A DNA stretch of 64,000 bases, from positions 62,001-126,000 of the forward strand of contig NZ_JADBGG010000007.1 in the NCBI RefSeq assembly GCF_014873765.1. Reading direction: 5' to 3'. This stretch comes from Desulfomicrobium macestii. Its GTDB lineage: Bacteria > Desulfobacterota > Desulfovibrionia > Desulfovibrionales > Desulfomicrobiaceae. Shown here in pieces: positions 1 through 64,000 of this stretch. The notes under the pieces were generated by a model. That model worked only from the letters and a program-made list of their open reading frames with translations. It ran no database searches and was not told where the DNA came from. The stretch's first letter is position 1. Each line of letters starts with the position of its first letter. The position numbers and the translations under genes were made by a program.

Positions 1-255
1 GACCAGCGCATCGTGGCTCCAATTCTGGCCGCCCTTGCGCATGAGGACGCGACCATCGTGGTCACCTGCGATCATTTCACCCCCGTCGTCCGCCGGACGC
101 ACACCGAGGATGCCGTGCCCTTCCTGGTCTACAGGACACAGACGCCAAGGACCGACGGACCCGCCGTCTTCAATGAGGACACGGCGCAGGGCGCGGGCCT
201 TTTTCTGAAGGAAGGCCGCGATCTGCTGAACTTCTGCCTGGAACCCGGCGCATGA
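1..255 (+). CDS. Phosphoglycerate mutase, cofactor-independent (ApgM-like), C-terminal fragment
   Basis: The reading frame is open from the left edge, so only the last 84 codons are present. The segment TCDHFTPVVRRTHTEDAVPF matches the C-terminal metal-binding region of archaeal-type 2,3-bisphosphoglycerate-independent phosphoglycerate mutases (alkaline phosphatase superfamily), where the Asp-His pair and the later His bind metal. These enzymes interconvert 2- and 3-phosphoglycerate in glycolysis and gluconeogenesis. The stop codon overlaps the next start (ATGA), suggesting translational coupling to the thioesterase. Assignment rests on this short tail; another alkaline-phosphatase-fold phosphomutase is possible. 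Confidence 0.7.
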   Translation, partial: DQRIVAPILAALAHEDATIVVTCDHFTPVVRRTHTEDAVPFLVYRTQTPRTDGPAVFNEDTAQGAGLFLKEGRDLLNFCLEPGA

Positions 256-665
256 AGGCTGATTTTCCACAGCCTTCGTGCTGGCTCGCCCACCGCGTCT
301 CTTACGGTGAAACCGACGCCATGGGCGTGGTCTATTACGCCAATTATCTGCATCTCTTCGAGCGCGGCCGGGGAGAACTGATCCGGGGCCTTGGTTTCAG
401 CTACGCAACCGTGGAGGAACGCGGCATCTTCCTGCCGGTACGCGACGCCACGTGCCGTTATCTCGCTCCCGCCCGCTACGACGAGATCATCCACATCCGC
501 ACCGGTCTGGCCGGTCAGTCACGGGCCAGCCTGAACTTTGTCTATGAAATCACCAATGCGGACCAGAGCGCGGTCCTGACCCGTGGCTCGACCCAGCATG
601 CGGTGATCAACGCCCAGGGCAGGCCTGTCCGCATTCCGGACTGGCTCTCGGCCCTGTTCGGCTAG
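252..665 (+). CDS. Acyl-CoA thioesterase, YbgC/4-hydroxybenzoyl-CoA thioesterase family
   Basis: A 137-residue single hotdog domain, the usual length for the family. The motif YGETDAMGVVYYANYLHLFE near residues 18-37 carries the catalytic Asp of the 4HBT/YbgC group and the following Tyr-Ala-Asn-Tyr. In other Gram-negatives YbgC hydrolyses short-chain or malonyl-type acyl-CoA thioesters and is linked to the Tol-Pal region; no tol genes are visible here. The start ATG overlaps the upstream stop by four bases. Substrate cannot be told from sequence. Confidence 0.85.
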   Translation: MKADFPQPSCWLAHRVSYGETDAMGVVYYANYLHLFERGRGELIRGLGFSYATVEERGIFLPVRDATCRYLAPARYDEIIHIRTGLAGQSRASLNFVYEITNADQSAVLTRGSTQHAVINAQGRPVRIPDWLSALFG

Positions 666-671
666 CGGCGC

Positions 672-1502
672 ATGGTCGACTGCCACACCCATGTGTTCCC
701 GCCGAAGATTGCGCCCAAGCTTGCCGCGGCCATTGGCCACGAGTTTGGAACACACCCGGCCGGAGACGGCTCGGCAGAGGATCTCCTCAAGCACCTGGAC
801 CGCGCCGGGTTGTCCCATGCTCTGTGCTTCACCGCCGCACTGCGCCCGGACCAGCTGATTCCGGCCAATTCATGGATGCTTTCCCTGCGCCGCGCGCACT
901 CCCGGCTCATTCCCCTCGGCACCGTGCACCCGGACCATCCGTCCTGGGAAACCGAACTGGACCGGCTGGAACGAAACGGCATCCGGGGCCTCAAGATCCA
1001 CCCCGACCTCTGCGGCATCGCGCTGGATTCTCCACGCTGGAATCCTGTCTGGGAAGCCGCGCAAGGGCGGTTCCTGCTCATGATCCACATGGGCCCGATC
1101 AGGGAGAACGGCGCGACCCTGTCCCGCCCCCGCGACCTGGCCGTGATCTTGAAACGCTTCCCCGGCCTTGAGGTCATCGCCGCGCACCTGGGCGGACTTT
1201 ACCTTTGGGAAGAGACTCTCGCCCACCTCGCCGGTCTCGACCTGTACATGGACACGTCCTGCTGCCCAGGGGTGGTTCCCGAACCGGCATTTGCGGCAAT
1301 CCTGAAGCGGCATGATCCCGAACGGATTCTTTTCGGCAGTGATTACCCACTCTTCGCCCCCGATAAGCAGCAGGCAGCCCTGGGCCGACTTTTGACAAAG
1401 ATCGGCATGCCCTCCGAAAAGGTCTTCAGAAACGGCGCAAGCCTGGCAAGAAGACTCCAAACCGGCGGATTTCCAGATCTAGCGCCACCTCCCGGGCATT
1501 GA
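672..1502 (+). CDS. Metal-dependent amidohydrolase (Amidohydro_2 family)
   Basis: A 276-residue TIM-barrel amidohydrolase. The N-terminal CHTH (residues 4-7) is the first metal-binding pair, GLKIHPD near residue 112 is the barrel segment with another His, HLGG near 173 and GSDYP near 242 complete the metal and catalytic set (last Asp). The family includes decarboxylases and lactone or amide hydrolases. The gene starts six bases after the thioesterase stop, so the two are probably co-transcribed. Substrate unknown. Confidence 0.75.
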   Translation: MVDCHTHVFPPKIAPKLAAAIGHEFGTHPAGDGSAEDLLKHLDRAGLSHALCFTAALRPDQLIPANSWMLSLRRAHSRLIPLGTVHPDHPSWETELDRLERNGIRGLKIHPDLCGIALDSPRWNPVWEAAQGRFLLMIHMGPIRENGATLSRPRDLAVILKRFPGLEVIAAHLGGLYLWEETLAHLAGLDLYMDTSCCPGVVPEPAFAAILKRHDPERILFGSDYPLFAPDKQQAALGRLLTKIGMPSEKVFRNGASLARRLQTGGFPDLAPPPGH

Positions 1503-1581
1503 CTTTTCTTGACGATAGGTCCAATTTCCAATACCCGAATTTGTTTGTTTGACGCTATCATTCCCGAAACGGAGACTTTCC

Positions 1582-3090
<1,509 letters not shown>

Positions 3091-3142
3091 ATCCGACCTG
3101 GCCTGGGCGCGGTGTGGCACCGGTCTTTCAGAGCGAGAACCC

Positions 3143-4372
3143 ATGCACTTTGAATTGTTCGTTTCCCTGCGGTATCTCCTGGCCCGGCGCAAGCAGGCCT
3201 TCATTTCCGTCATCTCGCTCATCTCCGTGCTGGGCGTGGCCATTGGCGTGGCCTCACTGATCGTGGTCCTCGGGGTCATGAACGGCTTCAGCGACAACCT
3301 GCGCGACAAGATTCTGGGCATCAACTCCCACCTCATCCTCGGCTCGGTCAAACAGACCATCGGCGATTATGATCGTCTGGTGCAAAAAAGCCTGAAGGTC
3401 GAGGGCGTCGTCGCCGCCACGCCATTCATCTACTACGAAGTCATGCTCTCCACTCCCTCGGGGGTCAAAGGCGTCGTGCTGCGTGGCGTGGACCCGCAAA
3501 GCGCCGGGACGGTCCTGACCGTCGAAAAGGATCTGATCAGCGGCAGCCTCGCGGATTTGGGCAACACGGGCGACATCCCGGGCATCGTCATCGGCAAGGA
3601 ACTGGCTTCACGGCTGGGCCTGACCATCGGCAGCAGGGTAAGTCTGCTTGCGCCGAGCGGAAAGAAATCGGCCGCCGGATTTTCTCCGAAGATCGTTTTC
3701 TTCAACGTGGTCGGCATCTTCAGTTCCGGCATGTTCGAATACGACTCGTCGCTGGCTTTCGTGTCCATCCCCGAGGCACAGAGAATCCTGGGCTTTGACG
3801 GAGATTTCGTGACCGGGATCGAATACAAGGTTTCGGACATAGACGGCGTGCAGAAAATCGGCGAAGCGCTGGTCCGCGCGCTGGGCGGATTTCCCCTTTA
3901 TTCGCGCAACTGGATAGAGATGAACCAGAACCTCTTTGCGGCGCTGAAGCTTGAAAAGACGGCCATGGCGGTCATCCTGATCATGATCGTGCTGGTCGGC
4001 TCCTTTTCCATCATCACCACCCTGGTCATGATGGTCATGGAGAAGACCAAGGACATCGCCGTGCTCATGGCTCTTGGTGCGACGCCCCCCCAGATCCGCA
4101 ACATCTTCATCCTGCAGGGCTCGCTCATAGGTGCCGTAGGGACGAGCATCGGATTCGGGCTGGGACTTGCCATTTGCTCCCTGCTCCAGAAGTACCAGTT
4201 CATCAAACTTCCCGCGGATGTCTATTATCTGGACCATCTGCCCGTGAAAATAGAATTTCTCGACATGTCCCTCATCGCCGTCGCGGCCATGGCGCTATGC
4301 TTCCTGGCCACGTTGTACCCGGCCAGGCAGGCCGCGAAAATGCATCCGACAGAGGCGCTGCGCTATGAGTGA
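3143..4372 (+). CDS. lolC: Lipoprotein-releasing ABC transporter permease LolC/LolE
   Basis: A 409-residue inner-membrane permease of the MacB/FtsX family. One membrane segment lies near residues 20-45, followed by a large periplasmic domain, then three C-terminal segments near 270-300, 320-345 and 370-395. With LolD it extracts mature lipoproteins from the inner membrane and passes them to LolA. Only one permease gene is present, so the complex is probably a homodimer (LolF-like arrangement). It overlaps lolD by eight bases. Confidence 0.9.
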   Translation: MHFELFVSLRYLLARRKQAFISVISLISVLGVAIGVASLIVVLGVMNGFSDNLRDKILGINSHLILGSVKQTIGDYDRLVQKSLKVEGVVAATPFIYYEVMLSTPSGVKGVVLRGVDPQSAGTVLTVEKDLISGSLADLGNTGDIPGIVIGKELASRLGLTIGSRVSLLAPSGKKSAAGFSPKIVFFNVVGIFSSGMFEYDSSLAFVSIPEAQRILGFDGDFVTGIEYKVSDIDGVQKIGEALVRALGGFPLYSRNWIEMNQNLFAALKLEKTAMAVILIMIVLVGSFSIITTLVMMVMEKTKDIAVLMALGATPPQIRNIFILQGSLIGAVGTSIGFGLGLAICSLLQKYQFIKLPADVYYLDHLPVKIEFLDMSLIAVAAMALCFLATLYPARQAAKMHPTEALRYE

Positions 4373-5042
4373 AGTCTACCGCCTGCAAGGCGTCGGCAAG
4401 GCCTATGAACAGGGCGAGGAAACCATCACAGTCCTTTCCGGCGTCGACCTCACCGTGCTCGGCGGAGACTCCCTGGCCATCGTCGGCGCCTCGGGATCGG
4501 GCAAGAGCACGCTGCTGCAGCTCATGGGCACGCTTGACGTGCCATCGAGCGGCTCCATCCTTTTCAACGGGGCGGACATCTCAACCCTTGGCTGGAAAGA
4601 ACGGGCCCGTATCCGCAACAGGAACATGGGCTTTGTTTTCCAGTTCCACCATCTGCTTCCCGAATTCTCGACTCGCGAAAACGTGGCCATGCCGGGCATC
4701 ATCGGCGGCATGGCCAGAAGCCTGGCCCTTGAAAAGGCCGATGCGGCTTTGTCCCGGGTGGGGCTTGCGCATCGACGCCATCACAGGGTAACCACCCTGT
4801 CCGGGGGAGAGAGACAAAGGGCGGCCATTGCCCGGGCCATTCTGCTTGAACCCGCCGTGGTGCTTGCCGACGAACCTACCGGGAACCTTGATGAACGGAC
4901 AGGCCGGGAAGTCAATGATCTTTTATTGCATCTGAACAAGGATCAGGGAGTCACCCTGGTCATCGTTACCCACAATGCTGAACTTGCCCAATGCATGCAC
5001 CGCACATTGGAGCTGCGTTCCGGAGAATTGTATGAAGCGTAA
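4365..5042 (+). CDS. lolD: Lipoprotein-releasing ABC transporter ATPase LolD
   Basis: A 225-residue ABC ATPase. Walker A GASGSGKST is at residues 41-49, the Q-loop region FVFQFHHLLPEF near 85-96, the signature LSGGERQRAAIARA near 144 and Walker B VVLADEPTGNLDE follows. FQFHHLLPEF is characteristic of the LolD/MacB subgroup. It powers the partner permease encoded immediately upstream. The last 11 bases overlap the start of bamA, so lipoprotein export and outer-membrane assembly genes are translationally coupled. Confidence 0.95.
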   Translation: MSEVYRLQGVGKAYEQGEETITVLSGVDLTVLGGDSLAIVGASGSGKSTLLQLMGTLDVPSSGSILFNGADISTLGWKERARIRNRNMGFVFQFHHLLPEFSTRENVAMPGIIGGMARSLALEKADAALSRVGLAHRRHHRVTTLSGGERQRAAIARAILLEPAVVLADEPTGNLDERTGREVNDLLLHLNKDQGVTLVIVTHNAELAQCMHRTLELRSGELYEA

Positions 5043-7719
5043 TGCCCTCCTGTGTCTGATCGTCATCCTGAGTCTCTTCTGTACCCTCCCCGGGTTTGCT
5101 GAACCGACGAAAAAGGTCATCGTACTTCCGTTTGCCGTGAATGCGGCACCGGAGCTGGCCTACCTGGAGGAGAGCCTGCCCAAGCTGCTTCAGGATCGCC
5201 TGACGGCCCTGGGCCTGGAAGTGATTCCGCAAGAGGAAACCACGCGTCTCCTTCAGGAACAGCAGGTCGAGTACCTGGATCTTGGAGTCGCCAGGGACAT
5301 GGCGCTGCTCTCCGGCGCGGCTTACGCCGTCTACGGCAGCTTCAGCCAGGTCGGCGAGACCATCAGCATCGACACCAGGCTTGTGGAAGCCTACGGCGTC
5401 CGTGAGCCGAAACCGTTTTTCGTGGTCAAGGAGGGTGTGATCAACATCCTGCCGGCCATTGAAGACACGGCGGCCAAAATCCAGACCGGCGTGCAGCAAA
5501 AAGACAGGATCGCTTCCATCGATGTACGCGGGAACGAAATCCTCGACGACGACGTGGTCCTGATGCGGCTCAGAATCCAGCCCGGTGACGTCTACGACCC
5601 CAAGGCCGTCAACACTGAACTCAAGAGCCTCTACGAACTTGGATATTTCGACGACATCGCCATCGCGCTGGAAGACACGGCCGAAGGCAAGCGCCTGATC
5701 ATAACCGTCAAGGAAAAACCGCTCATCTCGGCCATCAGCGTCGAGGGTGCGGAAGAGCTTGACGCCGACGACCTGCTGGCCACCATCGCCACCAAGACCG
5801 GCGCGGTGCTCAACCCCCGGGTCCTGGCTGACGACATGGGCAAGATACGCGAACTGTACCGTAAGGACGGCTTCTACAACGCCGAGATCGACTACACCTT
5901 GACCCAGGCCGACGCCAAGCGCGCACGGCTCAACATCCTCGTCAAGGAAGGCAAGAAGCTCTACGTGACGGACATCGTCATTCAGGGCGCCAAGCAACTC
6001 GATCCTTCCGACCTCAAGGACGAACTGGCCTTGACCGAACGCGGCATGCTTTCCTGGATGACAGGGACGGGCGTGCTGCGCGAGGAAATCCTGGACCGCG
6101 ACGCGGCGGCCCTGGAAGCCTATTACGGCAACCGCGGTTTCCTGAACGCCAAGGTGGGGCAGCCCGAAGTCACTTACCTGGACGACGGCATCACCGTCAC
6201 ATTCCAGGTCGAGGAAGGCGAGCGCTACACGGTGGCTTCCGTCAAGTATGAAGGGGAAATGATCGCCACCCCTGAAGACCTGAACAGCGTCATCGCCCTG
6301 GACGATCTGGCCGCCGAAAATGAATTTTTTGACCGCTCGGTTCTGCGCTCCGACCTGCAGAAGCTCGTGGAACACTACTCCAACTTCGGATACGCCTTCG
6401 CCGAAGCTGACGTAAACATGGCCCGCAACGAAGAAGAGAAGAAGCTGGACATCACTTACCTGTTGTCCAAGGGCAACAAGATATCCATCAACCGCGTCCT
6501 GATCGAGGGCAACACCAAGACCAGGGACAATGTCATCCGCCGCGAGATGCGTCTCGTCGACGGCGACCTCTTTGACGGATCACTGCTGCGCAGGTCCAAT
6601 GCCCGCCTCAACAGGCTCGACTTCTTCGAGACCGTGGAGATCACCCCGGAACCCACGGCCAATCCCAGCGCCCTCAACCTGCGCGTCAAGGTCAAGGAGA
6701 AACCCACAGGGCAGTTTTCCGCGGGCGTAGGCTATTCCAGCTATTCGCAGGTGTTCTTCTCGGGTCAGGTGCTGGAGCGCAATCTCTTCGGCATGGGTTA
6801 CCAACTTGGTTTCAAGGGAACCATCAGCGCAAAGTCTGCCGATTACACCGCCACGTTCTGGAACCCCCATTACGACGACACGGACCTTGGCGTCGGCATG
6901 AGCCTCTACAACACGATGAACGAGTACTCCGATTACGACAAGCAGGCCATGGGAGCCAGGCTGCTCTTCGGATACCCGCTCGGGGAATACACCAACCTGT
7001 CCTGGAACTACCGACTTGAGCGCTACACCATCGAAAACGTCGACGATGACGCCGACAAGGTCATTAAAGACATCGAAGGGCAGAACTGGGCCAGTGCGCT
7101 GTTCGCATCCATCAAGCGCGACACGACCGACAGGCGCATCAATCCCTCCAAGGGCGTCACCCACCAATTTTCCGTGGAATACGCCGGCGGCCTGATTGGA
7201 GGCGATGACGATTTCGTCAAATACATTGCCGACGCCAATCACTATTTTCCGATCTTCCTGGAAACCATCATCCACCTGCATGCACAGGCCGGATACGTGA
7301 TGCAGAACGGCAGCGACCGCATTCCGCCCTTCGAGCGTTTCTACCTTGGAGGCATGAATTCGGTACGCGGCTACAAGGAACGCACCATCTCCCCCGTCTA
7401 TGACCAAAAGGAAGGGCAGGACGGCTATGATGAAGGTGATGAGAAAGGCGGAAACAAGAGTTTCTTCTTCAACGCGGAATATCTGGTGCCACTGCACAAG
7501 GAGATGGGCATCGTGGGGCTGGTCTTCTTTGATGCCGGAAAAACGTGGGACGATGACGAATCCATTGACATGGATCTCTACAAGAGCGTCGGTGCCGGCG
7601 TGCGCTGGTACTCGCCTCTGGGACCGTTGCGTCTGGAGTATGGATATCCTCTGGACACGGTCGAAGTTGATGATGATAAAAAGGGTCGCTTTGAATTTTC
7701 CGTTGGACAGTTCTTTTAA
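5032..7719 (+). CDS. bamA: Outer membrane assembly factor BamA with extra N-terminal domain
   Basis: An 895-residue Omp85 protein, longer than E. coli BamA (810). A signal peptide ending at GFA-EP is followed by about 140 residues starting KKVIVLPFAVNAAP that resemble TolB-N/FlgO-like domains, then five POTRA repeats (about 160 to 585) and the 16-stranded barrel with the lid-loop motif SVRGYKER. The final aromatic residues (SVGQFF) form the beta-signal. I chose ATG 5032, preceded by CGGAGA, because it starts a clean signal peptide. It inserts beta-barrel proteins into the outer membrane; skp and lipid A genes follow. Confidence 0.95.
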   Translation: MKRNALLCLIVILSLFCTLPGFAEPTKKVIVLPFAVNAAPELAYLEESLPKLLQDRLTALGLEVIPQEETTRLLQEQQVEYLDLGVARDMALLSGAAYAVYGSFSQVGETISIDTRLVEAYGVREPKPFFVVKEGVINILPAIEDTAAKIQTGVQQKDRIASIDVRGNEILDDDVVLMRLRIQPGDVYDPKAVNTELKSLYELGYFDDIAIALEDTAEGKRLIITVKEKPLISAISVEGAEELDADDLLATIATKTGAVLNPRVLADDMGKIRELYRKDGFYNAEIDYTLTQADAKRARLNILVKEGKKLYVTDIVIQGAKQLDPSDLKDELALTERGMLSWMTGTGVLREEILDRDAAALEAYYGNRGFLNAKVGQPEVTYLDDGITVTFQVEEGERYTVASVKYEGEMIATPEDLNSVIALDDLAAENEFFDRSVLRSDLQKLVEHYSNFGYAFAEADVNMARNEEEKKLDITYLLSKGNKISINRVLIEGNTKTRDNVIRREMRLVDGDLFDGSLLRRSNARLNRLDFFETVEITPEPTANPSALNLRVKVKEKPTGQFSAGVGYSSYSQVFFSGQVLERNLFGMGYQLGFKGTISAKSADYTATFWNPHYDDTDLGVGMSLYNTMNEYSDYDKQAMGARLLFGYPLGEYTNLSWNYRLERYTIENVDDDADKVIKDIEGQNWASALFASIKRDTTDRRINPSKGVTHQFSVEYAGGLIGGDDDFVKYIADANHYFPIFLETIIHLHAQAGYVMQNGSDRIPPFERFYLGGMNSVRGYKERTISPVYDQKEGQDGYDEGDEKGGNKSFFFNAEYLVPLHKEMGIVGLVFFDAGKTWDDDESIDMDLYKSVGAGVRWYSPLGPLRLEYGYPLDTVEVDDDKKGRFEFSVGQFF

Positions 7720-7758
7720 CATCAAGTCAAATTACACATTATTGGTGAGGAGTTTTAC

Positions 7759-8274
7759 ATGCGTGCATTTACCCTGACAATTTTTCTCGTATTTTGCATG
7801 GCCCTGACGGCTGGAGCGGAAACCAAAATCGGTTTTATCGATATGAAGGCGGTCATCGCCAAGTCCGAGCCCGGTTCCAAGGCCATGGAGCAGCTCAAGT
7901 CCCAATTCAAGGACATGAAGGACAATCTCGACACCCAGAAAAAGGCCCTGGATACACTGAAGGACGAACTTCAGAAACAGTCCATGATGCTCAGCCAGGA
8001 AGCCAAAATGGACAAGGAAACCCAGTACAAGCGCAAAGTGCGCGACTTCCAGGACATGGGCCAAAGCTACCAGCGCAAGCTGCAGCAGGCCGAGCAGAGC
8101 CTCTCAAAGCCCATCATCGACAAGCTCCTTGAAGTCATTGAGAGCTACGGAAAGAAAAACGGATACACGGCCATTTTCGACAAGCAGGCCAGTGGAGTGA
8201 TTTACGGGCAGGACAGCGTTGACCTCACAAATGCCATCCTGGCGGAACTCAACAAAGCCATGCGCGGCAAATAA
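7759..8274 (+). CDS. skp: Periplasmic chaperone Skp/OmpH family
   Basis: A 171-residue protein with a signal peptide (cleavage likely after AGA, near residue 21), then the typical start [14 protein letters not shown] and a long charged coiled coil (about residues 45-125), the tentacles of the trimeric jellyfish chaperone. Skp holds unfolded outer-membrane proteins in the periplasm for BamA. A GAGGAG ribosome site is just upstream. Position between bamA and lpxD matches the arrangement common in Proteobacteria. Confidence 0.93.
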
Positions 8275-8285
8275 CAGGGCCCGCA

Positions 8286-9317
8286 ATGCTTCTTTCCGAA
8301 ATCGCATCCCGTCTGGGTATATCCTTAAAGGGCAGTGACATGGAGATCTCCGGGGTCAACACCCTGGCCGAGGCTTCAGAATCCGAACTGTCCTTTCTGG
8401 CCAATCCCAAATACGCGCCGCAGCTCGAAACGACCGGCGCAGGTGCAGTCCTCGTCAGCGCTGATCAGGCCCCGGATTCCAAATCCTGCCTGATCAGCGC
8501 CAATCCGTATCTTGATTTTGCGCGCGCCGTTCAGCTTTTTGCCAAGCCGCAGGGCTCTTTTGAAGGCATGAGCCCCCTGGCCTTTGTGCATGAAGATGCA
8601 AGCATTGACCCAAGTGCCGCCATCGCCCCTTTTGTTTTCATCGGCAGAGGGGCAAGGGTCGGCGCGAGGGTTCGCGTATTCAGCGGCTCGTACATCGGCG
8701 AAGACTGCGTGGTCGACGAAGACGCCATAATCTATCCCAACTGCTCGCTCATGGCCGGCACGCTGGTCGGAAAACGTGTCATTCTGCATGCCGGAACGGT
8801 TCTGGGCAGCGACGGATTCGGATTCGCCCAGGCGGCCTCGGGGATGACCAAATTTCCCCAGATTGGCCGTACCGTGATCGAGGACGATGTGGAAATCGGG
8901 GCAAACACGACCATAGATCGTGCTGCCCTGGGAGAAACCCGTGTGGGGCAAGGGACCAAGATCGACAATCTGGTTCAGCTTGGCCACAATGTACGGGTCG
9001 GACGAAACTGTATCATCGTGTCGCAAGTCGGCATCGCAGGATCGACCACCCTGGGCAACGGGGTGGTTCTGGCCGGGCAGGTCGGTGTCGCCGGCCACAT
9101 CAATCTTGGCGACGGATGCCGAATCGGCGCCAAATCCGGAGTGGGCAAGGATGTACCGCCGGGCCAGGACCTGAGCGGCATTCCGGTCATGTCCCACGGA
9201 TCATTCCTTCGGACCTCGGCCATCATGCCCAAGCTGCCGGAAATGAAGCGACGGCTTGGCAAACTTGAAAAGGAACTGGCCGCACTCCGGGAAGAACTTG
9301 CGAACAAAGGAAAATGA
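8286..9317 (+). CDS. lpxD: UDP-3-O-(3-hydroxyacyl)glucosamine N-acyltransferase LpxD
   Basis: A 343-residue enzyme of the third lipid A step, transferring a hydroxyacyl chain from ACP to the 2-amino group of UDP-3-O-acyl-glucosamine. An N-terminal uridine-binding domain (1-100) precedes a left-handed beta helix of hexapeptide repeats (about 105-300). The segment [10 protein letters not shown] near 236-245 carries the catalytic His, and the C-terminal helix binds ACP. It starts 11 bases after skp. Confidence 0.95.
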
Positions 9318-9318
9318 T

Positions 9319-9786
9319 ATGATCAACAAACCTGAGAATGGCGAAATCGTAAGCCGTGACATTTTGGATCTGCTTCCACATCGCTATCCTTTCCTGCTGG
9401 TTGACCGGGTGCTCTCCTTCGAGCCCATGAAATCTGTGCACGCCATCAAAAGCGTATCCATCAACGAACCTTTTTTTCAGGGTCACTTCCCGTCCTATCC
9501 GGTCATGCCCGGAGTGCTCATTCTTGAAGCACTGGCCCAGGCTGGTGGAATAATGGTCATAAAGAGTCTTCCTCCGGCGGACACCGTGGGCAAGATTTTT
9601 CTGTTCACCGGAATGGAGAAAGTTCGCTTCCGCCGCCCCGTGTTTCCCGGTGACCAGCTGCACCTGCACGTCACCTACGAACGTCACAAGATGAGCATGT
9701 GGAAAACCAACGGCAAGGCCATGGTCGACGGAAAGGTCGTGGCTGAAGGCATCCTGACCGCTTCCGTGGTTCCGAGGGAGGACTGA
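9319..9786 (+). CDS. fabZ: 3-hydroxyacyl-ACP dehydratase FabZ
   Basis: A 155-residue hotdog-fold dehydratase of type II fatty acid synthesis. The motif LLPHRYPFLLVDRV and the segment GHFPSYPVMPGVLILEALAQ include the catalytic His and Glu. I start at ATG 9319, two bases after the lpxD stop, with AAAGGA about eight bases upstream. The product supplies unsaturated acyl-ACP and competes with LpxA for 3-hydroxyacyl-ACP, which explains the shared operon. Its stop overlaps lpxA by one base. Confidence 0.96.
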   Translation: MINKPENGEIVSRDILDLLPHRYPFLLVDRVLSFEPMKSVHAIKSVSINEPFFQGHFPSYPVMPGVLILEALAQAGGIMVIKSLPPADTVGKIFLFTGMEKVRFRRPVFPGDQLHLHVTYERHKMSMWKTNGKAMVDGKVVAEGILTASVVPRED

Positions 9787-10577
9787 TGCAAACAAACATA
9801 CACCCTTCAGCGGTAGTTCATCCGGATGCGTACCTTGGCACCGGTGTCACGGTCGGCCCTTTTGCAGTTATCGAAGACGGGGTTCACATCGGTGACGAGA
9901 CAGTCATCGACGCCGGAGCCCAGATCAAGCGCTTTACTACCCTGGGCACGAAAAATCATGTCCATTCCATGGCCTGCGTCGGCGGTGAGCCACAGGATCT
10001 CAAATTCGGCGGAGAAGAGAGCAGGCTCGTCATCGGGGACCGCAACAGAATCCGCGAATTTTCAACCATCCACCGTGGCACGGAAGGTGGCGGCGGAATA
10101 ACCCAGGTCGGGTCGGACAACCTGATGATGGCCTACTCCCACATCGCGCACGACTGCGTGGTTGGTGACAACAACGTCCTGGCCAACGCCGCGACCCTTG
10201 CCGGTCATGTCGTCGTAGGCAATGAAGTGGTCGTGGGCGGCCTTTCGGCCGTGCACCAGTTCGTGAACATCGGTGACTTCGCATTCATCGGCGGGAAAAC
10301 CGGTGTCGCCCAGGATGTGCCGCCCTTCATGCTGGCCGTTGGCGAGCGCGCCACATTGCGCGGACTCAACCTCATCGGTTTGCGCAGGCACGGGTTTTCC
10401 TCCGAGGAGATTCACGCCTTGAAGTCCGCATACAAGCTGATCTGGCGGTCCAACCAGGAACGCAACGAAGTCATGCAGCAGGTCGAGACGGAGCTTGGCA
10501 ACTTCTCCCAGGTCATGAAGCTCCTCGACTTCATCCGCAGCAGCAAACGAGGCACGATAACGCCTGAACGCATCTAG
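9786..10577 (+). CDS. lpxA: UDP-N-acetylglucosamine O-acyltransferase LpxA
   Basis: A 263-residue enzyme of the first lipid A step, moving a 3-hydroxyacyl chain from ACP to UDP-GlcNAc. Hexapeptide repeats (IHPSAVVHPDAYLGTGVTVG onward) form the left-handed helix to about residue 190. The active-site His lies in MAYSHIAHDCVVG, near residues 116-128. A C-terminal helical domain ends the protein. Length and order (fabZ-lpxA-lpxI) are typical. Confidence 0.96.
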   Translation: MQTNIHPSAVVHPDAYLGTGVTVGPFAVIEDGVHIGDETVIDAGAQIKRFTTLGTKNHVHSMACVGGEPQDLKFGGEESRLVIGDRNRIREFSTIHRGTEGGGGITQVGSDNLMMAYSHIAHDCVVGDNNVLANAATLAGHVVVGNEVVVGGLSAVHQFVNIGDFAFIGGKTGVAQDVPPFMLAVGERATLRGLNLIGLRRHGFSSEEIHALKSAYKLIWRSNQERNEVMQQVETELGNFSQVMKLLDFIRSSKRGTITPERI

Positions 10578-10584
10578 ACAGGCC

Positions 10585-11397
10585 ATGACCAGAACGCTTG
10601 GCATCATCGCGGGCGGCGGCTCATTTCCCATCACCGTGGCCAATACGGCTAAAGAACGCGGCGAACGCGTCATCGGTGTCGGCTTCGCATCCGACACCGA
10701 CCCTGCCTTTAGGGCCCACTGCGACAATTTCTCCTGGCTCAAACTTGGCCAGCTTGGCAAACTCATCGATTTCTTCACCGCTAACCACGTCACGCACGTG
10801 GTCATGGCAGGTCCCATCAACAAGCCAAGGGCTCTTGATCTTCGGCCCGACTGGCGAGCGGCACGGCTTCTTTTTTCCATCAAGACCCGCGGGGATGACG
10901 TCCTGCTGCGCGCGCTCACTGCCGAACTTGAACGCGAAGGCCTCGCTGTCGTCGCGCCTCATCACTACTCGCCGGACCTGCTCGCTCCCGAAGGGGTGCT
11001 AACCAAGAGAAAACCCACGCAGGCCGAACGCGAGGATGTGGAATTCGCATGGAAACTGGCCCAATCCCTGGGACAGTTCGACATCGGCCAGTGCCTGGTC
11101 GTGCGGGAAAAAATCGTTCTTGCCGTCGAGGCCATTGAAGGCACCGATGCAGCCATACGACGCGGTGGCCAACTCGGGGGCCCCGGCGCGGTGGTCGTAA
11201 AGCGGCCAAAGCCGACCCAGGATAAAAGGCTCGACCTTCCGGCTTTTGGCCTGAAGACGCTGCAAGCCATGGCCGATGTCGGCGCGACGTGCCTGGCCTT
11301 TGAGGCTGGCGGGTGCATCTTTTTCGAACAGGACCAGGCCCTGGCTTTTGCCAACGCCCGCGGCATCGCCCTGCTCGGACTTCCGCCTGGAATCTAG
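10585..11397 (+). CDS. lpxI: UDP-2,3-diacylglucosamine pyrophosphatase LpxI
   Basis: A 270-residue protein of the LpxI (DUF1009) family, starting MTRTLGIIAGGGSFPI, with conserved C-terminal segments (GGQLGGPGAVVVKRPKPTQD; DLPAFGLKTL). LpxI replaces LpxH in alphaproteobacteria, deltaproteobacteria and others, hydrolysing UDP-diacylglucosamine to lipid X. It starts eight bases after lpxA and is the last gene of the envelope operon, followed by a terminator. Confidence 0.93.
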   Translation: MTRTLGIIAGGGSFPITVANTAKERGERVIGVGFASDTDPAFRAHCDNFSWLKLGQLGKLIDFFTANHVTHVVMAGPINKPRALDLRPDWRAARLLFSIKTRGDDVLLRALTAELEREGLAVVAPHHYSPDLLAPEGVLTKRKPTQAEREDVEFAWKLAQSLGQFDIGQCLVVREKIVLAVEAIEGTDAAIRRGGQLGGPGAVVVKRPKPTQDKRLDLPAFGLKTLQAMADVGATCLAFEAGGCIFFEQDQALAFANARGIALLGLPPGI

Positions 11398-11418
11398 CGC
11401 AGATACGCTTACCTCAAA

Positions 11419-11456
11419 AAAAATGGCCGGTTACGCACACCGGCCATTTTTGTTTT
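11419..11456. terminator. Bidirectional intrinsic terminator after lpxI / thrC
   Basis: The hairpin has arms AAAATGGCCGG (11420-11430) and CCGGCCATTTT (11440-11450) around a short loop. A T-rich run follows on the plus strand and the A-run preceding it gives a T-run on the minus strand. It separates the convergent lpxI and thrC. Confidence 0.85.
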
Positions 11457-11478
11457 CGAGCGTTTCAGACACACGCCG

Positions 11479-12927
11479 TCATTTTTTGTCGAGCCCCAGT
11501 ATGCCGACCACATTCTGGGCGGCCTGAACCGTAAACGCTTCCTCGGACAGACGCGCCTTCTCATCCTGATCAATGACCAGGCGCGGCACATTGGCCAGTT
11601 TTCTGTCCGGCGTGATCTCGAATTCGGGACCAAAGCCATCATGAAAATACATGTCCTGAAATCCGGCGAACTTCAAAGCGTGCGCCGTGGCGTCAAGCAC
11701 GGCAAGCTCGCCTTCTTCCATGAGTCCGAGTTCCTTGGCCTTCAGGAGTCCGGCCAAGCATTCGCCGCCCTGGGTGCAGGCGATGTGGCCATGCCGGTTG
11801 GCAAGCAGCATGGACTCAATGATGCGCTGTTCGCTGACCTGCACGACCTGGAACGAACCCGCGCCACCCAGCTTTTGGTACTGCTCGGCCAGATACGCCA
11901 CCCGGGGAAACGACACCGGATTGCCGATCATTGCCGCCTGGGCAACTGACGGCCGCACCTTCACGGCCTCGAACCTGCGCTGCTCCGTGTCCTGGGCATA
12001 GTACCTGAAAACCGGATCCGCATGTTCGGACTGTACACCGACGATGCGGGGCAGGGCCTCTATGATCCCAAGCCGCAGGAGTTTCAGGAATCCGCTCATG
12101 ATGGCCGTGATGTTTCCGGCATTGCCGATGGGCACGAAAACAACTTTGCCGCGCAGATCCCAATCATACCACTGCGCCACTTCAAAGGCATAGCTCTCCT
12201 GCCCGAGGATGCGCCAGGCGTTCTTGGAATTGAGGAGCGCCACCCGATAATGATCGGCCAGATATTCGACCACCTTCATGCAGTCGTCAAAAACGCCGGG
12301 GATTTCGAGCACTTTCGCCCCACTGCCCAGAGGCTGGGACAGTTGCTGTGCGGTGACCTTGCCCTGCGGCAAAAGCACGACCGAGGTCAAAGGCTCCCCC
12401 ACATACGCCGCATAGAGCGCCGCAGCGGCCGAGGTGTCGCCGGTGGAGGCGCAGATGGTCAGAACATTGTCCCAGTCGTGTCTGGCGACCAGATGGCGCA
12501 GGTACGAATAGGCGCAAGCCATGCCGCGATCCTTGAATGATGCGGACGGATTCTGTCCGTCATTCTTGAAGGCCATGGGTTGCCCCACCAGACGCTCCAG
12601 GGCGGGCGAGGAGCGGGTCACGGGGGTGTTGCCCTCCCCGAGGTAGACAATGTCCTCTTCACCCACGACAGGGGCCATCAGCTCGTAAAAACGGAAGATG
12701 CCACGCAGGGCCGGATTCTTGGTCGCCGCGCGCAGGTCGAAGATATCGCGCCAGGCAGTGCCGGGTGTCTTTTCCAACTCGGAAAAGCGTGTGTCCTCCA
12801 GCAGAAAAACACCCTTGCAGCTGGGACACGTGTAATGCAATTCGTCGATGGGGTACCTGGCCTTACAACCGAGGCAGACATATTCCATTTCCCCTCTGTA
12901 GGTGGGAAAAACGTTGGCTTCGCGCAT
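11479..12927 (-). CDS. thrC: Threonine synthase
   Basis: A 482-residue PLP-dependent enzyme converting O-phosphohomoserine to threonine. An N-terminal zinc-ribbon-like segment has CLGC and CPSC pairs (about residues 18-37). The PLP lysine lies in NPSASFKDRGM, and the Ser/Asn-rich phosphate-binding loop follows (ICASTGDTSAAAA). Length fits the longer bacterial ThrC group. It is the distal gene of a minus-strand run that starts at glmU and ends at the shared terminator. Confidence 0.93.
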   Translation of the reverse strand: MREANVFPTYRGEMEYVCLGCKARYPIDELHYTCPSCKGVFLLEDTRFSELEKTPGTAWRDIFDLRAATKNPALRGIFRFYELMAPVVGEEDIVYLGEGNTPVTRSSPALERLVGQPMAFKNDGQNPSASFKDRGMACAYSYLRHLVARHDWDNVLTICASTGDTSAAAALYAAYVGEPLTSVVLLPQGKVTAQQLSQPLGSGAKVLEIPGVFDDCMKVVEYLADHYRVALLNSKNAWRILGQESYAFEVAQWYDWDLRGKVVFVPIGNAGNITAIMSGFLKLLRLGIIEALPRIVGVQSEHADPVFRYYAQDTEQRRFEAVKVRPSVAQAAMIGNPVSFPRVAYLAEQYQKLGGAGSFQVVQVSEQRIIESMLLANRHGHIACTQGGECLAGLLKAKELGLMEEGELAVLDATAHALKFAGFQDMYFHDGFGPEFEITPDRKLANVPRLVIDQDEKARLSEEAFTVQAAQNVVGILGLDKK

Positions 12928-12948
12928 GAGATGCTCCCTGAAGATTAA

Positions 12949-13812
12949 TTACCCAAGCGTCGTGTCGATGACCGCGCCCGCAAACAAGAAAACCGCTACA
13001 AACCCGTTCAAGGTGAAAAAAGCTAGGTTGACCCTGCTCAGGTCATCGGCACTTATCAGGCGGTGCTCGAAAAGCAGGATCACTGCCACGACCAGGCAAA
13101 AACCCGCATAAACAAGCCCGGCCCCGGCAGACCAGCCGGCCAGAAGAAAAAAGAGGGCTGTTGTCACATGGCTGAAGGTCGAAAGAGACAGCGCGATCGG
13201 CACCCCCTTGCCTGCCGGCAAGGAATGCAGGCCCTCGGCCCGATCGAATTCGGCGTCCTGACAGGCGTAAAGGATATCAAATCCGGCCACCCAGAATGTC
13301 ACTCCAAGGCCCAAAAGGACGGGAGCAAGCGCAATCTCCGGAGACACGGCGAGCCATCCCGCCAGGGGTGCAAGCCCAAGCACCGTGCCCAGAAAAAAAT
13401 GGCACAGAAAGGTGAACCGTTTGGTAAAGCTGTAGAGTGCGGACCAGACCAGTGCCAAGGGAGAAAGCGCCAGACAGAGGGCGTTGAGCTGCCAGCACGC
13501 CCCGACGAAGACAAGGGCGCTGACGGCTATGAAAACCAGCGTTTCAGAAACCTTGAGTTCGCCCGTCACCAAGGGCCGGGTCAGGGTGCGCGGGTTTTTG
13601 GAATCAATGGGAAGATCCGCAAGGCGATTGACGGCCATGGCGAAGGAGCGCACGGCCACCATGGCCACGGTCAGGGCCAGAAATATCTTCCAGCCCGGCC
13701 AGCCATCCGCAGCCCAGAGCATCCCGAGATAGGCGAACGGCAGGGCAAAGATCGAATGTTCTATCTTGACCATGCGCGCCAGCAGAACGGTTTTACGCCA
13801 GATCGAAAACAT
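12949..13812 (-). CDS. UbiA-family prenyltransferase (probable MqnP)
   Basis: A 287-residue integral membrane prenyltransferase with about eight hydrophobic segments. The two Asp-rich motifs that bind Mg-prenyl diphosphate are present: NRLADLPID near residues 62-70 and DILYACQDAEFD near 178-189. The second motif form is seen in 4-hydroxybenzoate/MqnP-type enzymes. There are no ubi or men genes nearby; in Desulfovibrionales menaquinone is usually made by the futalosine route, so MqnP is the likely role (inference). It lies between tyrS and thrC. Confidence 0.85.
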   Translation of the reverse strand: MFSIWRKTVLLARMVKIEHSIFALPFAYLGMLWAADGWPGWKIFLALTVAMVAVRSFAMAVNRLADLPIDSKNPRTLTRPLVTGELKVSETLVFIAVSALVFVGACWQLNALCLALSPLALVWSALYSFTKRFTFLCHFFLGTVLGLAPLAGWLAVSPEIALAPVLLGLGVTFWVAGFDILYACQDAEFDRAEGLHSLPAGKGVPIALSLSTFSHVTTALFFLLAGWSAGAGLVYAGFCLVVAVILLFEHRLISADDLSRVNLAFFTLNGFVAVFLFAGAVIDTTLG

Positions 13813-13824
13813 CAGCCTGCCCCC

Positions 13825-15021
13825 TTAAGCCGCCACGAGCTTCAGGAATCTTTTCTTGCCGATCTTCAGCACATATTCCCCCGGCGCGAATGCGAAGGAA
13901 GCGTCGTCTTCCTTGCGTCCGTCAATGGTCACGGCGTTTTGCTTGCACATCCGGCGGGCATCGCCCTTGGAAGAGCACACGCCGCTCTCGCTCAAAACAT
14001 CCACCAGCAGCGCCCCGGCCTGAACCGTGAAAACCTCGATGTCCTCAGGAATGCCCTGCTTGGCGAAAACGGCGTTGAAAGCCTCACGCGCTGCCGCGCC
14101 GGCCGTTGCCCCGTGAAACCGTGTCGTGATCTCCTGGGCCAGATCCTCCTTGGCGGTCTTGGGATGCAGGGCCCCGGAGGCAACCTGCTCCCGCAGGGTA
14201 GAAATCCGGTCCAGGGAACTGTCGGAAAGCAACTCGTAATAACGCCACATGAGCTCATCGGAGATGGACATCAGCTTGCCGAACATGTCGCCCGGAGCCT
14301 CGTCTATGCCAATGTAGTTGCCCAACGACTTGCTCATTTTCTGGACTCCGTCGAGGCCTTCCAGAATGGGCATGGTCAAAACGATCTGCGATGCCTGACC
14401 GTGCTCACGCTGCAGGTGGCGGCCCATGAGCAGATTGAACTTCTGGTCCGTCCCGCCAAGCTCCACATCGGCCCTGAGGGCCACGGAGTCGTATCCCTGG
14501 ACCAGCGGGTACAGGAATTCGTGGATGGAGATGGGCTGGTTACCCTTGAAGCGCTTCTCGAAATCATCGCGCTCAAGCATGCGGGCCACAGTGTAACGCG
14601 AGCAGAGCTCAATGAAATCCGCAGCGGAAAACGTGTCCATCCAGGTGGAGTTAAAAGCGATTTCGGTTCGTTCTTGATCCAGGATCTTGAAAATCTGCTT
14701 CTTGTAGGTTTCGGCGTTGCGGAGAACCTCTTCGCGGGTCAATTTCTTGCGCGTTTCGGATTTTCCGGAGGGATCACCGATCATGCCGGTGAAATCACCG
14801 ATCAGAAAAATGACCTGATGTCCGAGTTCCTGAAAATGCTTGAGCTTCTGGATCAGTACCGTATGCCCAAGGTGCAGGTCCGGAGCGGTGGGGTCAAAAC
14901 CGGCCTTGATCCGCAGCGGAGTGCCGCTGCGCAGTTTTGTGATCAGTTCCTCTTCATTGATGATCTCGACGCTTCCGCGCCGGATCTGCTCAAGCTGCCG
15001 AGCAAGCTCCATATCTGTCAT
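13825..15021 (-). CDS. tyrS: Tyrosyl-tRNA synthetase
   Basis: A 398-residue class I synthetase. The HIGH-type motif appears as HLGHTVL (near residues 51-57), the KMSKS motif as KMSKSLGN (near 229), and a C-terminal S4 RNA-binding domain covers about 335-398. It is the TyrZ-like bacterial type, with the class I signature after [12 protein letters not shown]. It is preceded by ymdB and followed by the ubiA-like gene with 12 bases between. Confidence 0.95.
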
Positions 15022-15036
15022 GACGGTTCCTGTTCT

Positions 15037-15813
15037 TTAAGATGCCCTGTATTGCCATGCCGAAATGCCGCGGCAATGGCCGTTATCCACTTCCATAAGC
15101 GCCCCGTTCAGCATGCACGGCCCCTTGGCCAGTTCAAAACGCTGGGGTAGTCCTGTCCGAAATCTGCGCAAAATTATGTCGTTGTCCATGCCCAGGCAGG
15201 AGTCTTCCGGACCGCACATCCCAAGATCGGAGATGTAGCCGGTCATTCCGTCCAAAATTCGTGCGTCATTGGTCTGAACATGGGTGTGCGTGCCGACCAC
15301 TGCCTGAACCCGCCCGCGCAGCAGATGGGCCAGTGCGCGCTTCTCCGAGGTGGCTTCGGCATGCATGTCGACCACGATCACGGCCTCGGGCGGAGCCTTT
15401 GCGACCAGAGTCTCGGCAACCGCGAACGGGCAGTCGATGGCTTCCATGAAGGTCCGGCCTTGCAGATTGACGACCATGAGCGGCGGCAGGTTTTCACCCA
15501 GTTCGTAAACGCCCGCGCCACGTCCCGGCGCCACTACGGGATAATTGCCCGGACGCAGCAGCCACGGTTCATTCTCAAGCGCTGGGCGGATGTCGGGAAA
15601 TTTCCAGACATGGTTGCCGGTGGTCAGGACATCGACGCCGCATCTGTGCAGCTCCTGGGCGCTTTTGGCCGAGAGCCCAAGTCCGCCGGAAGCGTTCTCG
15701 CCGTTGGCCAGGACCACGTCCAGCTCCAATTCCTGACGCAAACGCGGCAGATGATCCTTGACCATCTGCCGCCCGCTATTTCCTACGATGTCACCAAGAA
15801 AGAGAATCCGCAT
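15037..15813 (-). CDS. ymdB: YmdB-type metallophosphoesterase (TIGR00282 family)
   Basis: A 258-residue calcineurin-like phosphoesterase. MRILFLGDIVGNSGR gives the first metal site, NGENASGG the Asn-containing motif, TGNHVWK the GNH motif, and later VDMHAEATSEK and VGTHTHVQT further His ligands. In Bacillus YmdB is a cyclic nucleotide phosphodiesterase linked to RNase Y, and the gene directly follows rny here too. I start at ATG 15813; an in-frame TTG at 15837 would overlap rny. The ribosome site is weak, consistent with coupling to rny. Confidence 0.9.
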   Translation of the reverse strand: MRILFLGDIVGNSGRQMVKDHLPRLRQELELDVVLANGENASGGLGLSAKSAQELHRCGVDVLTTGNHVWKFPDIRPALENEPWLLRPGNYPVVAPGRGAGVYELGENLPPLMVVNLQGRTFMEAIDCPFAVAETLVAKAPPEAVIVVDMHAEATSEKRALAHLLRGRVQAVVGTHTHVQTNDARILDGMTGYISDLGMCGPEDSCLGMDNDIILRRFRTGLPQRFELAKGPCMLNGALMEVDNGHCRGISAWQYRAS

Positions 15814-15820
15814 TCGGGAA

Positions 15821-17380
15821 CTATTTGGCAATGCCAACGGCCCTCTTTTCGCGGATGACCGTAACCCGGATCTGACCGGGGTAGGTCATCTTTTCCTCTA
15901 TCTGCTTGGCGATATCCTTGCTCAGCATGTAGATCTGGTCGTCGTTGACCGCCTCGCAATCCACCATGACGCGAACTTCGCGGCCGGCCTGAATGGCGAA
16001 GGCCCTGCTCACGCCGGTAAATCCGGTGGCGATCCCTTCGAGCTCCTCAAGGCGCTTCACGTAGCTCTCCAAAAGCTCCTTGCGCGCTCCGGGGCGTGCT
16101 CCGGAGAGGCTATCAGCGGCCTGGACCAGCACGGCATAGACGGACTTTGGCGGGACATCCTCATGGTGCGCGGCGATGGCGTGCACGATTTCGGCGGACT
16201 CGTTGTACTTCTTGGCCAGATCGGCACCGATGAGCGCATGCGGGCCCTCGACTTCGTGGTCCACGGCCTTGCCCAGATCATGCAGCAGGCCGGCCCGCTT
16301 GGCCTTCTTGATGTCCAGCCCAAGCTCGGCGGCCATGATTCCGCACAAAAAAGCAACCTCAAGGGAATGCTGCAGAACATTCTGGGTAAAACTGGTGCGG
16401 AAGCGCAGCTGCCCCAGCAGGCGGACAATCTCGGGATGAATTCCGTGCACGCCGAGATCGAAAGTGGCCTGCTCGCCGATTTCACGGATCTGGACATCCA
16501 TCTCCTTTTCGACCTTCTTGACGATATCCTCGATACGTGCGGGATGAATGCGGCCATCGCTGATCAGCCTTTCCAGCGAACGCTTGGCCACCTCGCGGCG
16601 CAACGGGTTGTATGCGGACAAAATGACCGTTTCCGGCGTGTCGTCGATAATCAGGTCCACACCCGTAGCCGCTTCAATGGCCCGAATATTGCGGCCTTCA
16701 CGGCCGATAATGCGGCCCTTCATGTCTTCACTGGGCAACTCCACCGAACTGACCGTATGCTCGGAGACATAATCGCCTGCGTAGCGCTGAACCGCGCTGG
16801 CAATGATCCTCTGCGCCTTGCGATGCGCGGTCTCCTGCGCCTCGACCTCGATCACCCGCACCATCTTGGCCGCCTCATGGCGAGCCTTGCTCTCAATTTC
16901 CTGCATGAGGCGGGCGCGTGCCTCTTCGGCGGTCAATCCGGAAATTTCCTCCAGGCGAGTCTGCTGGGCAACGATCAGCTCCTGCAGCCCCTCCTCCTTC
17001 TCCTCGACGGCGCGCTCCTGCTTGGCAACCTTCTTTTCAAGGCTGACCAGCTCGCTTTCCTTCAAGGCCAGGGACTCCACCTTCTTTTCCAGACGCTCTT
17101 CCTTGGCCTGCAGCCTGGCCTCGTTCTTTTTCAGCTCGCGCTCACGGTCCTTGGCATCCTGTTCGACTTCCTTCTTCAGGGCAAAAACCTCGTCCTGGGC
17201 CTGGAGCAAAACCTCTTTCTTGTGCGCCTGCGCATCTTTCTTGGCTTCATCCAGAATCCGCTCGGACAATTTGCGAGCGTCGTCGTTCTCTTGATCGGTG
17301 ATGTATTTTTTGAACAAAAAACCCGCAACCGCACCAAGCCCGGTGCAAATGAAAGCGGTGATTATGATCTGGCTGGTCAT
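15821..17380 (-). CDS. rny: Ribonuclease Y
   Basis: A 519-residue endoribonuclease initiating mRNA decay. One N-terminal membrane anchor (residues 4-24) is followed by a long coiled coil (about 30-190), a KH RNA-binding domain with GRIIGREGRNIRAIE near 220 and an HD domain with LLHDLGKAVDHE carrying the metal-binding His-Asp. Start at ATG 17380 follows AAGGAG. An upstream in-frame start at 17467 is rejected because it would extend past the anchor. RNase Y together with an RNase E/G gene (rng, below) gives this genome two decay endonucleases. Confidence 0.96.
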   Translation of the reverse strand: MTSQIIITAFICTGLGAVAGFLFKKYITDQENDDARKLSERILDEAKKDAQAHKKEVLLQAQDEVFALKKEVEQDAKDRERELKKNEARLQAKEERLEKKVESLALKESELVSLEKKVAKQERAVEEKEEGLQELIVAQQTRLEEISGLTAEEARARLMQEIESKARHEAAKMVRVIEVEAQETAHRKAQRIIASAVQRYAGDYVSEHTVSSVELPSEDMKGRIIGREGRNIRAIEAATGVDLIIDDTPETVILSAYNPLRREVAKRSLERLISDGRIHPARIEDIVKKVEKEMDVQIREIGEQATFDLGVHGIHPEIVRLLGQLRFRTSFTQNVLQHSLEVAFLCGIMAAELGLDIKKAKRAGLLHDLGKAVDHEVEGPHALIGADLAKKYNESAEIVHAIAAHHEDVPPKSVYAVLVQAADSLSGARPGARKELLESYVKRLEELEGIATGFTGVSRAFAIQAGREVRVMVDCEAVNDDQIYMLSKDIAKQIEEKMTYPGQIRVTVIREKRAVGIAK

Positions 17381-17543
17381 GGAAACTCCTTGGCACAATA
17401 TATTTAAGATGGCTGCGCAACGACCATGATACGTCGTCCCTGTCCTTAAATCGGACTGACGAGACAACAGCGCGAGCGCTTAATTACGATCGGCAAGGAG
17501 TGTATGAGAGACTGGCTGTTGGAAGGGGCGAACCAGATAAAAG

Positions 17544-17715
17544 CCCCGGAAGGCAGTGTTGGGAATCATTTTGAACCTCTTAAGTTAAGAGGGGGTTGGC
17601 TACAGCCCATCAGGCTTCTTCGGCTGCCCGAAGCGTGCACACAAGACCGTTGTAAGCTACCCGTATTGCGCTTTATTGGCTCAAAAACGCATCACCAATC
17701 ACTGACCCTCCAGGG
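17544..17715 (-). ncRNA. ssrS: 6S RNA (SsrS)
   Basis: Read on the minus strand, the region carries hallmarks of proteobacterial 6S RNA. The 5' end CCCTGGAGGGTCAGTG can pair with the 3' end CACTGCCTTCCGGGG. A TGAGCCAATA block matches the conserved E. coli TGAGCCGATA. A CTTCGGGCAGCCGAAG hairpin is followed by AAGCCT, as in the classical closing stem. 6S RNA mimics an open promoter and binds sigma-70 RNA polymerase in stationary phase. It lies just downstream of zapA, the same linkage as in E. coli. Ends are estimated from pairing. Confidence 0.87.
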
Positions 17716-17725
17716 TACTTGTTCA

Positions 17726-17992
17726 CTATTCTTCAGGACTATCTATCTTCGAAAGAAGCTGCTGCAACGTGCCTTCAAGTTGCGACATCTTCCCTTGATC
17801 ATGTAAATAATCGTCGGCCAGACTCAACGCCAGGTATGTCAGAAGCCGCTCCTTGCTCATGTGACTGACCCGCCCTTCGAGATCCTTGTAGCGCTGATGA
17901 ACCAGGTCAACAGCTTTATGAATCCGCTCGGGCGAGACGTCGGCCGCGAAGGAAAGATCGAGGCCGAGCACTGTCAAATTGTATCCTGGCAT
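17726..17992 (-). CDS. zapA: Cell division protein ZapA-like
   Basis: An 88-residue protein. It begins MPGYNLTVLGLDLSFAADVS, the small alpha/beta head of ZapA, and continues with helices (HKAVDLVHQRYKDLEGR, LLTYLALSLADDYL) forming the dimerising coiled coil. ZapA cross-links FtsZ protofilaments at the division ring. The 6S RNA follows directly, and a ZapB-like coiled-coil gene precedes it by three bases, so the pair is likely translated from one message. Confidence 0.85.
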   Translation of the reverse strand: MPGYNLTVLGLDLSFAADVSPERIHKAVDLVHQRYKDLEGRVSHMSKERLLTYLALSLADDYLHDQGKMSQLEGTLQQLLSKIDSPEE

Positions 17993-17995
17993 TAC

Positions 17996-18175
17996 TTAGT
18001 TTCTATCAACCTCTTGCAGGCTGTTCAAGATATTTTCCACCCTGGACAGAACGGCCTCCTTGGTCTGCCGCTCCTGCTCAAGGGACTCCTTTAATTGCAT
18101 ATTCTCAAGTTTCAAGGCTTCCTGGCGCTCCAGTAGGAGGGTTATCTTCTCTGTCAACTGATTAAGAATATCCAT
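17996..18175 (-). CDS. Short leucine-zipper coiled-coil protein (ZapB-like)
   Basis: A 59-codon frame starting MDILNQLTEKITLLLERQEA and ending QEVDRN. The whole protein is heptad-rich (Leu/Ile at a/d positions, Glu/Lys/Gln elsewhere) with no other domain, as in ZapB, which joins ZapA to the FtsZ ring. It sits between glmU and zapA on the same strand, eight bases after the glmU end. The start codon is the only ATG giving the full coil; GGATAA upstream is a weak ribosome site. Identity as ZapB is inferred from composition and position. Confidence 0.7.
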   Translation of the reverse strand: MDILNQLTEKITLLLERQEALKLENMQLKESLEQERQTKEAVLSRVENILNSLQEVDRN

Positions 18176-18183
18176 AAGTTATC

Positions 18184-19566
18184 CTAGGATTGAAGTGATT
18201 TTTTCTTGCGGTCCAAATTCGACTGTCTGGCCCTGGCCACGCACAGGGCACCATCCGGAACATTTTTAGTAACCACTGAACCGGCGGCGACAAGAGCGCC
18301 GGCTCCCACGACCACGGGAGCGACCAACGCCGTGTTGCTGCCGATAAAGGCGTTTTCATGAATTTCGGTGCGATGTTTCTTCGCGCCGTCATAATTGCAG
18401 GTGATGGTTCCCGCGCCGATATTCACTCCAGGACCGATATCGCTGTCGCCCAGGTAGGAAAGATGTCCAGCCTTGGCGCCGGCATGGAGCACGGATTTCT
18501 TGACTTCGACGAAATTGCCCACGCGCGCGTCCTCTCCGATATCGGAGCCGGGTCTGATCCGACCGTACGGGCCAACACTCGCTCCCGCCCGGATGTGAGA
18601 TCCTTCAATATGAGAAAAGGATTTCACTTGGCAAGGACCAAGAATCGAATCCTTGATCCAGCAATGAGAAGAGATAAACGCGCCGCGCTCGATTCGCGAA
18701 CAGCCGTAAATTTCGCATGGCCCCATTATTTCGGCACCGGGAGCGACGGCAACGTCGGGCCCGATGAAAATTGTCTCGCAATTACGAAGGATGACTCCTG
18801 AATCGAGCAAGCCTTCCACGATCTGGCGACGCAGGGAATCTTCAAAACGAACCAGCTCTCGTGGCGAATTGATCCCCCGCAAAAGGTCCGAGCTGCCAAA
18901 CGGCAATCCCGCGACCGGCAACCCTGCGGCAGCGCAGATGGCGATCATCTGGGTCAGATAATATTCCTGCTGGGCATTGTTGCGGTCCATCTTTTCCAGC
19001 AGAGGCCCACAGCGCTTAACGTCGAACACATAGACCCCTGAATTGACCTCAAAAACCTCACCGCCATGATCCGCTGCACAGAAATCCTTTTCTTCTACCA
19101 CCCGCTCCACGCAGCCCTCGGCATTGCGGATGACTCGGCCGTACCCAAAGGGATTTTCAAGCCGCAAGGTCAACATACCCATGCCCGCGTTACGGGCAGC
19201 GCATAATTCAACCAAATCGGCTATGGCATCAACCGGAACGTGCGGGGTGTCTCCGTTGAGTACGCAAAGATAAGAAATGCCAGAGGCGGCAACGCGCTCC
19301 CACGAGAGCATGACCGCATGTCCCGTGCCCAGTTGCTGCTCCTGCTGGACAAACTGTCCCTTTTGCCCCGGAAAGCAGTCTTCAACCTTTGCGGACTGAA
19401 AACCGACCACGGTCCAGACCTGAGCCGCAGGCACGTGCGTCAACGCGTCATAAACATAGCCAAGAAGCGGCTTTCCCAAAACCTGCTGTAAAACCTTGGG
19501 GGAATCGGAGTGCATGCGCGTGCCTTTGCCCGCTGCCAAGATGACGTATCCCAGTTCTGGCTTCAT
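18184..19566 (-). CDS. glmU: Bifunctional GlmU: GlcNAc-1-P uridyltransferase / GlcN-1-P acetyltransferase
   Basis: A 460-residue enzyme making UDP-GlcNAc for peptidoglycan and lipid A. The N-terminal pyrophosphorylase domain has LAAGKGTRMHSDSPKVL (residues 10-26) and VLNGDTPHV. The C-terminal left-handed beta helix (about 250-440) has hexapeptide repeats and the acetyltransferase segment FVEVKKSVLHAGAKAGHLSY with the catalytic His. The start follows GAGGAAAA. It supplies the substrate of LpxA encoded earlier in this window. Confidence 0.95.
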   Translation of the reverse strand: MKPELGYVILAAGKGTRMHSDSPKVLQQVLGKPLLGYVYDALTHVPAAQVWTVVGFQSAKVEDCFPGQKGQFVQQEQQLGTGHAVMLSWERVAASGISYLCVLNGDTPHVPVDAIADLVELCAARNAGMGMLTLRLENPFGYGRVIRNAEGCVERVVEEKDFCAADHGGEVFEVNSGVYVFDVKRCGPLLEKMDRNNAQQEYYLTQMIAICAAAGLPVAGLPFGSSDLLRGINSPRELVRFEDSLRRQIVEGLLDSGVILRNCETIFIGPDVAVAPGAEIMGPCEIYGCSRIERGAFISSHCWIKDSILGPCQVKSFSHIEGSHIRAGASVGPYGRIRPGSDIGEDARVGNFVEVKKSVLHAGAKAGHLSYLGDSDIGPGVNIGAGTITCNYDGAKKHRTEIHENAFIGSNTALVAPVVVGAGALVAAGSVVTKNVPDGALCVARARQSNLDRKKKSLQS

Positions 19567-19755
19567 GATTTTCCTCGAAAAGTATTCGGCTCTGTCCTTT
19601 CAAATAATACTCTCGCTGGCTTTTGAGCCACGCAACCAACAAAAAAGCGCTCAATGCCAAGGTTCCCTGAGAGCCCATTTCACGATAACTGTCCAAAAAT
19701 TCTTAATCTTTGATATCGGTATATTATATTATTCTCAAGATTGAATAGTCGTAAA

Positions 19756-19788
19756 AAAAAAAGCAGGCTCCGAAGAGCCTGCTTTCTA
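19756..19788 (-). terminator. Terminator of the ATP synthase operon
   Basis: On the minus strand, after the atpC stop, the arms AGCAGGCT and AGCCTGCT (19761-19786) enclose a CCGAAG-type loop and are followed by a run of about ten T residues. This is a strong factor-independent terminator. The remaining 190 bases up to glmU are A+T-rich with no recognisable gene; the glmU promoter probably lies there. Confidence 0.9.
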
Positions 19789-19808
19789 GATACCGTGATT
19801 GTCGGTCA

Positions 19809-20237
19809 TTACATGCGGCAAGTGCCTTCACTTACAGCTGTCTGCCGGCATTTCATGCGATGAAGTGCTCTGGCCAATGCAGCCTGCACGGCTGCGTGAT
19901 CCAATTTCTCCTGTTGCTGCTTGGCGCGCTGCTCGGCTCTGTCCTGAGCTCTGCGAGCTCTTTCCAGATCGATGTCTTCAGCTCTTTCCGCAACTTCGGC
20001 AAGAACCGTCACCTTTGCAGGGGAGACTTCGGCAAAACCGCCGGCAACAAAAACGAAGTACTTCTTGCCGTTGAGTTTGTAGTAAAGGCTCCCGATACCA
20101 AGTGCAGAGAGAAACGGGATATGATTGGGCAGGACACCGAATTCGCCATTGATGCCGGGAGCGCCGACATAATCGACCTCTTCCTTGAGCACCATCTTGT
20201 CTGGTGTCACTATTTCAAGCGTAATTGTTTTAGCCAT
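19809..20237 (-). CDS. atpC: ATP synthase F1 subunit epsilon
   Basis: A 142-residue subunit of the central stalk. The N-terminal beta sandwich begins [20 protein letters not shown] and contains the conserved [16 protein letters not shown]; the C-terminal two-helix domain is Arg/Ala/Gln-rich. Start ATG at 20237; an earlier in-frame codon at 20255 would overlap the atpD end. It is the last gene of the operon, followed by the terminator. Confidence 0.93.
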
Positions 20238-20258
20238 ATCAATACCCCAGAGCAAGAA

Positions 20259-21671
<1,413 letters not shown>

Positions 21672-21681
21672 TTATGCCCCC

Positions 21682-22554
21682 TTATCCTTTCAGTGCCTCG
21701 GCACCGCCTACGATGTCCATTAATTGGGTGGTGATACTTGCCTGGCGCGCCTTGTTGTAGACTTTGGTCAGGCTGCCGACCATTTCGTCGCAGTTCTTTG
21801 TCGCGTTATCCATGGCCGACATGCGAGCTGCGTGCTCACTGGCCGACGTGTCGAGCAGGCCGCGATACATCTGAACTTTGACATACCTAGGCAGCAGTTC
21901 GGCCAAAAGGCCTTCCACTGACGGTTCAAAGATGTATTCGCTCGAAGCACCGGCCGTAGCCTCAACTTCTGGCGTTTCGGCGGGGAGAATCTGCGACCAT
22001 GTCGCTTCCTGCTTCGCGATGTTTACGAACTTTCCGTAAACAATGTGCACTTCGTCAAACTGTCCAGAGAGGTATCCGTCAATGACGAGATTTCCTGTTT
22101 CGCTTGCCAACTGAAAATCAAAATGAGTCATGTTTTCAGCGTAAGCGGTAGTAATCTCGAATTTTGTCTTGCGGATGAAGTCTCTGCCTTTCTTTCCAAT
22201 GCAGATAAACTTGACCGTCTTGCCTTCTGCTTCCTTCTGCTTGGCCAGCCTGTTGGCGGCATTGCACAAGTTCGCGTTGAAACTGCCGCACAGCCCTTTG
22301 TCCGAAGTCACCAGTACAATTCCGATGTTCTGAATGACCTCGCGCTTTTCAAGCAAGGGATGCGCGCTGGCGTCGGCGCGGGAAGCCAGATCGATAAGAA
22401 TGTCATTGAACTTATCAGCATAGGGACGAAAGCGCTCGATGCGGCTCTGAGCACCGCGCAGCTTTGCGGAAGCGACCATGTTCATCGCTTTCGTAATCTG
22501 CTTGGTCTTCTTTACACCGACGATTTTGTTCTGAATGTCCCTGAGTGATGCCAT
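21682..22554 (-). CDS. atpG: ATP synthase F1 subunit gamma
   Basis: A 290-residue central-shaft subunit. The N-terminal helix MASLRDIQNKIVGVKKTKQI and C-terminal helix ending SITTQLMDIVGGAEAL form the rotating coiled coil. TSDKGLCGSFNANL is the conserved middle block. It occupies the standard position between atpA and atpD. Confidence 0.97.
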   Translation of the reverse strand: MASLRDIQNKIVGVKKTKQITKAMNMVASAKLRGAQSRIERFRPYADKFNDILIDLASRADASAHPLLEKREVIQNIGIVLVTSDKGLCGSFNANLCNAANRLAKQKEAEGKTVKFICIGKKGRDFIRKTKFEITTAYAENMTHFDFQLASETGNLVIDGYLSGQFDEVHIVYGKFVNIAKQEATWSQILPAETPEVEATAGASSEYIFEPSVEGLLAELLPRYVKVQMYRGLLDTSASEHAARMSAMDNATKNCDEMVGSLTKVYNKARQASITTQLMDIVGGAEALKG

Positions 22555-22574
22555 TTACGACTCCTTAAACGATC

Positions 22575-24083
22575 CTAGGCTTTGAAACCGGCTTTGAACT
22601 CATTGATCGCATCAGCCAGCTTCTTTTCGGTTTCACTGCCAAGGTCCTTGGTCTGAACGATTTCAGCCAGGACGTCGGATTTCTGGTTGCGCATGAAGTC
22701 AACCAGTTCGGCACCGAAGCGGATGGCGTCGGTCACTGCGATGTCATCGAGGAAACCGCGGGTACCGGCGTAAAGAACTGCAACCTGCTCTTCGACGGGC
22801 ATTGGCTGGTACTGAGGCTGCTTGAGCAGTTCAACCAGACGCTCGCCACGGGTCAGCTTGGTCTTGGTGGATTTGTCCAGGTCGGAACCGAACTGCGCGA
22901 AAGCGGCAAGTTCGCGATACTGGGCCAGATCGAGACGCAGCGTGCCAGCAACCTTCTTCATGGCCTTGATCTGTGCGGCGCCGCCAACTCGGGATACGGA
23001 CAGACCGACGTTGATGGCGGGGCGGATGCCGGCCATGAACAGGTTGGGCTCAAGGTAGACCTGACCGTCGGTGATGGAGATAACGTTGGTCGGAATGTAC
23101 GCCGAAACGTCACCGGCCTGGGTTTCAATTACAGGCAGGGCGGTCAGGGAACCGGCGCCCAGGCTGTCGTTGACCTTGCAGGAGCGCTCCAGAAGTCTGG
23201 AGTGGAGATAGAAAACGTCGCCGGGGAAAGCTTCGCGTCCCGGAGGGCGGCGCAGAAGCAGTGACATCTGCCGGTAAGCGACGGCCTGCTTGGAAAGATC
23301 GTCATAAACGATCAGGGCATGCTTGCCGTTGTCACGGTAGAATTCCGCCATGGTGCAACCGCAGTAGGCAGCGATGAACTGCAGCGGAGCCGGCTCGGAG
23401 GCGGTGGAGGAAATGACGGTGGTGTATTCCAGGGCGCCGTTCTGACGAAGGGCTTCAACCACCTGGGCGACAGTGGAACGCTTCTGGCCGATGGCGACGT
23501 AGAAACAGTGAATGTCACTGTTCTTCTGCGCGATGATGGCGTCAACGCCAACCGCGGTCTTGCCGACCTGACGGTCGCCGATGATGAGTTCGCGCTGGCC
23601 GCGGCCGATGGGCGTCATGGCGTCGATGGCCTTCAGACCCGTGTACATGGGCTCATGTACGGATTTACGGGCGATGATGCCGGGAGCCTTGATTTCAACG
23701 TTACGGAACTGATCCGTCTGGATCGGTCCGAGACCGTCGATGGGGTTGCCCAGAGGGTCGATGACCCGGCCCTGGACAGCGTCACCGACGGGAACCTGGA
23801 AAATCCGGCCCGTACGTTTGACGATGTCGCCTTCCTTGATGTGCTCCGTCTCGCCGAGCAGGGCGACACCTACGGAATCTTCTTCAAGGTTAAGGACCAT
23901 TCCCATGACGTTACCGGGGAACTCGAGGAGTTCCATTGCCATCGCGTTTTCGCAGCCGTAAACGCGGGCGATACCGTCACCCACTGACAAGACCACGCCA
24001 GTTTCGCTCATCTCAACCTTTTTCTCGTAATTCTTGATCTGGCCTTCGATGATCTGGCTAATTTCTTCTGCTTTAATCTGCAT
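22575..24083 (-). CDS. atpA: ATP synthase F1 subunit alpha
   Basis: A 502-residue non-catalytic nucleotide-binding subunit. The P-loop segment [15 protein letters not shown] lies near residues 170-184, and [20 protein letters not shown] is the conserved block of alpha subunits. Length is normal. Neighbours atpH (six bases upstream) and atpG complete F1. Confidence 0.98.
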
Positions 24084-24088
24084 AGCCT

Positions 24089-24643
24089 CTACTCACCCCT
24101 TTTGATATTTTCTTTCAAAATTTGCAGCTGAGCGCGAATACTGGCGTCAAGGATCTTGTCACCGATCTTGAGCATAAGCCCGCCAATAATCTCCTGATCC
24201 ACTTCGTAATCAAGGACCACTTGCTGGCCCGACTCGCGTTGCAATTTATCGACAACGTTCTTCTGCACAACATCGGAAAGCTTTACAGCCGTCACCAGCT
24301 TGCCGCGAAGAACACCCTGGGCTGAATCCAAAAGCGTTCCATAGGATGCGTTGATCTCGGGGAGAAAAGACAATCTGTTTTTGTCCGCGAGCAGCAGACA
24401 AAAATTCCGAACCATGGCGCAGGGCGCCACCTTGTCCAGAATCTTGATGATTACCCCTCTCTTTTCTTCCACACCAAAAATGGGGTTGCGGAAGATCTTC
24501 GTGAGCTCAGGCGCATTCTCCAGGAGTCCAGCCAGCCTGGCCAAGTCGTCACCGTATTTCGCCATCGCACCCTTGTCGGACTGCGCTTGCGCAACGGCGA
24601 ACAAAGCCTTGGCATACCGTCTTGCTACGATATTCCCAGTCAA
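24089..24643 (-). CDS. atpH: ATP synthase F1 subunit delta
   Basis: A 184-residue peripheral-stalk subunit. It begins [19 protein letters not shown], the family N-terminal helix, and ends with the segment [22 protein letters not shown] that caps the b subunits. The start appears to be TTG at 24643, overlapping the atpF stop (TTGA), so its translation is probably coupled to atpF. Confidence 0.93.
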
Positions 24644-25209
24644 TTGAGCACCACCTTTTTAAGATATTCGTTGACCAAATCTTCGTGATCTTTCTTTTTG
24701 AGCTGCTTCTTGACAAGATCTTCAGCGGCAGTGGTAATCTTTTCGGCCAGTTCTTCACGGATGGCGTCGATAGCCAACTTGGCTTCCTGGGCCGCCGATA
24801 CTTCAGCCTGAGCCCTGATCTGAGTAGCCTGGGCCTCCGCTTTGTCGATAATCGCCTGACGCATGGCCTCACCCTGAGCCTTTGCATCATCCAGAATCTT
24901 GGCTTTTTCCGCCTCAAGATTCGCGATACTCGCCTCAACTTCAAGCAAACGCTTTTCGGCATCTTCCTTGCGTTCGTCGAGATCGGCAAGGTCCGTCTCG
25001 ATCTGCTTGGTGCGCCCGGACAGCAGGTCCGCGATACGCTTGCCCGCGAACTTATAGATCAAGAACGCGACAATGCCGAAATTGATTACGCGATAGAGAA
25101 GGTCGAGCAGCTTGTTGTGCCCCCCGCCATCTCCCTCGCTGGCGAAAGCTATCGCCGCGCAGAGAACCAGTGCTGCCGTCACCAATCCGACAGTCTTGAA
25201 CTTTTTCAA
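24640..25209 (-). CDS. atpF: ATP synthase F0 subunit b
   Basis: A 189-residue peripheral-stalk subunit. A signal-like N-terminus (KKFKTVGLVTAALVLCAAIA) precedes a membrane segment near residues 37-57 (INFGIVAFLIYKFAGKRIAD) and a long Glu/Lys/Ala coiled coil. I take TTG 25209, which has AAGGAGG nine bases upstream; a start at 25251 would add 14 residues without a ribosome site. It pairs with the b' subunit encoded 60 bases upstream. Confidence 0.9.
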   Translation of the reverse strand: MKKFKTVGLVTAALVLCAAIAFASEGDGGGHNKLLDLLYRVINFGIVAFLIYKFAGKRIADLLSGRTKQIETDLADLDERKEDAEKRLLEVEASIANLEAEKAKILDDAKAQGEAMRQAIIDKAEAQATQIRAQAEVSAAQEAKLAIDAIREELAEKITTAAEDLVKKQLKKKDHEDLVNEYLKKVVLN

Positions 25210-25269
25210 AATTCCGCCCTCCTTATATGAAAAAGTAAATCTATGACACATAAGAAAATCCCGAACCTA

Positions 25270-25692
25270 TCAAGCCTTGCTCAACACCTTGTTGGCGACG
25301 TTCTTGGCATAGGTGGCGACTTCTTGGCGCAGAGCCTTGAGGGCTGTCTGCTTCTGACCGTCGATCTCCTTTCGGGCGGCGGCAATCTTTTCGGCGGCTT
25401 CGGCTCCGGCCTCGGCCAAAACGGAAGACTCCACCGCGACGCCTTCAGCCTTCAGGGCTACCCGCATCTGCTGAGCTTCAACACGGGCTCCGCTCAGTGC
25501 GACCTTGTAGCTCTCAAGCTTGGCCTCCGCCTTGGCGGCGAAATCCTCGATGGATCCCAGCTTCTGGCTCATGACCTCGGCCCGTTTCTTGATGATCCCT
25601 CGGATGGGACGATACAAGATCAAATTCAAGACCGTCAGGATGACCATAAAGTTCACGAGCTGAACAAAAAAAGTGTAATCTAGATCAATCAT
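25270..25692 (-). CDS. ATP synthase F0 subunit b' (second b-type subunit)
   Basis: A 140-residue protein with an N-terminal membrane segment (FVQLVNFMVILTVLNLILYR) followed by a charged coiled coil to the end, the architecture of F0 b subunits. It is shorter than the next gene's product and lacks the leader; paired b/b' genes are typical of cyanobacteria, alphaproteobacteria and deltaproteobacteria. It is the first gene of the operon. Subunits a and c are not encoded in this window. Confidence 0.88.
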   Translation of the reverse strand: MIDLDYTFFVQLVNFMVILTVLNLILYRPIRGIIKKRAEVMSQKLGSIEDFAAKAEAKLESYKVALSGARVEAQQMRVALKAEGVAVESSVLAEAGAEAAEKIAAARKEIDGQKQTALKALRQEVATYAKNVANKVLSKA

Positions 25693-25737
25693 GCCGCCCC
25701 CTAAAAAGTATGTGAATTTTTGTTCAAAGTCACAGGG

Positions 25738-25766
25738 CCTCTATCTGATTCCCATTTTCGTGTCAA
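25738..25766 (-). promoter_or_regulatory. Candidate promoter of the ATP synthase operon
   Basis: On the minus strand a perfect TTGACA (25761-25766) is followed after 17 bases by TAGAGG (25738-25743), a weak -10. It lies about 45 bases before the b' start in the 262-base gap after rodA. The rest of that gap is A+T-rich and holds no gene I can support. Confidence 0.45.
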
Positions 25767-25954
25767 AATCTTTTTGGACAAAGCATCAGCAAAATGATTG
25801 GCATGGCATGGGTTTTCGTAGTTTGTTCGGAATTTCACGTGTCTAGCTCGCGCTTTTCTTTTCGAAAAAAAAGTGGGTCGCTCACGTCGCGTCCACGCCT
25901 TCTTTCGGATTGGCGGCCAAAAAAAATCTGGCCGCATGAAAACACCAAAAACTG

Positions 25955-27064
25955 TCAGCCTTTTTTGAAAACGAAACGGCGCATGGCCACATTGAGAACG
26001 AGTCCGACCATGCAAAAGTTGACCACGGATGCACTGCCTCCATAGCTGATGAAGGGCAGTGGAATTCCGACGACAGGCATGATCCCGAGCACCATGCCGA
26101 TATTGATGAGGATCTGCCAAAAGAAATAAAAGAAGACCCCGGCCGCGAGGTAGCTCCCGAAATCGTCCTTGGCTTCCATGGTGACGATGTAAATCTGATA
26201 GAGAAAAGAACAGAATAGAATGAGCAGCATAATGGACCCGAAGAAGCCCCACTCCTCGCCGAACACGGCAAAAGCGAAGTCCGTATGCTTTTCCGGCAGG
26301 AAGCGCAGCTGACTCTGGGTGCCTTCCAAAAAGCCCTTGCCCCAGAACCCTCCTGAGCCAATCGCAATCTGGGACTGGATGATGTGGTAACCGGCTCCGA
26401 GCGGATCATTACCCGGGTCAAGAAAAGTCATTATGCGCTGCTTCTGGTAGTCGTGCAGAAAAAACCAGCCAAATGGGATCATGATCGGCAGCACGACAAC
26501 CAGCACCTTGAACACGGAGCCGGTGACTCCCTTGAAAAGGATCATGCCCCCCAGAATGAGCAGGATGTTCAAGGCCGACCCGAGGTCAGGCTGTTTGACC
26601 ACCAGGACAGCAGGCACCAGCCCGACAAGGAGCGCCTTACCCAGGTTGAGCCAGCCCAGCTTGCCTTCCATACGCGCCATCAGTCTGGCGCCAAGGATCA
26701 AGACCGCGATTTTTGTCAGCTCCGTGGGCTGGAGATTGAAAAACCCGAGATCAAGCCATCTCTTGGCTCCGTAGATGGTTTTCCCGGCAACACTGACTCC
26801 GAGCAGCAGAACCAGGCAAAGGATGAAATACGGCCACGAAACAGATTTCAGATGACGATAGTCTATCAGCACCAACGCAGTCATCACGCACAGGCCGACC
26901 CCGCCCCAAAGCAGTTGCTTGTTGAAATACGTGTCGATTTCAAGGCCGGAAGCAAGGCGCAGGGTGCTGGCCGAATAGAGGTTCATGACCCCGACAAGAA
27001 AAAGGAGCGCCGTCAGGATCAAAAGACCCCAATTGATATGAAATATGAGTCGTCTATCGAACAT
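25955..27064 (-). CDS. rodA: Rod-shape SEDS peptidoglycan polymerase RodA
   Basis: A 369-residue SEDS-family protein with about ten membrane segments. Conserved blocks are LDLGFFNLQPTELTKIAVL near residues 105-123, KQPDLGSALNILLI near 158, and PVVGIPLPFISYGGSASV near 330. RodA polymerises glycan strands with PBP2 for lateral wall growth. It follows mrdA with 12 bases between and ends the mre cluster. Confidence 0.95.
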   Translation of the reverse strand: MFDRRLIFHINWGLLILTALLFLVGVMNLYSASTLRLASGLEIDTYFNKQLLWGGVGLCVMTALVLIDYRHLKSVSWPYFILCLVLLLGVSVAGKTIYGAKRWLDLGFFNLQPTELTKIAVLILGARLMARMEGKLGWLNLGKALLVGLVPAVLVVKQPDLGSALNILLILGGMILFKGVTGSVFKVLVVVLPIMIPFGWFFLHDYQKQRIMTFLDPGNDPLGAGYHIIQSQIAIGSGGFWGKGFLEGTQSQLRFLPEKHTDFAFAVFGEEWGFFGSIMLLILFCSFLYQIYIVTMEAKDDFGSYLAAGVFFYFFWQILINIGMVLGIMPVVGIPLPFISYGGSASVVNFCMVGLVLNVAMRRFVFKKG

Positions 27065-27076
27065 TTTCTTTCCTGG

Positions 27077-28870
27077 TCAGTCCCCTGATCGCACATCCAG
27101 AAGCACATCGAGCACTGCCCCGGCCACCGGCCCCGCGTCCGAGCCTCCATGACCGCCATGTTCCACCATGGCCACGACCACAAAACGCTTTCCGTCCTTT
27201 TCACCAAAACTGGCCATCCAGGCGTGATCCCTGTATTTGTAGGGGATCTCCTGGGTCTTTTTCTTCTCGTATTTTTCCTGCAGTTTCACGACCTGGGCCG
27301 TGCCGGTCTTGCCTCCGACTCTCAGGCCGGGCCTGCGAAGAACCCGGGCAGTGCCCCGTTCTTCCTCCACCGTGGCCACCATGGCGTCGAGAACCAGCTT
27401 CCTGGTCGCGGGTCGCATGGGCAGTTCACCCAGCACGTCAGGCTCTTCGGACAAAAGGAGCGTCGGCCGCAAAATTTTCCCGTCGTTAACCAGCGCCGCA
27501 ACAAATCTGGCCACCTGCAGGGGGGTGGTCAAGGTGTATCCCTGGCCGATGGCGAAGTTCAAGGTCTCGCCGCCCTGCCACTTCTCTCCGAAGCGGTTCA
27601 ACTTCCATTCCGGGGTGGGCATGTTGCCGGCCCGCTCGTGGGGCAACTCCACGCCGGTCTTGGCCCCGAACCCACAGCGGGTCGCAAAATCGCTGATAGC
27701 CTCCACCCCGAGCTGTTCTCCCAACTGGTAATAATAGACGTCGCAGGACTCGCGCAGAGATTTCTTGAAATCTGTGGTTCCATGCCCGCCCTTGTTCCAG
27801 CACCTGAAGACACGCTTGCCGAGCTTGTAGCTGCCGGAACAAAACACCGTCGAGGAAGGCTTGACCGTGCCACTCTCAAGCCCAAGCCCGCCCACTGCGA
27901 GCTTGAAGATAGAGCCGGGCGGATAGGTGCTTTGCACCGGCCGGTTCTGCAGGGGATGCAAAGGATCCTCCAGCAGCTCCTTCCATTTCGCATGGCTGAT
28001 GCCGACAACAAACTCGTTGGGATCGTAGCTGGGCAGGCTGACCAACGCCAGCACCTCGCCCGTGTCGGCGTCCATGGCCACGACCGATCCGGCCCGGCCG
28101 TCCAGCGCCTTGGTCGCGACTTCCTGCAAGGGCAAAGAGATGCTCAGATTGAGGTCCTCGCCCATCACCGGCGAAGAAACAATCCGCGAGGACAGCACTC
28201 GGCCCGAGGCATCGACTTCAAACTCTTGAAGCCCCTTGGTCCCGCGCAACCTGCGTTCGAGCATCAGCTCCACGCCCTGCTTGCCGACGTTGTCGCCCAG
28301 TTGCAGATCAGGGTCGTTGTTGAGTTCTTCTTCGTTGGCCCGAGCCACATATCCAAGGACATGCGCCAGGGTCTCCCCATGGGCGTAGGAACGCTTGGGC
28401 CGCACGGCAATGACAAGCCCGGGCCAGTCCTGCCGGTGCGCCTCGACCAGGGCCACCAGCTCAAACGGAATGTTGGGCACGATGACCTGTTCGTCGAAAT
28501 GCTTGACCCGCTTGCGGCCGATTTCGAAGGCTTTTTGCAGTTCGTCCCGGGGCTGACCGGTCCAGCGGCTGATCTGGTCCAGGGTTTTAGGAATGTCCGG
28601 ACAGTCCTCGCGCACCAGCGCCAGGGCGTAGGCGGGATTGTTTTCCGCCAGCAGCACTCCGGTACGGTCCCGGATGATGCCTCTTGGGGAAAACATGGTG
28701 CTTTGTCTGGTTCTGTTCTCCTGGGCGCGTCCCTGATAGAAATCACTCTTGTAAATCTGCAGGTACCACAGCCGGATACCGAAGATGCAAAAGAGGATCA
28801 CCAGAAAAACGAGCAACAGCGGCGGGCCGGAAAATATCTGGGGCCGCTCCGGGGAGTTAAACGCGCCCAT
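27077..28870 (-). CDS. mrdA: Penicillin-binding protein 2 (peptidoglycan transpeptidase)
   Basis: A 597-residue class B PBP. One N-terminal membrane anchor (about 17-37) precedes the pedestal domain and the transpeptidase domain. Active-site motifs are SIFK in YPPGSIFKLA (near residue 320), SCD as the SxN-type triad near 380, and KTGTAQ near 540. It cross-links the side wall with RodA. It overlaps mreD by 14 bases. Confidence 0.95.
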   Translation of the reverse strand: MGAFNSPERPQIFSGPPLLLVFLVILFCIFGIRLWYLQIYKSDFYQGRAQENRTRQSTMFSPRGIIRDRTGVLLAENNPAYALALVREDCPDIPKTLDQISRWTGQPRDELQKAFEIGRKRVKHFDEQVIVPNIPFELVALVEAHRQDWPGLVIAVRPKRSYAHGETLAHVLGYVARANEEELNNDPDLQLGDNVGKQGVELMLERRLRGTKGLQEFEVDASGRVLSSRIVSSPVMGEDLNLSISLPLQEVATKALDGRAGSVVAMDADTGEVLALVSLPSYDPNEFVVGISHAKWKELLEDPLHPLQNRPVQSTYPPGSIFKLAVGGLGLESGTVKPSSTVFCSGSYKLGKRVFRCWNKGGHGTTDFKKSLRESCDVYYYQLGEQLGVEAISDFATRCGFGAKTGVELPHERAGNMPTPEWKLNRFGEKWQGGETLNFAIGQGYTLTTPLQVARFVAALVNDGKILRPTLLLSEEPDVLGELPMRPATRKLVLDAMVATVEEERGTARVLRRPGLRVGGKTGTAQVVKLQEKYEKKKTQEIPYKYRDHAWMASFGEKDGKRFVVVAMVEHGGHGGSDAGPVAGAVLDVLLDVRSGD

Positions 28871-29363
28871 TTCTGCCTCCGCGCCTGTAAATCAAGAGGG
28901 CCGTACCCCAGAAAAACACGTATGCGGCCCACTGCCTGGCAATCCAGGACCAGGGAGAATACGGCCGGGCCGGCAGTTCCTGAAAGCTGATCGCCCCGCT
29001 GAGCACCACCCAGGACCAGCAAGCCAGCAGCAAGGAAAACAGGATTATGAAAAGAGGATTCTCCGGCTCAAGGAGCCATTTCGAAAGCAGAAAAAAGACC
29101 AACATACCGGCATAAAATAGAATGCTCACGCCAAAAACCAGATTTCCCCCTCCCTCCTGAACAAGAACCCACAGCGCCCCCATCCAGAGCGCGGTCCACC
29201 ACTGTCCGGTTTGCAGGCAAATAAGCACGCCGGGAGAAAGGAAATCAAGTCCACCGGACAGTTCCTGCGCCCAAAGGGCGATGATCAGAAAGTCTGTCCA
29301 CCAGATGATCGCGGGAATTTGACCCTTTTTAGAAGTCGAGGGATGCGCGGCTGAGAGTCTCAC
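28857..29363 (-). CDS. mreD: Rod shape-determining protein MreD-like
   Basis: A 168-residue hydrophobic protein with about five membrane segments. Sequence conservation of MreD is low, so the call depends mostly on its position between mreC and mrdA. It starts with GTG in a GTGA overlap with the mreC stop. It is a membrane component of the elongasome. Confidence 0.8.
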   Translation of the reverse strand: MRLSAAHPSTSKKGQIPAIIWWTDFLIIALWAQELSGGLDFLSPGVLICLQTGQWWTALWMGALWVLVQEGGGNLVFGVSILFYAGMLVFFLLSKWLLEPENPLFIILFSLLLACWSWVVLSGAISFQELPARPYSPWSWIARQWAAYVFFWGTALLIYRRGGRNGRV

Positions 29364-30379
29364 GGCTTCTTGCGCACAGGGTGCCGGGTAATGGTGGAAG
29401 GCTCCGGGACGGGCGGAGGCGTCACAGACGGACCGGCCGCGGGAGGAGCTTGGGCAGCGGGCTTGTCTTCCGGGCTCTTTTCGTCCCCCGGGGGAACATC
29501 CGGGGAGGACGCATTGGTCACCGCCGGAGTCATGACGGGCTGGCCGGCATCGAATCCGTCGGTGCGGCTCAGGACCAGCAGTTCCTCGTAATAGCGCAGG
29601 GCGAGAAGAGGTTCGGCGTAGACCCTTTGAAACAGGGAGACATCCGCCGGAGTGACTTCCACCACCCTGGCCACGGGAATGCCCTTGGGAAAGACACCGC
29701 CCAGCCCGGAGCTGAGCAATATCTCCCCGGGGCTGACCGGATCGTTGCGGGGGATGAACTTGACTTCAAGGAAAGCTCCGGCGCCCTGCCCCTGCACGAT
29801 GGCCGGGACACGCCCCTCGCTGGTGATGACGGGAATCCGGCTGGAAGGATCGGATAGGAGAACCACGGAGGAAAAATGAAGACCCGGCTTGGCGATTCTT
29901 CCGACAACGCCCTTGGGCGAGATGACCGGGTCGTTGAGTCCCACGCCGTGGCGCAGCCCCACATCGACAAGTATGGTTTCAAGAATGGCGTTGGGACCGA
30001 GCTTCTGGCCGATGACCCGCCCTCCGCGCATCTCCCAGGAGGCCTCGGGGCTGAAACGCAAAAGCGAGGTCAGGCGATCGGCGGACTTGGCCTTCTCGGA
30101 AACGCGGGTCAGCTCCTGTTCGAGCTCCCGCACCCGCAAGACCAGGTCCTCGTTCTCCTGACGCACTCCGACCAGATAGACGTAGCGCGACCAGAATTCA
30201 TCGACGTTGTTTTGCAGCCATCTCCCCGGGGCCAGGACCCATCCGGTCAACTCCAGCCCGGTCAAGGCCGCCAGGCGATCGAGGTAGCCCGTCTTCCAGT
30301 TCCATGTGTACATGGAAAAATAGAGAAACAGGGGGAGGAAGAAAAACAGGACCAGACGTTTGAAGCGAGGGGACATCAC
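29360..30379 (-). CDS. mreC: Rod shape-determining protein MreC
   Basis: A 339-residue protein. A short cytoplasmic tail and one membrane segment (about 10-25) precede a coiled coil (QENEDLVLRVRELEQELTRV) and a double beta-barrel domain with GVVGRIAKPGLHFSSVVLLSD. A Pro-rich tail of about 55 residues (PPGDEKSPEDKPAAQAPPAA and on) extends beyond the core. MreC organises the periplasmic elongasome and activates PBP2. It ends two bases from mreB. Confidence 0.93.
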   Translation of the reverse strand: MMSPRFKRLVLFFFLPLFLYFSMYTWNWKTGYLDRLAALTGLELTGWVLAPGRWLQNNVDEFWSRYVYLVGVRQENEDLVLRVRELEQELTRVSEKAKSADRLTSLLRFSPEASWEMRGGRVIGQKLGPNAILETILVDVGLRHGVGLNDPVISPKGVVGRIAKPGLHFSSVVLLSDPSSRIPVITSEGRVPAIVQGQGAGAFLEVKFIPRNDPVSPGEILLSSGLGGVFPKGIPVARVVEVTPADVSLFQRVYAEPLLALRYYEELLVLSRTDGFDAGQPVMTPAVTNASSPDVPPGDEKSPEDKPAAQAPPAAGPSVTPPPVPEPSTITRHPVRKKP

Positions 30380-30380
30380 T

Positions 30381-31433
<1,053 letters not shown>

Positions 31434-31611
31434 TTATCATGTTCAGCGCTGTAGGCTGGAAAAAGCGTCGCCCGTTCCGGAGCACGGACCACCACGGGAC
31501 ACGGATGGAGCGATCCCGAAAAAGATGTGTAATGAGCCGCACTGTTTATCTGAATTTCAACGCGCAGGCAACCCGCACCGCGACCATGCACAAACCTCAA
31601 TCATACCAAGC

Positions 31612-32571
31612 ATGTCTCCATACAGATTCTACCGACTGTCTCTCTACTTCAAGCAACGCTTCGGTCAGCGAATCCGCAAAATACCGCTGGACGCCGGCAG
31701 TTCGTGCCCAAACCGGGACGGCACCCTTTCCCGGAGCGGTTGCGCTTTCTGCAACCAGAAAGGAACCGGGACGGGCCTTGCCGAAACCGGCATGTCCCTG
31801 CGAGAGCAGTACTTCGCGTACCGGGAATTATCCAGGGACCGCGACACAGGCACGCGTTTTCTGGGGTATCTCCAGTCCTTCTCCAACACTCACGGACCCG
31901 CCGCGCGACTGCGGACGCTGCTGGAGGAATTGGCGGAAGTCCCGGACCTCATCGGACTGGCCATCGGTACCCGGCCGGATTGTCTCGATGAGGAAAAACT
32001 CGACATCCTGCAAAATTCGCCCTTCGAGGAAATCTGGCTGGACCTGGGACTTCAGTCGGCCCATGACGCCACCCTGAAACGCATCAACCGGGGGCATGAC
32101 GCAGAGTGCTTTGCAACCTGGGCACGAAAAGCCGCGGAGCGGGGGATCAAGGTCTGCGCCCATGTCATCACGGGCTTGCCGGGCGAGAATTTGGCGGACT
32201 TCGAACAAACCATTCTCTTTGTCAACAGTCTGCCCGTGTCCGGCATAAAAATACATAATCTGTACGTCTGCCGGGACACACCGCTGGAATCAGCCTGGCG
32301 CGCCGGGAAGATCGAACTCCTCTCGCAGGAAGAATCCCAGACCTGGCTCGTGCGCGGACTGGCCCTCCTGCGACAGGATGTGGTCGTCCATCGCATCAAC
32401 AGCGACCCCGAGCACGACGAACTGCTCGCACCGGCATGGGCCAACAAAAAAACCGCGTATCTGAACGCGGTCACACAGTTCCTGCATGACACGGACACAT
32501 GGCAAGGCAAGGCTCTGGGACAAGATCGCCCGGAATGGATGAACCCCCCGAAGAAACGGAAACAACCATGA
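31612..32571 (+). CDS. Radical SAM protein, YhcC/TIGR01212 family
   Basis: A 319-residue radical SAM protein. The cluster-binding region reads CPNRDGTLSRSGCAFCN (residues 24-40), the spaced Cys arrangement typical of the TIGR01212/YhcC family. Later blocks LDLGLQSAHDATLKRINRGH and HVITGLPGE fit the SAM-binding barrel. The function of YhcC is not firmly established. I chose ATG 31612 because homologues begin about 20 residues before the Cys motif. Its stop overlaps the next gene's start (ATGA). The 190 bases upstream, facing mreB, hold no gene. Confidence 0.85.
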   Translation: MSPYRFYRLSLYFKQRFGQRIRKIPLDAGSSCPNRDGTLSRSGCAFCNQKGTGTGLAETGMSLREQYFAYRELSRDRDTGTRFLGYLQSFSNTHGPAARLRTLLEELAEVPDLIGLAIGTRPDCLDEEKLDILQNSPFEEIWLDLGLQSAHDATLKRINRGHDAECFATWARKAAERGIKVCAHVITGLPGENLADFEQTILFVNSLPVSGIKIHNLYVCRDTPLESAWRAGKIELLSQEESQTWLVRGLALLRQDVVVHRINSDPEHDELLAPAWANKKTAYLNAVTQFLHDTDTWQGKALGQDRPEWMNPPKKRKQP

Positions 32572-33047
32572 ACGATTTTTCAGAAACCTTTGCAAACCGT
32601 TGGTTTTCGGTCACCTTCGTCTGGAAGGACGGGCTTCTGGTCCAGACAGACCTGAACGCCGAACTCAAGGCCGCCACCCCGCCAAAATCACCCTACGGAA
32701 GCGTATTGGAGCGAATAGTGACCCAGTACGGAGACCTTCATGTCGACGAATGGCCGGACCTGCCCCTGGACAGCCGAAACTTGAGCGAATTCACCATGAA
32801 GGTGCTGGACAACCTGCGCCTGCACGCGCCCAGAGGGATTGTCACGACCTATGGGCAACTGGCCGCACTCTGCGGCTCGCCCCGGGCGGCGCGAGCTGTT
32901 GGCGGGGTCATGACCAGAAACCCGTGGCCCCTGCTTTATCCCTGCCATCGGGTGCTGGCGGCCAATCTGGGGCTTGGCGGATTCGGCCCCGGCATCGAAC
33001 TGAAAAAGACCCTGCTCACTCTGGAAAAGGCTCCTCTTCCGACTTGA
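32568..33047 (+). CDS. Methylated-DNA--protein-cysteine methyltransferase (MGMT/Ogt-like)
   Basis: A 159-residue protein whose C-terminal domain has the alkyl-acceptor motif PCHRV in LLYPCHRVLAAN, preceded by TTYGQLAALCGSPRAARAVG, the helix-turn-helix with arginine finger. It repairs O6-alkylguanine by stoichiometric transfer to the Cys. The N-terminal 65 residues are divergent. It is coupled to the radical SAM gene and overlaps the convergent PilZ gene by 32 bases at its 3' end. Confidence 0.88.
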   Translation: MNDFSETFANRWFSVTFVWKDGLLVQTDLNAELKAATPPKSPYGSVLERIVTQYGDLHVDEWPDLPLDSRNLSEFTMKVLDNLRLHAPRGIVTTYGQLAALCGSPRAARAVGGVMTRNPWPLLYPCHRVLAANLGLGGFGPGIELKKTLLTLEKAPLPT

Positions 33048-33390
33048 ACGCAGGGCGACGCAACTCCTCGTCGACCTGATCCGCATCTTCGGCGTAGAGC
33101 CTGACCAGATTGCGCAGATGCGCGAAGCTCGTCTCGTCCATACTGATGAAATCGATGGCCCCGTCCTGTCCGGCACGGATGATTCGCCCATGGATGTGCA
33201 TGCGCAATCCAGACTCAAGTTCCAGGGTGATATCGCATTCCTTGCCCGGCAGAATCCACTCTTCCGTGGAACACGAGAGGCCCTTCAGGCTCAAATCGTG
33301 AACCTTCCCCCGGACTCTTTTGCCCTCAAATGCTATTGTCAGCGGAAATTCAAGGCTGACCCGGCTTCGTTTACGTCGCTCTTCTGACAT
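33016..33390 (-). CDS. PilZ-domain c-di-GMP receptor-like protein
   Basis: A 124-residue single PilZ domain. The N-terminal Arg cluster (EERRKRSRVSLEF, residues 3-15) and DLSLKGLSCS (near 34-43) correspond to the RxxxR and D/NxSxxG motifs that bind cyclic di-GMP. No second domain is seen, so it would act as a stand-alone adaptor. Start at ATG 33390, preceded by GGGAGGGAGC; an in-frame start at 33492 would add 34 residues that do not look coding. Confidence 0.8.
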   Translation of the reverse strand: MSEERRKRSRVSLEFPLTIAFEGKRVRGKVHDLSLKGLSCSTEEWILPGKECDITLELESGLRMHIHGRIIRAGQDGAIDFISMDETSFAHLRNLVRLYAEDADQVDEELRRPAFKSEEEPFPE

Positions 33391-33593
33391 GCTCCCTCCC
33401 GCCCATGCATGAACCATCTCTAAAAATCCGGATTTGTCGGCCGCGAATGCGGCAATTTCCGCTGAATCATCGCGGACAACACCATAAGCCAATTACGCGA
33501 ATTTAAACTCCTCGTCGACACCCAACCCCGAGCCTCGCGCAACTGCCAACAAGGATGACCGCACGACCGGTCGCACCAGCCGCGCAGGCCCCC

Positions 33594-33623
33594 AAAAGAA
33601 AGCCCCGGAGCTTGGCCGGGGCT
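33594..33623 (-). terminator. Terminator of the DEAD-box helicase gene
   Basis: The minus strand shows arms AGCCCCGG and CCGGGGCT (33601-33623) around a seven-base loop, then CTTTCTTTT. It lies just after the helicase stop. The 200 bases beyond, up to the PilZ gene, contain nothing recognisable. Confidence 0.85.
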
Positions 33624-33628
33624 GACGT

Positions 33629-35908
33629 TTATTCCAGGAATATCTTTTTCTTGGGCCTGGGCGGCTCGGTCTTGGCCTCGGCCGGTTTCTTGCGACTTGG
33701 GCGTGGGACCTCCCTGGTCCGCGAGGCGCCTTCTTCGGCCGGAGCATCCGCAGGTCTCGGCCTTGGTTCCGCTCGTGGTGGGCGAGGAGTCTGCGCGGGA
33801 GCTACCGGAGCCGGCGCAACGCTTGGCGCAGCGGCGGGAGTCCCGGAGGATGAGCCCGCATCAGCCGCGACATCATTGCCACCCTCGGGCTTTGCAGCGG
33901 CGGGCTTGCGCGGACGGCGGCGACGACGCTTCTTGGGTGCGGCCGCCGGCTGCTCGTCTCCAGCCACATTTTCGGTGGCCGCGACAGGCGCCGGGGAGTC
34001 CTCCGCCGGAGCCTCGTCCTTGGGTTCCACCCGAGCGGGCGCAGGCTGCATAGCGGGCTTCGGCGGCCGGGGAGTCCGGGGGGCCTGACTCTTTTCCGGG
34101 CGGGCTTCCGGCGCAGAGGACGCAGGCTCAGCGGTCAGCTCGGGAGCAACCGCAGGAGCCGCGACAGGCGCGGAGGGCACCACCGGCTCGGAGGCCGTCA
34201 CGGGTTCAGAGGCCGCCACCGGCTCGGATGAAGTCTGCCGAACTCCCGGCGCTTCCGATGACTTCTCAGGACGGGCCTGATCGCGCAGGGCGGCATCAGC
34301 GGCACCGGCCGGTTTCTTGCGGGACCGCTTGCGTCGGCGCTTCTCGCCTTCTGGCCGAACGCCCTCGGCCGGCAGAACGGCTTCATCTCCGGGCTGCTCG
34401 GCCTGGACAGCCTCGTCCCGCAACTGCGGCTGGGGAGCGGGCTGCCTAGGCGCTCTGGGCGCGGCAGGCTGGGCTGGGCGGGATTGGGGCCTGGCGGGAC
34501 GTACCATGTCGACCAGTTTTTCCGAGGGCTGCTCCAGCGGGGCATGAAATGTACCCTGATAGAATTCATCCACCAGCATGGCTAACAGTGCGCGGGATTC
34601 CTCGTTGGCGGCAAGCTCGCCCACGGTGCGCATGAACCGCTGCATCCGCTCCTTTTGGATATTGTCGGCCTTGCGCAGACGGGCTTCAAGCAGGAACACG
34701 GCCCGCTGAGAGATGAGCGCTTCAAGCTCCTCGTCGGCGGGCAGGGGCTGCTCGATCATCGGGATGGAGAATTTCTTGGCGATCTGCTCAAGCTCAATCT
34801 CTTCCATACCCGACACAAAAGATATCGCGACCCCGGCGGCGCCGGCCCGTCCGGTGCGACCGGTGCGGTGCACATAGGCCTCGTGATCCTGGGGCGGCTG
34901 ATACTGAAAGACATGGGACAGCTCGTGGATGTCGATACCTCGTGCGGCAACATCCGTGGCCACCAGGAACTTGAGCTTGTTCAGGCGCAGTTTCTCAAGC
35001 ACCTCTTCCCGCGCGGCCTGGGTCAGGTCGGCGCTGATCTCGCCCACGTCGTATCCGAACCGCCGCAGCACTGTGGAGACAAAATGCACGTCCGCCTTGG
35101 TGTTGCAGAAGATGATGGCCGAGGCCGGGTTCTCCTGCTCGATGATCTTGACGAGGATGCGGCTCTTCTGCATGGCCGGAACCTTGTAAACCACATGCAG
35201 GACGTCGCTGACGTGAACCTGGGACTGGCTCAGGGACACAAAAATCGGATCCTTCAGGAACTGCTGGGCCAGACGTTTCACGTGCCCGGGATAGGTCGCC
35301 GAGAACATGGTCGACTGCAGCCCGCGCGGCAGGTAGCGCTGAAGCTGTTTCATGTCCGGATAAAAACCCATGGACAGCATGCGGTCGGCCTCGTCGAAGA
35401 CCAGGATTTTCAACCGGTCCAGATTGAGGTTCCCTTTGAGCAGATGATCCAGGATGCGGCCGGGCGTGCCTATGATGAGCTGCGCCCCGTCTTCCAGTCC
35501 CTGGATCTGGCCCTTGTAGCCCACGCCGCCGTAAATGGAGAGCGGCTTGATGCCCGCTTCCCGGCCCAGTTCCTCGGCATCGCGAGTGACCTGCACGGCC
35601 AATTCGCGGGTGGGAACCAGGACCAGGGCCTGCGGCGCGCCAAGACCGGTGTCGATGCGGTCCAGAATGGGCAGCAAGAAGGCCCCTGTCTTCCCGCTGC
35701 CGGTCTGGGACTGGACCATGACGTCCTGTCCGCCAAGCATGTGCGGAATGGTTTGCACCTGCACCGGCATGAGCTCGGCCCAGTTCAAACGGGTCGCGGC
35801 AGCCTGCAGTGTCTGCGGCAGGTCGGCCATGGAAAATGCCTTGCCTTCGAAATTCTCGGCTTGGGAGCCCTCATTTTGGGCGTCACCAAAATCATTGTTG
35901 TCTGTCAT
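33629..35908 (-). CDS. DEAD-box RNA helicase with long disordered C-terminal tail
   Basis: A 759-residue protein. The helicase core occupies about residues 28-400: Q-motif region, Walker A AQTGSGKT-like QSQTGSGKTGAF, DEAD in VFDEADRMLSMGF, SAT in MFSATYP, VATDVAARGIDI and HRTGRTGRAGAAG. The remaining 300 or so residues are Pro/Ala/Glu/Arg-rich with basic clusters such as KRRRKRSRKK and KKRRRRRPRK, likely RNA-binding. Such tails occur in RhlE/DeaD/CshA types acting in cold adaptation, ribosome assembly or decay. The tail is the unusual part. Confidence 0.9.
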   Translation of the reverse strand: MTDNNDFGDAQNEGSQAENFEGKAFSMADLPQTLQAAATRLNWAELMPVQVQTIPHMLGGQDVMVQSQTGSGKTGAFLLPILDRIDTGLGAPQALVLVPTRELAVQVTRDAEELGREAGIKPLSIYGGVGYKGQIQGLEDGAQLIIGTPGRILDHLLKGNLNLDRLKILVFDEADRMLSMGFYPDMKQLQRYLPRGLQSTMFSATYPGHVKRLAQQFLKDPIFVSLSQSQVHVSDVLHVVYKVPAMQKSRILVKIIEQENPASAIIFCNTKADVHFVSTVLRRFGYDVGEISADLTQAAREEVLEKLRLNKLKFLVATDVAARGIDIHELSHVFQYQPPQDHEAYVHRTGRTGRAGAAGVAISFVSGMEEIELEQIAKKFSIPMIEQPLPADEELEALISQRAVFLLEARLRKADNIQKERMQRFMRTVGELAANEESRALLAMLVDEFYQGTFHAPLEQPSEKLVDMVRPARPQSRPAQPAAPRAPRQPAPQPQLRDEAVQAEQPGDEAVLPAEGVRPEGEKRRRKRSRKKPAGAADAALRDQARPEKSSEAPGVRQTSSEPVAASEPVTASEPVVPSAPVAAPAVAPELTAEPASSAPEARPEKSQAPRTPRPPKPAMQPAPARVEPKDEAPAEDSPAPVAATENVAGDEQPAAAPKKRRRRRPRKPAAAKPEGGNDVAADAGSSSGTPAAAPSVAPAPVAPAQTPRPPRAEPRPRPADAPAEEGASRTREVPRPSRKKPAEAKTEPPRPKKKIFLE
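34181..34234. repeat. Three 18-bp tandem units inside the helicase tail
   Basis: Units at 34181-34198, 34199-34216 and 34217-34234 share CACCGGCTCGGA-type sequence with several changes. They encode repeats of the form SEPVxA in the disordered tail. The array keeps the frame, as expected for slippage-driven tail length change. Confidence 0.6.
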
Positions 35909-35915
35909 ACGTGTC

Positions 35916-37070
35916 CTACACAGTGTCTGCGTGCATGCGATCCAAAACTCCTAGCACCATTTCGATGACGGAATTACTGACCAGCATGCCCTTACGTGTC
36001 AGTTGAAGATGACCGGTCCGGAGGCGAACCAACCCGCTGGAGCGCAATTGCTCGACAGCCGGGTGGCGCCACGGAAATTCCGTTCCGGTCGTTGCCTTAA
36101 ATTTATCCAGGTCAAGCCCGGCGCCCGTGCGCAGGGTCAGCATGACCATTTCCAGCCGGCGGGTCAGCGCCGACAAAACCTCCACCTCGTCTCGCGCCTC
36201 GCCCTTGGCCACAACCTCTGCATACTCTTCAAACGCCGAAGGGTTCGACCATCTGCGGCCCCCAATGGTGGAAACCGCCGCAGGGCCAAGCCCCAGATAG
36301 TCACGCCCGGCCCAATAGCCTTGGTTGTGGCGGCTCTCACGGCCCGGACGGGCATGGCTTGAAATTTCGTAGTGAGCGTATCCGCTCGATTCCAGAAATT
36401 CCGATCCGTCAAGATACATCCGGGCTCCAGTCTCTTCGTCCGGCAGGACCAGCGCCCCATCCTCGACCTTGCGCGTCAGAGCCGTGCCGTCCTCCAGACT
36501 CAGCCCATAACAGGAGAGATGCTCGGGTGCCAACTCCACGACCGCAGCCAGATCGTTCATCCAGCGATCCAGAGTCTGACCGGGCAGGCCCCAGATCAGG
36601 TCAAGGCTCAGGTTCGAGAAACCGGCAGCCCTGGCGGCGTGCACGGCACGACGCGCCTGCGCGCTGTCGTGTGGGCGTCCGAGCATCGCCAGCAGATCGT
36701 CCTGCAGGCTCTGCACCCCGAGACTGAGCCTGTTCACTCCAAGGCTCCGCACGCTGTCCAGAAATCCGGGCCGAAGCGCTGAATCCGGGTTGGCCTCCAG
36801 CGTGATTTCAGCCCCTGAACTCAGTTCAAAACAGGTATCGGCCGCACGCAGCAGGGCCTCGATCTGCCCGGGCTCCAGAAGCGATGGCGTCCCGCCCCCG
36901 AAATAGACCGACTCAAGTCGAACCCGGCCCAGACTCCGCCCCCAGCCCTCCATCTCCTGCAGAACCTGCCCTACATATAATTTCGCCGCCTCCCGGGAAA
37001 ACGGGCCGGAATGGAAGGCGCAGTAACCGCATTTGCGCACGCAAAAAGGCACGTGAACGTAAAGCAGCAT
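35916..37070 (-). CDS. hemW: Radical SAM heme chaperone HemW-like
   Basis: A 384-residue HemN-family protein. MLLYVHVPFCVRKCGYCAF gives the CxxxCxxC cluster motif at residues 10-17. VYFGGGTPSLL and the block LSLGVQSLQDDLLAMLGRPH follow, and the C-terminal HemN-C domain ends the protein. HemW inserts or traffics heme rather than oxidising coproporphyrinogen; true HemN enzymes have a longer N-terminus and a fourth Cys in that motif, absent here. It lies three bases after queH. Confidence 0.87.
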   Translation of the reverse strand: MLLYVHVPFCVRKCGYCAFHSGPFSREAAKLYVGQVLQEMEGWGRSLGRVRLESVYFGGGTPSLLEPGQIEALLRAADTCFELSSGAEITLEANPDSALRPGFLDSVRSLGVNRLSLGVQSLQDDLLAMLGRPHDSAQARRAVHAARAAGFSNLSLDLIWGLPGQTLDRWMNDLAAVVELAPEHLSCYGLSLEDGTALTRKVEDGALVLPDEETGARMYLDGSEFLESSGYAHYEISSHARPGRESRHNQGYWAGRDYLGLGPAAVSTIGGRRWSNPSAFEEYAEVVAKGEARDEVEVLSALTRRLEMVMLTLRTGAGLDLDKFKATTGTEFPWRHPAVEQLRSSGLVRLRTGHLQLTRKGMLVSNSVIEMVLGVLDRMHADTV

Positions 37071-37073
37071 GGT

Positions 37074-37622
37074 CTAGACGCGCCTGCCAAGCTCCGAGGA
37101 GTAGCGCTCGAATTCGCTGTAAAGGCAGCCGCAGTACTGCTGCCGGTACATCCCCCAATCCTTCGACTGGGCAATGCCCTCCGACCAGCCTGAACGAAAA
37201 TCCTGATAGTGAAACGCCACTCCCGAACCCTCGGCCAGATCGTGGCCCAAAGTCCGAATCTGTTCGTGCTTCTGGAATTTACTGTAAAGGAGCGTGGAGG
37301 TGAAGGCGTCGAAGCCACCGCGCCGGGCGATGGACAGGGTCCGCTCCAGCCGCAGGGAATAACACGGCAGACAGCGGTTCGGCTCACGATAGGTCACCGC
37401 CCGAAAATAGGCCTTGGGGTCGTACTCGTCATCCTTGAAGATGACCGGGATATCCAGGCGTTCGGCCATCTGGACCACGCCTTCCCGGCGACGCAGGTAT
37501 TCCTGCAGGGGATGAATGTTGGGATTGTAATATAGGCCTGTCACACCCATCCCGGCCTCAAGCAAGGCCCGGACGGGTGTGATGGCGCACGGCCCACAGC
37601 AGATGTGAACCAAAATCTTCAT
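37074..37622 (-). CDS. queH: Epoxyqueuosine reductase QueH
   Basis: A 182-residue DUF208/QueH protein. MKILVHICCGPCAI gives the adjacent-Cys CCxxC, CLPCY lies in the middle, and YCGC near residue 157 completes the cysteine set that binds a 4Fe-4S and a second iron centre. It reduces epoxyqueuosine to queuosine in the tRNA wobble position, replacing QueG in many anaerobes. I start at ATG 37622; in-frame codons further upstream run antisense-like into rng. Confidence 0.9.
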   Translation of the reverse strand: MKILVHICCGPCAITPVRALLEAGMGVTGLYYNPNIHPLQEYLRRREGVVQMAERLDIPVIFKDDEYDPKAYFRAVTYREPNRCLPCYSLRLERTLSIARRGGFDAFTSTLLYSKFQKHEQIRTLGHDLAEGSGVAFHYQDFRSGWSEGIAQSKDWGMYRQQYCGCLYSEFERYSSELGRRV

Positions 37623-37630
37623 GGAAGAAC

Positions 37631-39103
37631 CTAGCAAAATGCGCAGTTGGGCGTTTCCGTGGGCATGACGAAGATCTTGCGACCGAATGTCTGCTCGAAT
37701 TCCATGAGCTTTTCCCGCTTGCGGTTGACAAGGTACTGCATGAGATCCGCGTCGGTCTTGTAGGTGAACGTCTCGGAGCTCTTGTCCTTGCGCAGTTCGC
37801 GGTAGATGTCCTTGAGGGCCTGCATGGAGCGCCATTCCAGATTGCGGCGGGTGCCTGCCCCGGAGCAGTGCGGGCAGGGCTCCAGGCTTCCGGAAAGGGC
37901 CGAGGTGCCAAGACGCTGGCGAACGATCTCAAGCAGGCCGAATTTGGAGATGCGGCCTATGTCCGTGCGTGCACGATCGACCTTGAGAGCCTGGCGCAGC
38001 ACCTTCTCCACCTCGCGGATGTGCTTGCCGTCCTTCATTTCGATGAAGTCGACCACGATCTGGCCGCCTATGTCGCGCAGCATGAGCTGGTTGGGGATTT
38101 CCTGCGCGGCCTCGATATTGGTCCGCAGGGCCATCTCCTTGAAATTCTTCTCTCCTCCGATCTTTCCGGAGTTGATATCGATGGCGGTCAGGGCCTCGGT
38201 GTGGTCGATGACCAGCTGTCCGCCGCTGGGCAGGTTGACGCTGCGGCTGAAAATCTTCTGCAGCTGCGCCTCGATGCGAAAACGCTCGTAAAGGGTCCGT
38301 TCGGTCTCGGAGTGAACCTTTATGAAGGTCTTGCGGCGGGGAAAAATAAGGGCTGCGAAATCCGTGATCTGCTTGGCGGTCTCGTCGTCATCGACCCAGC
38401 ATTCGGCGATGTCGGGAGTGAGGTAGTCGCGGATGGCCCGAAAGGCCAGATCCTTTTCCTCATAGATAAGGGCCGGAGACTCGGAGGAGATGCCCTTCTT
38501 GCGGATGTCCTTCCACAGGCGCTTCAGGAACTGCAGATCACGGGACAGGCTGCTCTTGCTCTGGGATTCGCTGACCGTACGCACGATGACGCCCAGGCCC
38601 TCGTCGAGCTTGAGCTCCTCGACGACTTCCTTGAGGCGGTCGCGCTCCTTTTCGTCTTCGATCTTGCGGGAAATACCGAGCTGTTCGCGCCCGGGGGTGA
38701 GCACAAAATAGCGTCCGGGGATGGACAGATAGGTCGTCAGGAAGGCGCCCTTGGAACCGGTAGGTTCCTTGACCACCTGCACCAACACTTCCTGGCCTGG
38801 CTTCAGGACCTTCTGCAGGGGCGGATACTTGCCCCGGCTGGGCACGTCGCCCTGGTAGTATTCGGGATGGACCTCGTCGACCTGAAGAAATCCGTTCTTG
38901 TCCGCCCCGTAGTTGATGAAGGCGGCCTGCAGGGCCTGATCGACGTTGTGAATCTTGCCCTTGTAGATGTTGCCCTTGGTCTTGCTCTGATGGAGCATTT
39001 CAACATAATATTCGCACACCACGCCATCTTCCATGATGGCTACTTCCACCTGTTCACCAGGCAGCACGCTGATGAACATCTTGCGTTTCTGCTTCTCGCC
39101 CAT
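37631..39103 (-). CDS. rng: Ribonuclease E/G (RNase G-type)
   Basis: A 490-residue endoribonuclease matching RNase G length, without the C-terminal degradosome scaffold of RNase E. The S1 domain covers about 40-125. The DNase I-like domain has the catalytic Asp residues in TAIDINSGKIG and IVVDFIEMKD, and the Zn link is CPHCSGAG. It matures 16S rRNA and degrades mRNA. Start ATG 39103 follows GAGGAT; 39259 is rejected as an over-extension. It coexists here with RNase Y. Confidence 0.93.
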   Translation of the reverse strand: MGEKQKRKMFISVLPGEQVEVAIMEDGVVCEYYVEMLHQSKTKGNIYKGKIHNVDQALQAAFINYGADKNGFLQVDEVHPEYYQGDVPSRGKYPPLQKVLKPGQEVLVQVVKEPTGSKGAFLTTYLSIPGRYFVLTPGREQLGISRKIEDEKERDRLKEVVEELKLDEGLGVIVRTVSESQSKSSLSRDLQFLKRLWKDIRKKGISSESPALIYEEKDLAFRAIRDYLTPDIAECWVDDDETAKQITDFAALIFPRRKTFIKVHSETERTLYERFRIEAQLQKIFSRSVNLPSGGQLVIDHTEALTAIDINSGKIGGEKNFKEMALRTNIEAAQEIPNQLMLRDIGGQIVVDFIEMKDGKHIREVEKVLRQALKVDRARTDIGRISKFGLLEIVRQRLGTSALSGSLEPCPHCSGAGTRRNLEWRSMQALKDIYRELRKDKSSETFTYKTDADLMQYLVNRKREKLMEFEQTFGRKIFVMPTETPNCAFC

Positions 39104-39325
39104 AGATATCCTCAAATGAAAAAAGTTTCCGGCAAAGCCGGGGAAAAATAAAAATTTGCGTATCAAGAAACCGGAAAAAATTTGTGAAAACGAAGCGTGT
39201 GGCGCAGAAAACAGGACAATGACCGGACTCTGCCGGACGCACAGCACGCCGAGTATCAAGTATGTTCTTTAACCGGCCAACGGAGCTATAGCAAGAAAAA
39301 CCATCTTCAGAGCCAGGGGGATTGC

Positions 39326-39354
39326 TTGACATACCATTATGCCGTGGCTACTCC
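39326..39354 (+). promoter_or_regulatory. Candidate promoter of the tRNA methyltransferase gene
   Basis: A perfect TTGACA (39326-39331) is followed after 17 bases by TACTCC (39349-39354), a poor -10. It lies in the 277-base divergent gap between rng and the tRNA methyltransferase; the rest of the gap is A+T-rich with no gene. Confidence 0.4.
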
Positions 39355-39380
39355 CGCCTACGCACTTTACAGGAGGCCAC

Positions 39381-40220
39381 ATGCTCGAACCGGGACAGCT
39401 GGTAATGCTGCTCAACGCAAACGACAAGCGATATTTTGTTACTGCCCAGGAAGGGCAGGTAATGCATACAAATGAAGGACTTCTGCACCTTGACGAAGTC
39501 CGCGCCGCAGGCTGGGGACAACAGGTCATGACGCACAAGGGCTATCCCTTCACCGTCATGCGCCCCACCCTCTACGATCTGGTCAAGTCGGTGAAACGCC
39601 GCACCCAGATCATTTATCCCAAGGAAATCGGCTACATTGTCATGAAGCTGGGCATCGGGCCCGGTTGCCGCATCGTCGAGGCCGGCTGCGGCTCCGGCGG
39701 TCTGACCACGGCTCTGGCCTGGCTGGTCGGCGACACGGGCAAGGTCTACACCTACGAACGCCGTGAAGAATTCTACACGCTCTGCCGCCAGAATCTGGAG
39801 CGCATCGGCCTCTCCCACCGCGTGGAGCAGTTTCATCACGACATCGCCGAAGGTTTCCAGCCTCACGCCGCCGACGCCCTCTTTCTGGATGTGCGCGAAC
39901 CTTGCGATTATATCCATCATATTCCGAACGCGGTTGTGCCCGGCGCGCCTGTCGGTTTCCTGCTGCCGACCACCAATCAGGTCCAGGATCTGCTGAAGTC
40001 ACTGCAGGACGGCCCCTTCAGGCAGATCGAGGTGGTGGAGATATTCCTGCGCCACTACAAGCCGGTGCCCGAGCGTCTGCGCCCCGAGGACCGCATGGTT
40101 GCCCATACCGGCTTCCTGGTTTTCGCCCGCACCTTTGCCCAGCTTGACACGCCTGAAACCGAGGAGCCACAAGCCCTCCCGCAGGAAGACATGCCGCAGG
40201 AGCCTTTGACCGAAGATTGA
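39381..40220 (+). CDS. tRNA (adenine-N1)-methyltransferase, TrmI type
   Basis: A 279-residue SAM methyltransferase. The N-terminal beta domain (1-75) is followed by a Rossmann core with IVEAGCGSGGLTTALAWLVG (motif I) and VYTYERREEF. The segment RRTQIIYPKEIGYI matches TrmI/Trm61, which makes m1A58 in the T-loop. A Glu/Pro-rich tail of about 25 residues ends the protein. TrmI is common in Archaea, Actinobacteria and Thermus but patchy in Proteobacteria. The start follows AGGAGG. Confidence 0.88.
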   Translation: MLEPGQLVMLLNANDKRYFVTAQEGQVMHTNEGLLHLDEVRAAGWGQQVMTHKGYPFTVMRPTLYDLVKSVKRRTQIIYPKEIGYIVMKLGIGPGCRIVEAGCGSGGLTTALAWLVGDTGKVYTYERREEFYTLCRQNLERIGLSHRVEQFHHDIAEGFQPHAADALFLDVREPCDYIHHIPNAVVPGAPVGFLLPTTNQVQDLLKSLQDGPFRQIEVVEIFLRHYKPVPERLRPEDRMVAHTGFLVFARTFAQLDTPETEEPQALPQEDMPQEPLTED

Positions 40221-40246
40221 TCAGTCTTTAATTCATCTTCAATTTC

Positions 40247-40284
40247 AAGGATTTGCAAGTACCCACTTGCAAATCCTTTTTTTA
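40247..40284 (+). terminator. Strong terminator after the tRNA methyltransferase gene
   Basis: The arms AAGGATTTGCAAGT (40247-40260) and ACTTGCAAATCCTT (40265-40278) form a perfect 14-bp stem around ACCC, followed by TTTTTATT. Confidence 0.92.
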
Positions 40285-40362
40285 TTCCTGTATAAGACCT
40301 TTTTCCCCACCTTTTAACCCCGACCCCACGGCCGGACCCTGCCACCGCAAGGAGGAGTGCTG

Positions 40363-41628
40363 ATGACCCGCAAGGATCGCACTGAAGGCATTTTCAGCCG
40401 ACGCGAAGTTCTGGATGCCACGGAACGCCAGAAATACTACCAGATCCAGCTCAAAGAGCTGCTCTCTTATGCGTATAGATATTCCGAAGACGTAAAGAAG
40501 CGCTTTGACCGCGCCCAGTTTTCCGTGGAAAAATTCCGCGATCTCATCGACCTCAAACATGTCCCGATCCTCAAGAAAAAGGAACTCATCTTCCTGCAGT
40601 CCATGGGCCCGCGCCTGGGCGGCCTTCTGACCAAGGACCTGGGCGAATTGCGCCGCGTCTTCCTGTCCCCCGGCCCGATCTTCGACCCCGAGGACAGAGG
40701 GGACGACTACTGGGGCTGGACCGAAAGCTTCTACGCCGCGGGCTTCCGTTCCGGCGACCTGGTCCAGAACACCTTCAACTACCACATGACCCCGGCCGGT
40801 CTGATGTTCGAGGAGCCCCTGCGCCAGTTGAGCTGCGCCGTGGTGCCCACGGGCCCCGGCAACACCGGCAGCCAGCTCGACATCATGAAGAAGCTGCGCG
40901 TCACCGGCTACGTGGGCACGCCCAGCTACCTCATGCACCTGGCCCAGAAGGGCGAGGAGAAGGGCCTCAACCTGCGCAAGGACCTGTACCTGGAAGTGGC
41001 CTTCGTCACCGGCGAAAAATTCTCCGAGAAGCTGCGCTCCACCCTTGAAAAGAAATTCGACCTGATCATGCGCCAGGGCTACGGCACCGCCGACGTGGGC
41101 TGCATCGGCTACGAATGCTTCCACAAGAACGGCCTGCACATCGCCAACCGCGCCTACGTGGAGATCTGCCACCCCGACACGGGCTTCCCGCTCAAGGACG
41201 GCGAAGTGGGCGAGATCGTGGTCACGGCCTTCAACAAGACCTACCCGCTGATCCGCCTGGCCACCGGCGACCTGTCCTACATCGACCGCGCGTCCTGCCC
41301 CTGCGGCCGCACGTCCCCGCGCCTTGGAACCATTGTCGGCCGCGTGGACACCACCGCCCGCATCAAGGGCATGTTCGTGTACCCGCACCAGGTCGAGCAG
41401 GTCATCTCCAGCTTCGAGGAAATCAAGAGATGGCAGATCGAAGTCACCAACCCAGGCGGCATCGACGAAATGACACTCTTGATCGAGACCTCGGGCTTCA
41501 AGCGGGAAGAGGAGCTGCTGCACATGTTCCGCGAGAAGATCAAGATCCGGCCGGCGCTGAAGATCCTCACCCCCGGCACCCTGCCTCCGCAGATCCGGTT
41601 CATCGAGGACAAGCGCAATTGGGATTGA
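40363..41628 (+). CDS. Phenylacetate-CoA ligase-like (PaaK/CapK family) adenylate-forming enzyme
   Basis: A 421-residue adenylate-forming enzyme. Blocks include GTPSYLMHLAQKGEEKG, RQGYGTADVG near residue 225 and RLATGDLS(Y) near 300, which fit the PaaK group of aryl-CoA ligases. The canonical N-terminal SSGT(T)G P-loop is not obvious (the region reads FLSPGPIFDPED), so substrate and even activity are uncertain. AAGGAGGAG precedes ATG 40363. Synonymous sites are almost all C or G, stronger than in its neighbours. It couples to the next gene by an ATGA overlap. Confidence 0.8.
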   Translation: MTRKDRTEGIFSRREVLDATERQKYYQIQLKELLSYAYRYSEDVKKRFDRAQFSVEKFRDLIDLKHVPILKKKELIFLQSMGPRLGGLLTKDLGELRRVFLSPGPIFDPEDRGDDYWGWTESFYAAGFRSGDLVQNTFNYHMTPAGLMFEEPLRQLSCAVVPTGPGNTGSQLDIMKKLRVTGYVGTPSYLMHLAQKGEEKGLNLRKDLYLEVAFVTGEKFSEKLRSTLEKKFDLIMRQGYGTADVGCIGYECFHKNGLHIANRAYVEICHPDTGFPLKDGEVGEIVVTAFNKTYPLIRLATGDLSYIDRASCPCGRTSPRLGTIVGRVDTTARIKGMFVYPHQVEQVISSFEEIKRWQIEVTNPGGIDEMTLLIETSGFKREEELLHMFREKIKIRPALKILTPGTLPPQIRFIEDKRNWD

Positions 41629-42872
41629 TGAGAAGCCTGATCCTGCCCCTCCTGCTGGCCATGCTTGCCGGATGCGCAAAACCGGCGGCGGTGACTCCCC
41701 CATGGGTCTCCCCGTCGCCGGGATCCTTTCTCTCGGCCAAGGCCGAGCCCCTGAGCGACGCAGACGTCGTGAAACGGGCCCGGCCCGCCGACTTCATTCT
41801 CATGGGCGAAAGCCACACCAACCCTTGCGACCACACCGTCCAGGCACGCCTCATCGAAGCCCTGGCACAAAGCGGACATCGCTTCTCCATCGGCCTTGAG
41901 ATGCTGCCGGTCACGACGCAAACCGTTCTGGACGAATTCAACGCACGGCGCATCGCTGCCGCCGATCTGGGCGAAGCGGTGAACTGGGAAAAGATCTGGG
42001 GCTACCCCTACGCTCTCTACAAACCCATTTTTGAATTGGCCGAAGAATTCGACCTTCCCGTAATCGGCCTGAACATCCCGCGACAAACGCTGGTCACCTT
42101 CCGCGACAAAGGCAACGAGGCCTTGAGCGAGGCCGACAGAAACGCCCTGCCACGCCGGATCATCCCGGCCAGTCCGGCCCAGAAGGCAGCCCTGGAGATG
42201 CAGGTCGGACTGCATCAGAGCATGCGTACGGCCACCGCGCCCGGCTCCGATGCCACGGACACGCCGGCCAAGGATGCCAAGGCGTCCAAAGCCATGCCCG
42301 GCAAGGTCCCTTCCATGAACGCCATGGCCGAAAAATTCTACCTCGTGCAGGCCCTGTGGGATTCCATGATGGCCGAGCAAGCCCTGCTCTCCCGGGAAAG
42401 GCTGAACCGGCCCATGCTGATCCTGGCCGGGAGCGGACATGTGGAGCACGGCTGGGGCATCGAATACCGGCTGCGCACCCTTGAACCCGAAGTCGCCTGT
42501 CTCTCCGTCATGCCCGTGCGCGATGCAGAGGATTTCAAGGCCCAGGCCGACATATCGCAGCGCCCCATGCCTGCGGAGCAGGTCTATTTCTATTGCGCGG
42601 CCCAGCACAAAAGCCGCCTCGGCATGAATATCCTTTTCGAGGAAAAGGCCATGCGCGTCGAGAGCGTGGAACCCGGCTCAAAGGCCGAATCGGCAGGACT
42701 CATGGCCGGAGATGTACTGGTCGAGGCCGCAGGTCGTCCCCTGACCGAAGCCATGGATCTGCACTTCGCGGCCATGGCCGCTTCCCGTCAGAACAAGCCG
42801 CTTAAACTCACCGTCAAGCGTGCCGGGCAGACCATAAGCCTGACCATCCCCTTGGCCGCCCCTCAAGACTGA
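41628..42872 (+). CDS. ChaN-family lipoprotein with C-terminal PDZ domain
   Basis: A 414-residue predicted lipoprotein: the leader MRSLILPLLLAMLAGC has a classical lipobox with Cys16. The ChaN-type domain (about 45-300, FILMGESHTNPCDHTVQARL, LEMLPVTTQTVLDEF, AGSGHVEHGWG) belongs to heme-binding, iron-regulated lipoproteins of the EreA/ChaN group. The C-terminal part (about 335-414) has VESVEPGSKAESAGLMAGDV, a PDZ domain. I start at ATG 41628, overlapping the ligase stop; upstream in-frame codons are antisense-like. Its stop overlaps mutM. Confidence 0.82.
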   Translation: MRSLILPLLLAMLAGCAKPAAVTPPWVSPSPGSFLSAKAEPLSDADVVKRARPADFILMGESHTNPCDHTVQARLIEALAQSGHRFSIGLEMLPVTTQTVLDEFNARRIAAADLGEAVNWEKIWGYPYALYKPIFELAEEFDLPVIGLNIPRQTLVTFRDKGNEALSEADRNALPRRIIPASPAQKAALEMQVGLHQSMRTATAPGSDATDTPAKDAKASKAMPGKVPSMNAMAEKFYLVQALWDSMMAEQALLSRERLNRPMLILAGSGHVEHGWGIEYRLRTLEPEVACLSVMPVRDAEDFKAQADISQRPMPAEQVYFYCAAQHKSRLGMNILFEEKAMRVESVEPGSKAESAGLMAGDVLVEAAGRPLTEAMDLHFAAMAASRQNKPLKLTVKRAGQTISLTIPLAAPQD

Positions 42873-43684
42873 TGCCCGAACTGCCCGAAGTCGAAACCAT
42901 CGCCCGTGGCCTGCACACCCTGGTCCAGGGGCGTCGCATCCTCGAAGCGCATCTGCTCACGCCGAGCGTGTTGCGGGCAGGACACCCGGACTCCCTGCCG
43001 GGCAGGACCATCACCCATGTCTCGCGCCGGGCCAAGCTTCTCCTCGTCCATCTGGACCAGGGCGAGTGTCTGGCCTTTCACCTCAAAATGACCGGACGGG
43101 TCTGGATCGCAAGCCCGGGCCAGGAACTGCCCAGACACACACATCTGGTCTGCGACCTTGAAGGCCGGGACCGCCTGATCTTCGAGGATACGCGGCGTTT
43201 CGGATTTTTCGGAATATATAAGCCGCAAGACCTTGAAGCCTGGAGCTTTTACCGCTCCCTCGGCCCCGAACCGCTGGAGCGTTCCGCCGAGGAACTGGCG
43301 GAACGCATCGGCACGCGTCGGGCCTGCGTCAAGGGCCTGCTTCTCAATCAGACCATCCTGGCCGGAATCGGCAACATCTATGCCGACGAATCCCTTTTTG
43401 CGGCCCGCATCCATCCGGCCAGCCTCGCCTCAAACATCCCTCCGGAACGGCGTATCGTCCTTTGCAGTGAACTGCGCCGCATCCTGCTTGAGGCCATCGC
43501 GGCCGGAGGCAGCACCATCAGCGACTACCGCAACGCCTACGGCAAAAGCGGCATCTTCCAGGACAGCTTCGCGGTCTACGGCAAGAAGGGCGAGCCCTGC
43601 CCGGCCTGCAAAAAGCCCTTGCAGGCCGCAAAGATCGCCGGACGGACGTCGACGCACTGCGTTACGTGTCAGAAAAAATATTAA
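42872..43684 (+). CDS. mutM: Formamidopyrimidine-DNA glycosylase
   Basis: A 270-residue DNA repair glycosylase/lyase. The N-terminal PELPEVETIARGL carries the catalytic Pro2 and Glu3; the H2TH domain follows (LLLNQTILAGIGNIYADESL), and the C-terminal zinc finger has CPAC and CVTC. It removes 8-oxoguanine. Its start lies within the TGATG junction with the ChaN lipoprotein gene. Confidence 0.96.
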   Translation: MPELPEVETIARGLHTLVQGRRILEAHLLTPSVLRAGHPDSLPGRTITHVSRRAKLLLVHLDQGECLAFHLKMTGRVWIASPGQELPRHTHLVCDLEGRDRLIFEDTRRFGFFGIYKPQDLEAWSFYRSLGPEPLERSAEELAERIGTRRACVKGLLLNQTILAGIGNIYADESLFAARIHPASLASNIPPERRIVLCSELRRILLEAIAAGGSTISDYRNAYGKSGIFQDSFAVYGKKGEPCPACKKPLQAAKIAGRTSTHCVTCQKKY

Positions 43685-43811
43685 AAGTGATTTTTTTGGA
43701 TCGCAAAGAACGGCAGGGGCAAGAGCCTCAATGTGATGAGAAGTGCTTGAAAGACCCTTCCCAGAGCTGTCAACGCCATGCGGAATGTCTGGTCGGGAAT
43801 CACTTTCCCTG

Positions 43812-43845
43812 AAAAAAAGCCGGGGCGGCGTAACGCGGCCCCGGC
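43812..43845 (-). terminator. Terminator of the minCDE operon
   Basis: On the minus strand, after the minE stop, arms GCCGGGGC and GCCCCGGC (43819-43845) surround a loop and are followed by TTTTTTT. The remaining gap to mutM (43685-43811) holds no gene. Confidence 0.88.
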
Positions 43846-43863
43846 GCTTGGCAATTTTTCAAA

Positions 43864-44118
43864 TCAGCGCTTGTTGTCAGGGAGGGTCACGTTGAATTCC
43901 AGGACCTCGCAATCGCCGTCCCTGTTCACGTCCACCCGGATGTCATCAAGTTCCACATGCACATATTTCTGCACCACCTGCATGAGCTCCTGACGCAGAC
44001 GGGGCAGAAATTCGTACCCGCCGTTTTGGGCCCGCTCGTGGGCCACGATGATCTGCAGCCGGTTCTTGGCCACCTCAGCCGTGTTTTTCTTGGTGCGGAA
44101 ATAACTGAAGATACCCAT
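43864..44118 (-). CDS. minE: Cell division topological specificity factor MinE
   Basis: An 84-residue protein. It starts MGIFSYFRTKKNTAEVAKNR, the membrane-binding and anti-MinCD helix, followed by the segment LQIIVAHERA and the beta-rich dimerisation part ending VTLPD. It stimulates MinD ATPase to drive pole-to-pole oscillation. Start ATG 44118; the in-frame ATG at 44130 would overlap minD. Last gene of minC-minD-minE. Confidence 0.93.
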   Translation of the reverse strand: MGIFSYFRTKKNTAEVAKNRLQIIVAHERAQNGGYEFLPRLRQELMQVVQKYVHVELDDIRVDVNRDGDCEVLEFNVTLPDNKR

Positions 44119-44119
44119 G

Positions 44120-44926
44120 TCAGCCTCCAAAAATCCGGGCGAAAAAACCCTTCTTGCGCGAAGTCAGGAAACGATGCGGCAGATCCTCGCCCATCAATCG
44201 GGACACCGCGTCCTCGTAGGCCTGTCCCGCGTCGCTTCCGTCGTCGAGAATGACCGGCTCGCCGGAATTGGAGGCGGCCAGCACGGACTTGGATTCCGGG
44301 ATCACCCCCAGCAGCGGGATGGCAAGGATCTCCTCCACGTCGGCCACGCTGAGCATCTCGCCCCGCTCGACCCGCTCGGGATCGTAGCGTGTAAGAAGCA
44401 GATGTTCCCGTATATTCCCGCCATTCTTGGCCTTTCTGGTCTTGCTCTGCAAAAGGCCCAGCACCCGGTCGGAATCGCGCACCGAGGACACCTCCGGATT
44501 GGTCACGACCACGGCCTCGTCGGCGAAATGCATGGCCATGAGCGCCCCGTGCTCTATGCCCGCCGGCGAATCGCAGATGACGAAGTCGAAACGGGCCGAA
44601 AGCTCGTCCAGCACCTTCTCCACACCGTCCATGCGCAGGGCGTCCTTGTCCTTGGTCTGGGACGCGGGAAGTATGAAAAGATTTTCGACCCGCTTGTCGC
44701 GGATCATGGCCTGATGCAAGGTTGCATCACCCTGGATGACGTTGACGAAATCATAGACCACCCGGCGCTCGCAGCCCATGATCAGATCAAGGTTGCGCAG
44801 GCCTACGTCGAAATCAAGCACCGCGACCTGCATGCCTCGACGGGCCAGGCCCGTGGCCAGGGAAGCGCTGGAAGTGGTCTTGCCGACCCCGCCCTTGCCC
44901 GAAGTAACAACAATAATTTTACCCAC
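44120..44926 (-). CDS. minD: Septum site-determining ATPase MinD
   Basis: A 268-residue deviant Walker ATPase. GKIIVVTSGKGGVGKTT has the deviant P-loop with signature Lys (residues 2-18), VLDFDVGLRNLDLIMGCE is switch II-like, and the C-terminal amphipathic helix (LTSRKKGFFARIFGG) targets the membrane. The start is GTG 44926 with AGGAGG five bases upstream. It recruits MinC and MinE. Confidence 0.96.
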   Translation of the reverse strand: MGKIIVVTSGKGGVGKTTSSASLATGLARRGMQVAVLDFDVGLRNLDLIMGCERRVVYDFVNVIQGDATLHQAMIRDKRVENLFILPASQTKDKDALRMDGVEKVLDELSARFDFVICDSPAGIEHGALMAMHFADEAVVVTNPEVSSVRDSDRVLGLLQSKTRKAKNGGNIREHLLLTRYDPERVERGEMLSVADVEEILAIPLLGVIPESKSVLAASNSGEPVILDDGSDAGQAYEDAVSRLMGEDLPHRFLTSRKKGFFARIFGG

Positions 44927-44943
44927 AGTCCCTCCTGGTCCTG

Positions 44944-45627
44944 TCAAAGAGATTCAATCAAAAGCTGACGCCCGCTCAGACGGATCTGAGCCGAAGCGCC
45001 ATGCAGGTTTTCGGGCAAATCCTCGCTGACCCGGTACAGCCCGGCGACAGAGATCAGTTCCGCCCGCAGTTCCTTGCAAAAGATCCGCGCCCCTTCGAAA
45101 CCCATGACCCCGGCCAGGGCCCGGCCGCGCAGCGGCGCGTAGATATGGATATTGCCGTCGGCGATGACCTCGGAGCCCTGTCCCACGGGAGCCAGCACCA
45201 CAAGATCGCGGCCCTTGGCATAGATCTGCTGGCCGGAACGCACGGGCTTGTCCACGACCATGGCCGCCGCATCTCCAAAAGGAGCACTCGCCCCGCCATT
45301 GGCCGCCCGTCCCGGAGCAGGCTTGCTCTCCGGAAAAACGCCCAGATGAAGATTGGGTGCCAGCCGCTCATGATACTCGTTCCCGCCCTGGATGCCCACG
45401 GGCATCATGCCCTGATCCCGCAGCAACCTCACCAGGCCGTTCAGGTCAAGCCCGTTGCGCATCTCGCCCAAAGCGGAAAGGTCCACTATGACTGCCATGT
45501 TGCGGAAAAATTCGGGAGTCTGCCCCAGACGTTCTTCAACATCAGCGCCCAGATCGGCCAAATCGACCGTCAAGGGCCTGAAAAGTGTGCAAGGCGCGAC
45601 TTTTCCCTTTATTTCAAAGGACGACAC
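44944..45627 (-). CDS. minC: Septum site-determining protein MinC
   Basis: A 227-residue FtsZ inhibitor. The N-terminal domain (1-90, with FFRNMAVIVDLSAL) contacts FtsZ; the C-terminal beta helix (from about 125, RSGQQIYAKGRDLVVLAPVG, GNIHIYAPLRGRALAG) binds MinD. A short linker of about 25 residues joins them. It starts with GTG 45627, with AAGGAC upstream. First gene of the operon. Confidence 0.94.
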   Translation of the reverse strand: MSSFEIKGKVAPCTLFRPLTVDLADLGADVEERLGQTPEFFRNMAVIVDLSALGEMRNGLDLNGLVRLLRDQGMMPVGIQGGNEYHERLAPNLHLGVFPESKPAPGRAANGGASAPFGDAAAMVVDKPVRSGQQIYAKGRDLVVLAPVGQGSEVIADGNIHIYAPLRGRALAGVMGFEGARIFCKELRAELISVAGLYRVSEDLPENLHGASAQIRLSGRQLLIESL

Positions 45628-45827
45628 ATCAATGTCCTTAAGGAGTTAAGCGTTAAGATCCGGGGAATGCCCCGAGGATGAACGGCGGCTTTACCTTGGC
45701 CTGATGCCGAACACAAGCCTACCCAGCCCCCCTTCTTGGATCCACCCCTTCTCGGAACCGCCCCTTGACGGGCCCCCCGGTCTTGCACATGAAAATGCAT
45801 CACGTCACATCAAATCCGAGGTGCTTC

Positions 45828-46280
45828 ATGGATATTCGGCACGTCATCGAGCAGGAAATTCCCTACGACCGCTTTCTGGGCCTTCTGGTGGAGGAAATCC
45901 GGCCCGGCTATGCCCGGCTGCGCATGCCCTACCGCCCGGAATTCATCGGCGACCCAAGGCGCCCGGCGCTGCACGGCGGTCTCATCTCCATGCTCGTGGA
46001 CACCTGCGGCGGCTCGGCGGTGTGGGCGGCCTGCTCGGTGCGCGACCGGGTTTCGACCATCGACATGCGCGTGGACTACCTGCGCCCGGCCGACCCGGCG
46101 GATCTCATCGCCATCGGCGAGGTCAAGCTGCTGGGCAACAGGGTCGGCAACGCCACCGTGCAGATTTTCTCCGCCAATAATCTTGATGTAGTCATTGCCG
46201 AAGGGCGGGCCGTGTATAATATTCGAAAGGCAGGGGCAAAGGCTCCGGACAACATGTGCATCCCGATCAGCAATCCATGA
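45828..46280 (+). CDS. PaaI-type hotdog thioesterase
   Basis: A 150-residue hotdog protein with the PaaI_thioesterase pattern: RRPALHGGLISMLVDTCGGSA carries the HGG motif (residues 46-48) and a downstream Asp. It probably hydrolyses small or aromatic acyl-CoA; substrate unknown. I start at ATG 45828 with GAGG upstream; the 200-base gap before it, divergent from minC, holds no other gene. Confidence 0.85.
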   Translation: MDIRHVIEQEIPYDRFLGLLVEEIRPGYARLRMPYRPEFIGDPRRPALHGGLISMLVDTCGGSAVWAACSVRDRVSTIDMRVDYLRPADPADLIAIGEVKLLGNRVGNATVQIFSANNLDVVIAEGRAVYNIRKAGAKAPDNMCIPISNP

Positions 46281-46300
46281 CAGCCCGCGAGGAGGCATCC

Positions 46301-46939
46301 ATGAAAGAATCAAGACTGGTTTTCGTTTTGACAGCGCTTGTCTTCCTATGCATAACGCCCGCCCTGGCGGGAACCATTGTCGAAGAATGGAACACGGTAA
46401 CGCCTCCCACGCCCGTTGAACTCAAGGCTGCGACGGTCAGCCCGGCGAATACGGCTTTTCTTGTACTCGATATCGAAGAACGAACCTGCAACACGCAGGC
46501 GCGGCCGCGCTGCGTGGAGTCCGCGCCCCGCATCGGGGCCTTCCTGGCCAGGGTCAGGGCGGCGGGAATGCCTGTGGTACACAGTCTGACCAGCAAAGGC
46601 ACGCCTGAAACCATTCTTCCCGAGGCCAGGCCCCTGCCCGGAGAGCCCATTGTCCAGTCATCGGTGGACAAGTTCTTCAACACCGAGCTGGAGGCGATCC
46701 TGAAAAAGCTGGGCGTCAGCAACGTCATCATCACCGGCACCACCGCCGAAGGAGCGGTCCTGCACACCGCCACCGGAGCCGCCATGCGCGGCTTGAACGT
46801 CATAGTACCCGTGGACGGGATGTCGGCAGGAACCCTCTATGCAGAGCAGTACACGGCCTGGCATCTGCTGAACGCTCCCGGCACGCGCGCCCGGGCCAGT
46901 CTGACCAGGCTGGACATGATCGACATCACCTCGAAGTAA
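46301..46939 (+). CDS. Exported isochorismatase-fold protein lacking the catalytic Cys
   Basis: A 212-residue protein with a signal peptide ending TPALA-GT and an isochorismatase fold. The catalytic Asp lies in AFLVLDIEERTC and the Lys in VDKFFNTELEAILKKLG, but the nucleophile position reads GTTAEGAVLHTATGAA where Cys hydrolases have xxCV, so Cys is replaced by Ala. It is therefore not a conventional cysteine hydrolase. GAGGAGG precedes ATG 46301. Its start overlaps nothing; it begins 20 bases after the thioesterase stop. Confidence 0.78.
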   Translation: MKESRLVFVLTALVFLCITPALAGTIVEEWNTVTPPTPVELKAATVSPANTAFLVLDIEERTCNTQARPRCVESAPRIGAFLARVRAAGMPVVHSLTSKGTPETILPEARPLPGEPIVQSSVDKFFNTELEAILKKLGVSNVIITGTTAEGAVLHTATGAAMRGLNVIVPVDGMSAGTLYAEQYTAWHLLNAPGTRARASLTRLDMIDITSK

Positions 46940-46973
46940 TCGGCCGGAAACTTCCTCGGCCAGGAATGAACAT

Positions 46974-48389
46974 ATGCACCTCATGAACCCCGAACATATC
47001 CAGCTGCTCGACGCCCTGAGTCAGGGAGCGGTCATCCTCCGAGACGGCAGGATTTCCCATGCCAACCTCTGCTTTGCCGCGATCTGCAACGCCGGGCGCG
47101 AGACCCTGCTCGACAGGTCCTTTTGCGACTTCGTCATCCCCAAGCATCACGACCGGGTCGAGAAATACCTGAGCCGCATTCCGGACGAGCCGAGCTGCTC
47201 CCAAAAGCCGATCGAGTTCACCCTGCTGGATGCAAACGGAGCGGAATCGTTCGTCGAAATGCAGGCCAGAAAGATCAGCTACCAGGGCAGGCCGGCGATG
47301 CTCTGCTCCCTGACCGACATCACCCAGAAGACCAAGACCAGCCAGAAACTCAAGCGCATTCTCGATTCCATCCCCGAAGTGATCATGGCCTTCGACCGCG
47401 AGCACTCGCGCATAGAGTCGGCCAACAGCGCCACGGAAGGACTCTACGGACTTCCTGCCGACCAGTTTGTCGGGAACATCTTTCACCCCATAGACCTGGT
47501 TTTCCCCGAGGACGCCGCGAAGGTTCAAGCCTTCTATGCGGGCCTGATAGAAAAGGAGATCGACCGCATCGAATATCGCATCGTGCACGCCAACGGCGAC
47601 ATCCGCTGGGTTCGCGACGAGGGAGAGGTGATCTACAAGGAGCAGGGCCTGGGCAGGATCCAGCAGATCTACCATTTCATCAAGGACATCACGGACCGCA
47701 AGAACGACGAGGAAAAACTGCGCGTCAACGAACAGAAATACCGGCGCATCTTCCAGTACTCCACCGACCCGATCTTCGTGGCCATGCCGGACGGAAGCTT
47801 CGTGGACATAAATCAGGCCGCCATCTCGCTTTTTGGGTACGAAAGCCGCGAGCACGCGCTGAAGGGCAACGTCATCGACCACTTCACGGACGAAGACGAA
47901 CGAAAGGCCATCATGTCCACGATCATCCAGGACGGCAGCATCACCGACCACCCGACCAGGCTAAAAACCCTGACCGGGGAAACCGTGGAAGTCGTGGTCA
48001 CGGGGGGCTGCAGAAAAAACCGCAACTCGGGCCTGCTGGAAAGCTACCAGATCATCCTGCACGACATGCGCGCGGTCATCGAACGCACGGAACTGGAAAC
48101 CTACCGCCGGACCATGGGCGGCCTCTCGGACCGGCTGAACAACATCGTGCAGGCCCAGGCCATGCAGTACGGACTGATGTCGGATTACATCGAAGCCCTG
48201 AAATCCATCGAGGATGGCCCGCGCAAGGAGCAGCTCCTTGCACGCCTGCTGGGCAAGGTGAGCGATTCGAAGCGATCCCTGGAGGACCTGCGCGTGCTCG
48301 GCGAGAAAATCCGCAAGATCTACCATGCACCGGAACCGCCCGTACCGGTTCCAGACGGAACAGGCGGCATTCTGTTCGACCTGAAGTAA
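46974..48389 (+). CDS. Triple-PAS signalling protein with degenerate kinase-like helix
   Basis: A 471-residue soluble protein. Three PAS domains run about 8-120, 130-250 (PAC-type end YHFIKDITDRK) and 258-375. The C-terminus has a histidine-kinase-like dimerisation helix, TMGGLSDRLNNIVQAQAMQ, similar to GGIAHDFNNIL-type H-boxes but with Ser in place of the phospho-His. No ATPase domain follows, so it is not an autonomous kinase. It could sense a ligand or redox cue and signal through protein contact. No partner regulator is adjacent. Confidence 0.75.
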   Translation: MHLMNPEHIQLLDALSQGAVILRDGRISHANLCFAAICNAGRETLLDRSFCDFVIPKHHDRVEKYLSRIPDEPSCSQKPIEFTLLDANGAESFVEMQARKISYQGRPAMLCSLTDITQKTKTSQKLKRILDSIPEVIMAFDREHSRIESANSATEGLYGLPADQFVGNIFHPIDLVFPEDAAKVQAFYAGLIEKEIDRIEYRIVHANGDIRWVRDEGEVIYKEQGLGRIQQIYHFIKDITDRKNDEEKLRVNEQKYRRIFQYSTDPIFVAMPDGSFVDINQAAISLFGYESREHALKGNVIDHFTDEDERKAIMSTIIQDGSITDHPTRLKTLTGETVEVVVTGGCRKNRNSGLLESYQIILHDMRAVIERTELETYRRTMGGLSDRLNNIVQAQAMQYGLMSDYIEALKSIEDGPRKEQLLARLLGKVSDSKRSLEDLRVLGEKIRKIYHAPEPPVPVPDGTGGILFDLK

Positions 48390-48464
48390 GGGCCGGCCCT
48401 GTCAGGCCGAATCACCAGGTGGCAAGACCCTGTCGCCAGAGCCTTTAACAAACGGGAGCTCCAC

Positions 48465-49532
48465 ATGACACCAGAGATCTTCGCACCCTTCGCACTCGGC
48501 ACGTACACATTGAAGAACCGACTTGGCGTGGCACCCATGACCCGCATGTCCGCAGGCCGGGAAGCCATTCCTCGTCAGGATGTACTGGATTTTCTGGTGC
48601 GCCGTGCCCAAAACGGCGCGGGACTGATCTTCACCGAGGCCATCGTCACGGACTACGAGAGCGCCCAGGGCTATCCCGGCCAAGCCAGAATCCTGACCCA
48701 GCCCCAGATCGAAGCCTGGAAACCCGTCACCGAGGCGATTCGTGCGCACGGGGCCGTGTCCATCATGCAGATGTTCCACTGCGGACGAATGGCCTGGCCG
48801 GAGATCAACCCTGCCGGCCGTTCCATCGCGCCCAGCCCCGTCACGCCCAGGCAGCTCAATCCACTCACTGGCCAGCCCTACCCCGTGCCCGACGCCATGA
48901 GTCATTTTGACATCGCGCATGTCGTCAACGGATTCGTGGAGACAGCCAAGGGAGCCGTGGCCGCCGGGTTTGACGGAGTGGAGATCCATGGTGCCCACGG
49001 CTACCTGATCAGCCAGTTCCTCTCCAGCTATTCGAACCACCGCACTGACGAATACGGAGGCACCCTGGCCAACCGCTTCCGCCTGGCCCGGATGATCATC
49101 CGTGCAGTGCGCGAAGTCCTGCCCAAAGACACGCTGCTCACATTTCGCGTCTCCAACTGGGGCATTGCCGACATGGACGTATCCTTGTGCAAGGGTGCCC
49201 GTGAGTGGGAAGAGCTCATCGACCTCATCGATTCCGAACCCATCGACGCCCTGTCCCTCTCGACCTACGACTTCAAGGCCCGCGCTTTTGACACGGAGCA
49301 AACCATGTCCGGCCTGACACGCTCCCGGACCACCAAGCCGCTCATGATCTGCGGCAAGATTCATGACCGCAGGACAGCGCAGCAGGCACTCACCGAGGCG
49401 GACATTGTCCTGTCCGGCAAGTCCATCCTGCTCAACCCGGACTTCGTGGAGGATGTCCGCCAGGGCAAGGAATTGCCCCTTTATTCCTCCGAAGCGGCAA
49501 ACGTGGCCTACACCACCGACCCCCTGCCCTGA
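48465..49532 (+). CDS. NADH:flavin oxidoreductase, Old Yellow Enzyme family
   Basis: A 355-residue TIM-barrel flavoprotein. FAPFALGTYTLKNRLGVAPMTR is the FMN-binding start, IMQMFHCGR and EIHGAHGYLISQFLSSYSNH carry the His and Asn/His substrate-binding residues, and DEYGGTLANRFR completes the motif. It has no C-terminal 4Fe-4S half, so it is a short OYE rather than a 2,4-dienoyl-CoA reductase. GGGAG precedes the ATG. Physiological substrate unknown. Confidence 0.88.
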   Translation: MTPEIFAPFALGTYTLKNRLGVAPMTRMSAGREAIPRQDVLDFLVRRAQNGAGLIFTEAIVTDYESAQGYPGQARILTQPQIEAWKPVTEAIRAHGAVSIMQMFHCGRMAWPEINPAGRSIAPSPVTPRQLNPLTGQPYPVPDAMSHFDIAHVVNGFVETAKGAVAAGFDGVEIHGAHGYLISQFLSSYSNHRTDEYGGTLANRFRLARMIIRAVREVLPKDTLLTFRVSNWGIADMDVSLCKGAREWEELIDLIDSEPIDALSLSTYDFKARAFDTEQTMSGLTRSRTTKPLMICGKIHDRRTAQQALTEADIVLSGKSILLNPDFVEDVRQGKELPLYSSEAANVAYTTDPLP

Positions 49533-49546
49533 ATTCCCACGCAAAC

Positions 49547-49585
49547 AAGCCCTGGGCCGGCGGAACTCGCGCCGAACCAGGGCTT
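49547..49585. terminator. Hairpin between convergent OYE and TrpF-like genes
   Basis: The arms AAGCCCTGG (49547-49555) and CCAGGGCTT (49577-49585) enclose an inner GGCGGAACTCGCGCC hairpin. No strong T-run follows on either strand, so termination strength is uncertain. Confidence 0.55.
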
Positions 49586-49612
49586 GAATTTGCAATACCC
49601 GACAAAATACGA

Positions 49613-50290
49613 TCAGGACCCGGCAGCCTCGGCAAATCCGGCGCGGGCTTCGCGCACGAAAGCCCGGACCAGCACCGGGTCCTTGGTGCCGTCCGGAGCT
49701 TCAACGCCCGTGTGCACATCGACCGCGGCCGGACGCACCGTCCTTATGGCCTGGCGCACATTGGCCGGGTTCAGGCCTCCGGCCAGAATGACCGGACGAG
49801 GACTGTGCCGGACCAGATCCGCACTGACGCCCCAGTCGTGGACAAGGCCCGTCGCTCCGCTGGCTCCCGTCGAGGGGTCGAACGTATCGGTGATGAAGGC
49901 TTCGCAAACCGGCGAGTAAACCTGCGCGAAGCGCGCGGGCCCCAAGGATTCCCGACCCACGACATAGCTCTTGAAGATGCGCAGGGGCAGACGGCTCCTG
50001 ATCCGGGCCAGGGTGTCCGCGGAAACGTCGGCATGAAGCTGTACCGTGTTCACGTTCAAAAAACGGCAGAACTCCACCAGTCGATCCGGGTCCTGCTCAT
50101 AGGTGATGAGCACGCAGAACGACGGCCCAAGCTCCGCGATGATGGCGCGCGCTTCGTCCTCCGAGGTGTCCGTCGCATGCACCGGCAGGCGCAGGGGAAA
50201 ACCGAGCAGGTCCGCGCCGCAATCCAACAGCATGCGCCCTTCGGCCAGGCTACCGATCCCCGCCACCTGCACCAAACCTTCAATGGTCAT
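49613..50290 (-). CDS. Phosphoribosylanthranilate isomerase-like (TrpF fold) without the catalytic Cys
   Basis: A 225-residue TIM barrel of the TrpF type. The barrel motifs VQLHADVS, TGLVHDWGVS, VILAGGLNPANV and AVDVHTGVE match TrpF. The usual KICG near the N-terminus, with the general-base Cys, reads VQVAGIGS, so the Cys is Ala here. The general-acid Asp region (ITDTFDPS) is kept. It is not near trp genes; an 88-residue unknown gene precedes it. I start at ATG 50290. The role may differ from tryptophan synthesis. Confidence 0.72.
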   Translation of the reverse strand: MTIEGLVQVAGIGSLAEGRMLLDCGADLLGFPLRLPVHATDTSEDEARAIIAELGPSFCVLITYEQDPDRLVEFCRFLNVNTVQLHADVSADTLARIRSRLPLRIFKSYVVGRESLGPARFAQVYSPVCEAFITDTFDPSTGASGATGLVHDWGVSADLVRHSPRPVILAGGLNPANVRQAIRTVRPAAVDVHTGVEAPDGTKDPVLVRAFVREARAGFAEAAGS

Positions 50291-50307
50291 GCAGCCCCCG
50301 GCCCGCG

Positions 50308-50574
50308 TTATTTTTTCCTGGCTTCCTTGAGCAGATAACGCGCGGTTTCCACGTCGTAGATTTTCGTCGGATCGGCCTTGGAGCCACGCTCTTCGAACAT
50401 CTTGGCACCGCGCCGGATGATGTCCAGATCCAGCCAGCCGTGCCGCTCCCATATTTCCGGATGATCGACATTGCTGAGCCTGAACTCGATATTGCCGTCC
50501 TGCTCCCGCACGAACATGCGGATGCGCTTGTTCTCGGGATACGGGTAGTAGAAGATTCCGTCTTTGTCCTGCAC
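50308..50574 (-). CDS. Conserved small protein of unknown function
   Basis: An 88-residue soluble, charged protein beginning MQDKDGIFYYPYPENKRIRM and ending RYLLKEARKK. I do not recognise the family. I chose GTG 50574, which has GGAGG five bases upstream; an in-frame TTG at 50586 would lie within that site. No signal, membrane segment or Cys motif. It lies 17 bases before the TrpF-like gene on the same strand and 52 bases after the phosphotransferase gene, so the three may be one transcript. Confidence 0.7.
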   Translation of the reverse strand: MQDKDGIFYYPYPENKRIRMFVREQDGNIEFRLSNVDHPEIWERHGWLDLDIIRRGAKMFEERGSKADPTKIYDVETARYLLKEARKK

Positions 50575-50626
50575 TGTTGCCTCCAAAATTGTTTGTTTCC
50601 GGGACTTTCAAAGCCCGGGACAATTG

Positions 50627-51214
50627 TCAATCCCTGAAAAATCCCAGCGCCGACCGCAAACGTTGACCAGCCGTGAACAGTACCACCAATGCAAAGACCA
50701 GCGCCACCTCCGGGACTCCCGACGGCCACACGGCCATAAGGGAAAAAAACAGGAACCCCTCGCTACGTTCGGCCAACCCGGCCTGATAGTGAAAACTCTT
50801 GCCCACGGACGTGGGCAGGGCCGCTGCCGCCGTCAGGAAAACCGTCAGGGACAGGATGATGGCCGCGCATAGCACCAAAAGCTCAAGCCTTGCCTCGGGA
50901 AAACGCAGCCCGAAAGCCACGATGACCAGCGCCTCCACGGCCCGATCGCAGACAATGTCCAGCATGGCCCCGGCCCTGCTTGTCAATCCGCCCTGACGGG
51001 CCAGGGTTCCGTCCACCGCGTCCAGCAGCCCTGAAAGCCACAGCAGGGCCAAGAACAGGACTGGCCAGCCCAAGGCCAGGGCTCCCGCAGCCAGCCCACC
51101 CAGAAGCGCGGCCGACAGGGTCACCGCCGCCGGCCCGATTCCCCTGCGGCCCAGAGCGTACGCCATTGTGTCAAAAAGAGGCTGAAAAAGGCGTCTGGCG
51201 TGCGTATCAAGCAT
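50627..51214 (-). CDS. CDP-alcohol phosphatidyltransferase family membrane protein
   Basis: A 195-residue integral membrane enzyme with about five or six membrane segments. The family signature DG-x2-AR-x8-G-x3-D-x3-D is present as DAVDGTLARQ plus AGAMLDIVCDR (about 65-90). It joins a CDP-activated lipid to an alcohol; the substrate cannot be told. The 120-base gap upstream faces the metal exporter. Confidence 0.85.
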   Translation of the reverse strand: MLDTHARRLFQPLFDTMAYALGRRGIGPAAVTLSAALLGGLAAGALALGWPVLFLALLWLSGLLDAVDGTLARQGGLTSRAGAMLDIVCDRAVEALVIVAFGLRFPEARLELLVLCAAIILSLTVFLTAAAALPTSVGKSFHYQAGLAERSEGFLFFSLMAVWPSGVPEVALVFALVVLFTAGQRLRSALGFFRD

Positions 51215-51258
51215 GAAACATCCCTGTGCTACCGGTTCAGAAAAACCCGAAATTCAAG

Positions 51259-51318
51259 TTTGACAATCAAACAATATCGACATATTTGCTTGCACATCAA
51301 ACAACTCGACAAACAAAC
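51259..51318 (+). promoter_or_regulatory. Repeated operator and promoter of the metal exporter/MarR operon
   Basis: Three related 14-mers TTTGACAATCAAAC (51259), CTTGCACATCAAAC (51289) and CTCGACAAACAAAC (51305) occur. The first contains a perfect palindrome TTTGA-CAA-TCAAA and overlaps a TTGACA (51260-51265) that is followed after 17 bases by TATTTG (51283-51288). This looks like a sigma-70 promoter with operator sites. The MarR gene downstream is the likely regulator (inference). Confidence 0.6.
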
Positions 51319-51334
51319 AATAGCGAGCATCCCC

Positions 51335-52264
51335 ATGCACAACCATTCATGTTCCTGCGGCCATGACCATCACCACAATCCTGATCACGGCGAACGCGGG
51401 ACCCGTTTCGTTTTCTGGCTGACCGTGATCACCATGGCCGTGGAAATCTTTTCCGGCTGGATTTTCGGATCAATGGCCCTCCTGGCCGACGGCTGGCACA
51501 TGGCCAGTCATGCGGGCGCCATGGCCGTGGCCTGGTTCGCCTATGTCTGGGCGCGCAAGAACGCCGACAACCCCGACTTGGTCTTTGGAGCGGGCAAGGT
51601 CAATGCCCTGGCCGGATTCGCCTCGGCGGTGGGCCTCATCCTCGTGGCTCTCTACATGGCGGGCGAATCCCTGAGCCGGCTCTTCTCACCCGTGCCCATC
51701 TCCTTTGGACCGGCAACGCTGGTGGCGGTGCTGGGTCTGGCCATCAATCTGGTCAGCGCATGGTGGCTTCGCGACGAAGACCATGTACACAGTCACGACC
51801 ACAACCTGAAGGCCGCCTACATGCATGTCCTGGCCGACGCCCTGACCTCGATCCTGGCCATCTTCGCCCTGCTGGGCGGAAAGTATTACGGCCTGAACTG
51901 GCTTGATCCGGCCATGGGCATCGTCGGAGCGCTGGTCATCGGGCGCTGGGCCATCGGCCTCATGCTTGAAACCGGCTGGATCCTCCTCGATCGTCGCGCG
52001 GACAAGGATCTGCATGCCGACATCCTGCGCCGCATCGAGCAGGGAGGAGAGATCCGGGTCCGCGACCTATATGCCTGGAACGTTGGACCTCGCCGCCTGG
52101 CGGCCCACGTCACCGTGGAAGACGCGAGTCCCCGTCCGCCCGAATTCTACAAGGATCTTCTGGCCGAGGTCGCGCATCTGGAGCATGTCACCGTGGAAGT
52201 GCACTCCTGCCCGTGTCCGGCGGAAAGCCGGGACCAGGTCTGCCCGGAGGCCGATCATGCATGA
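51335..52264 (+). CDS. Cation diffusion facilitator, DmeF-type metal exporter
   Basis: A 309-residue CDF exporter. The His-rich N-terminus (HNHSCSCGHDHHH) is followed by six membrane segments; the second (GSMALLADGWHMASHAG) and the fifth (AYMHVLADALTS) hold the metal-binding His/Asp residues, with a cytoplasmic His loop DEDHVHSHDHN between. The C-terminal cytoplasmic domain ends the protein. DmeF exports Co, Ni or other divalent ions, using proton exchange. Start ATG 51335. Its stop lies inside the MarR start region (eight-base overlap). Confidence 0.9.
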   Translation: MHNHSCSCGHDHHHNPDHGERGTRFVFWLTVITMAVEIFSGWIFGSMALLADGWHMASHAGAMAVAWFAYVWARKNADNPDLVFGAGKVNALAGFASAVGLILVALYMAGESLSRLFSPVPISFGPATLVAVLGLAINLVSAWWLRDEDHVHSHDHNLKAAYMHVLADALTSILAIFALLGGKYYGLNWLDPAMGIVGALVIGRWAIGLMLETGWILLDRRADKDLHADILRRIEQGGEIRVRDLYAWNVGPRRLAAHVTVEDASPRPPEFYKDLLAEVAHLEHVTVEVHSCPCPAESRDQVCPEADHA

Positions 52265-52673
52265 TCTTGAACAACTAAGCGATCTGATCATCGAATTCTA
52301 CGAAAAACTCTCTTCCTGGGAACAGGCCGTGGTCCGTGACTCGGCCATCACCTTGCCGCAGATGCACACCCTTGAAATCCTGGGTCAACAGTCCCCCCTG
52401 CGCATGAAGGAGCTCGCGGCCAAGATGGGCGTTACCACCGGAACCCTGACCGTGGGGGTGGACCGCCTGGAAAAACTGGGCCTGGTGGCGCGCATCCCGC
52501 ACGAGACGGACCGCCGCTCCATCCTCGTGACCCTGACCGAGGCCGGGCAGGAACTTTATCGCGAGCACCACGCCCATCACCTGCACCTGACCCGGGATCT
52601 GCAATCGGCCCTGACCCCGGAAGAGACGGCGCAGCTGCGCGCCATCCTGCCCAAGCTGACACAGGCGCTATGA
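52257..52673 (+). CDS. MarR-family transcriptional regulator
   Basis: A 138-residue winged-helix regulator. QMHTLEILGQQSPLRMKELA and AKMGVTTGTLTVGVDRLEKL are the recognition helices, and ETDRRSILVTLTEAG forms the wing. It overlaps the exporter gene by eight bases, with GGAGG upstream of ATG 52257. It probably represses the pair through the repeated site at 51259-51318 in response to metal or another ligand; no Cys/His metal cluster is visible except the HHAHHLHL stretch near the C-terminal helix, which could bind metal. Confidence 0.88.
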   Translation: MHDLEQLSDLIIEFYEKLSSWEQAVVRDSAITLPQMHTLEILGQQSPLRMKELAAKMGVTTGTLTVGVDRLEKLGLVARIPHETDRRSILVTLTEAGQELYREHHAHHLHLTRDLQSALTPEETAQLRAILPKLTQAL

Positions 52674-52804
52674 TGCCCGGGCCGGAGGAGAACCATTGAA
52701 AAACATCTGGAAGCCCGGGACCTCTTGAGCTAACGTGCGCGGGCACGAAACACGAAGGGGCAGGAGTGCCGCGGCCCCTCAAACCCCATCCCGGTAGCTT
52801 TTGC

Positions 52805-53584
52805 ATGAACATCAAATCTCTCAGCGATCCGTACCATACCCCTGAAATTCAGATCGGCCCGTTTTCACGGCTTTTTCCCAGCGCCGCCTTTTATGCGCGA
52901 ATATTGTCCATAGTCTGCGAGGCTGCGTGGCGAACCAGGGGAGGCGGCTATTCCATGGAGAAATGGGCCATGGACAGCCTGACCGTCATGCGCAGGGCCG
53001 AAGCCAGCGGTCTGCGCTTTCACATCGAAAACGCCTCCGCCGTCACGAACCTGCCCGGGCCCTGCGTGGTCGTGGCCAACCACATGTCAACCCTGGAAAC
53101 CTTCTGCATGCCGGCCATCCTGGCCACCCATCGACCCATCGCCTTTGTGATCAAACGCAGCCTGACGACCTATCCAATCTTCCAGCGGATAGTTAACGCC
53201 GTCGAACCCATCGCCGTCGACCGCGTCAACCCCCGGGACGACTTCAAGACCGTCATGGAGCAGGGACAGGAGCGCCTCGCGCGGGGCATTTCCGTCATCG
53301 TCTTTCCCCAGACGACGCGCACCCTGAATCTTGACCGCAAGGCCTTCAACTCCATCGGCATCAAGCTGGCCAAGAAGGCGGGAGTTCCGGTCGTGCCCCT
53401 GGCCCTCAAGACCGATGCCTGGGGCCTTGGCACGCTGAGCAAGGATTATGGGGCCATCCGGCCGGAGATTCCGGCCCGCTTCTGTTTTGGCGACCCCATG
53501 ATCATCCGGGGCGCGGGTAAAAACGAGCACGAGGAGATCATGGAGTTTATCCATTGGAAGCTCACGGCCTGGAGCGCCTCGTGA
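52805..53584 (+). CDS. PlsC-like lysophospholipid acyltransferase (HX4E variant)
   Basis: A 259-residue 1-acylglycerol-phosphate acyltransferase-like protein. The active-site box reads NHMSTLET, that is HX4E rather than the usual HX4D, and the phosphate-binding FPEGTR motif reads FPQTTR. One hydrophobic segment lies near residues 23-40. The start ATG 52805 has a weak ribosome site. Its stop overlaps the asparaginase start (GTGA). The 130 bases before it hold only a ten-codon frame. Confidence 0.78.
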   Translation: MNIKSLSDPYHTPEIQIGPFSRLFPSAAFYARILSIVCEAAWRTRGGGYSMEKWAMDSLTVMRRAEASGLRFHIENASAVTNLPGPCVVVANHMSTLETFCMPAILATHRPIAFVIKRSLTTYPIFQRIVNAVEPIAVDRVNPRDDFKTVMEQGQERLARGISVIVFPQTTRTLNLDRKAFNSIGIKLAKKAGVPVVPLALKTDAWGLGTLSKDYGAIRPEIPARFCFGDPMIIRGAGKNEHEEIMEFIHWKLTAWSAS

Positions 53585-54603
53585 AAAAAAAGGTCTGCAT
53601 CCTCTACACGGGCGGGACCATCGGCATGAAGCCGACGCCGCAGGGATACGCGCCGGAGGCGGGATACCTGGGCCGCGTCATGGCATCCATGCCGGATTTT
53701 TCAAGCCCGGAAATGCCCGACTACGTCATTTGCGAATATGCGCCACTGCTCGATTCCTCCAACATGGGTCCCAGGCACTGGCTGGCCATCGCCCGCGACA
53801 TAGCCGACAAATACCACGAATTCGACGGATTCATCGTCATTCACGGCACGGACACCATGGCCTACACGGCTTCTGCCCTGCCGTTCATGCTTGAGGGCCT
53901 GGCCAAGCCCGTGGTCCTGACCGGATCCCAGATCCCCCTGTGCAGGGTCAGGAGCGACGGCCGGGACAATCTGGTCACGGCGCTCATGGTCATCGCCCTG
54001 ACGCCGGTGCCCGAGGTCTGCCTGTGCTTCGGCAACCGTCTCCTGCGCGGCTGCCGCACGACCAAGGTCGACGCCGCCGGATTCCAGGCCTTTGATTCCC
54101 CAAATTACCCGGACCTGGGACATATCGGCGTGACCATCCGCCCCCATCCCGAACTGCTTCTCCCAAAGCGCCCCGTGAACGGCCTGACCGTGCACCCGCT
54201 GTCCGACGCCAAGGTCGGAGCGCTCAGACTTTTCCCGGGCATCTCGGCCGAGCTTGTGGCCAATGTGCTGCGCTCGCCGTTGCAGGGGCTCGTGCTTGAA
54301 ACCTACGGGCTCGGCAACGGCCCCTCCAACGACGCAGAATTGATGGACGTTCTGGCCGAGGCATGCGCGCGCGGCGTGGTCATCGTCAACTGTACCCAAT
54401 GCCTGCGAGGCACGGTGGACCAGAGCGGCTACCAGGCCGGATCGGCTCTTGCCCGCGCGGGAGTGGTCTCGGGCGCGGACATGACGGCCGAAGCGGCCCT
54501 GACCAAGATGATCTATCTCTTCAGCCTGGGCCTCACGCCGGAGGAAATCCGGGAGCGCATACCGAGGAATCTGCGCGGTGAGCTGACCGAAAACAATGCC
54601 TGA
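53581..54603 (+). CDS. ansA: L-asparaginase, type I (cytosolic)
   Basis: A 340-residue asparaginase. VCILYTGGTIGM (residues 5-16) carries the first catalytic Thr, and VIHGTDTMAYTASALPFML the second Thr-Asp pair. No signal peptide is present, so it is the cytosolic AnsA type; the N-terminal TGGTIGM and length agree. It starts with GTG at 53581, overlapping the acyltransferase stop. It converts Asn to Asp and ammonia; aspA encoded at 58145 could act next. Confidence 0.93.
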   Translation: MKKKVCILYTGGTIGMKPTPQGYAPEAGYLGRVMASMPDFSSPEMPDYVICEYAPLLDSSNMGPRHWLAIARDIADKYHEFDGFIVIHGTDTMAYTASALPFMLEGLAKPVVLTGSQIPLCRVRSDGRDNLVTALMVIALTPVPEVCLCFGNRLLRGCRTTKVDAAGFQAFDSPNYPDLGHIGVTIRPHPELLLPKRPVNGLTVHPLSDAKVGALRLFPGISAELVANVLRSPLQGLVLETYGLGNGPSNDAELMDVLAEACARGVVIVNCTQCLRGTVDQSGYQAGSALARAGVVSGADMTAEAALTKMIYLFSLGLTPEEIRERIPRNLRGELTENNA

Positions 54604-55342
54604 ACCTGAAATCGCGGAAATTCCGATACTGTACCGGGACGAACACTTCGTCGCCGTGCACAAACCGGCCGGATTGCTGGTGCACCGCAACGCCCATGCC
54701 GGACGCGAACCCTTCCTGCTCCAGATGCTGCGCGACCAGCTCGGACAGCGCCTGTATCCGGTGCATCGCCTGGATCGCCCCACCTCGGGCCTCATGATCA
54801 TGGCCTTCTCGTCACAAACCGCCCACATCCTGGCCCTCCAGTTTGCGGGGCAGGAAGTGGGCAAGACCTATCTTGCCGTAACGAGGGGCTTCACGCCTCT
54901 TCAAGGCCTCATCGACGACCCGCTCAAATCCGATTCCGGCAACCTGCAAGAGGCCCGGACCGAATTCACGCGCCTGGCCACGGCGGAAATCCCGCATCCG
55001 GTCGGCCCCAACCCAACGGCCCGCTACAGTCTGGTCCGGGTCAGCCCCAAAACCGGCCGCACCCACCAGATCCGCCGTCACTTCGCCCACATCCGCCACC
55101 CGCTCATCGGCGACGTGCTGCGCGGCGACGGCCGCCAGAACCGCTTCTTCCGCGAGCATTTCGGAGTGCACCGCCTCTTGCTGGCCAGCGTGGAACTCAC
55201 CTTTCGCCACCCCGAAGACAACAGTCCCCTGACCCTGACCTGCCCCCCGGCTCAAGAGCTCCTCGATCTTTTCGACCGGCTCGGATGGAGCGCCGCCCAG
55301 CCCCTCTGGGCACCCGATTCCGACAATCTCCGCATCCCGTAG
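54596..55342 (+). CDS. RluA-family pseudouridine synthase (TruC-like)
   Basis: A 248-residue pseudouridine synthase. The catalytic Asp lies in YPVHRLDRPTSG (near residues 56-67), followed by FAGQEVGKTYLAVTRG and SPKTGRTHQIRRHFAH. The overall form matches TruC, which modifies tRNA position 65. It overlaps the asparaginase end by eight bases. Its last codon and TAG stop fall inside a REP-like repeat (55338-55365), so the 3' end was probably reshaped by it. Confidence 0.88.
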   Translation: MPEPEIAEIPILYRDEHFVAVHKPAGLLVHRNAHAGREPFLLQMLRDQLGQRLYPVHRLDRPTSGLMIMAFSSQTAHILALQFAGQEVGKTYLAVTRGFTPLQGLIDDPLKSDSGNLQEARTEFTRLATAEIPHPVGPNPTARYSLVRVSPKTGRTHQIRRHFAHIRHPLIGDVLRGDGRQNRFFREHFGVHRLLLASVELTFRHPEDNSPLTLTCPPAQELLDLFDRLGWSAAQPLWAPDSDNLRIP

Positions 55343-55425
55343 GGGCAGGCCTGTGTGCCTGCCCTCTTCGGGCCGCAGGGTGCAGGACGTCACGGGGAGG
55401 GCGGCCACGCAGGGCCGCCCCTACG
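55338..55425. repeat. Inverted pair of REP-like GC-rich repeats
   Basis: Unit 1 (55338-55365) reads CGTAGGGGCAGGCC then TGTGTGCCTGCCCT. Unit 2 (55398-55425), read on the minus strand, is CGTAGGGGCGGCCC then TGCGTGGCCGCCCT. Each is an internal palindrome and the two face each other over 32 bases, as in REP/BIME pairs. No transposase is near. Confidence 0.8.
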
Positions 55426-55474
55426 CCGATTGGATGCCCCCGTGGCTCGCAAGCCGTGCATCCTGATTCCGCGA

Positions 55475-55507
55475 TTGACCTCCCACCCGAAGTCCATAAT
55501 GTATAAT
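55475..55507 (+). promoter_or_regulatory. Candidate promoter of the rubredoxin gene
   Basis: A consensus TATAAT (55502-55507) lies 31 bases before the ATG. The nearest -35-like TTGACC (55475-55480) is 21 bases upstream of it, too far for a standard spacer, so the -35 assignment is unsure. Confidence 0.4.
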
Positions 55508-55537
55508 ACCGATCAACATTCAAACCAGGAGCGGACA

Positions 55538-55765
55538 ATGGCGGCCCCCGAAGAGATTTACCAGTGCCAGACAGTCAATTGCGGCTACATGTACAATCCG
55601 GACAAGGGAGACAGGAAGGGAAAGATCCCGGCAGGGGTGAAGTTTGAAGACCTGCCGGAAGATTGGCGCTGCCCCATATGCGGGGGCACGAAAAGATGCT
55701 TCCGGCCCCTGGTCGGACCCGGTTCCACCAAAGACGCAGGCTGCGAACTGCCTACCAGGGATTGA
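55538..55765 (+). CDS. Rubredoxin with C-x4-C first loop (Rd-2 type)
   Basis: A 75-residue iron electron carrier. The second loop CPICG and [11 protein letters not shown] are canonical, but the first loop reads [18 protein letters not shown], with four residues between the cysteines instead of two, as known for type II rubredoxin of Desulfovibrio desulfuricans. The C-terminus is about 20 residues longer than in Rd-1. CAGGAG precedes the ATG. The redox partner cannot be told from context; the rubrerythrin encoded 1.1 kb away is an inference only. Confidence 0.88.
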
Positions 55766-55778
55766 AGAAATTTGGCCA

Positions 55779-55822
55779 CAAAAAAGCGCGCCCTGACAGG
55801 AACTGTCTGGACGCGCTTTTTT
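55779..55822. terminator. Terminator between rubredoxin and Hsp20 genes
   Basis: The arms AAAAAAGCGCG (55780-55790) and CGCGCTTTTTT (55812-55822) form a strong stem around 21 bases, with T-runs on both strands. It probably serves both convergent transcripts. Confidence 0.88.
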
Positions 55823-55879
55823 ATGATTCATGCACTCTTAAAAACGCCCAAAACACCAGGCGTTCTGACCCAGGCGATC

Positions 55880-56248
55880 TTATCCGGCCTGAATCTCTAT
55901 GCGGCGCGGCTTGAAGCGGGCCGCCTTGGGCAAGTAGACCTCAAGCAGACCCTTCTTCAGGCTGGCACGGATTCCTTCCCGGTCCACGCCATCGGAGATG
56001 GTGAAGGTGCGAACATATTCCCCATCCCCAAATTCCACGTGCAGGGCCTTGGCTTTTTCCTCTCGCGGATAGACCGCCTTGCCGCGAATCTCCAGTTCGT
56101 TGTCTCTCAGGTCGATGGACAAGCCTTCCTTGCCCACTCCGGGCATGTCCACAAAAATGTGGAAGCCGTCTTCACGCTCCAGCACGTCTGTGTTGGGGCG
56201 GAACCGGGGCAGGGCCGGAGCCGTCTTTTTTTCCATATCGTTAGTCAT
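55880..56248 (-). CDS. Hsp20/alpha-crystallin small heat shock protein
   Basis: A 122-residue small heat shock protein. The alpha-crystallin domain covers about 22-110, starting EREDGFHIFVDMPGVGKEGL, with the dimer loop around GKAVYPREEK and the C-terminal GLLEVYLPKA. The start ATG 56248 is preceded by AGGAGGAG. It is the second of two Hsp20 genes. The two share the domain but differ in N-terminus, as in paired sHsps that co-assemble. Confidence 0.92.
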   Translation of the reverse strand: MTNDMEKKTAPALPRFRPNTDVLEREDGFHIFVDMPGVGKEGLSIDLRDNELEIRGKAVYPREEKAKALHVEFGDGEYVRTFTISDGVDREGIRASLKKGLLEVYLPKAARFKPRRIEIQAG

Positions 56249-56272
56249 GGGCTCTTCTCCTCCTTGCAACAC

Positions 56273-56686
56273 TTACTGGGCATCAATGGCGATGGTCAGC
56301 GGATGGCTTTCCTTGGCCTTGGGCAGGACCACCCGCAGCACCCCATCCTTCATGGATGCCTTGATCGCCTCCGCGCGCACGGGAACATTCAGGCTGATGA
56401 TCCGCTGGAAACTCCCGGTCGGACGCTCCTGTCTGTAATAATTGCCGACCTCGTTCTTTTTTGTGCCCCGGATGACCAGGCTCTTTTCATTCAAGGTCAG
56501 CTCGATGTCTTCCGTATCCATTCCAGGAATTTCCGACGTGACGACAATTTCATCTTCTCCCTCGCTGATGTTGACAGGCGGGTAGGAGATGCGTCTCTGG
56601 CTCAATGTACTCGGCCTCCACAACTCTTCGAAAAAACTGTCCACGTTGCGCGGTAAATCATAGTATGTACTGAAATCGATAACCAT
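56273..56686 (-). CDS. Hsp20/alpha-crystallin small heat shock protein
   Basis: A 137-residue small heat shock protein. The domain starts near EDEIVVTSEIPGMDTEDIEL and ends GVLRVVLPKAKE; the N-terminal arm contains FFEELWRPS, an sHsp feature. ATG 56686 follows GGAGG. It is the promoter-proximal gene of the pair, with 24 bases to the next. Both hold unfolding proteins for refolding by other chaperones. Confidence 0.92.
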   Translation of the reverse strand: MVIDFSTYYDLPRNVDSFFEELWRPSTLSQRRISYPPVNISEGEDEIVVTSEIPGMDTEDIELTLNEKSLVIRGTKKNEVGNYYRQERPTGSFQRIISLNVPVRAEAIKASMKDGVLRVVLPKAKESHPLTIAIDAQ

Positions 56687-56717
56687 ACGGCATACCTCCA
56701 ATCATTACGATGGCAAC

Positions 56718-56745
56718 TAAATAAACACGATCGCACGGGCGTCAA
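56718..56745 (-). promoter_or_regulatory. Candidate promoter of the Hsp20 pair
   Basis: On the minus strand TTGACG (56740-56745) is followed after 16 bases by TATTTA (56718-56723), a sigma-70-like pair. The -35 could also serve a sigma-32-type factor (CTTGAC), but no clear sigma-32 -10 (CCCCAT) follows. Confidence 0.45.
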
Positions 56746-56809
56746 GCCCAACGGTTAGCCGGACTAGGATATCCAAAGATGCCAAAAGATCGGCAGGTTA
56801 TCAGTTATC

Positions 56810-56834
56810 GAGAATGATTCTCATTAACTTGACA
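56810..56834 (+). promoter_or_regulatory. Fur/PerR-like box and -35 of the rubrerythrin gene
   Basis: A perfect palindrome GAGAATGATTCTC (56810-56822) in TTATCGAGAATGATTCTCAT resembles the Fur/PerR consensus. Seven bases later TTGACA (56829-56834) starts a promoter whose -10 is GATAAA or TAAACG. Repressor binding just upstream of the -35 fits the PerR regulation reported for rubrerythrin in Desulfovibrio. Confidence 0.65.
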
Positions 56835-56885
56835 GAATAATTTTACCCTGATAAACGCAGGCCACATTTCAACCATGGAGGATTT

Positions 56886-57464
56886 ATGTCAAAATCTTTG
56901 AAAGGAACACAGACCGAAAAAAATATCCTGACCGCTTTTGCCGGCGAATCCCAGGCCCGCAATCGTTACAACTATTTTGCCAAACAGGCCCGCAAAGAGG
57001 GATTTGTCCAGATTTCCGATATTTTTGCCGAAACGGCGGACCAGGAAATGGCCCACGCCAAGAGACTGTTCAATCTGCTTGAAGGAGGAGAGGTTGAGAT
57101 CACCGCCTCCTTCCCGGCAGGTCGTATCGGCACCACCCTGGAAAATCTGCGCGAAGCCGCCGGTGGCGAAAACCACGAATGGGAACACATGTACCCCGAG
57201 TTCGCCAAGACCGCCAAAGAGGAAGGTTTTCCGGAAATCGCAGCCATCATGTTGTCCATCGCCGTGGCCGAAAAGGAACACGAGCGGCGCTATCTGGCGC
57301 TGGCCAAAAACATCGAGGAAGGGCGGGTTTTCAAGCGGGAAAACAAGATCACGTGGCGCTGCCGCAATTGCGGTTATGTGCACGCCGCTGAAAAGGCCGC
57401 CGAACTCTGTCCGGCCTGCGCCCATCCCCAGGCCCATTTCGAGGAACTTGCCGAAAACTGGTAA
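56886..57464 (+). CDS. rbr: Rubrerythrin
   Basis: A 192-residue peroxide reductase. The ferritin-like di-iron domain has [22 protein letters not shown] and [12 protein letters not shown] with the metal-binding Glu and His residues. The C-terminal rubredoxin domain starts [10 protein letters not shown] and carries CPAC. It reduces hydrogen peroxide in the cytoplasm of anaerobes, using electrons from rubredoxin. GGAGG precedes the ATG. Monocistronic, with its own terminator. Confidence 0.95.
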
Positions 57465-57475
57465 GCCGCCCGAAA

Positions 57476-57506
57476 TAAAAGGGAGCCCTTGGAGGCTCCC
57501 TTTTAT
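57476..57506 (+). terminator. Terminator of the rubrerythrin gene
   Basis: The arms AAAAGGGAGCC (57477-57487) and GGCTCCCTTTT (57494-57504) form a stem followed by ATT. It lies just after the rubrerythrin stop and may also serve the convergent membrane protein gene. Confidence 0.88.
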
Positions 57507-57556
57507 TGCACCACGAGATTACGTCGGCAAGGCCGCAAGACTCCGCTTCGACGGCG

Positions 57557-58066
57557 TCATCCGCAGGGCAGACCCTTGGTCCGCTTCCCCGGCACGAAGG
57601 TGGATCGCAAAAATCTGGGATGAAAGAAAATGAAGGGATTGGCCACGATGGCGTCAGGCAGGATGTGGTACCAGCGATACCCGAGCTCCCGGAAAACATG
57701 CCTCGCCTGAGCGCGGCAGCCAGTCTCCCGGGCAGCCAGCAGCGCGGCGTCGCGCTGGCAGCGGGAAGCCGCCACCAGCCGAAAAAGTCCGGGCCTGAAT
57801 CCATAGCGCCGCAGCAACCGACGGAGCCTCTTGAACTCCCGGTAACGAGAAAAAGCATCCGCCTGGCACAGAACCACGCCCCAGGCAAAAAGGCCGGTCA
57901 GCCCAATCCAGACCCATGCCGCCCAGGAAAACTCCGGCTGCTCAAGAAAAAGCCATGCCTCGCAACCCGACAAGGCCGCTAGGGCCGAAACCTTGAGCGT
58001 TGTCAGATGCGGAAACGGAGCCACCCGCAGATAGCGGAAAAGTTCAGATAACGTCGAACGCCACAT
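57557..58066 (-). CDS. Membrane protein of unknown function
   Basis: A 169-residue protein with two hydrophobic segments near residues 23-37 and 45-70 and a basic cytoplasmic remainder rich in Arg and aromatic residues. I do not recognise the family. I start at ATG 58066, where a GGGAG lies about 18 bases upstream; the in-frame codons beyond (to 58141) would overlap the aspA end and lack a hydrophobic pattern. It is downstream of aspA on the same strand and may be co-transcribed. Confidence 0.6.
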   Translation of the reverse strand: MWRSTLSELFRYLRVAPFPHLTTLKVSALAALSGCEAWLFLEQPEFSWAAWVWIGLTGLFAWGVVLCQADAFSRYREFKRLRRLLRRYGFRPGLFRLVAASRCQRDAALLAARETGCRAQARHVFRELGYRWYHILPDAIVANPFIFFHPRFLRSTFVPGKRTKGLPCG

Positions 58067-58144
58067 GAGTTCGCTTTGGCCGCTCCCGATCCTTTCGTCA
58101 AGCCTGGCCGGACAGACCAATCGGCACCCCCTTCCTTGCAAGGA

Positions 58145-59584
58145 TCATCGGCGCGGCTTTCCCTCTGGCCGGGGGCATGCGCTCCTCTGCACCATGCGCG
58201 GATGCGTCATCTTCATGGGATCGAGAGCGTCTTCAAGCTCTTCGATAGTCATGAGCTTCTTCTCCAGCACCAGGTCATACACCGTTCTTCCGGTCGCCAC
58301 CGACTCCTTGGCGATGGCCGAGGCCTCGTCGTAGCCAAGATAGGGCACGAGCACGGTCACGATCCCGGCGGACATGCGCACCAACTGGGCGCAGCGCTCC
58401 CGGTTGGCGGTGATGCCGACGATGCAGCGATCCTTAAGGATGCGCATGGCCCGCAGCAGCATGTCCATGGTCTGGAAAAGGTTGAAGGCGATGATGGGCT
58501 CGAAGACGTTGAGTTCGAGCTGTCCGTGCTCTGCGGCAATGGTCACGGTCAGATCGTTGCCGATGGCCTGAAAGCAGACCTGGTTGACCATTTCCGGAAT
58601 GACCGGGTTGACCTTCCCGGGCATGATGGAGGAGCCTGGCTGCCTCGGCGGCAGGTTGATCTCTCCAAGGCCGGCGTAGGGGCCCGAGGAAAGCAGGCGC
58701 AGGTCGTTGCATATCTTTGACAGCTTCACCGCCACCCGCTTGAAAACGCCCGAGAGCTGCACGAAGGCCCCCGTGTCCGAAGTGGCCTCCACCAGGTTTG
58801 GCGACTTGGTCAAGGGCAGGCCGGTGATGTGCGCCAGCTTTTCGCAAACAAACGCGGCGTAGGCCGGCACGGTGTTGATGCCCGTGCCGATGGCCGTCGC
58901 CCCCATGTTGATCTCCATGAGAAGCTTGCGACAGTCCTGAACGCGATCGATGTCCTCGCCCACGGTCACCGCCCAGGCCGCGAACTCCTGTCCGAGCGTC
59001 ATGGGCACGGCATCCTGCAACTGGGTCCGGCCCATCTTGAGCACATCGGCAAATTCTTCGCCCTTGCACGCCAGGGCATCGACCAGATCCCCCATGGCGC
59101 TCACCAGTTCCCTGATCTTCCAGATGGCCGTGATTCGAAGCGACGTGGGGTACACGTCGTTGGTGGACTGGGACAGATTGACGTGGTTGTTGGGATGACA
59201 GAAGCCGTATTCGCCCTTGGCGTGGCCCATCAGTTCCAGCGCCCGATTGGCGACAACCTCGTTCATGTTCATGTTGACCGAAGTCCCGGCCCCGCCTTGA
59301 ATGACGTCAACCACGAACTGATCGTTCAGCTTCCCCTCGCGCACCTCCCGGCAGGCGCCAAGGATGGCGTCGGCAATGTCCGCATCGAGCAGCCCAAGCT
59401 CCAGATTGGCCAGGGCCGCCGCCTGCTTGATGCACGCCAGGGCCTCGATATGCAGCGGGTAATGGGAAATGGGAATCCCCGTGACCTGAAAGTTCTCCAT
59501 GGCCCGCACGGTCTGCACGCCATAATAGGCGTGTTCCGGCACTTTGCGTTCTCCAAGAGAGTCCTTCTCGACTCGGTAGTTCAT
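58145..59584 (-). CDS. aspA: Aspartate ammonia-lyase
   Basis: A 479-residue fumarase/aspartase superfamily enzyme. The GSSIMPGKVNPVIPE signature lies in the third helix region (near residues 318-332), with HPNNHVNLSQSTNDVYPTSL and AGTSVNMNMNEVVANRALEL upstream in the family order. It deaminates aspartate to fumarate, which sulfate reducers can respire or ferment. AAAGAGGG precedes the start. Aspartase rather than fumarase is chosen for the MNYRVEKDSLGERKVP start. Confidence 0.92.
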   Translation of the reverse strand: MNYRVEKDSLGERKVPEHAYYGVQTVRAMENFQVTGIPISHYPLHIEALACIKQAAALANLELGLLDADIADAILGACREVREGKLNDQFVVDVIQGGAGTSVNMNMNEVVANRALELMGHAKGEYGFCHPNNHVNLSQSTNDVYPTSLRITAIWKIRELVSAMGDLVDALACKGEEFADVLKMGRTQLQDAVPMTLGQEFAAWAVTVGEDIDRVQDCRKLLMEINMGATAIGTGINTVPAYAAFVCEKLAHITGLPLTKSPNLVEATSDTGAFVQLSGVFKRVAVKLSKICNDLRLLSSGPYAGLGEINLPPRQPGSSIMPGKVNPVIPEMVNQVCFQAIGNDLTVTIAAEHGQLELNVFEPIIAFNLFQTMDMLLRAMRILKDRCIVGITANRERCAQLVRMSAGIVTVLVPYLGYDEASAIAKESVATGRTVYDLVLEKKLMTIEELEDALDPMKMTHPRMVQRSACPRPEGKPRR

Positions 59585-59655
59585 AATGCCCTCTTTACTC
59601 GTGATTCAGTTGCGGTCTAGAATACCTTGGTCATCAATTAATCGGAGACAACTCA

Positions 59656-59949
59656 ATGAGAAAGCACTTTTTTCTGCTCACCCTGCTTTTATTTTTGACA
59701 ACCCCGGCCCAGGCCGCGGATCTTCGCTGCCAGGGCGATCTCATGACCCCCGGCACCATCATCACCAAGGTCCGCCAAAAATGCGGCGATCCCCGGTGGG
59801 AAGACCGCATCGGTGAGGTCACGAGGACAAACTGCGGCGGAGAACGCCTCCTCTACATCACTCAGCTGACCTATGAGGCCAGCGGCGGATATTACGTCCT
59901 GACCTTCGAAGGCGGCGAGCTCAAGCAAACGGAGTTCTTTCAGAAATGA
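59656..59949 (+). CDS. Exported DUF2845 protein
   Basis: A 97-residue protein with a signal peptide (MRKHFFLLTLLLFLTTPAQA) and the DUF2845 pattern: DLRCQGDLMTPGTIITKVRQ, KCGDP and TNCGGERLLYITQL, with three Cys residues likely forming disulfides. The final strand EGGELKQTEFFQ closes the fold. The function is unknown; the domain resembles SmpA/BamE-like small beta folds. Its stop lies 26 bases before the selenoprotein start, so the two may share a transcript. Confidence 0.8.
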   Translation: MRKHFFLLTLLLFLTTPAQAADLRCQGDLMTPGTIITKVRQKCGDPRWEDRIGEVTRTNCGGERLLYITQLTYEASGGYYVLTFEGGELKQTEFFQK

Positions 59950-59975
59950 CCACCATGACGCACGGGAGCGACTCA

Positions 59976-60200
59976 ATGCAGATACAAATCGTCTACTGCG
60001 GTTTGTGAATGGGCTATGAAGCACGCGCCGCAAGTCTTGCGGAAAGATTGCGCTCTGATGCAGGAGCCACCGTATCCCTTACGCGCGGGAGCAGAGGCGA
60101 CTTCGAAATTCTGCTTGGCGACACACTGATATATTCCAAACAGCAAACCAGACGCATCCCAAGTTCCGATCAGATCCTGGGGCTTTTGCGACAAACTTGA
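59976..60200 (+). CDS. SelW-like (Rdx family) selenoprotein with in-frame UGA
   Basis: A 74-residue frame if TGA 60006-60008 is read as selenocysteine (residue 11). The N-terminus MQIQIVYCGLU then MGYEARAASLAERL matches the Rdx/SelW pattern, a beta strand with CxxU or CxxC followed by an R-A-rich helix. Later residues DFEILLGDTLIYSKQQ and RRIPSSDQILGLL match the G-x-F-E-I and I/L-x-S strand order. GGGAG lies about nine bases before ATG 59976. A stem-loop SECIS candidate follows. These small redox proteins handle thiols; partners are unknown. The alternative of a pseudogene is unlikely because both sides conform to the family. Confidence 0.85.
60028..60042 (+). promoter_or_regulatory. Candidate bacterial SECIS hairpin
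   Basis: The arms CCGCA (60028-60032) and TGCGG (60038-60042) enclose AGTCT. The loop starts A-G, as does the E. coli fdhF loop AGGTCT, whose G contacts SelB. The stem begins 20 bases after the TGA, within the distance range reported for bacterial SECIS elements. Confidence 0.6.
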
Positions 60201-60270
60201 CCTGCAATAATTTTTTGTCTGAGAACCCCTTGCCAGGCAAATATCGCTTTCAAGATTTTCCCCCTTGTCG

Positions 60271-60284
60271 TATGGTGCACCATA
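60271..60284 (+). promoter_or_regulatory. Palindromic candidate operator before the quinone reductase gene
   Basis: TATGGTGCACCATA is a perfect 14-bp palindrome, 82 bases before the ATG. A second palindrome TTGCCAGGCAA (60231-60241) lies 29 bases upstream. No regulator gene is adjacent. Confidence 0.4.
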
Positions 60285-60365
60285 ATCCGGAGTTCCTTTC
60301 TCAGGAATCCCGGGGAGTCAGTCCGGACCGATTCCACGCAACGCATGCACCAACAAGGGGATGCC

Positions 60366-60944
60366 ATGAACCACCTGATCATTTTCTGCCACCCCAGCGC
60401 CACAAGCTTCAACCGTGCCATCGCCGATTCGGTGCAGGCCGTTTCCGAAGCGCTGGGGCACGACACATGTTGTCGAGATTTGTACGGAATCGCCTTCAAT
60501 CCGGTATTGCCGAAAATGGATGTGGACAGCCCTGCGGAAATGGCTCCACAGGACGTCAGGCAGGAGCAGGAATTCATCGCCTGGGCCGACTTGCTGACCT
60601 TTGTCTACCCGGTATGGTGGGCCGGAATGCCGGCCATGCTCAAAGGCTATGTCGATCGGGTCTTTTGTCAGGAATTTGCCTACTCCCTGCAAGGGGATAC
60701 CGCGAAAGGACTGCTGAACGGAAAGAGAGTCCTCATTTTCAACACGACAGGGCTGCCCAGTCCGTTCTACACATCCCAAGGCATGCACGAAGCCATGTCT
60801 TTGACCACGAACACGGGCATCTTCGAACTTTGCGGAATGGAAGTCCTGCACCATGCATTTTTCGGCAGTCTGGACGTAGTCAGCGATGAGACCCGAAAAT
60901 CCTATCTTGGCGAAGTCGTATCCATAACATCAAGATATCTTTAA
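60366..60944 (+). CDS. NAD(P)H:quinone oxidoreductase, flavodoxin-like fold
   Basis: A 192-residue FMN/FAD-binding protein of the MdaB/NQO1 group. HLIIFCHPSATSFNRAIAD is the phosphate-binding start, LTFVYPVWWAGMPAMLKGYV the flavin-ring segment, and FNTTGLPSPFY the next loop. It reduces quinones by two electrons or acts as an azoreductase. Start ATG 60366 follows AAGGGG. A cytosolic enzyme with no fused domain. A membrane protein gene follows 18 bases later. Confidence 0.88.
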   Translation: MNHLIIFCHPSATSFNRAIADSVQAVSEALGHDTCCRDLYGIAFNPVLPKMDVDSPAEMAPQDVRQEQEFIAWADLLTFVYPVWWAGMPAMLKGYVDRVFCQEFAYSLQGDTAKGLLNGKRVLIFNTTGLPSPFYTSQGMHEAMSLTTNTGIFELCGMEVLHHAFFGSLDVVSDETRKSYLGEVVSITSRYL

Positions 60945-60962
60945 AAAACGCGGAGCCAGCCT

Positions 60963-61817
60963 ATGGATTTCCTGTTCGAGCGACTCACCTACATATTCGA
61001 TCCCCTGCATCATTTCTGGGAACATGAGCGCATGCACCGCCGTTTTGCGCTCGGACTCATCGTCGTGTTCCTGGGCTCGCTCGTCAGCATAGAACTGAAC
61101 CGGCAGGGCCTTCTCCCTGCCTCTCTGGCCGCACACACGCCCACCAACCATTTCCATGCCGTGAACCTGGCGTTCACACTGGTGCTGATCCTTGAAGTCG
61201 TGAGTCTCATCTTCACCCTGCCCTGCTCCTTTTCCAAATCCGTGGGCAAGCAGTTCGAGATTCTGTCACTCATTCTGCTGCGGGACGCCTTCAAGGAATT
61301 GTCCTACTTCGCCGAACCCATCACCGTGGGCACGGAATTGACTCCCGTCTTGCACATTCTTGGCTATGGGTTCGGAGCCCTGGTCATTTTCGCCCTGCTT
61401 GGCGTCTATTATCGCATCCAGCCGGGCAAGAAGCAGGACATGGGACTGCCGCACGATCTGTTTCGGTTCGTGGCCGCGAAAAAAGGCATCGCCCTGTTGA
61501 TCCTCGCCACCTTCTTCATCCTGGGCCTTGGCAACCTTTACAACAAAGTCGCGGGTCTGCCGCACATCGATTTCTTTCCGGTCTTCTACACCCTGCTCAT
61601 ATTCACCGACATTCTGGTGGTGCTCATCTCCCAATGCTTTAGGCCCTCGTTCCATGCGGTTTTCCGCAACTCCGGCTACGCCCTTTCGACGCTCTTCATC
61701 CGTCTGGCCCTGGCCGCTCCGCCCATGTACGACGTGGCTCTGGGCATCGTCGCCGCCCTCTTCTCCATCGCCCTGACCCTGACCTGGACCCGGGTCTTCA
61801 CCACAACCAACGCATGA
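60963..61817 (+). CDS. Polytopic membrane protein of unknown function
   Basis: A 284-residue protein with about seven hydrophobic segments (near 28-44, 65-88, 98-112, 128-150, 173-193, 203-222 and 235-276). It begins MDFLFERLTYIFDPLHHFWE. Charged loops face the cytoplasm, and no transporter signature is visible. I do not recognise the family. It lies between the quinone reductase and the dioxygenase; its stop (TGA 61815-61817) is close to the next start, suggesting coupling. Confidence 0.7.
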   Translation: MDFLFERLTYIFDPLHHFWEHERMHRRFALGLIVVFLGSLVSIELNRQGLLPASLAAHTPTNHFHAVNLAFTLVLILEVVSLIFTLPCSFSKSVGKQFEILSLILLRDAFKELSYFAEPITVGTELTPVLHILGYGFGALVIFALLGVYYRIQPGKKQDMGLPHDLFRFVAAKKGIALLILATFFILGLGNLYNKVAGLPHIDFFPVFYTLLIFTDILVVLISQCFRPSFHAVFRNSGYALSTLFIRLALAAPPMYDVALGIVAALFSIALTLTWTRVFTTTNA

Positions 61818-61825
61818 AGGTTCCC

Positions 61826-62590
61826 ATGAGCATGCCCGCATTGTTCGTCGGCCACGGCAAACCCATGAACGCCATCGAAGACAACGAATTCAGCCGAACC
61901 TGGACGGAACTGGGCAAATCAATGCCGCGCCCCAACGGTGTAGTCTGCATTTCCGCGCACTGGGAAACGGACGGCACCTGCGTGACGGCCATGGAGCACC
62001 CAGCGACCATCCATGATTTCACCGGATTTCCGGCAGCCCTCGAAAACATGGTCTACCCGGCGCCAGGCTCGCCGGAATTGGCGGAACGGGTGCGCGCCAC
62101 GGCACGCTCTACACGCATCAGGCCAGACCGCTCCTGGGGCTTGGATCACGGCGCGTGGTCCGTGCTCTGCCGCATGTACCCGCACGCGGACATCCCCGTG
62201 GTGCAAGTCAGCCTGGACATGAGCGCGCCTCCGGCCTTTCACTATGAACTGGGCAAGGAGATGGGCGAATTGAGGAAGGAGGGCATACTGATTCTGGGCA
62301 GCGGCAACATGGTCCACAATCTGCGGAACATGGCCTGGCAGCAAGGAGGCTTCGACTGGGCGATGCAGAGCGATGCCGCCATGGCGGACCTGATCGTCGC
62401 AGCCAACCACCAGGCCCTGATCGACTATCCGAACTTGCCGAACGCCCGGCAGGCCATCCCCACGGAAGAACACTATCTGCCCCTGCTTTATGTATTGGGC
62501 GCCGCAGGCGCGGATAATTCCCCGACGTTCTTCAATGACCGGGTGACGTTGGGCTCGATTTCCATGCGCTGCGTTCGTTTTGGGCAATAA
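61826..62590 (+). CDS. ygiD: 4,5-DOPA extradiol dioxygenase-like protein (YgiD family)
   Basis: A 254-residue LigB-type non-heme iron dioxygenase. PALFVGHGKPMNAIEDNEFS has the first metal His, SAHWETDGTCVTAM the second, and GLDHGAWSVLCRMYPHADIP another. The C-terminal EEHYLPLLYVLGA completes the pattern; the match to E. coli YgiD is strong along the whole length. ATG 61826 has AAGG five bases upstream; the alternative ATG 61814 overlaps the upstream stop and lacks such a site. Physiological substrate unknown, and oxygen use is unexpected in an anaerobe. Confidence 0.9.
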   Translation: MSMPALFVGHGKPMNAIEDNEFSRTWTELGKSMPRPNGVVCISAHWETDGTCVTAMEHPATIHDFTGFPAALENMVYPAPGSPELAERVRATARSTRIRPDRSWGLDHGAWSVLCRMYPHADIPVVQVSLDMSAPPAFHYELGKEMGELRKEGILILGSGNMVHNLRNMAWQQGGFDWAMQSDAAMADLIVAANHQALIDYPNLPNARQAIPTEEHYLPLLYVLGAAGADNSPTFFNDRVTLGSISMRCVRFGQ

Positions 62591-62638
62591 AGCGGCTCGC
62601 GCGGCTGATGATTGCTCCAGACGACGAAGCCGCGGCCT

Positions 62639-63577
62639 TCATGACACCGCCCTGAACCAGCTCCGCTCCCCGAAAGCGGCCAAAAGCTGCCTTGAACTTG
62701 GCCGATCCCGAGATTCGAACGACAATCCACGTCGAAGCCACTTCCATTGTCGGCCCGGCAAACATGCCGGCCGCAACGGTTCGAGTTTCCGTGTCGCCGC
62801 CTGATCCGCAGGCATCATTTTGAAGGGGTGCTCTCCCGAAAGCATTTCATACACGGTACAGCTGGCTGAAAAGACATCACAGCTGGGCGAAGGCGGAGCG
62901 CCCCAAAGCATCTGAGGACTGGAATGAAGGCGACTGTAGGCAGAAACGCGCAGGGACTTCTCCAGGCCACGAGACATCGCGGCGCTGGCCAGCCCGGGCC
63001 TCGCGCTGAATTGAGTGATATTGAAATCAAGGAGCACAAGCCGCCCGTCCTGTTCCAAGACAATATTGGCGGGCTTCACATCTCCATGAGTAACGCCATG
63101 TGCGTGCAGATAGTCCAAGATGTCGAAAATCTTGCGGCCTGCGACAATCCCGGACCTGCCCATCCCCGAGGGGTGCTCGCCAAGCATCGAATACGCCGAG
63201 GCCCCTTCCAGCAATTCCATGCTGAAACAAATGCCCCAATGCTCCCTGTGCAGATCGAACACGCGCACAACGCCGGGATGCGTCAGATGGCGCAAGATGA
63301 AAAACTCCCGGGCAAGAGCCAGCTGTGCCTTGCGGTTGTCGACCAGACTGGGCAGCAAACGCTTCACCGCCACGACGGGACGCGGATCTCCACACTCCAT
63401 CCGCCGCAGGTCAATGGCAGAACACACCTCGCACATGCCTCCCACCCCAAGGCTGGATTGGAGGGCGAAGCGTCCCGGGCCGCCAGTCCTCGGCACCCAG
63501 GTTTTGGATACACGATCCAGGGCCGAACTGTTCTGGCCCCCAGCTTGACGCTGCCGCTTTTTCCTCCCGCCCATCAT
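62639..63577 (-). CDS. Hanks-type serine/threonine protein kinase (DFN variant)
   Basis: A 312-residue kinase with a basic N-terminal tail (RKKRQRQAGG). The glycine loop is GVGGMCEV, the ATP Lys lies in VAVKRLLP, the catalytic loop is HGDVKPANIV (Arg replaced by Gly, so a non-RD kinase), and the DFG motif reads DFN. Helix and SPQMLWG follow; no transmembrane or PASTA segment is seen. It is immediately downstream of a PP2C gene on the same strand, with two bases between. Such pairs occur in type VI secretion control and in stress signalling, but no secretion genes are in view. Confidence 0.83.
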   Translation of the reverse strand: MMGGRKKRQRQAGGQNSSALDRVSKTWVPRTGGPGRFALQSSLGVGGMCEVCSAIDLRRMECGDPRPVVAVKRLLPSLVDNRKAQLALAREFFILRHLTHPGVVRVFDLHREHWGICFSMELLEGASAYSMLGEHPSGMGRSGIVAGRKIFDILDYLHAHGVTHGDVKPANIVLEQDGRLVLLDFNITQFSARPGLASAAMSRGLEKSLRVSAYSRLHSSPQMLWGAPPSPSCDVFSASCTVYEMLSGEHPFKMMPADQAATRKLEPLRPACLPGRQWKWLRRGLSFESRDRPSSRQLLAAFGERSWFRAVS

Positions 63578-63579
63578 TA

Positions 63580-64000
63580 TTATCCTGAAAGGAAAACGGT
63601 CACAAAAGTTGCGTCATCCGGCTGTTCCTTTCCATCCAGCGTCTCTGCAATGCCCAAGGCGGCGTCCCTGGCCCGAGGCCTGCCAAGATGCGTGGCAAGA
63701 GCTTCAGGAGAAACACTGTCCGAAAGCCCGTCAGAACAGAGCAGGAACCTGTCGCCACGGCGCAGGGACAAACGTGTTGTCTCCAGACGGAGCGTGTCCC
63801 GAACCCCAACGGCGTTGGTGACCACATTGCCACGCACCATGCGTTCGGCTTCATGATGCGTAAGCTCATCGCGTTCTATTGTGCGTTGGCGCGCAGTGTG
63901 GTCTCGCGTGCACTGATAGAGTGTCCTCTCGCGCAACAGATAGCACCGGCTGTCTCCCGACCACACGCAGGCCGCGCCGCCACCATGAATCAACAACACG
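63580..64000 (-). CDS. PP2C-family serine/threonine phosphatase, 5'-truncated by the window edge
   Basis: The frame runs off the right edge, so only the C-terminal half (140 codons) is present. GDSRCYLLRE, RFLLCSDGLSD and DDATFVTVFLSG match PP2C (PppA/Stp1-like) metal-binding and core motifs. It probably counters the kinase encoded two bases downstream. The true start lies beyond the window. Confidence 0.85.
   Translation of the reverse strand, partial: VLLIHGGGAACVWSGDSRCYLLRERTLYQCTRDHTARQRTIERDELTHHEAERMVRGNVVTNAVGVRDTLRLETTRLSLRRGDRFLLCSDGLSDSVSPEALATHLGRPRARDAALGIAETLDGKEQPDDATFVTVFLSG

Follow-up and report, generated by a model that had tools for sequence, protein, structure and literature searches.

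A SelW-like gene of Desulfomicrobium macestii, easily missed by gene finders, with an in-frame UGA codon and a predicted SECIS hairpin

Introduction

In a 64,000-nucleotide stretch of the Desulfomicrobium macestii genome (hereafter, the window), an ATG at 59976 opens a forward-strand frame that meets a TGA after ten codons and then continues for 63 sense codons to a second TGA at 60198-60200. The question that this locus raises is whether the first TGA, at 60006-60008, is a stop or a selenocysteine (Sec) codon. The initial annotation, made from the letters of the DNA, proposed an overlooked selenoprotein of the SelW kind; the bases that it described, an in-frame TGA following MQIQIVYCGL and 63 codons after it, are indeed those of the window. 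We combined family models, homologue comparison, analysis of RNA pairing and a survey of the source genome, and conclude that the locus is a genuine gene, of a sort that gene finders easily miss, and that it almost certainly encodes a cytosolic SelW-like protein of the Rdx family with Sec inserted at the UGA in codon 11.

Results

The elements of the gene are as follows.

59976..60200, + strand: selW-like gene of a predicted selenoprotein, 74 residues with U11; stop TGA at 60198-60200
59997..60008, + strand: C-G-L-U redox motif (CxxU); no variation at C8 or TGA11 among 20 homologues
60006..60008, + strand: predicted selenocysteine codon UGA (codon 11); TGA across homologues, Cys in stop-free ones
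60028..60042, + strand: predicted bacterial SECIS hairpin, stem CCGCA/TGCGG, loop AGTCT; pairing and covariation in 55 homologues

With the in-frame TGA read as U, the frame (MQIQIVYCGL-U-MGYEARAASLAERL...) matches the Pfam family Rdx (PF10262) over its whole length with 51.1 bits (cut-off 22.6, E 1.6e-13) and the NCBIfam model TIGR02174, CXXU_selWTH, with 47.9 bits (cut-off 34.2), in line with the assignment to SelW/Rdx proteins for which the initial annotation had suggested a family comparison. The part after the TGA alone matches Rdx with 39.9 bits (E 5e-10), such that a full Rdx domain, rather than an end of the protein at residue 10, is predicted. Given these E-values and a TGA conserved throughout the 20 homologues first compared, chance does not account for the read-through protein. 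Cys8 is encoded at 59997-59999, and C8-G-L-U11 places the TGA where SelW/Rdx proteins carry the U of CxxU, as had been claimed.

Among solved sequences, the protein matches C17orf37 (E 0.0085); its matches to Atu0228 and mouse SelW are weaker. An AlphaFold model built from 20 homologues (mean pLDDT 94.2) predicts the order beta-alpha-beta-beta-beta-alpha, with C8-G-L-U11 after the strand formed by residues 2-8, and the best PDB matches of this model are SelW-related proteins (TM about 0.8-0.9), consistent with the thioredoxin-like fold of solved Rdx members.

The standard ORF listing gives, for this locus, only a 63-residue piece at 60009-60200, the very truncation anticipated for ordinary gene calling, and as regards such calling the gene is fairly described as overlooked. 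Could this piece, with its ATG at 60009 just past the TGA, be the real gene, and the ten upstream codons a matter of chance? It is what an ORF finder reports and it scores for Rdx by itself; however, only a minority of the homologues have ATG directly past the TGA, with CTG, GCG, AAG, GGA or AAC elsewhere, conservation at the protein level extends to the ten upstream codons (I5, Y7 and C8 are invariant in 20 of 20 homologues), and the product would lack both the CxxU motif and the first beta strand. Comparison of the homologues thus led us to reject an internal start, which we consider very improbable. Less credible still is a pseudogene or sequencing error that placed a stop in a Cys-type Rdx gene, which would take one substitution (TGT or TGC to TGA) but is refuted by the presence of TGA at the same codon, followed by intact frames, in 15 family-group genomes and dozens more, and by the conservation of silent sites within the hairpin.

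The selenoprotein reading is further borne out by the wider distribution of the gene. Apart from the source genome, the gene was found with exactly one TGA in 14 of the 60 relatives searched, and five further loci lie in records titled Burkholderiales, Betaproteobacteria, Holophagae or uncultured bacterium. Codon 11 is TGA in each of the 20 homologues first compared, and a phylum survey detected Rdx in 57 of 395 genomes, with a TGA inside 53 of the 58 Rdx matches. Inspection of stop-free homologues revealed Cys at the Sec site in four genes (L055/L089, L085, L086, L087); this alternation of TGA and Cys at codon 11 is the Sec/Cys exchange typical of selenoprotein families. The initial annotation had held that a sense codon other than Cys at this site would speak against its proposal; the Cys codons of the four stop-free genes favour the proposal, and the one exception, a Gly codon in a tandem paralogue, does not. 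This paralogue belongs to a pair of Rdx genes in G617 (L088), in which a CGS-TGA copy is followed by a CGSG copy that has neither a selenium nor a sulfur residue at the site and stands beside the Sec copy. Two genomes of the same genus (G005 and G011) yielded no match to the SelW-like gene, which therefore appears to be dispensable.

Two Rdx genes, those of G018 and G021, had been considered as TGA-free candidates and were rejected as such: their DNA has C-G-L-TGA or C-S-L-TGA immediately ahead of the matched stretch. In these genomes (L053, L052), the diverged Rdx selenoprotein genes have a hairpin of differing sequence and seem to begin before the DUF2845 gene has ended. A separate observation concerns L090 (G414), where an Rdx gene with the Sec TGA carries an extra in-frame TAG downstream; decay, recoding and assembly error are alternative explanations.

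The hairpin CCGCA-AGTCT-TGCGG described in the initial annotation was confirmed in sequence and position, beginning at the 20th base past the TGA. In its open form, it has 5 pairs and an AGUCU loop 24 nt from the UGA; an A-U pair can close the AGTCT loop to GUC, giving 6 pairs and placing the loop 25 nt past the UGA. Shuffled sequences fold with comparable energy (z 0.2), and a hairpin with at least 6 pairs and a G in the loop lies within the SECIS range of about 10.6% of the TGA trinucleotides in the window. On its own, the hairpin is therefore unremarkable and weak evidence, and we set folding energy aside in favour of covariation.

Covariation gave a clear signal. The hairpin cells are paired in 99.1% of cases among 19 distinct homologues (covariation score 0.275) and in 97.0% among 55 (score 0.448), and neither score was reached in any of 500 shuffles; double-sided changes in the 55 homologues number 38, compared to 8.6 expected in shuffles, a control that is weakened by the kinship of the sequences. 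Slid structures, a control that keeps this kinship, were paired in only 24-50% of cases in the 55 homologues. The changes are largely silent, the third bases of Ala19 and Leu21 being A/T, C/G or G/C. Moreover, Ser20 is encoded by AGT in all 17 sequences with Ser at that residue, compared to 8% of the Ser codons in the long ORFs of the window.

The published model of the bacterial SECIS (PMC13188914) stipulates a stem of 4-16 pairs, a loop of 3-9 nt with G in one of the first two positions and the pattern N1-G-[G/U]-N-N2, a distance of 16-37 nt from the UGA and an MFE of at most -7.5. The window hairpin conforms to these rules in stem length, loop pattern, spacing and energy (45-nt MFE -9.3). 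Together with the covariation, this fit upholds its earlier description as SECIS-like and suggests that the hairpin at 60028-60042 is a bacterial SECIS.

The 4.5-Mb source genome (G000) encodes the complete set of selA, selB, selC and selD, the absence of selB or selC having been named beforehand as a ground for abandoning the proposal. The selC match is a tRNA-Sec (86 bits, anticodon TCA), selA and selB score 623 and 360 bits, respectively, and selD itself contains an in-frame TGA (...SAAGUAAKLAP). Three formate dehydrogenase alpha genes were identified.

G000:C6:61373-64396, C9:96667-99690 and C31:1933-4938: formate dehydrogenase alpha genes

Two of the three contain an in-frame TGA, the first of these with the motif ARI-U-HSATVAALAESFGRG, and the third is stop-free, such that Sec and non-Sec forms of the enzyme appear to coexist in this genome. 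In the [NiFeSe] hydrogenase, the TGA aligns with the non-standard residue X of the otherwise nearly identical protein in PDB 4kl8, which we take to be the D. baculatum enzyme. A scan of the gaps in the window for further read-through ORFs returned many frames, none recognisable by eye as a selenoprotein. The only Rfam match of the window is a 6S RNA (RF00013, 60 bits) at 17539-17719 on the minus strand.

The genes around the selW-like gene are as follows.

59656..59949, + strand: exported DUF2845 protein, 26 nt upstream of the selW-like gene; PF11006, 25.8 bits
60345..60944, + strand: NAD(P)H oxidoreductase (Flavodoxin_2), 144 nt downstream of the selW-like gene; PF02525, 147 bits
60963-61817, + strand: 284-residue protein; no Pfam match at E up to 1

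The position of the gene after an exported DUF2845 protein, noted in the initial annotation, is supported by the PF11006 match. The 284-residue protein is 84-98% identical across the genus and hydrophobic by eye, and is likely to be a membrane protein of no recognised family. The order aspA (minus strand), DUF2845, selW-like gene, flavodoxin-type oxidoreductase and 284-residue protein is kept in most of the genus genomes that bear the gene. The oxidoreductase is a genus-level neighbour of SelW, found there in 12 genus genomes; DUF2845 adjoins SelW in 12 genomes of the genus and also in G018 and G021, which belong to another genus of the same family and in which the DUF2845-SelW pair was all that was seen in the flanks examined.

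The DUF2845 gene is a possible operon partner of the selW-like gene. Whether the two also form a functional pair, with SelW serving the export or redox state of the DUF2845 protein or both answering the same stress, is doubtful. The genes are adjacent on the same strand, 26 nt apart, and the pair is kept in the 12 genus genomes as well as in G018 and G021, there without matches to the other neighbours. However, G016 and G020 have DUF2845 without an adjoining SelW, G004 and G017 have SelW without a DUF2845 match, no DUF2845 was found in the flanks of the SelW loci of G010, Burkholderiales or other lineages, and the DUF2845 protein is predicted to be exported, as opposed to the predicted cytosolic SelW. 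The pairing is thus seen within one family and is not obligatory, and we give marginally less credence still to the idea that, in this bacterial family, a Sec-containing redox protein and an exported DUF2845 protein work together as a small functional module. No paper on DUF2845 was found in the literature collection searched.

Discussion

The results translate into a simple model for the selW-like gene. Under this model, translation would start at 59976, SelB bound to the hairpin at 60028-60042 would deliver Sec-tRNA(Sec) at the UGA of codon 11, and, with Sec inserted at residue 11, translation would run on to codon 74. The product would fold into a small domain of the thioredoxin type. Its C8 and U11, brought together after the first beta strand, could act as a selenenylsulfide/selenol-thiol pair in thiol-based redox reactions. 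To our knowledge, the physiological substrate of bacterial SelW has not been established; its most likely role would be thiol-disulfide or peroxide reduction.

With the present analysis, the selenoproteome of a probable sulfate reducer gains a well-supported member, and the case illustrates how standard gene callers truncate short selenoproteins that have an N-terminal UGA. The function of bacterial SelW could be tested in this conserved neighbourhood, with the upstream exported DUF2845 gene as the one less-known element of the locus.

This is a well-known kind of gene, from a selenoprotein family that has been on record in bacteria since 2005. In the Sargasso Sea data, SelW-like ranked first in abundance among the selenoprotein families (PMC1088965), and recent selenoprotein catalogues carry it as PF10262, CxxU (PMC9312934, PMC13188914). 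The window protein shares with these bacterial proteins the length, the N-terminal CxxU, the UGA with a downstream bSECIS and the Rdx fold, and differs in that, in most genomes of its genus, there is one extra residue between U and G-Y. Other Deltaproteobacteria, such as Desulfotalea and Geobacter, also have members; a 2006 table lists SelW-like proteins for these two, and none for Desulfovibrio vulgaris or D. desulfuricans (PMC1794560).

In Epsilonproteobacteria, SelW genes were found in 2015 to have been wholly missed by annotation (PMC4607533). Ribo-seq and mass spectrometry have detected the full-length SelW of Campylobacter jejuni (PMC11955535), an 80-residue Rdx protein that was likewise absent from the original annotation and that has UGA-coded Sec, as predicted for the window protein. 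However, the window protein scores 58.2 bits against the SelTWH_Campy equivalog model (NF041051), below its cut-off of 88, and is therefore not that equivalog. The predicted fold is that of the bacterial SelW-related structures 2p0g, 2fa8, 2obk, 2ojl and 3dex over the whole chain, and is shared with mouse SelW (2npb), although the identity to the solved SelW-related proteins is only about 25-29%.
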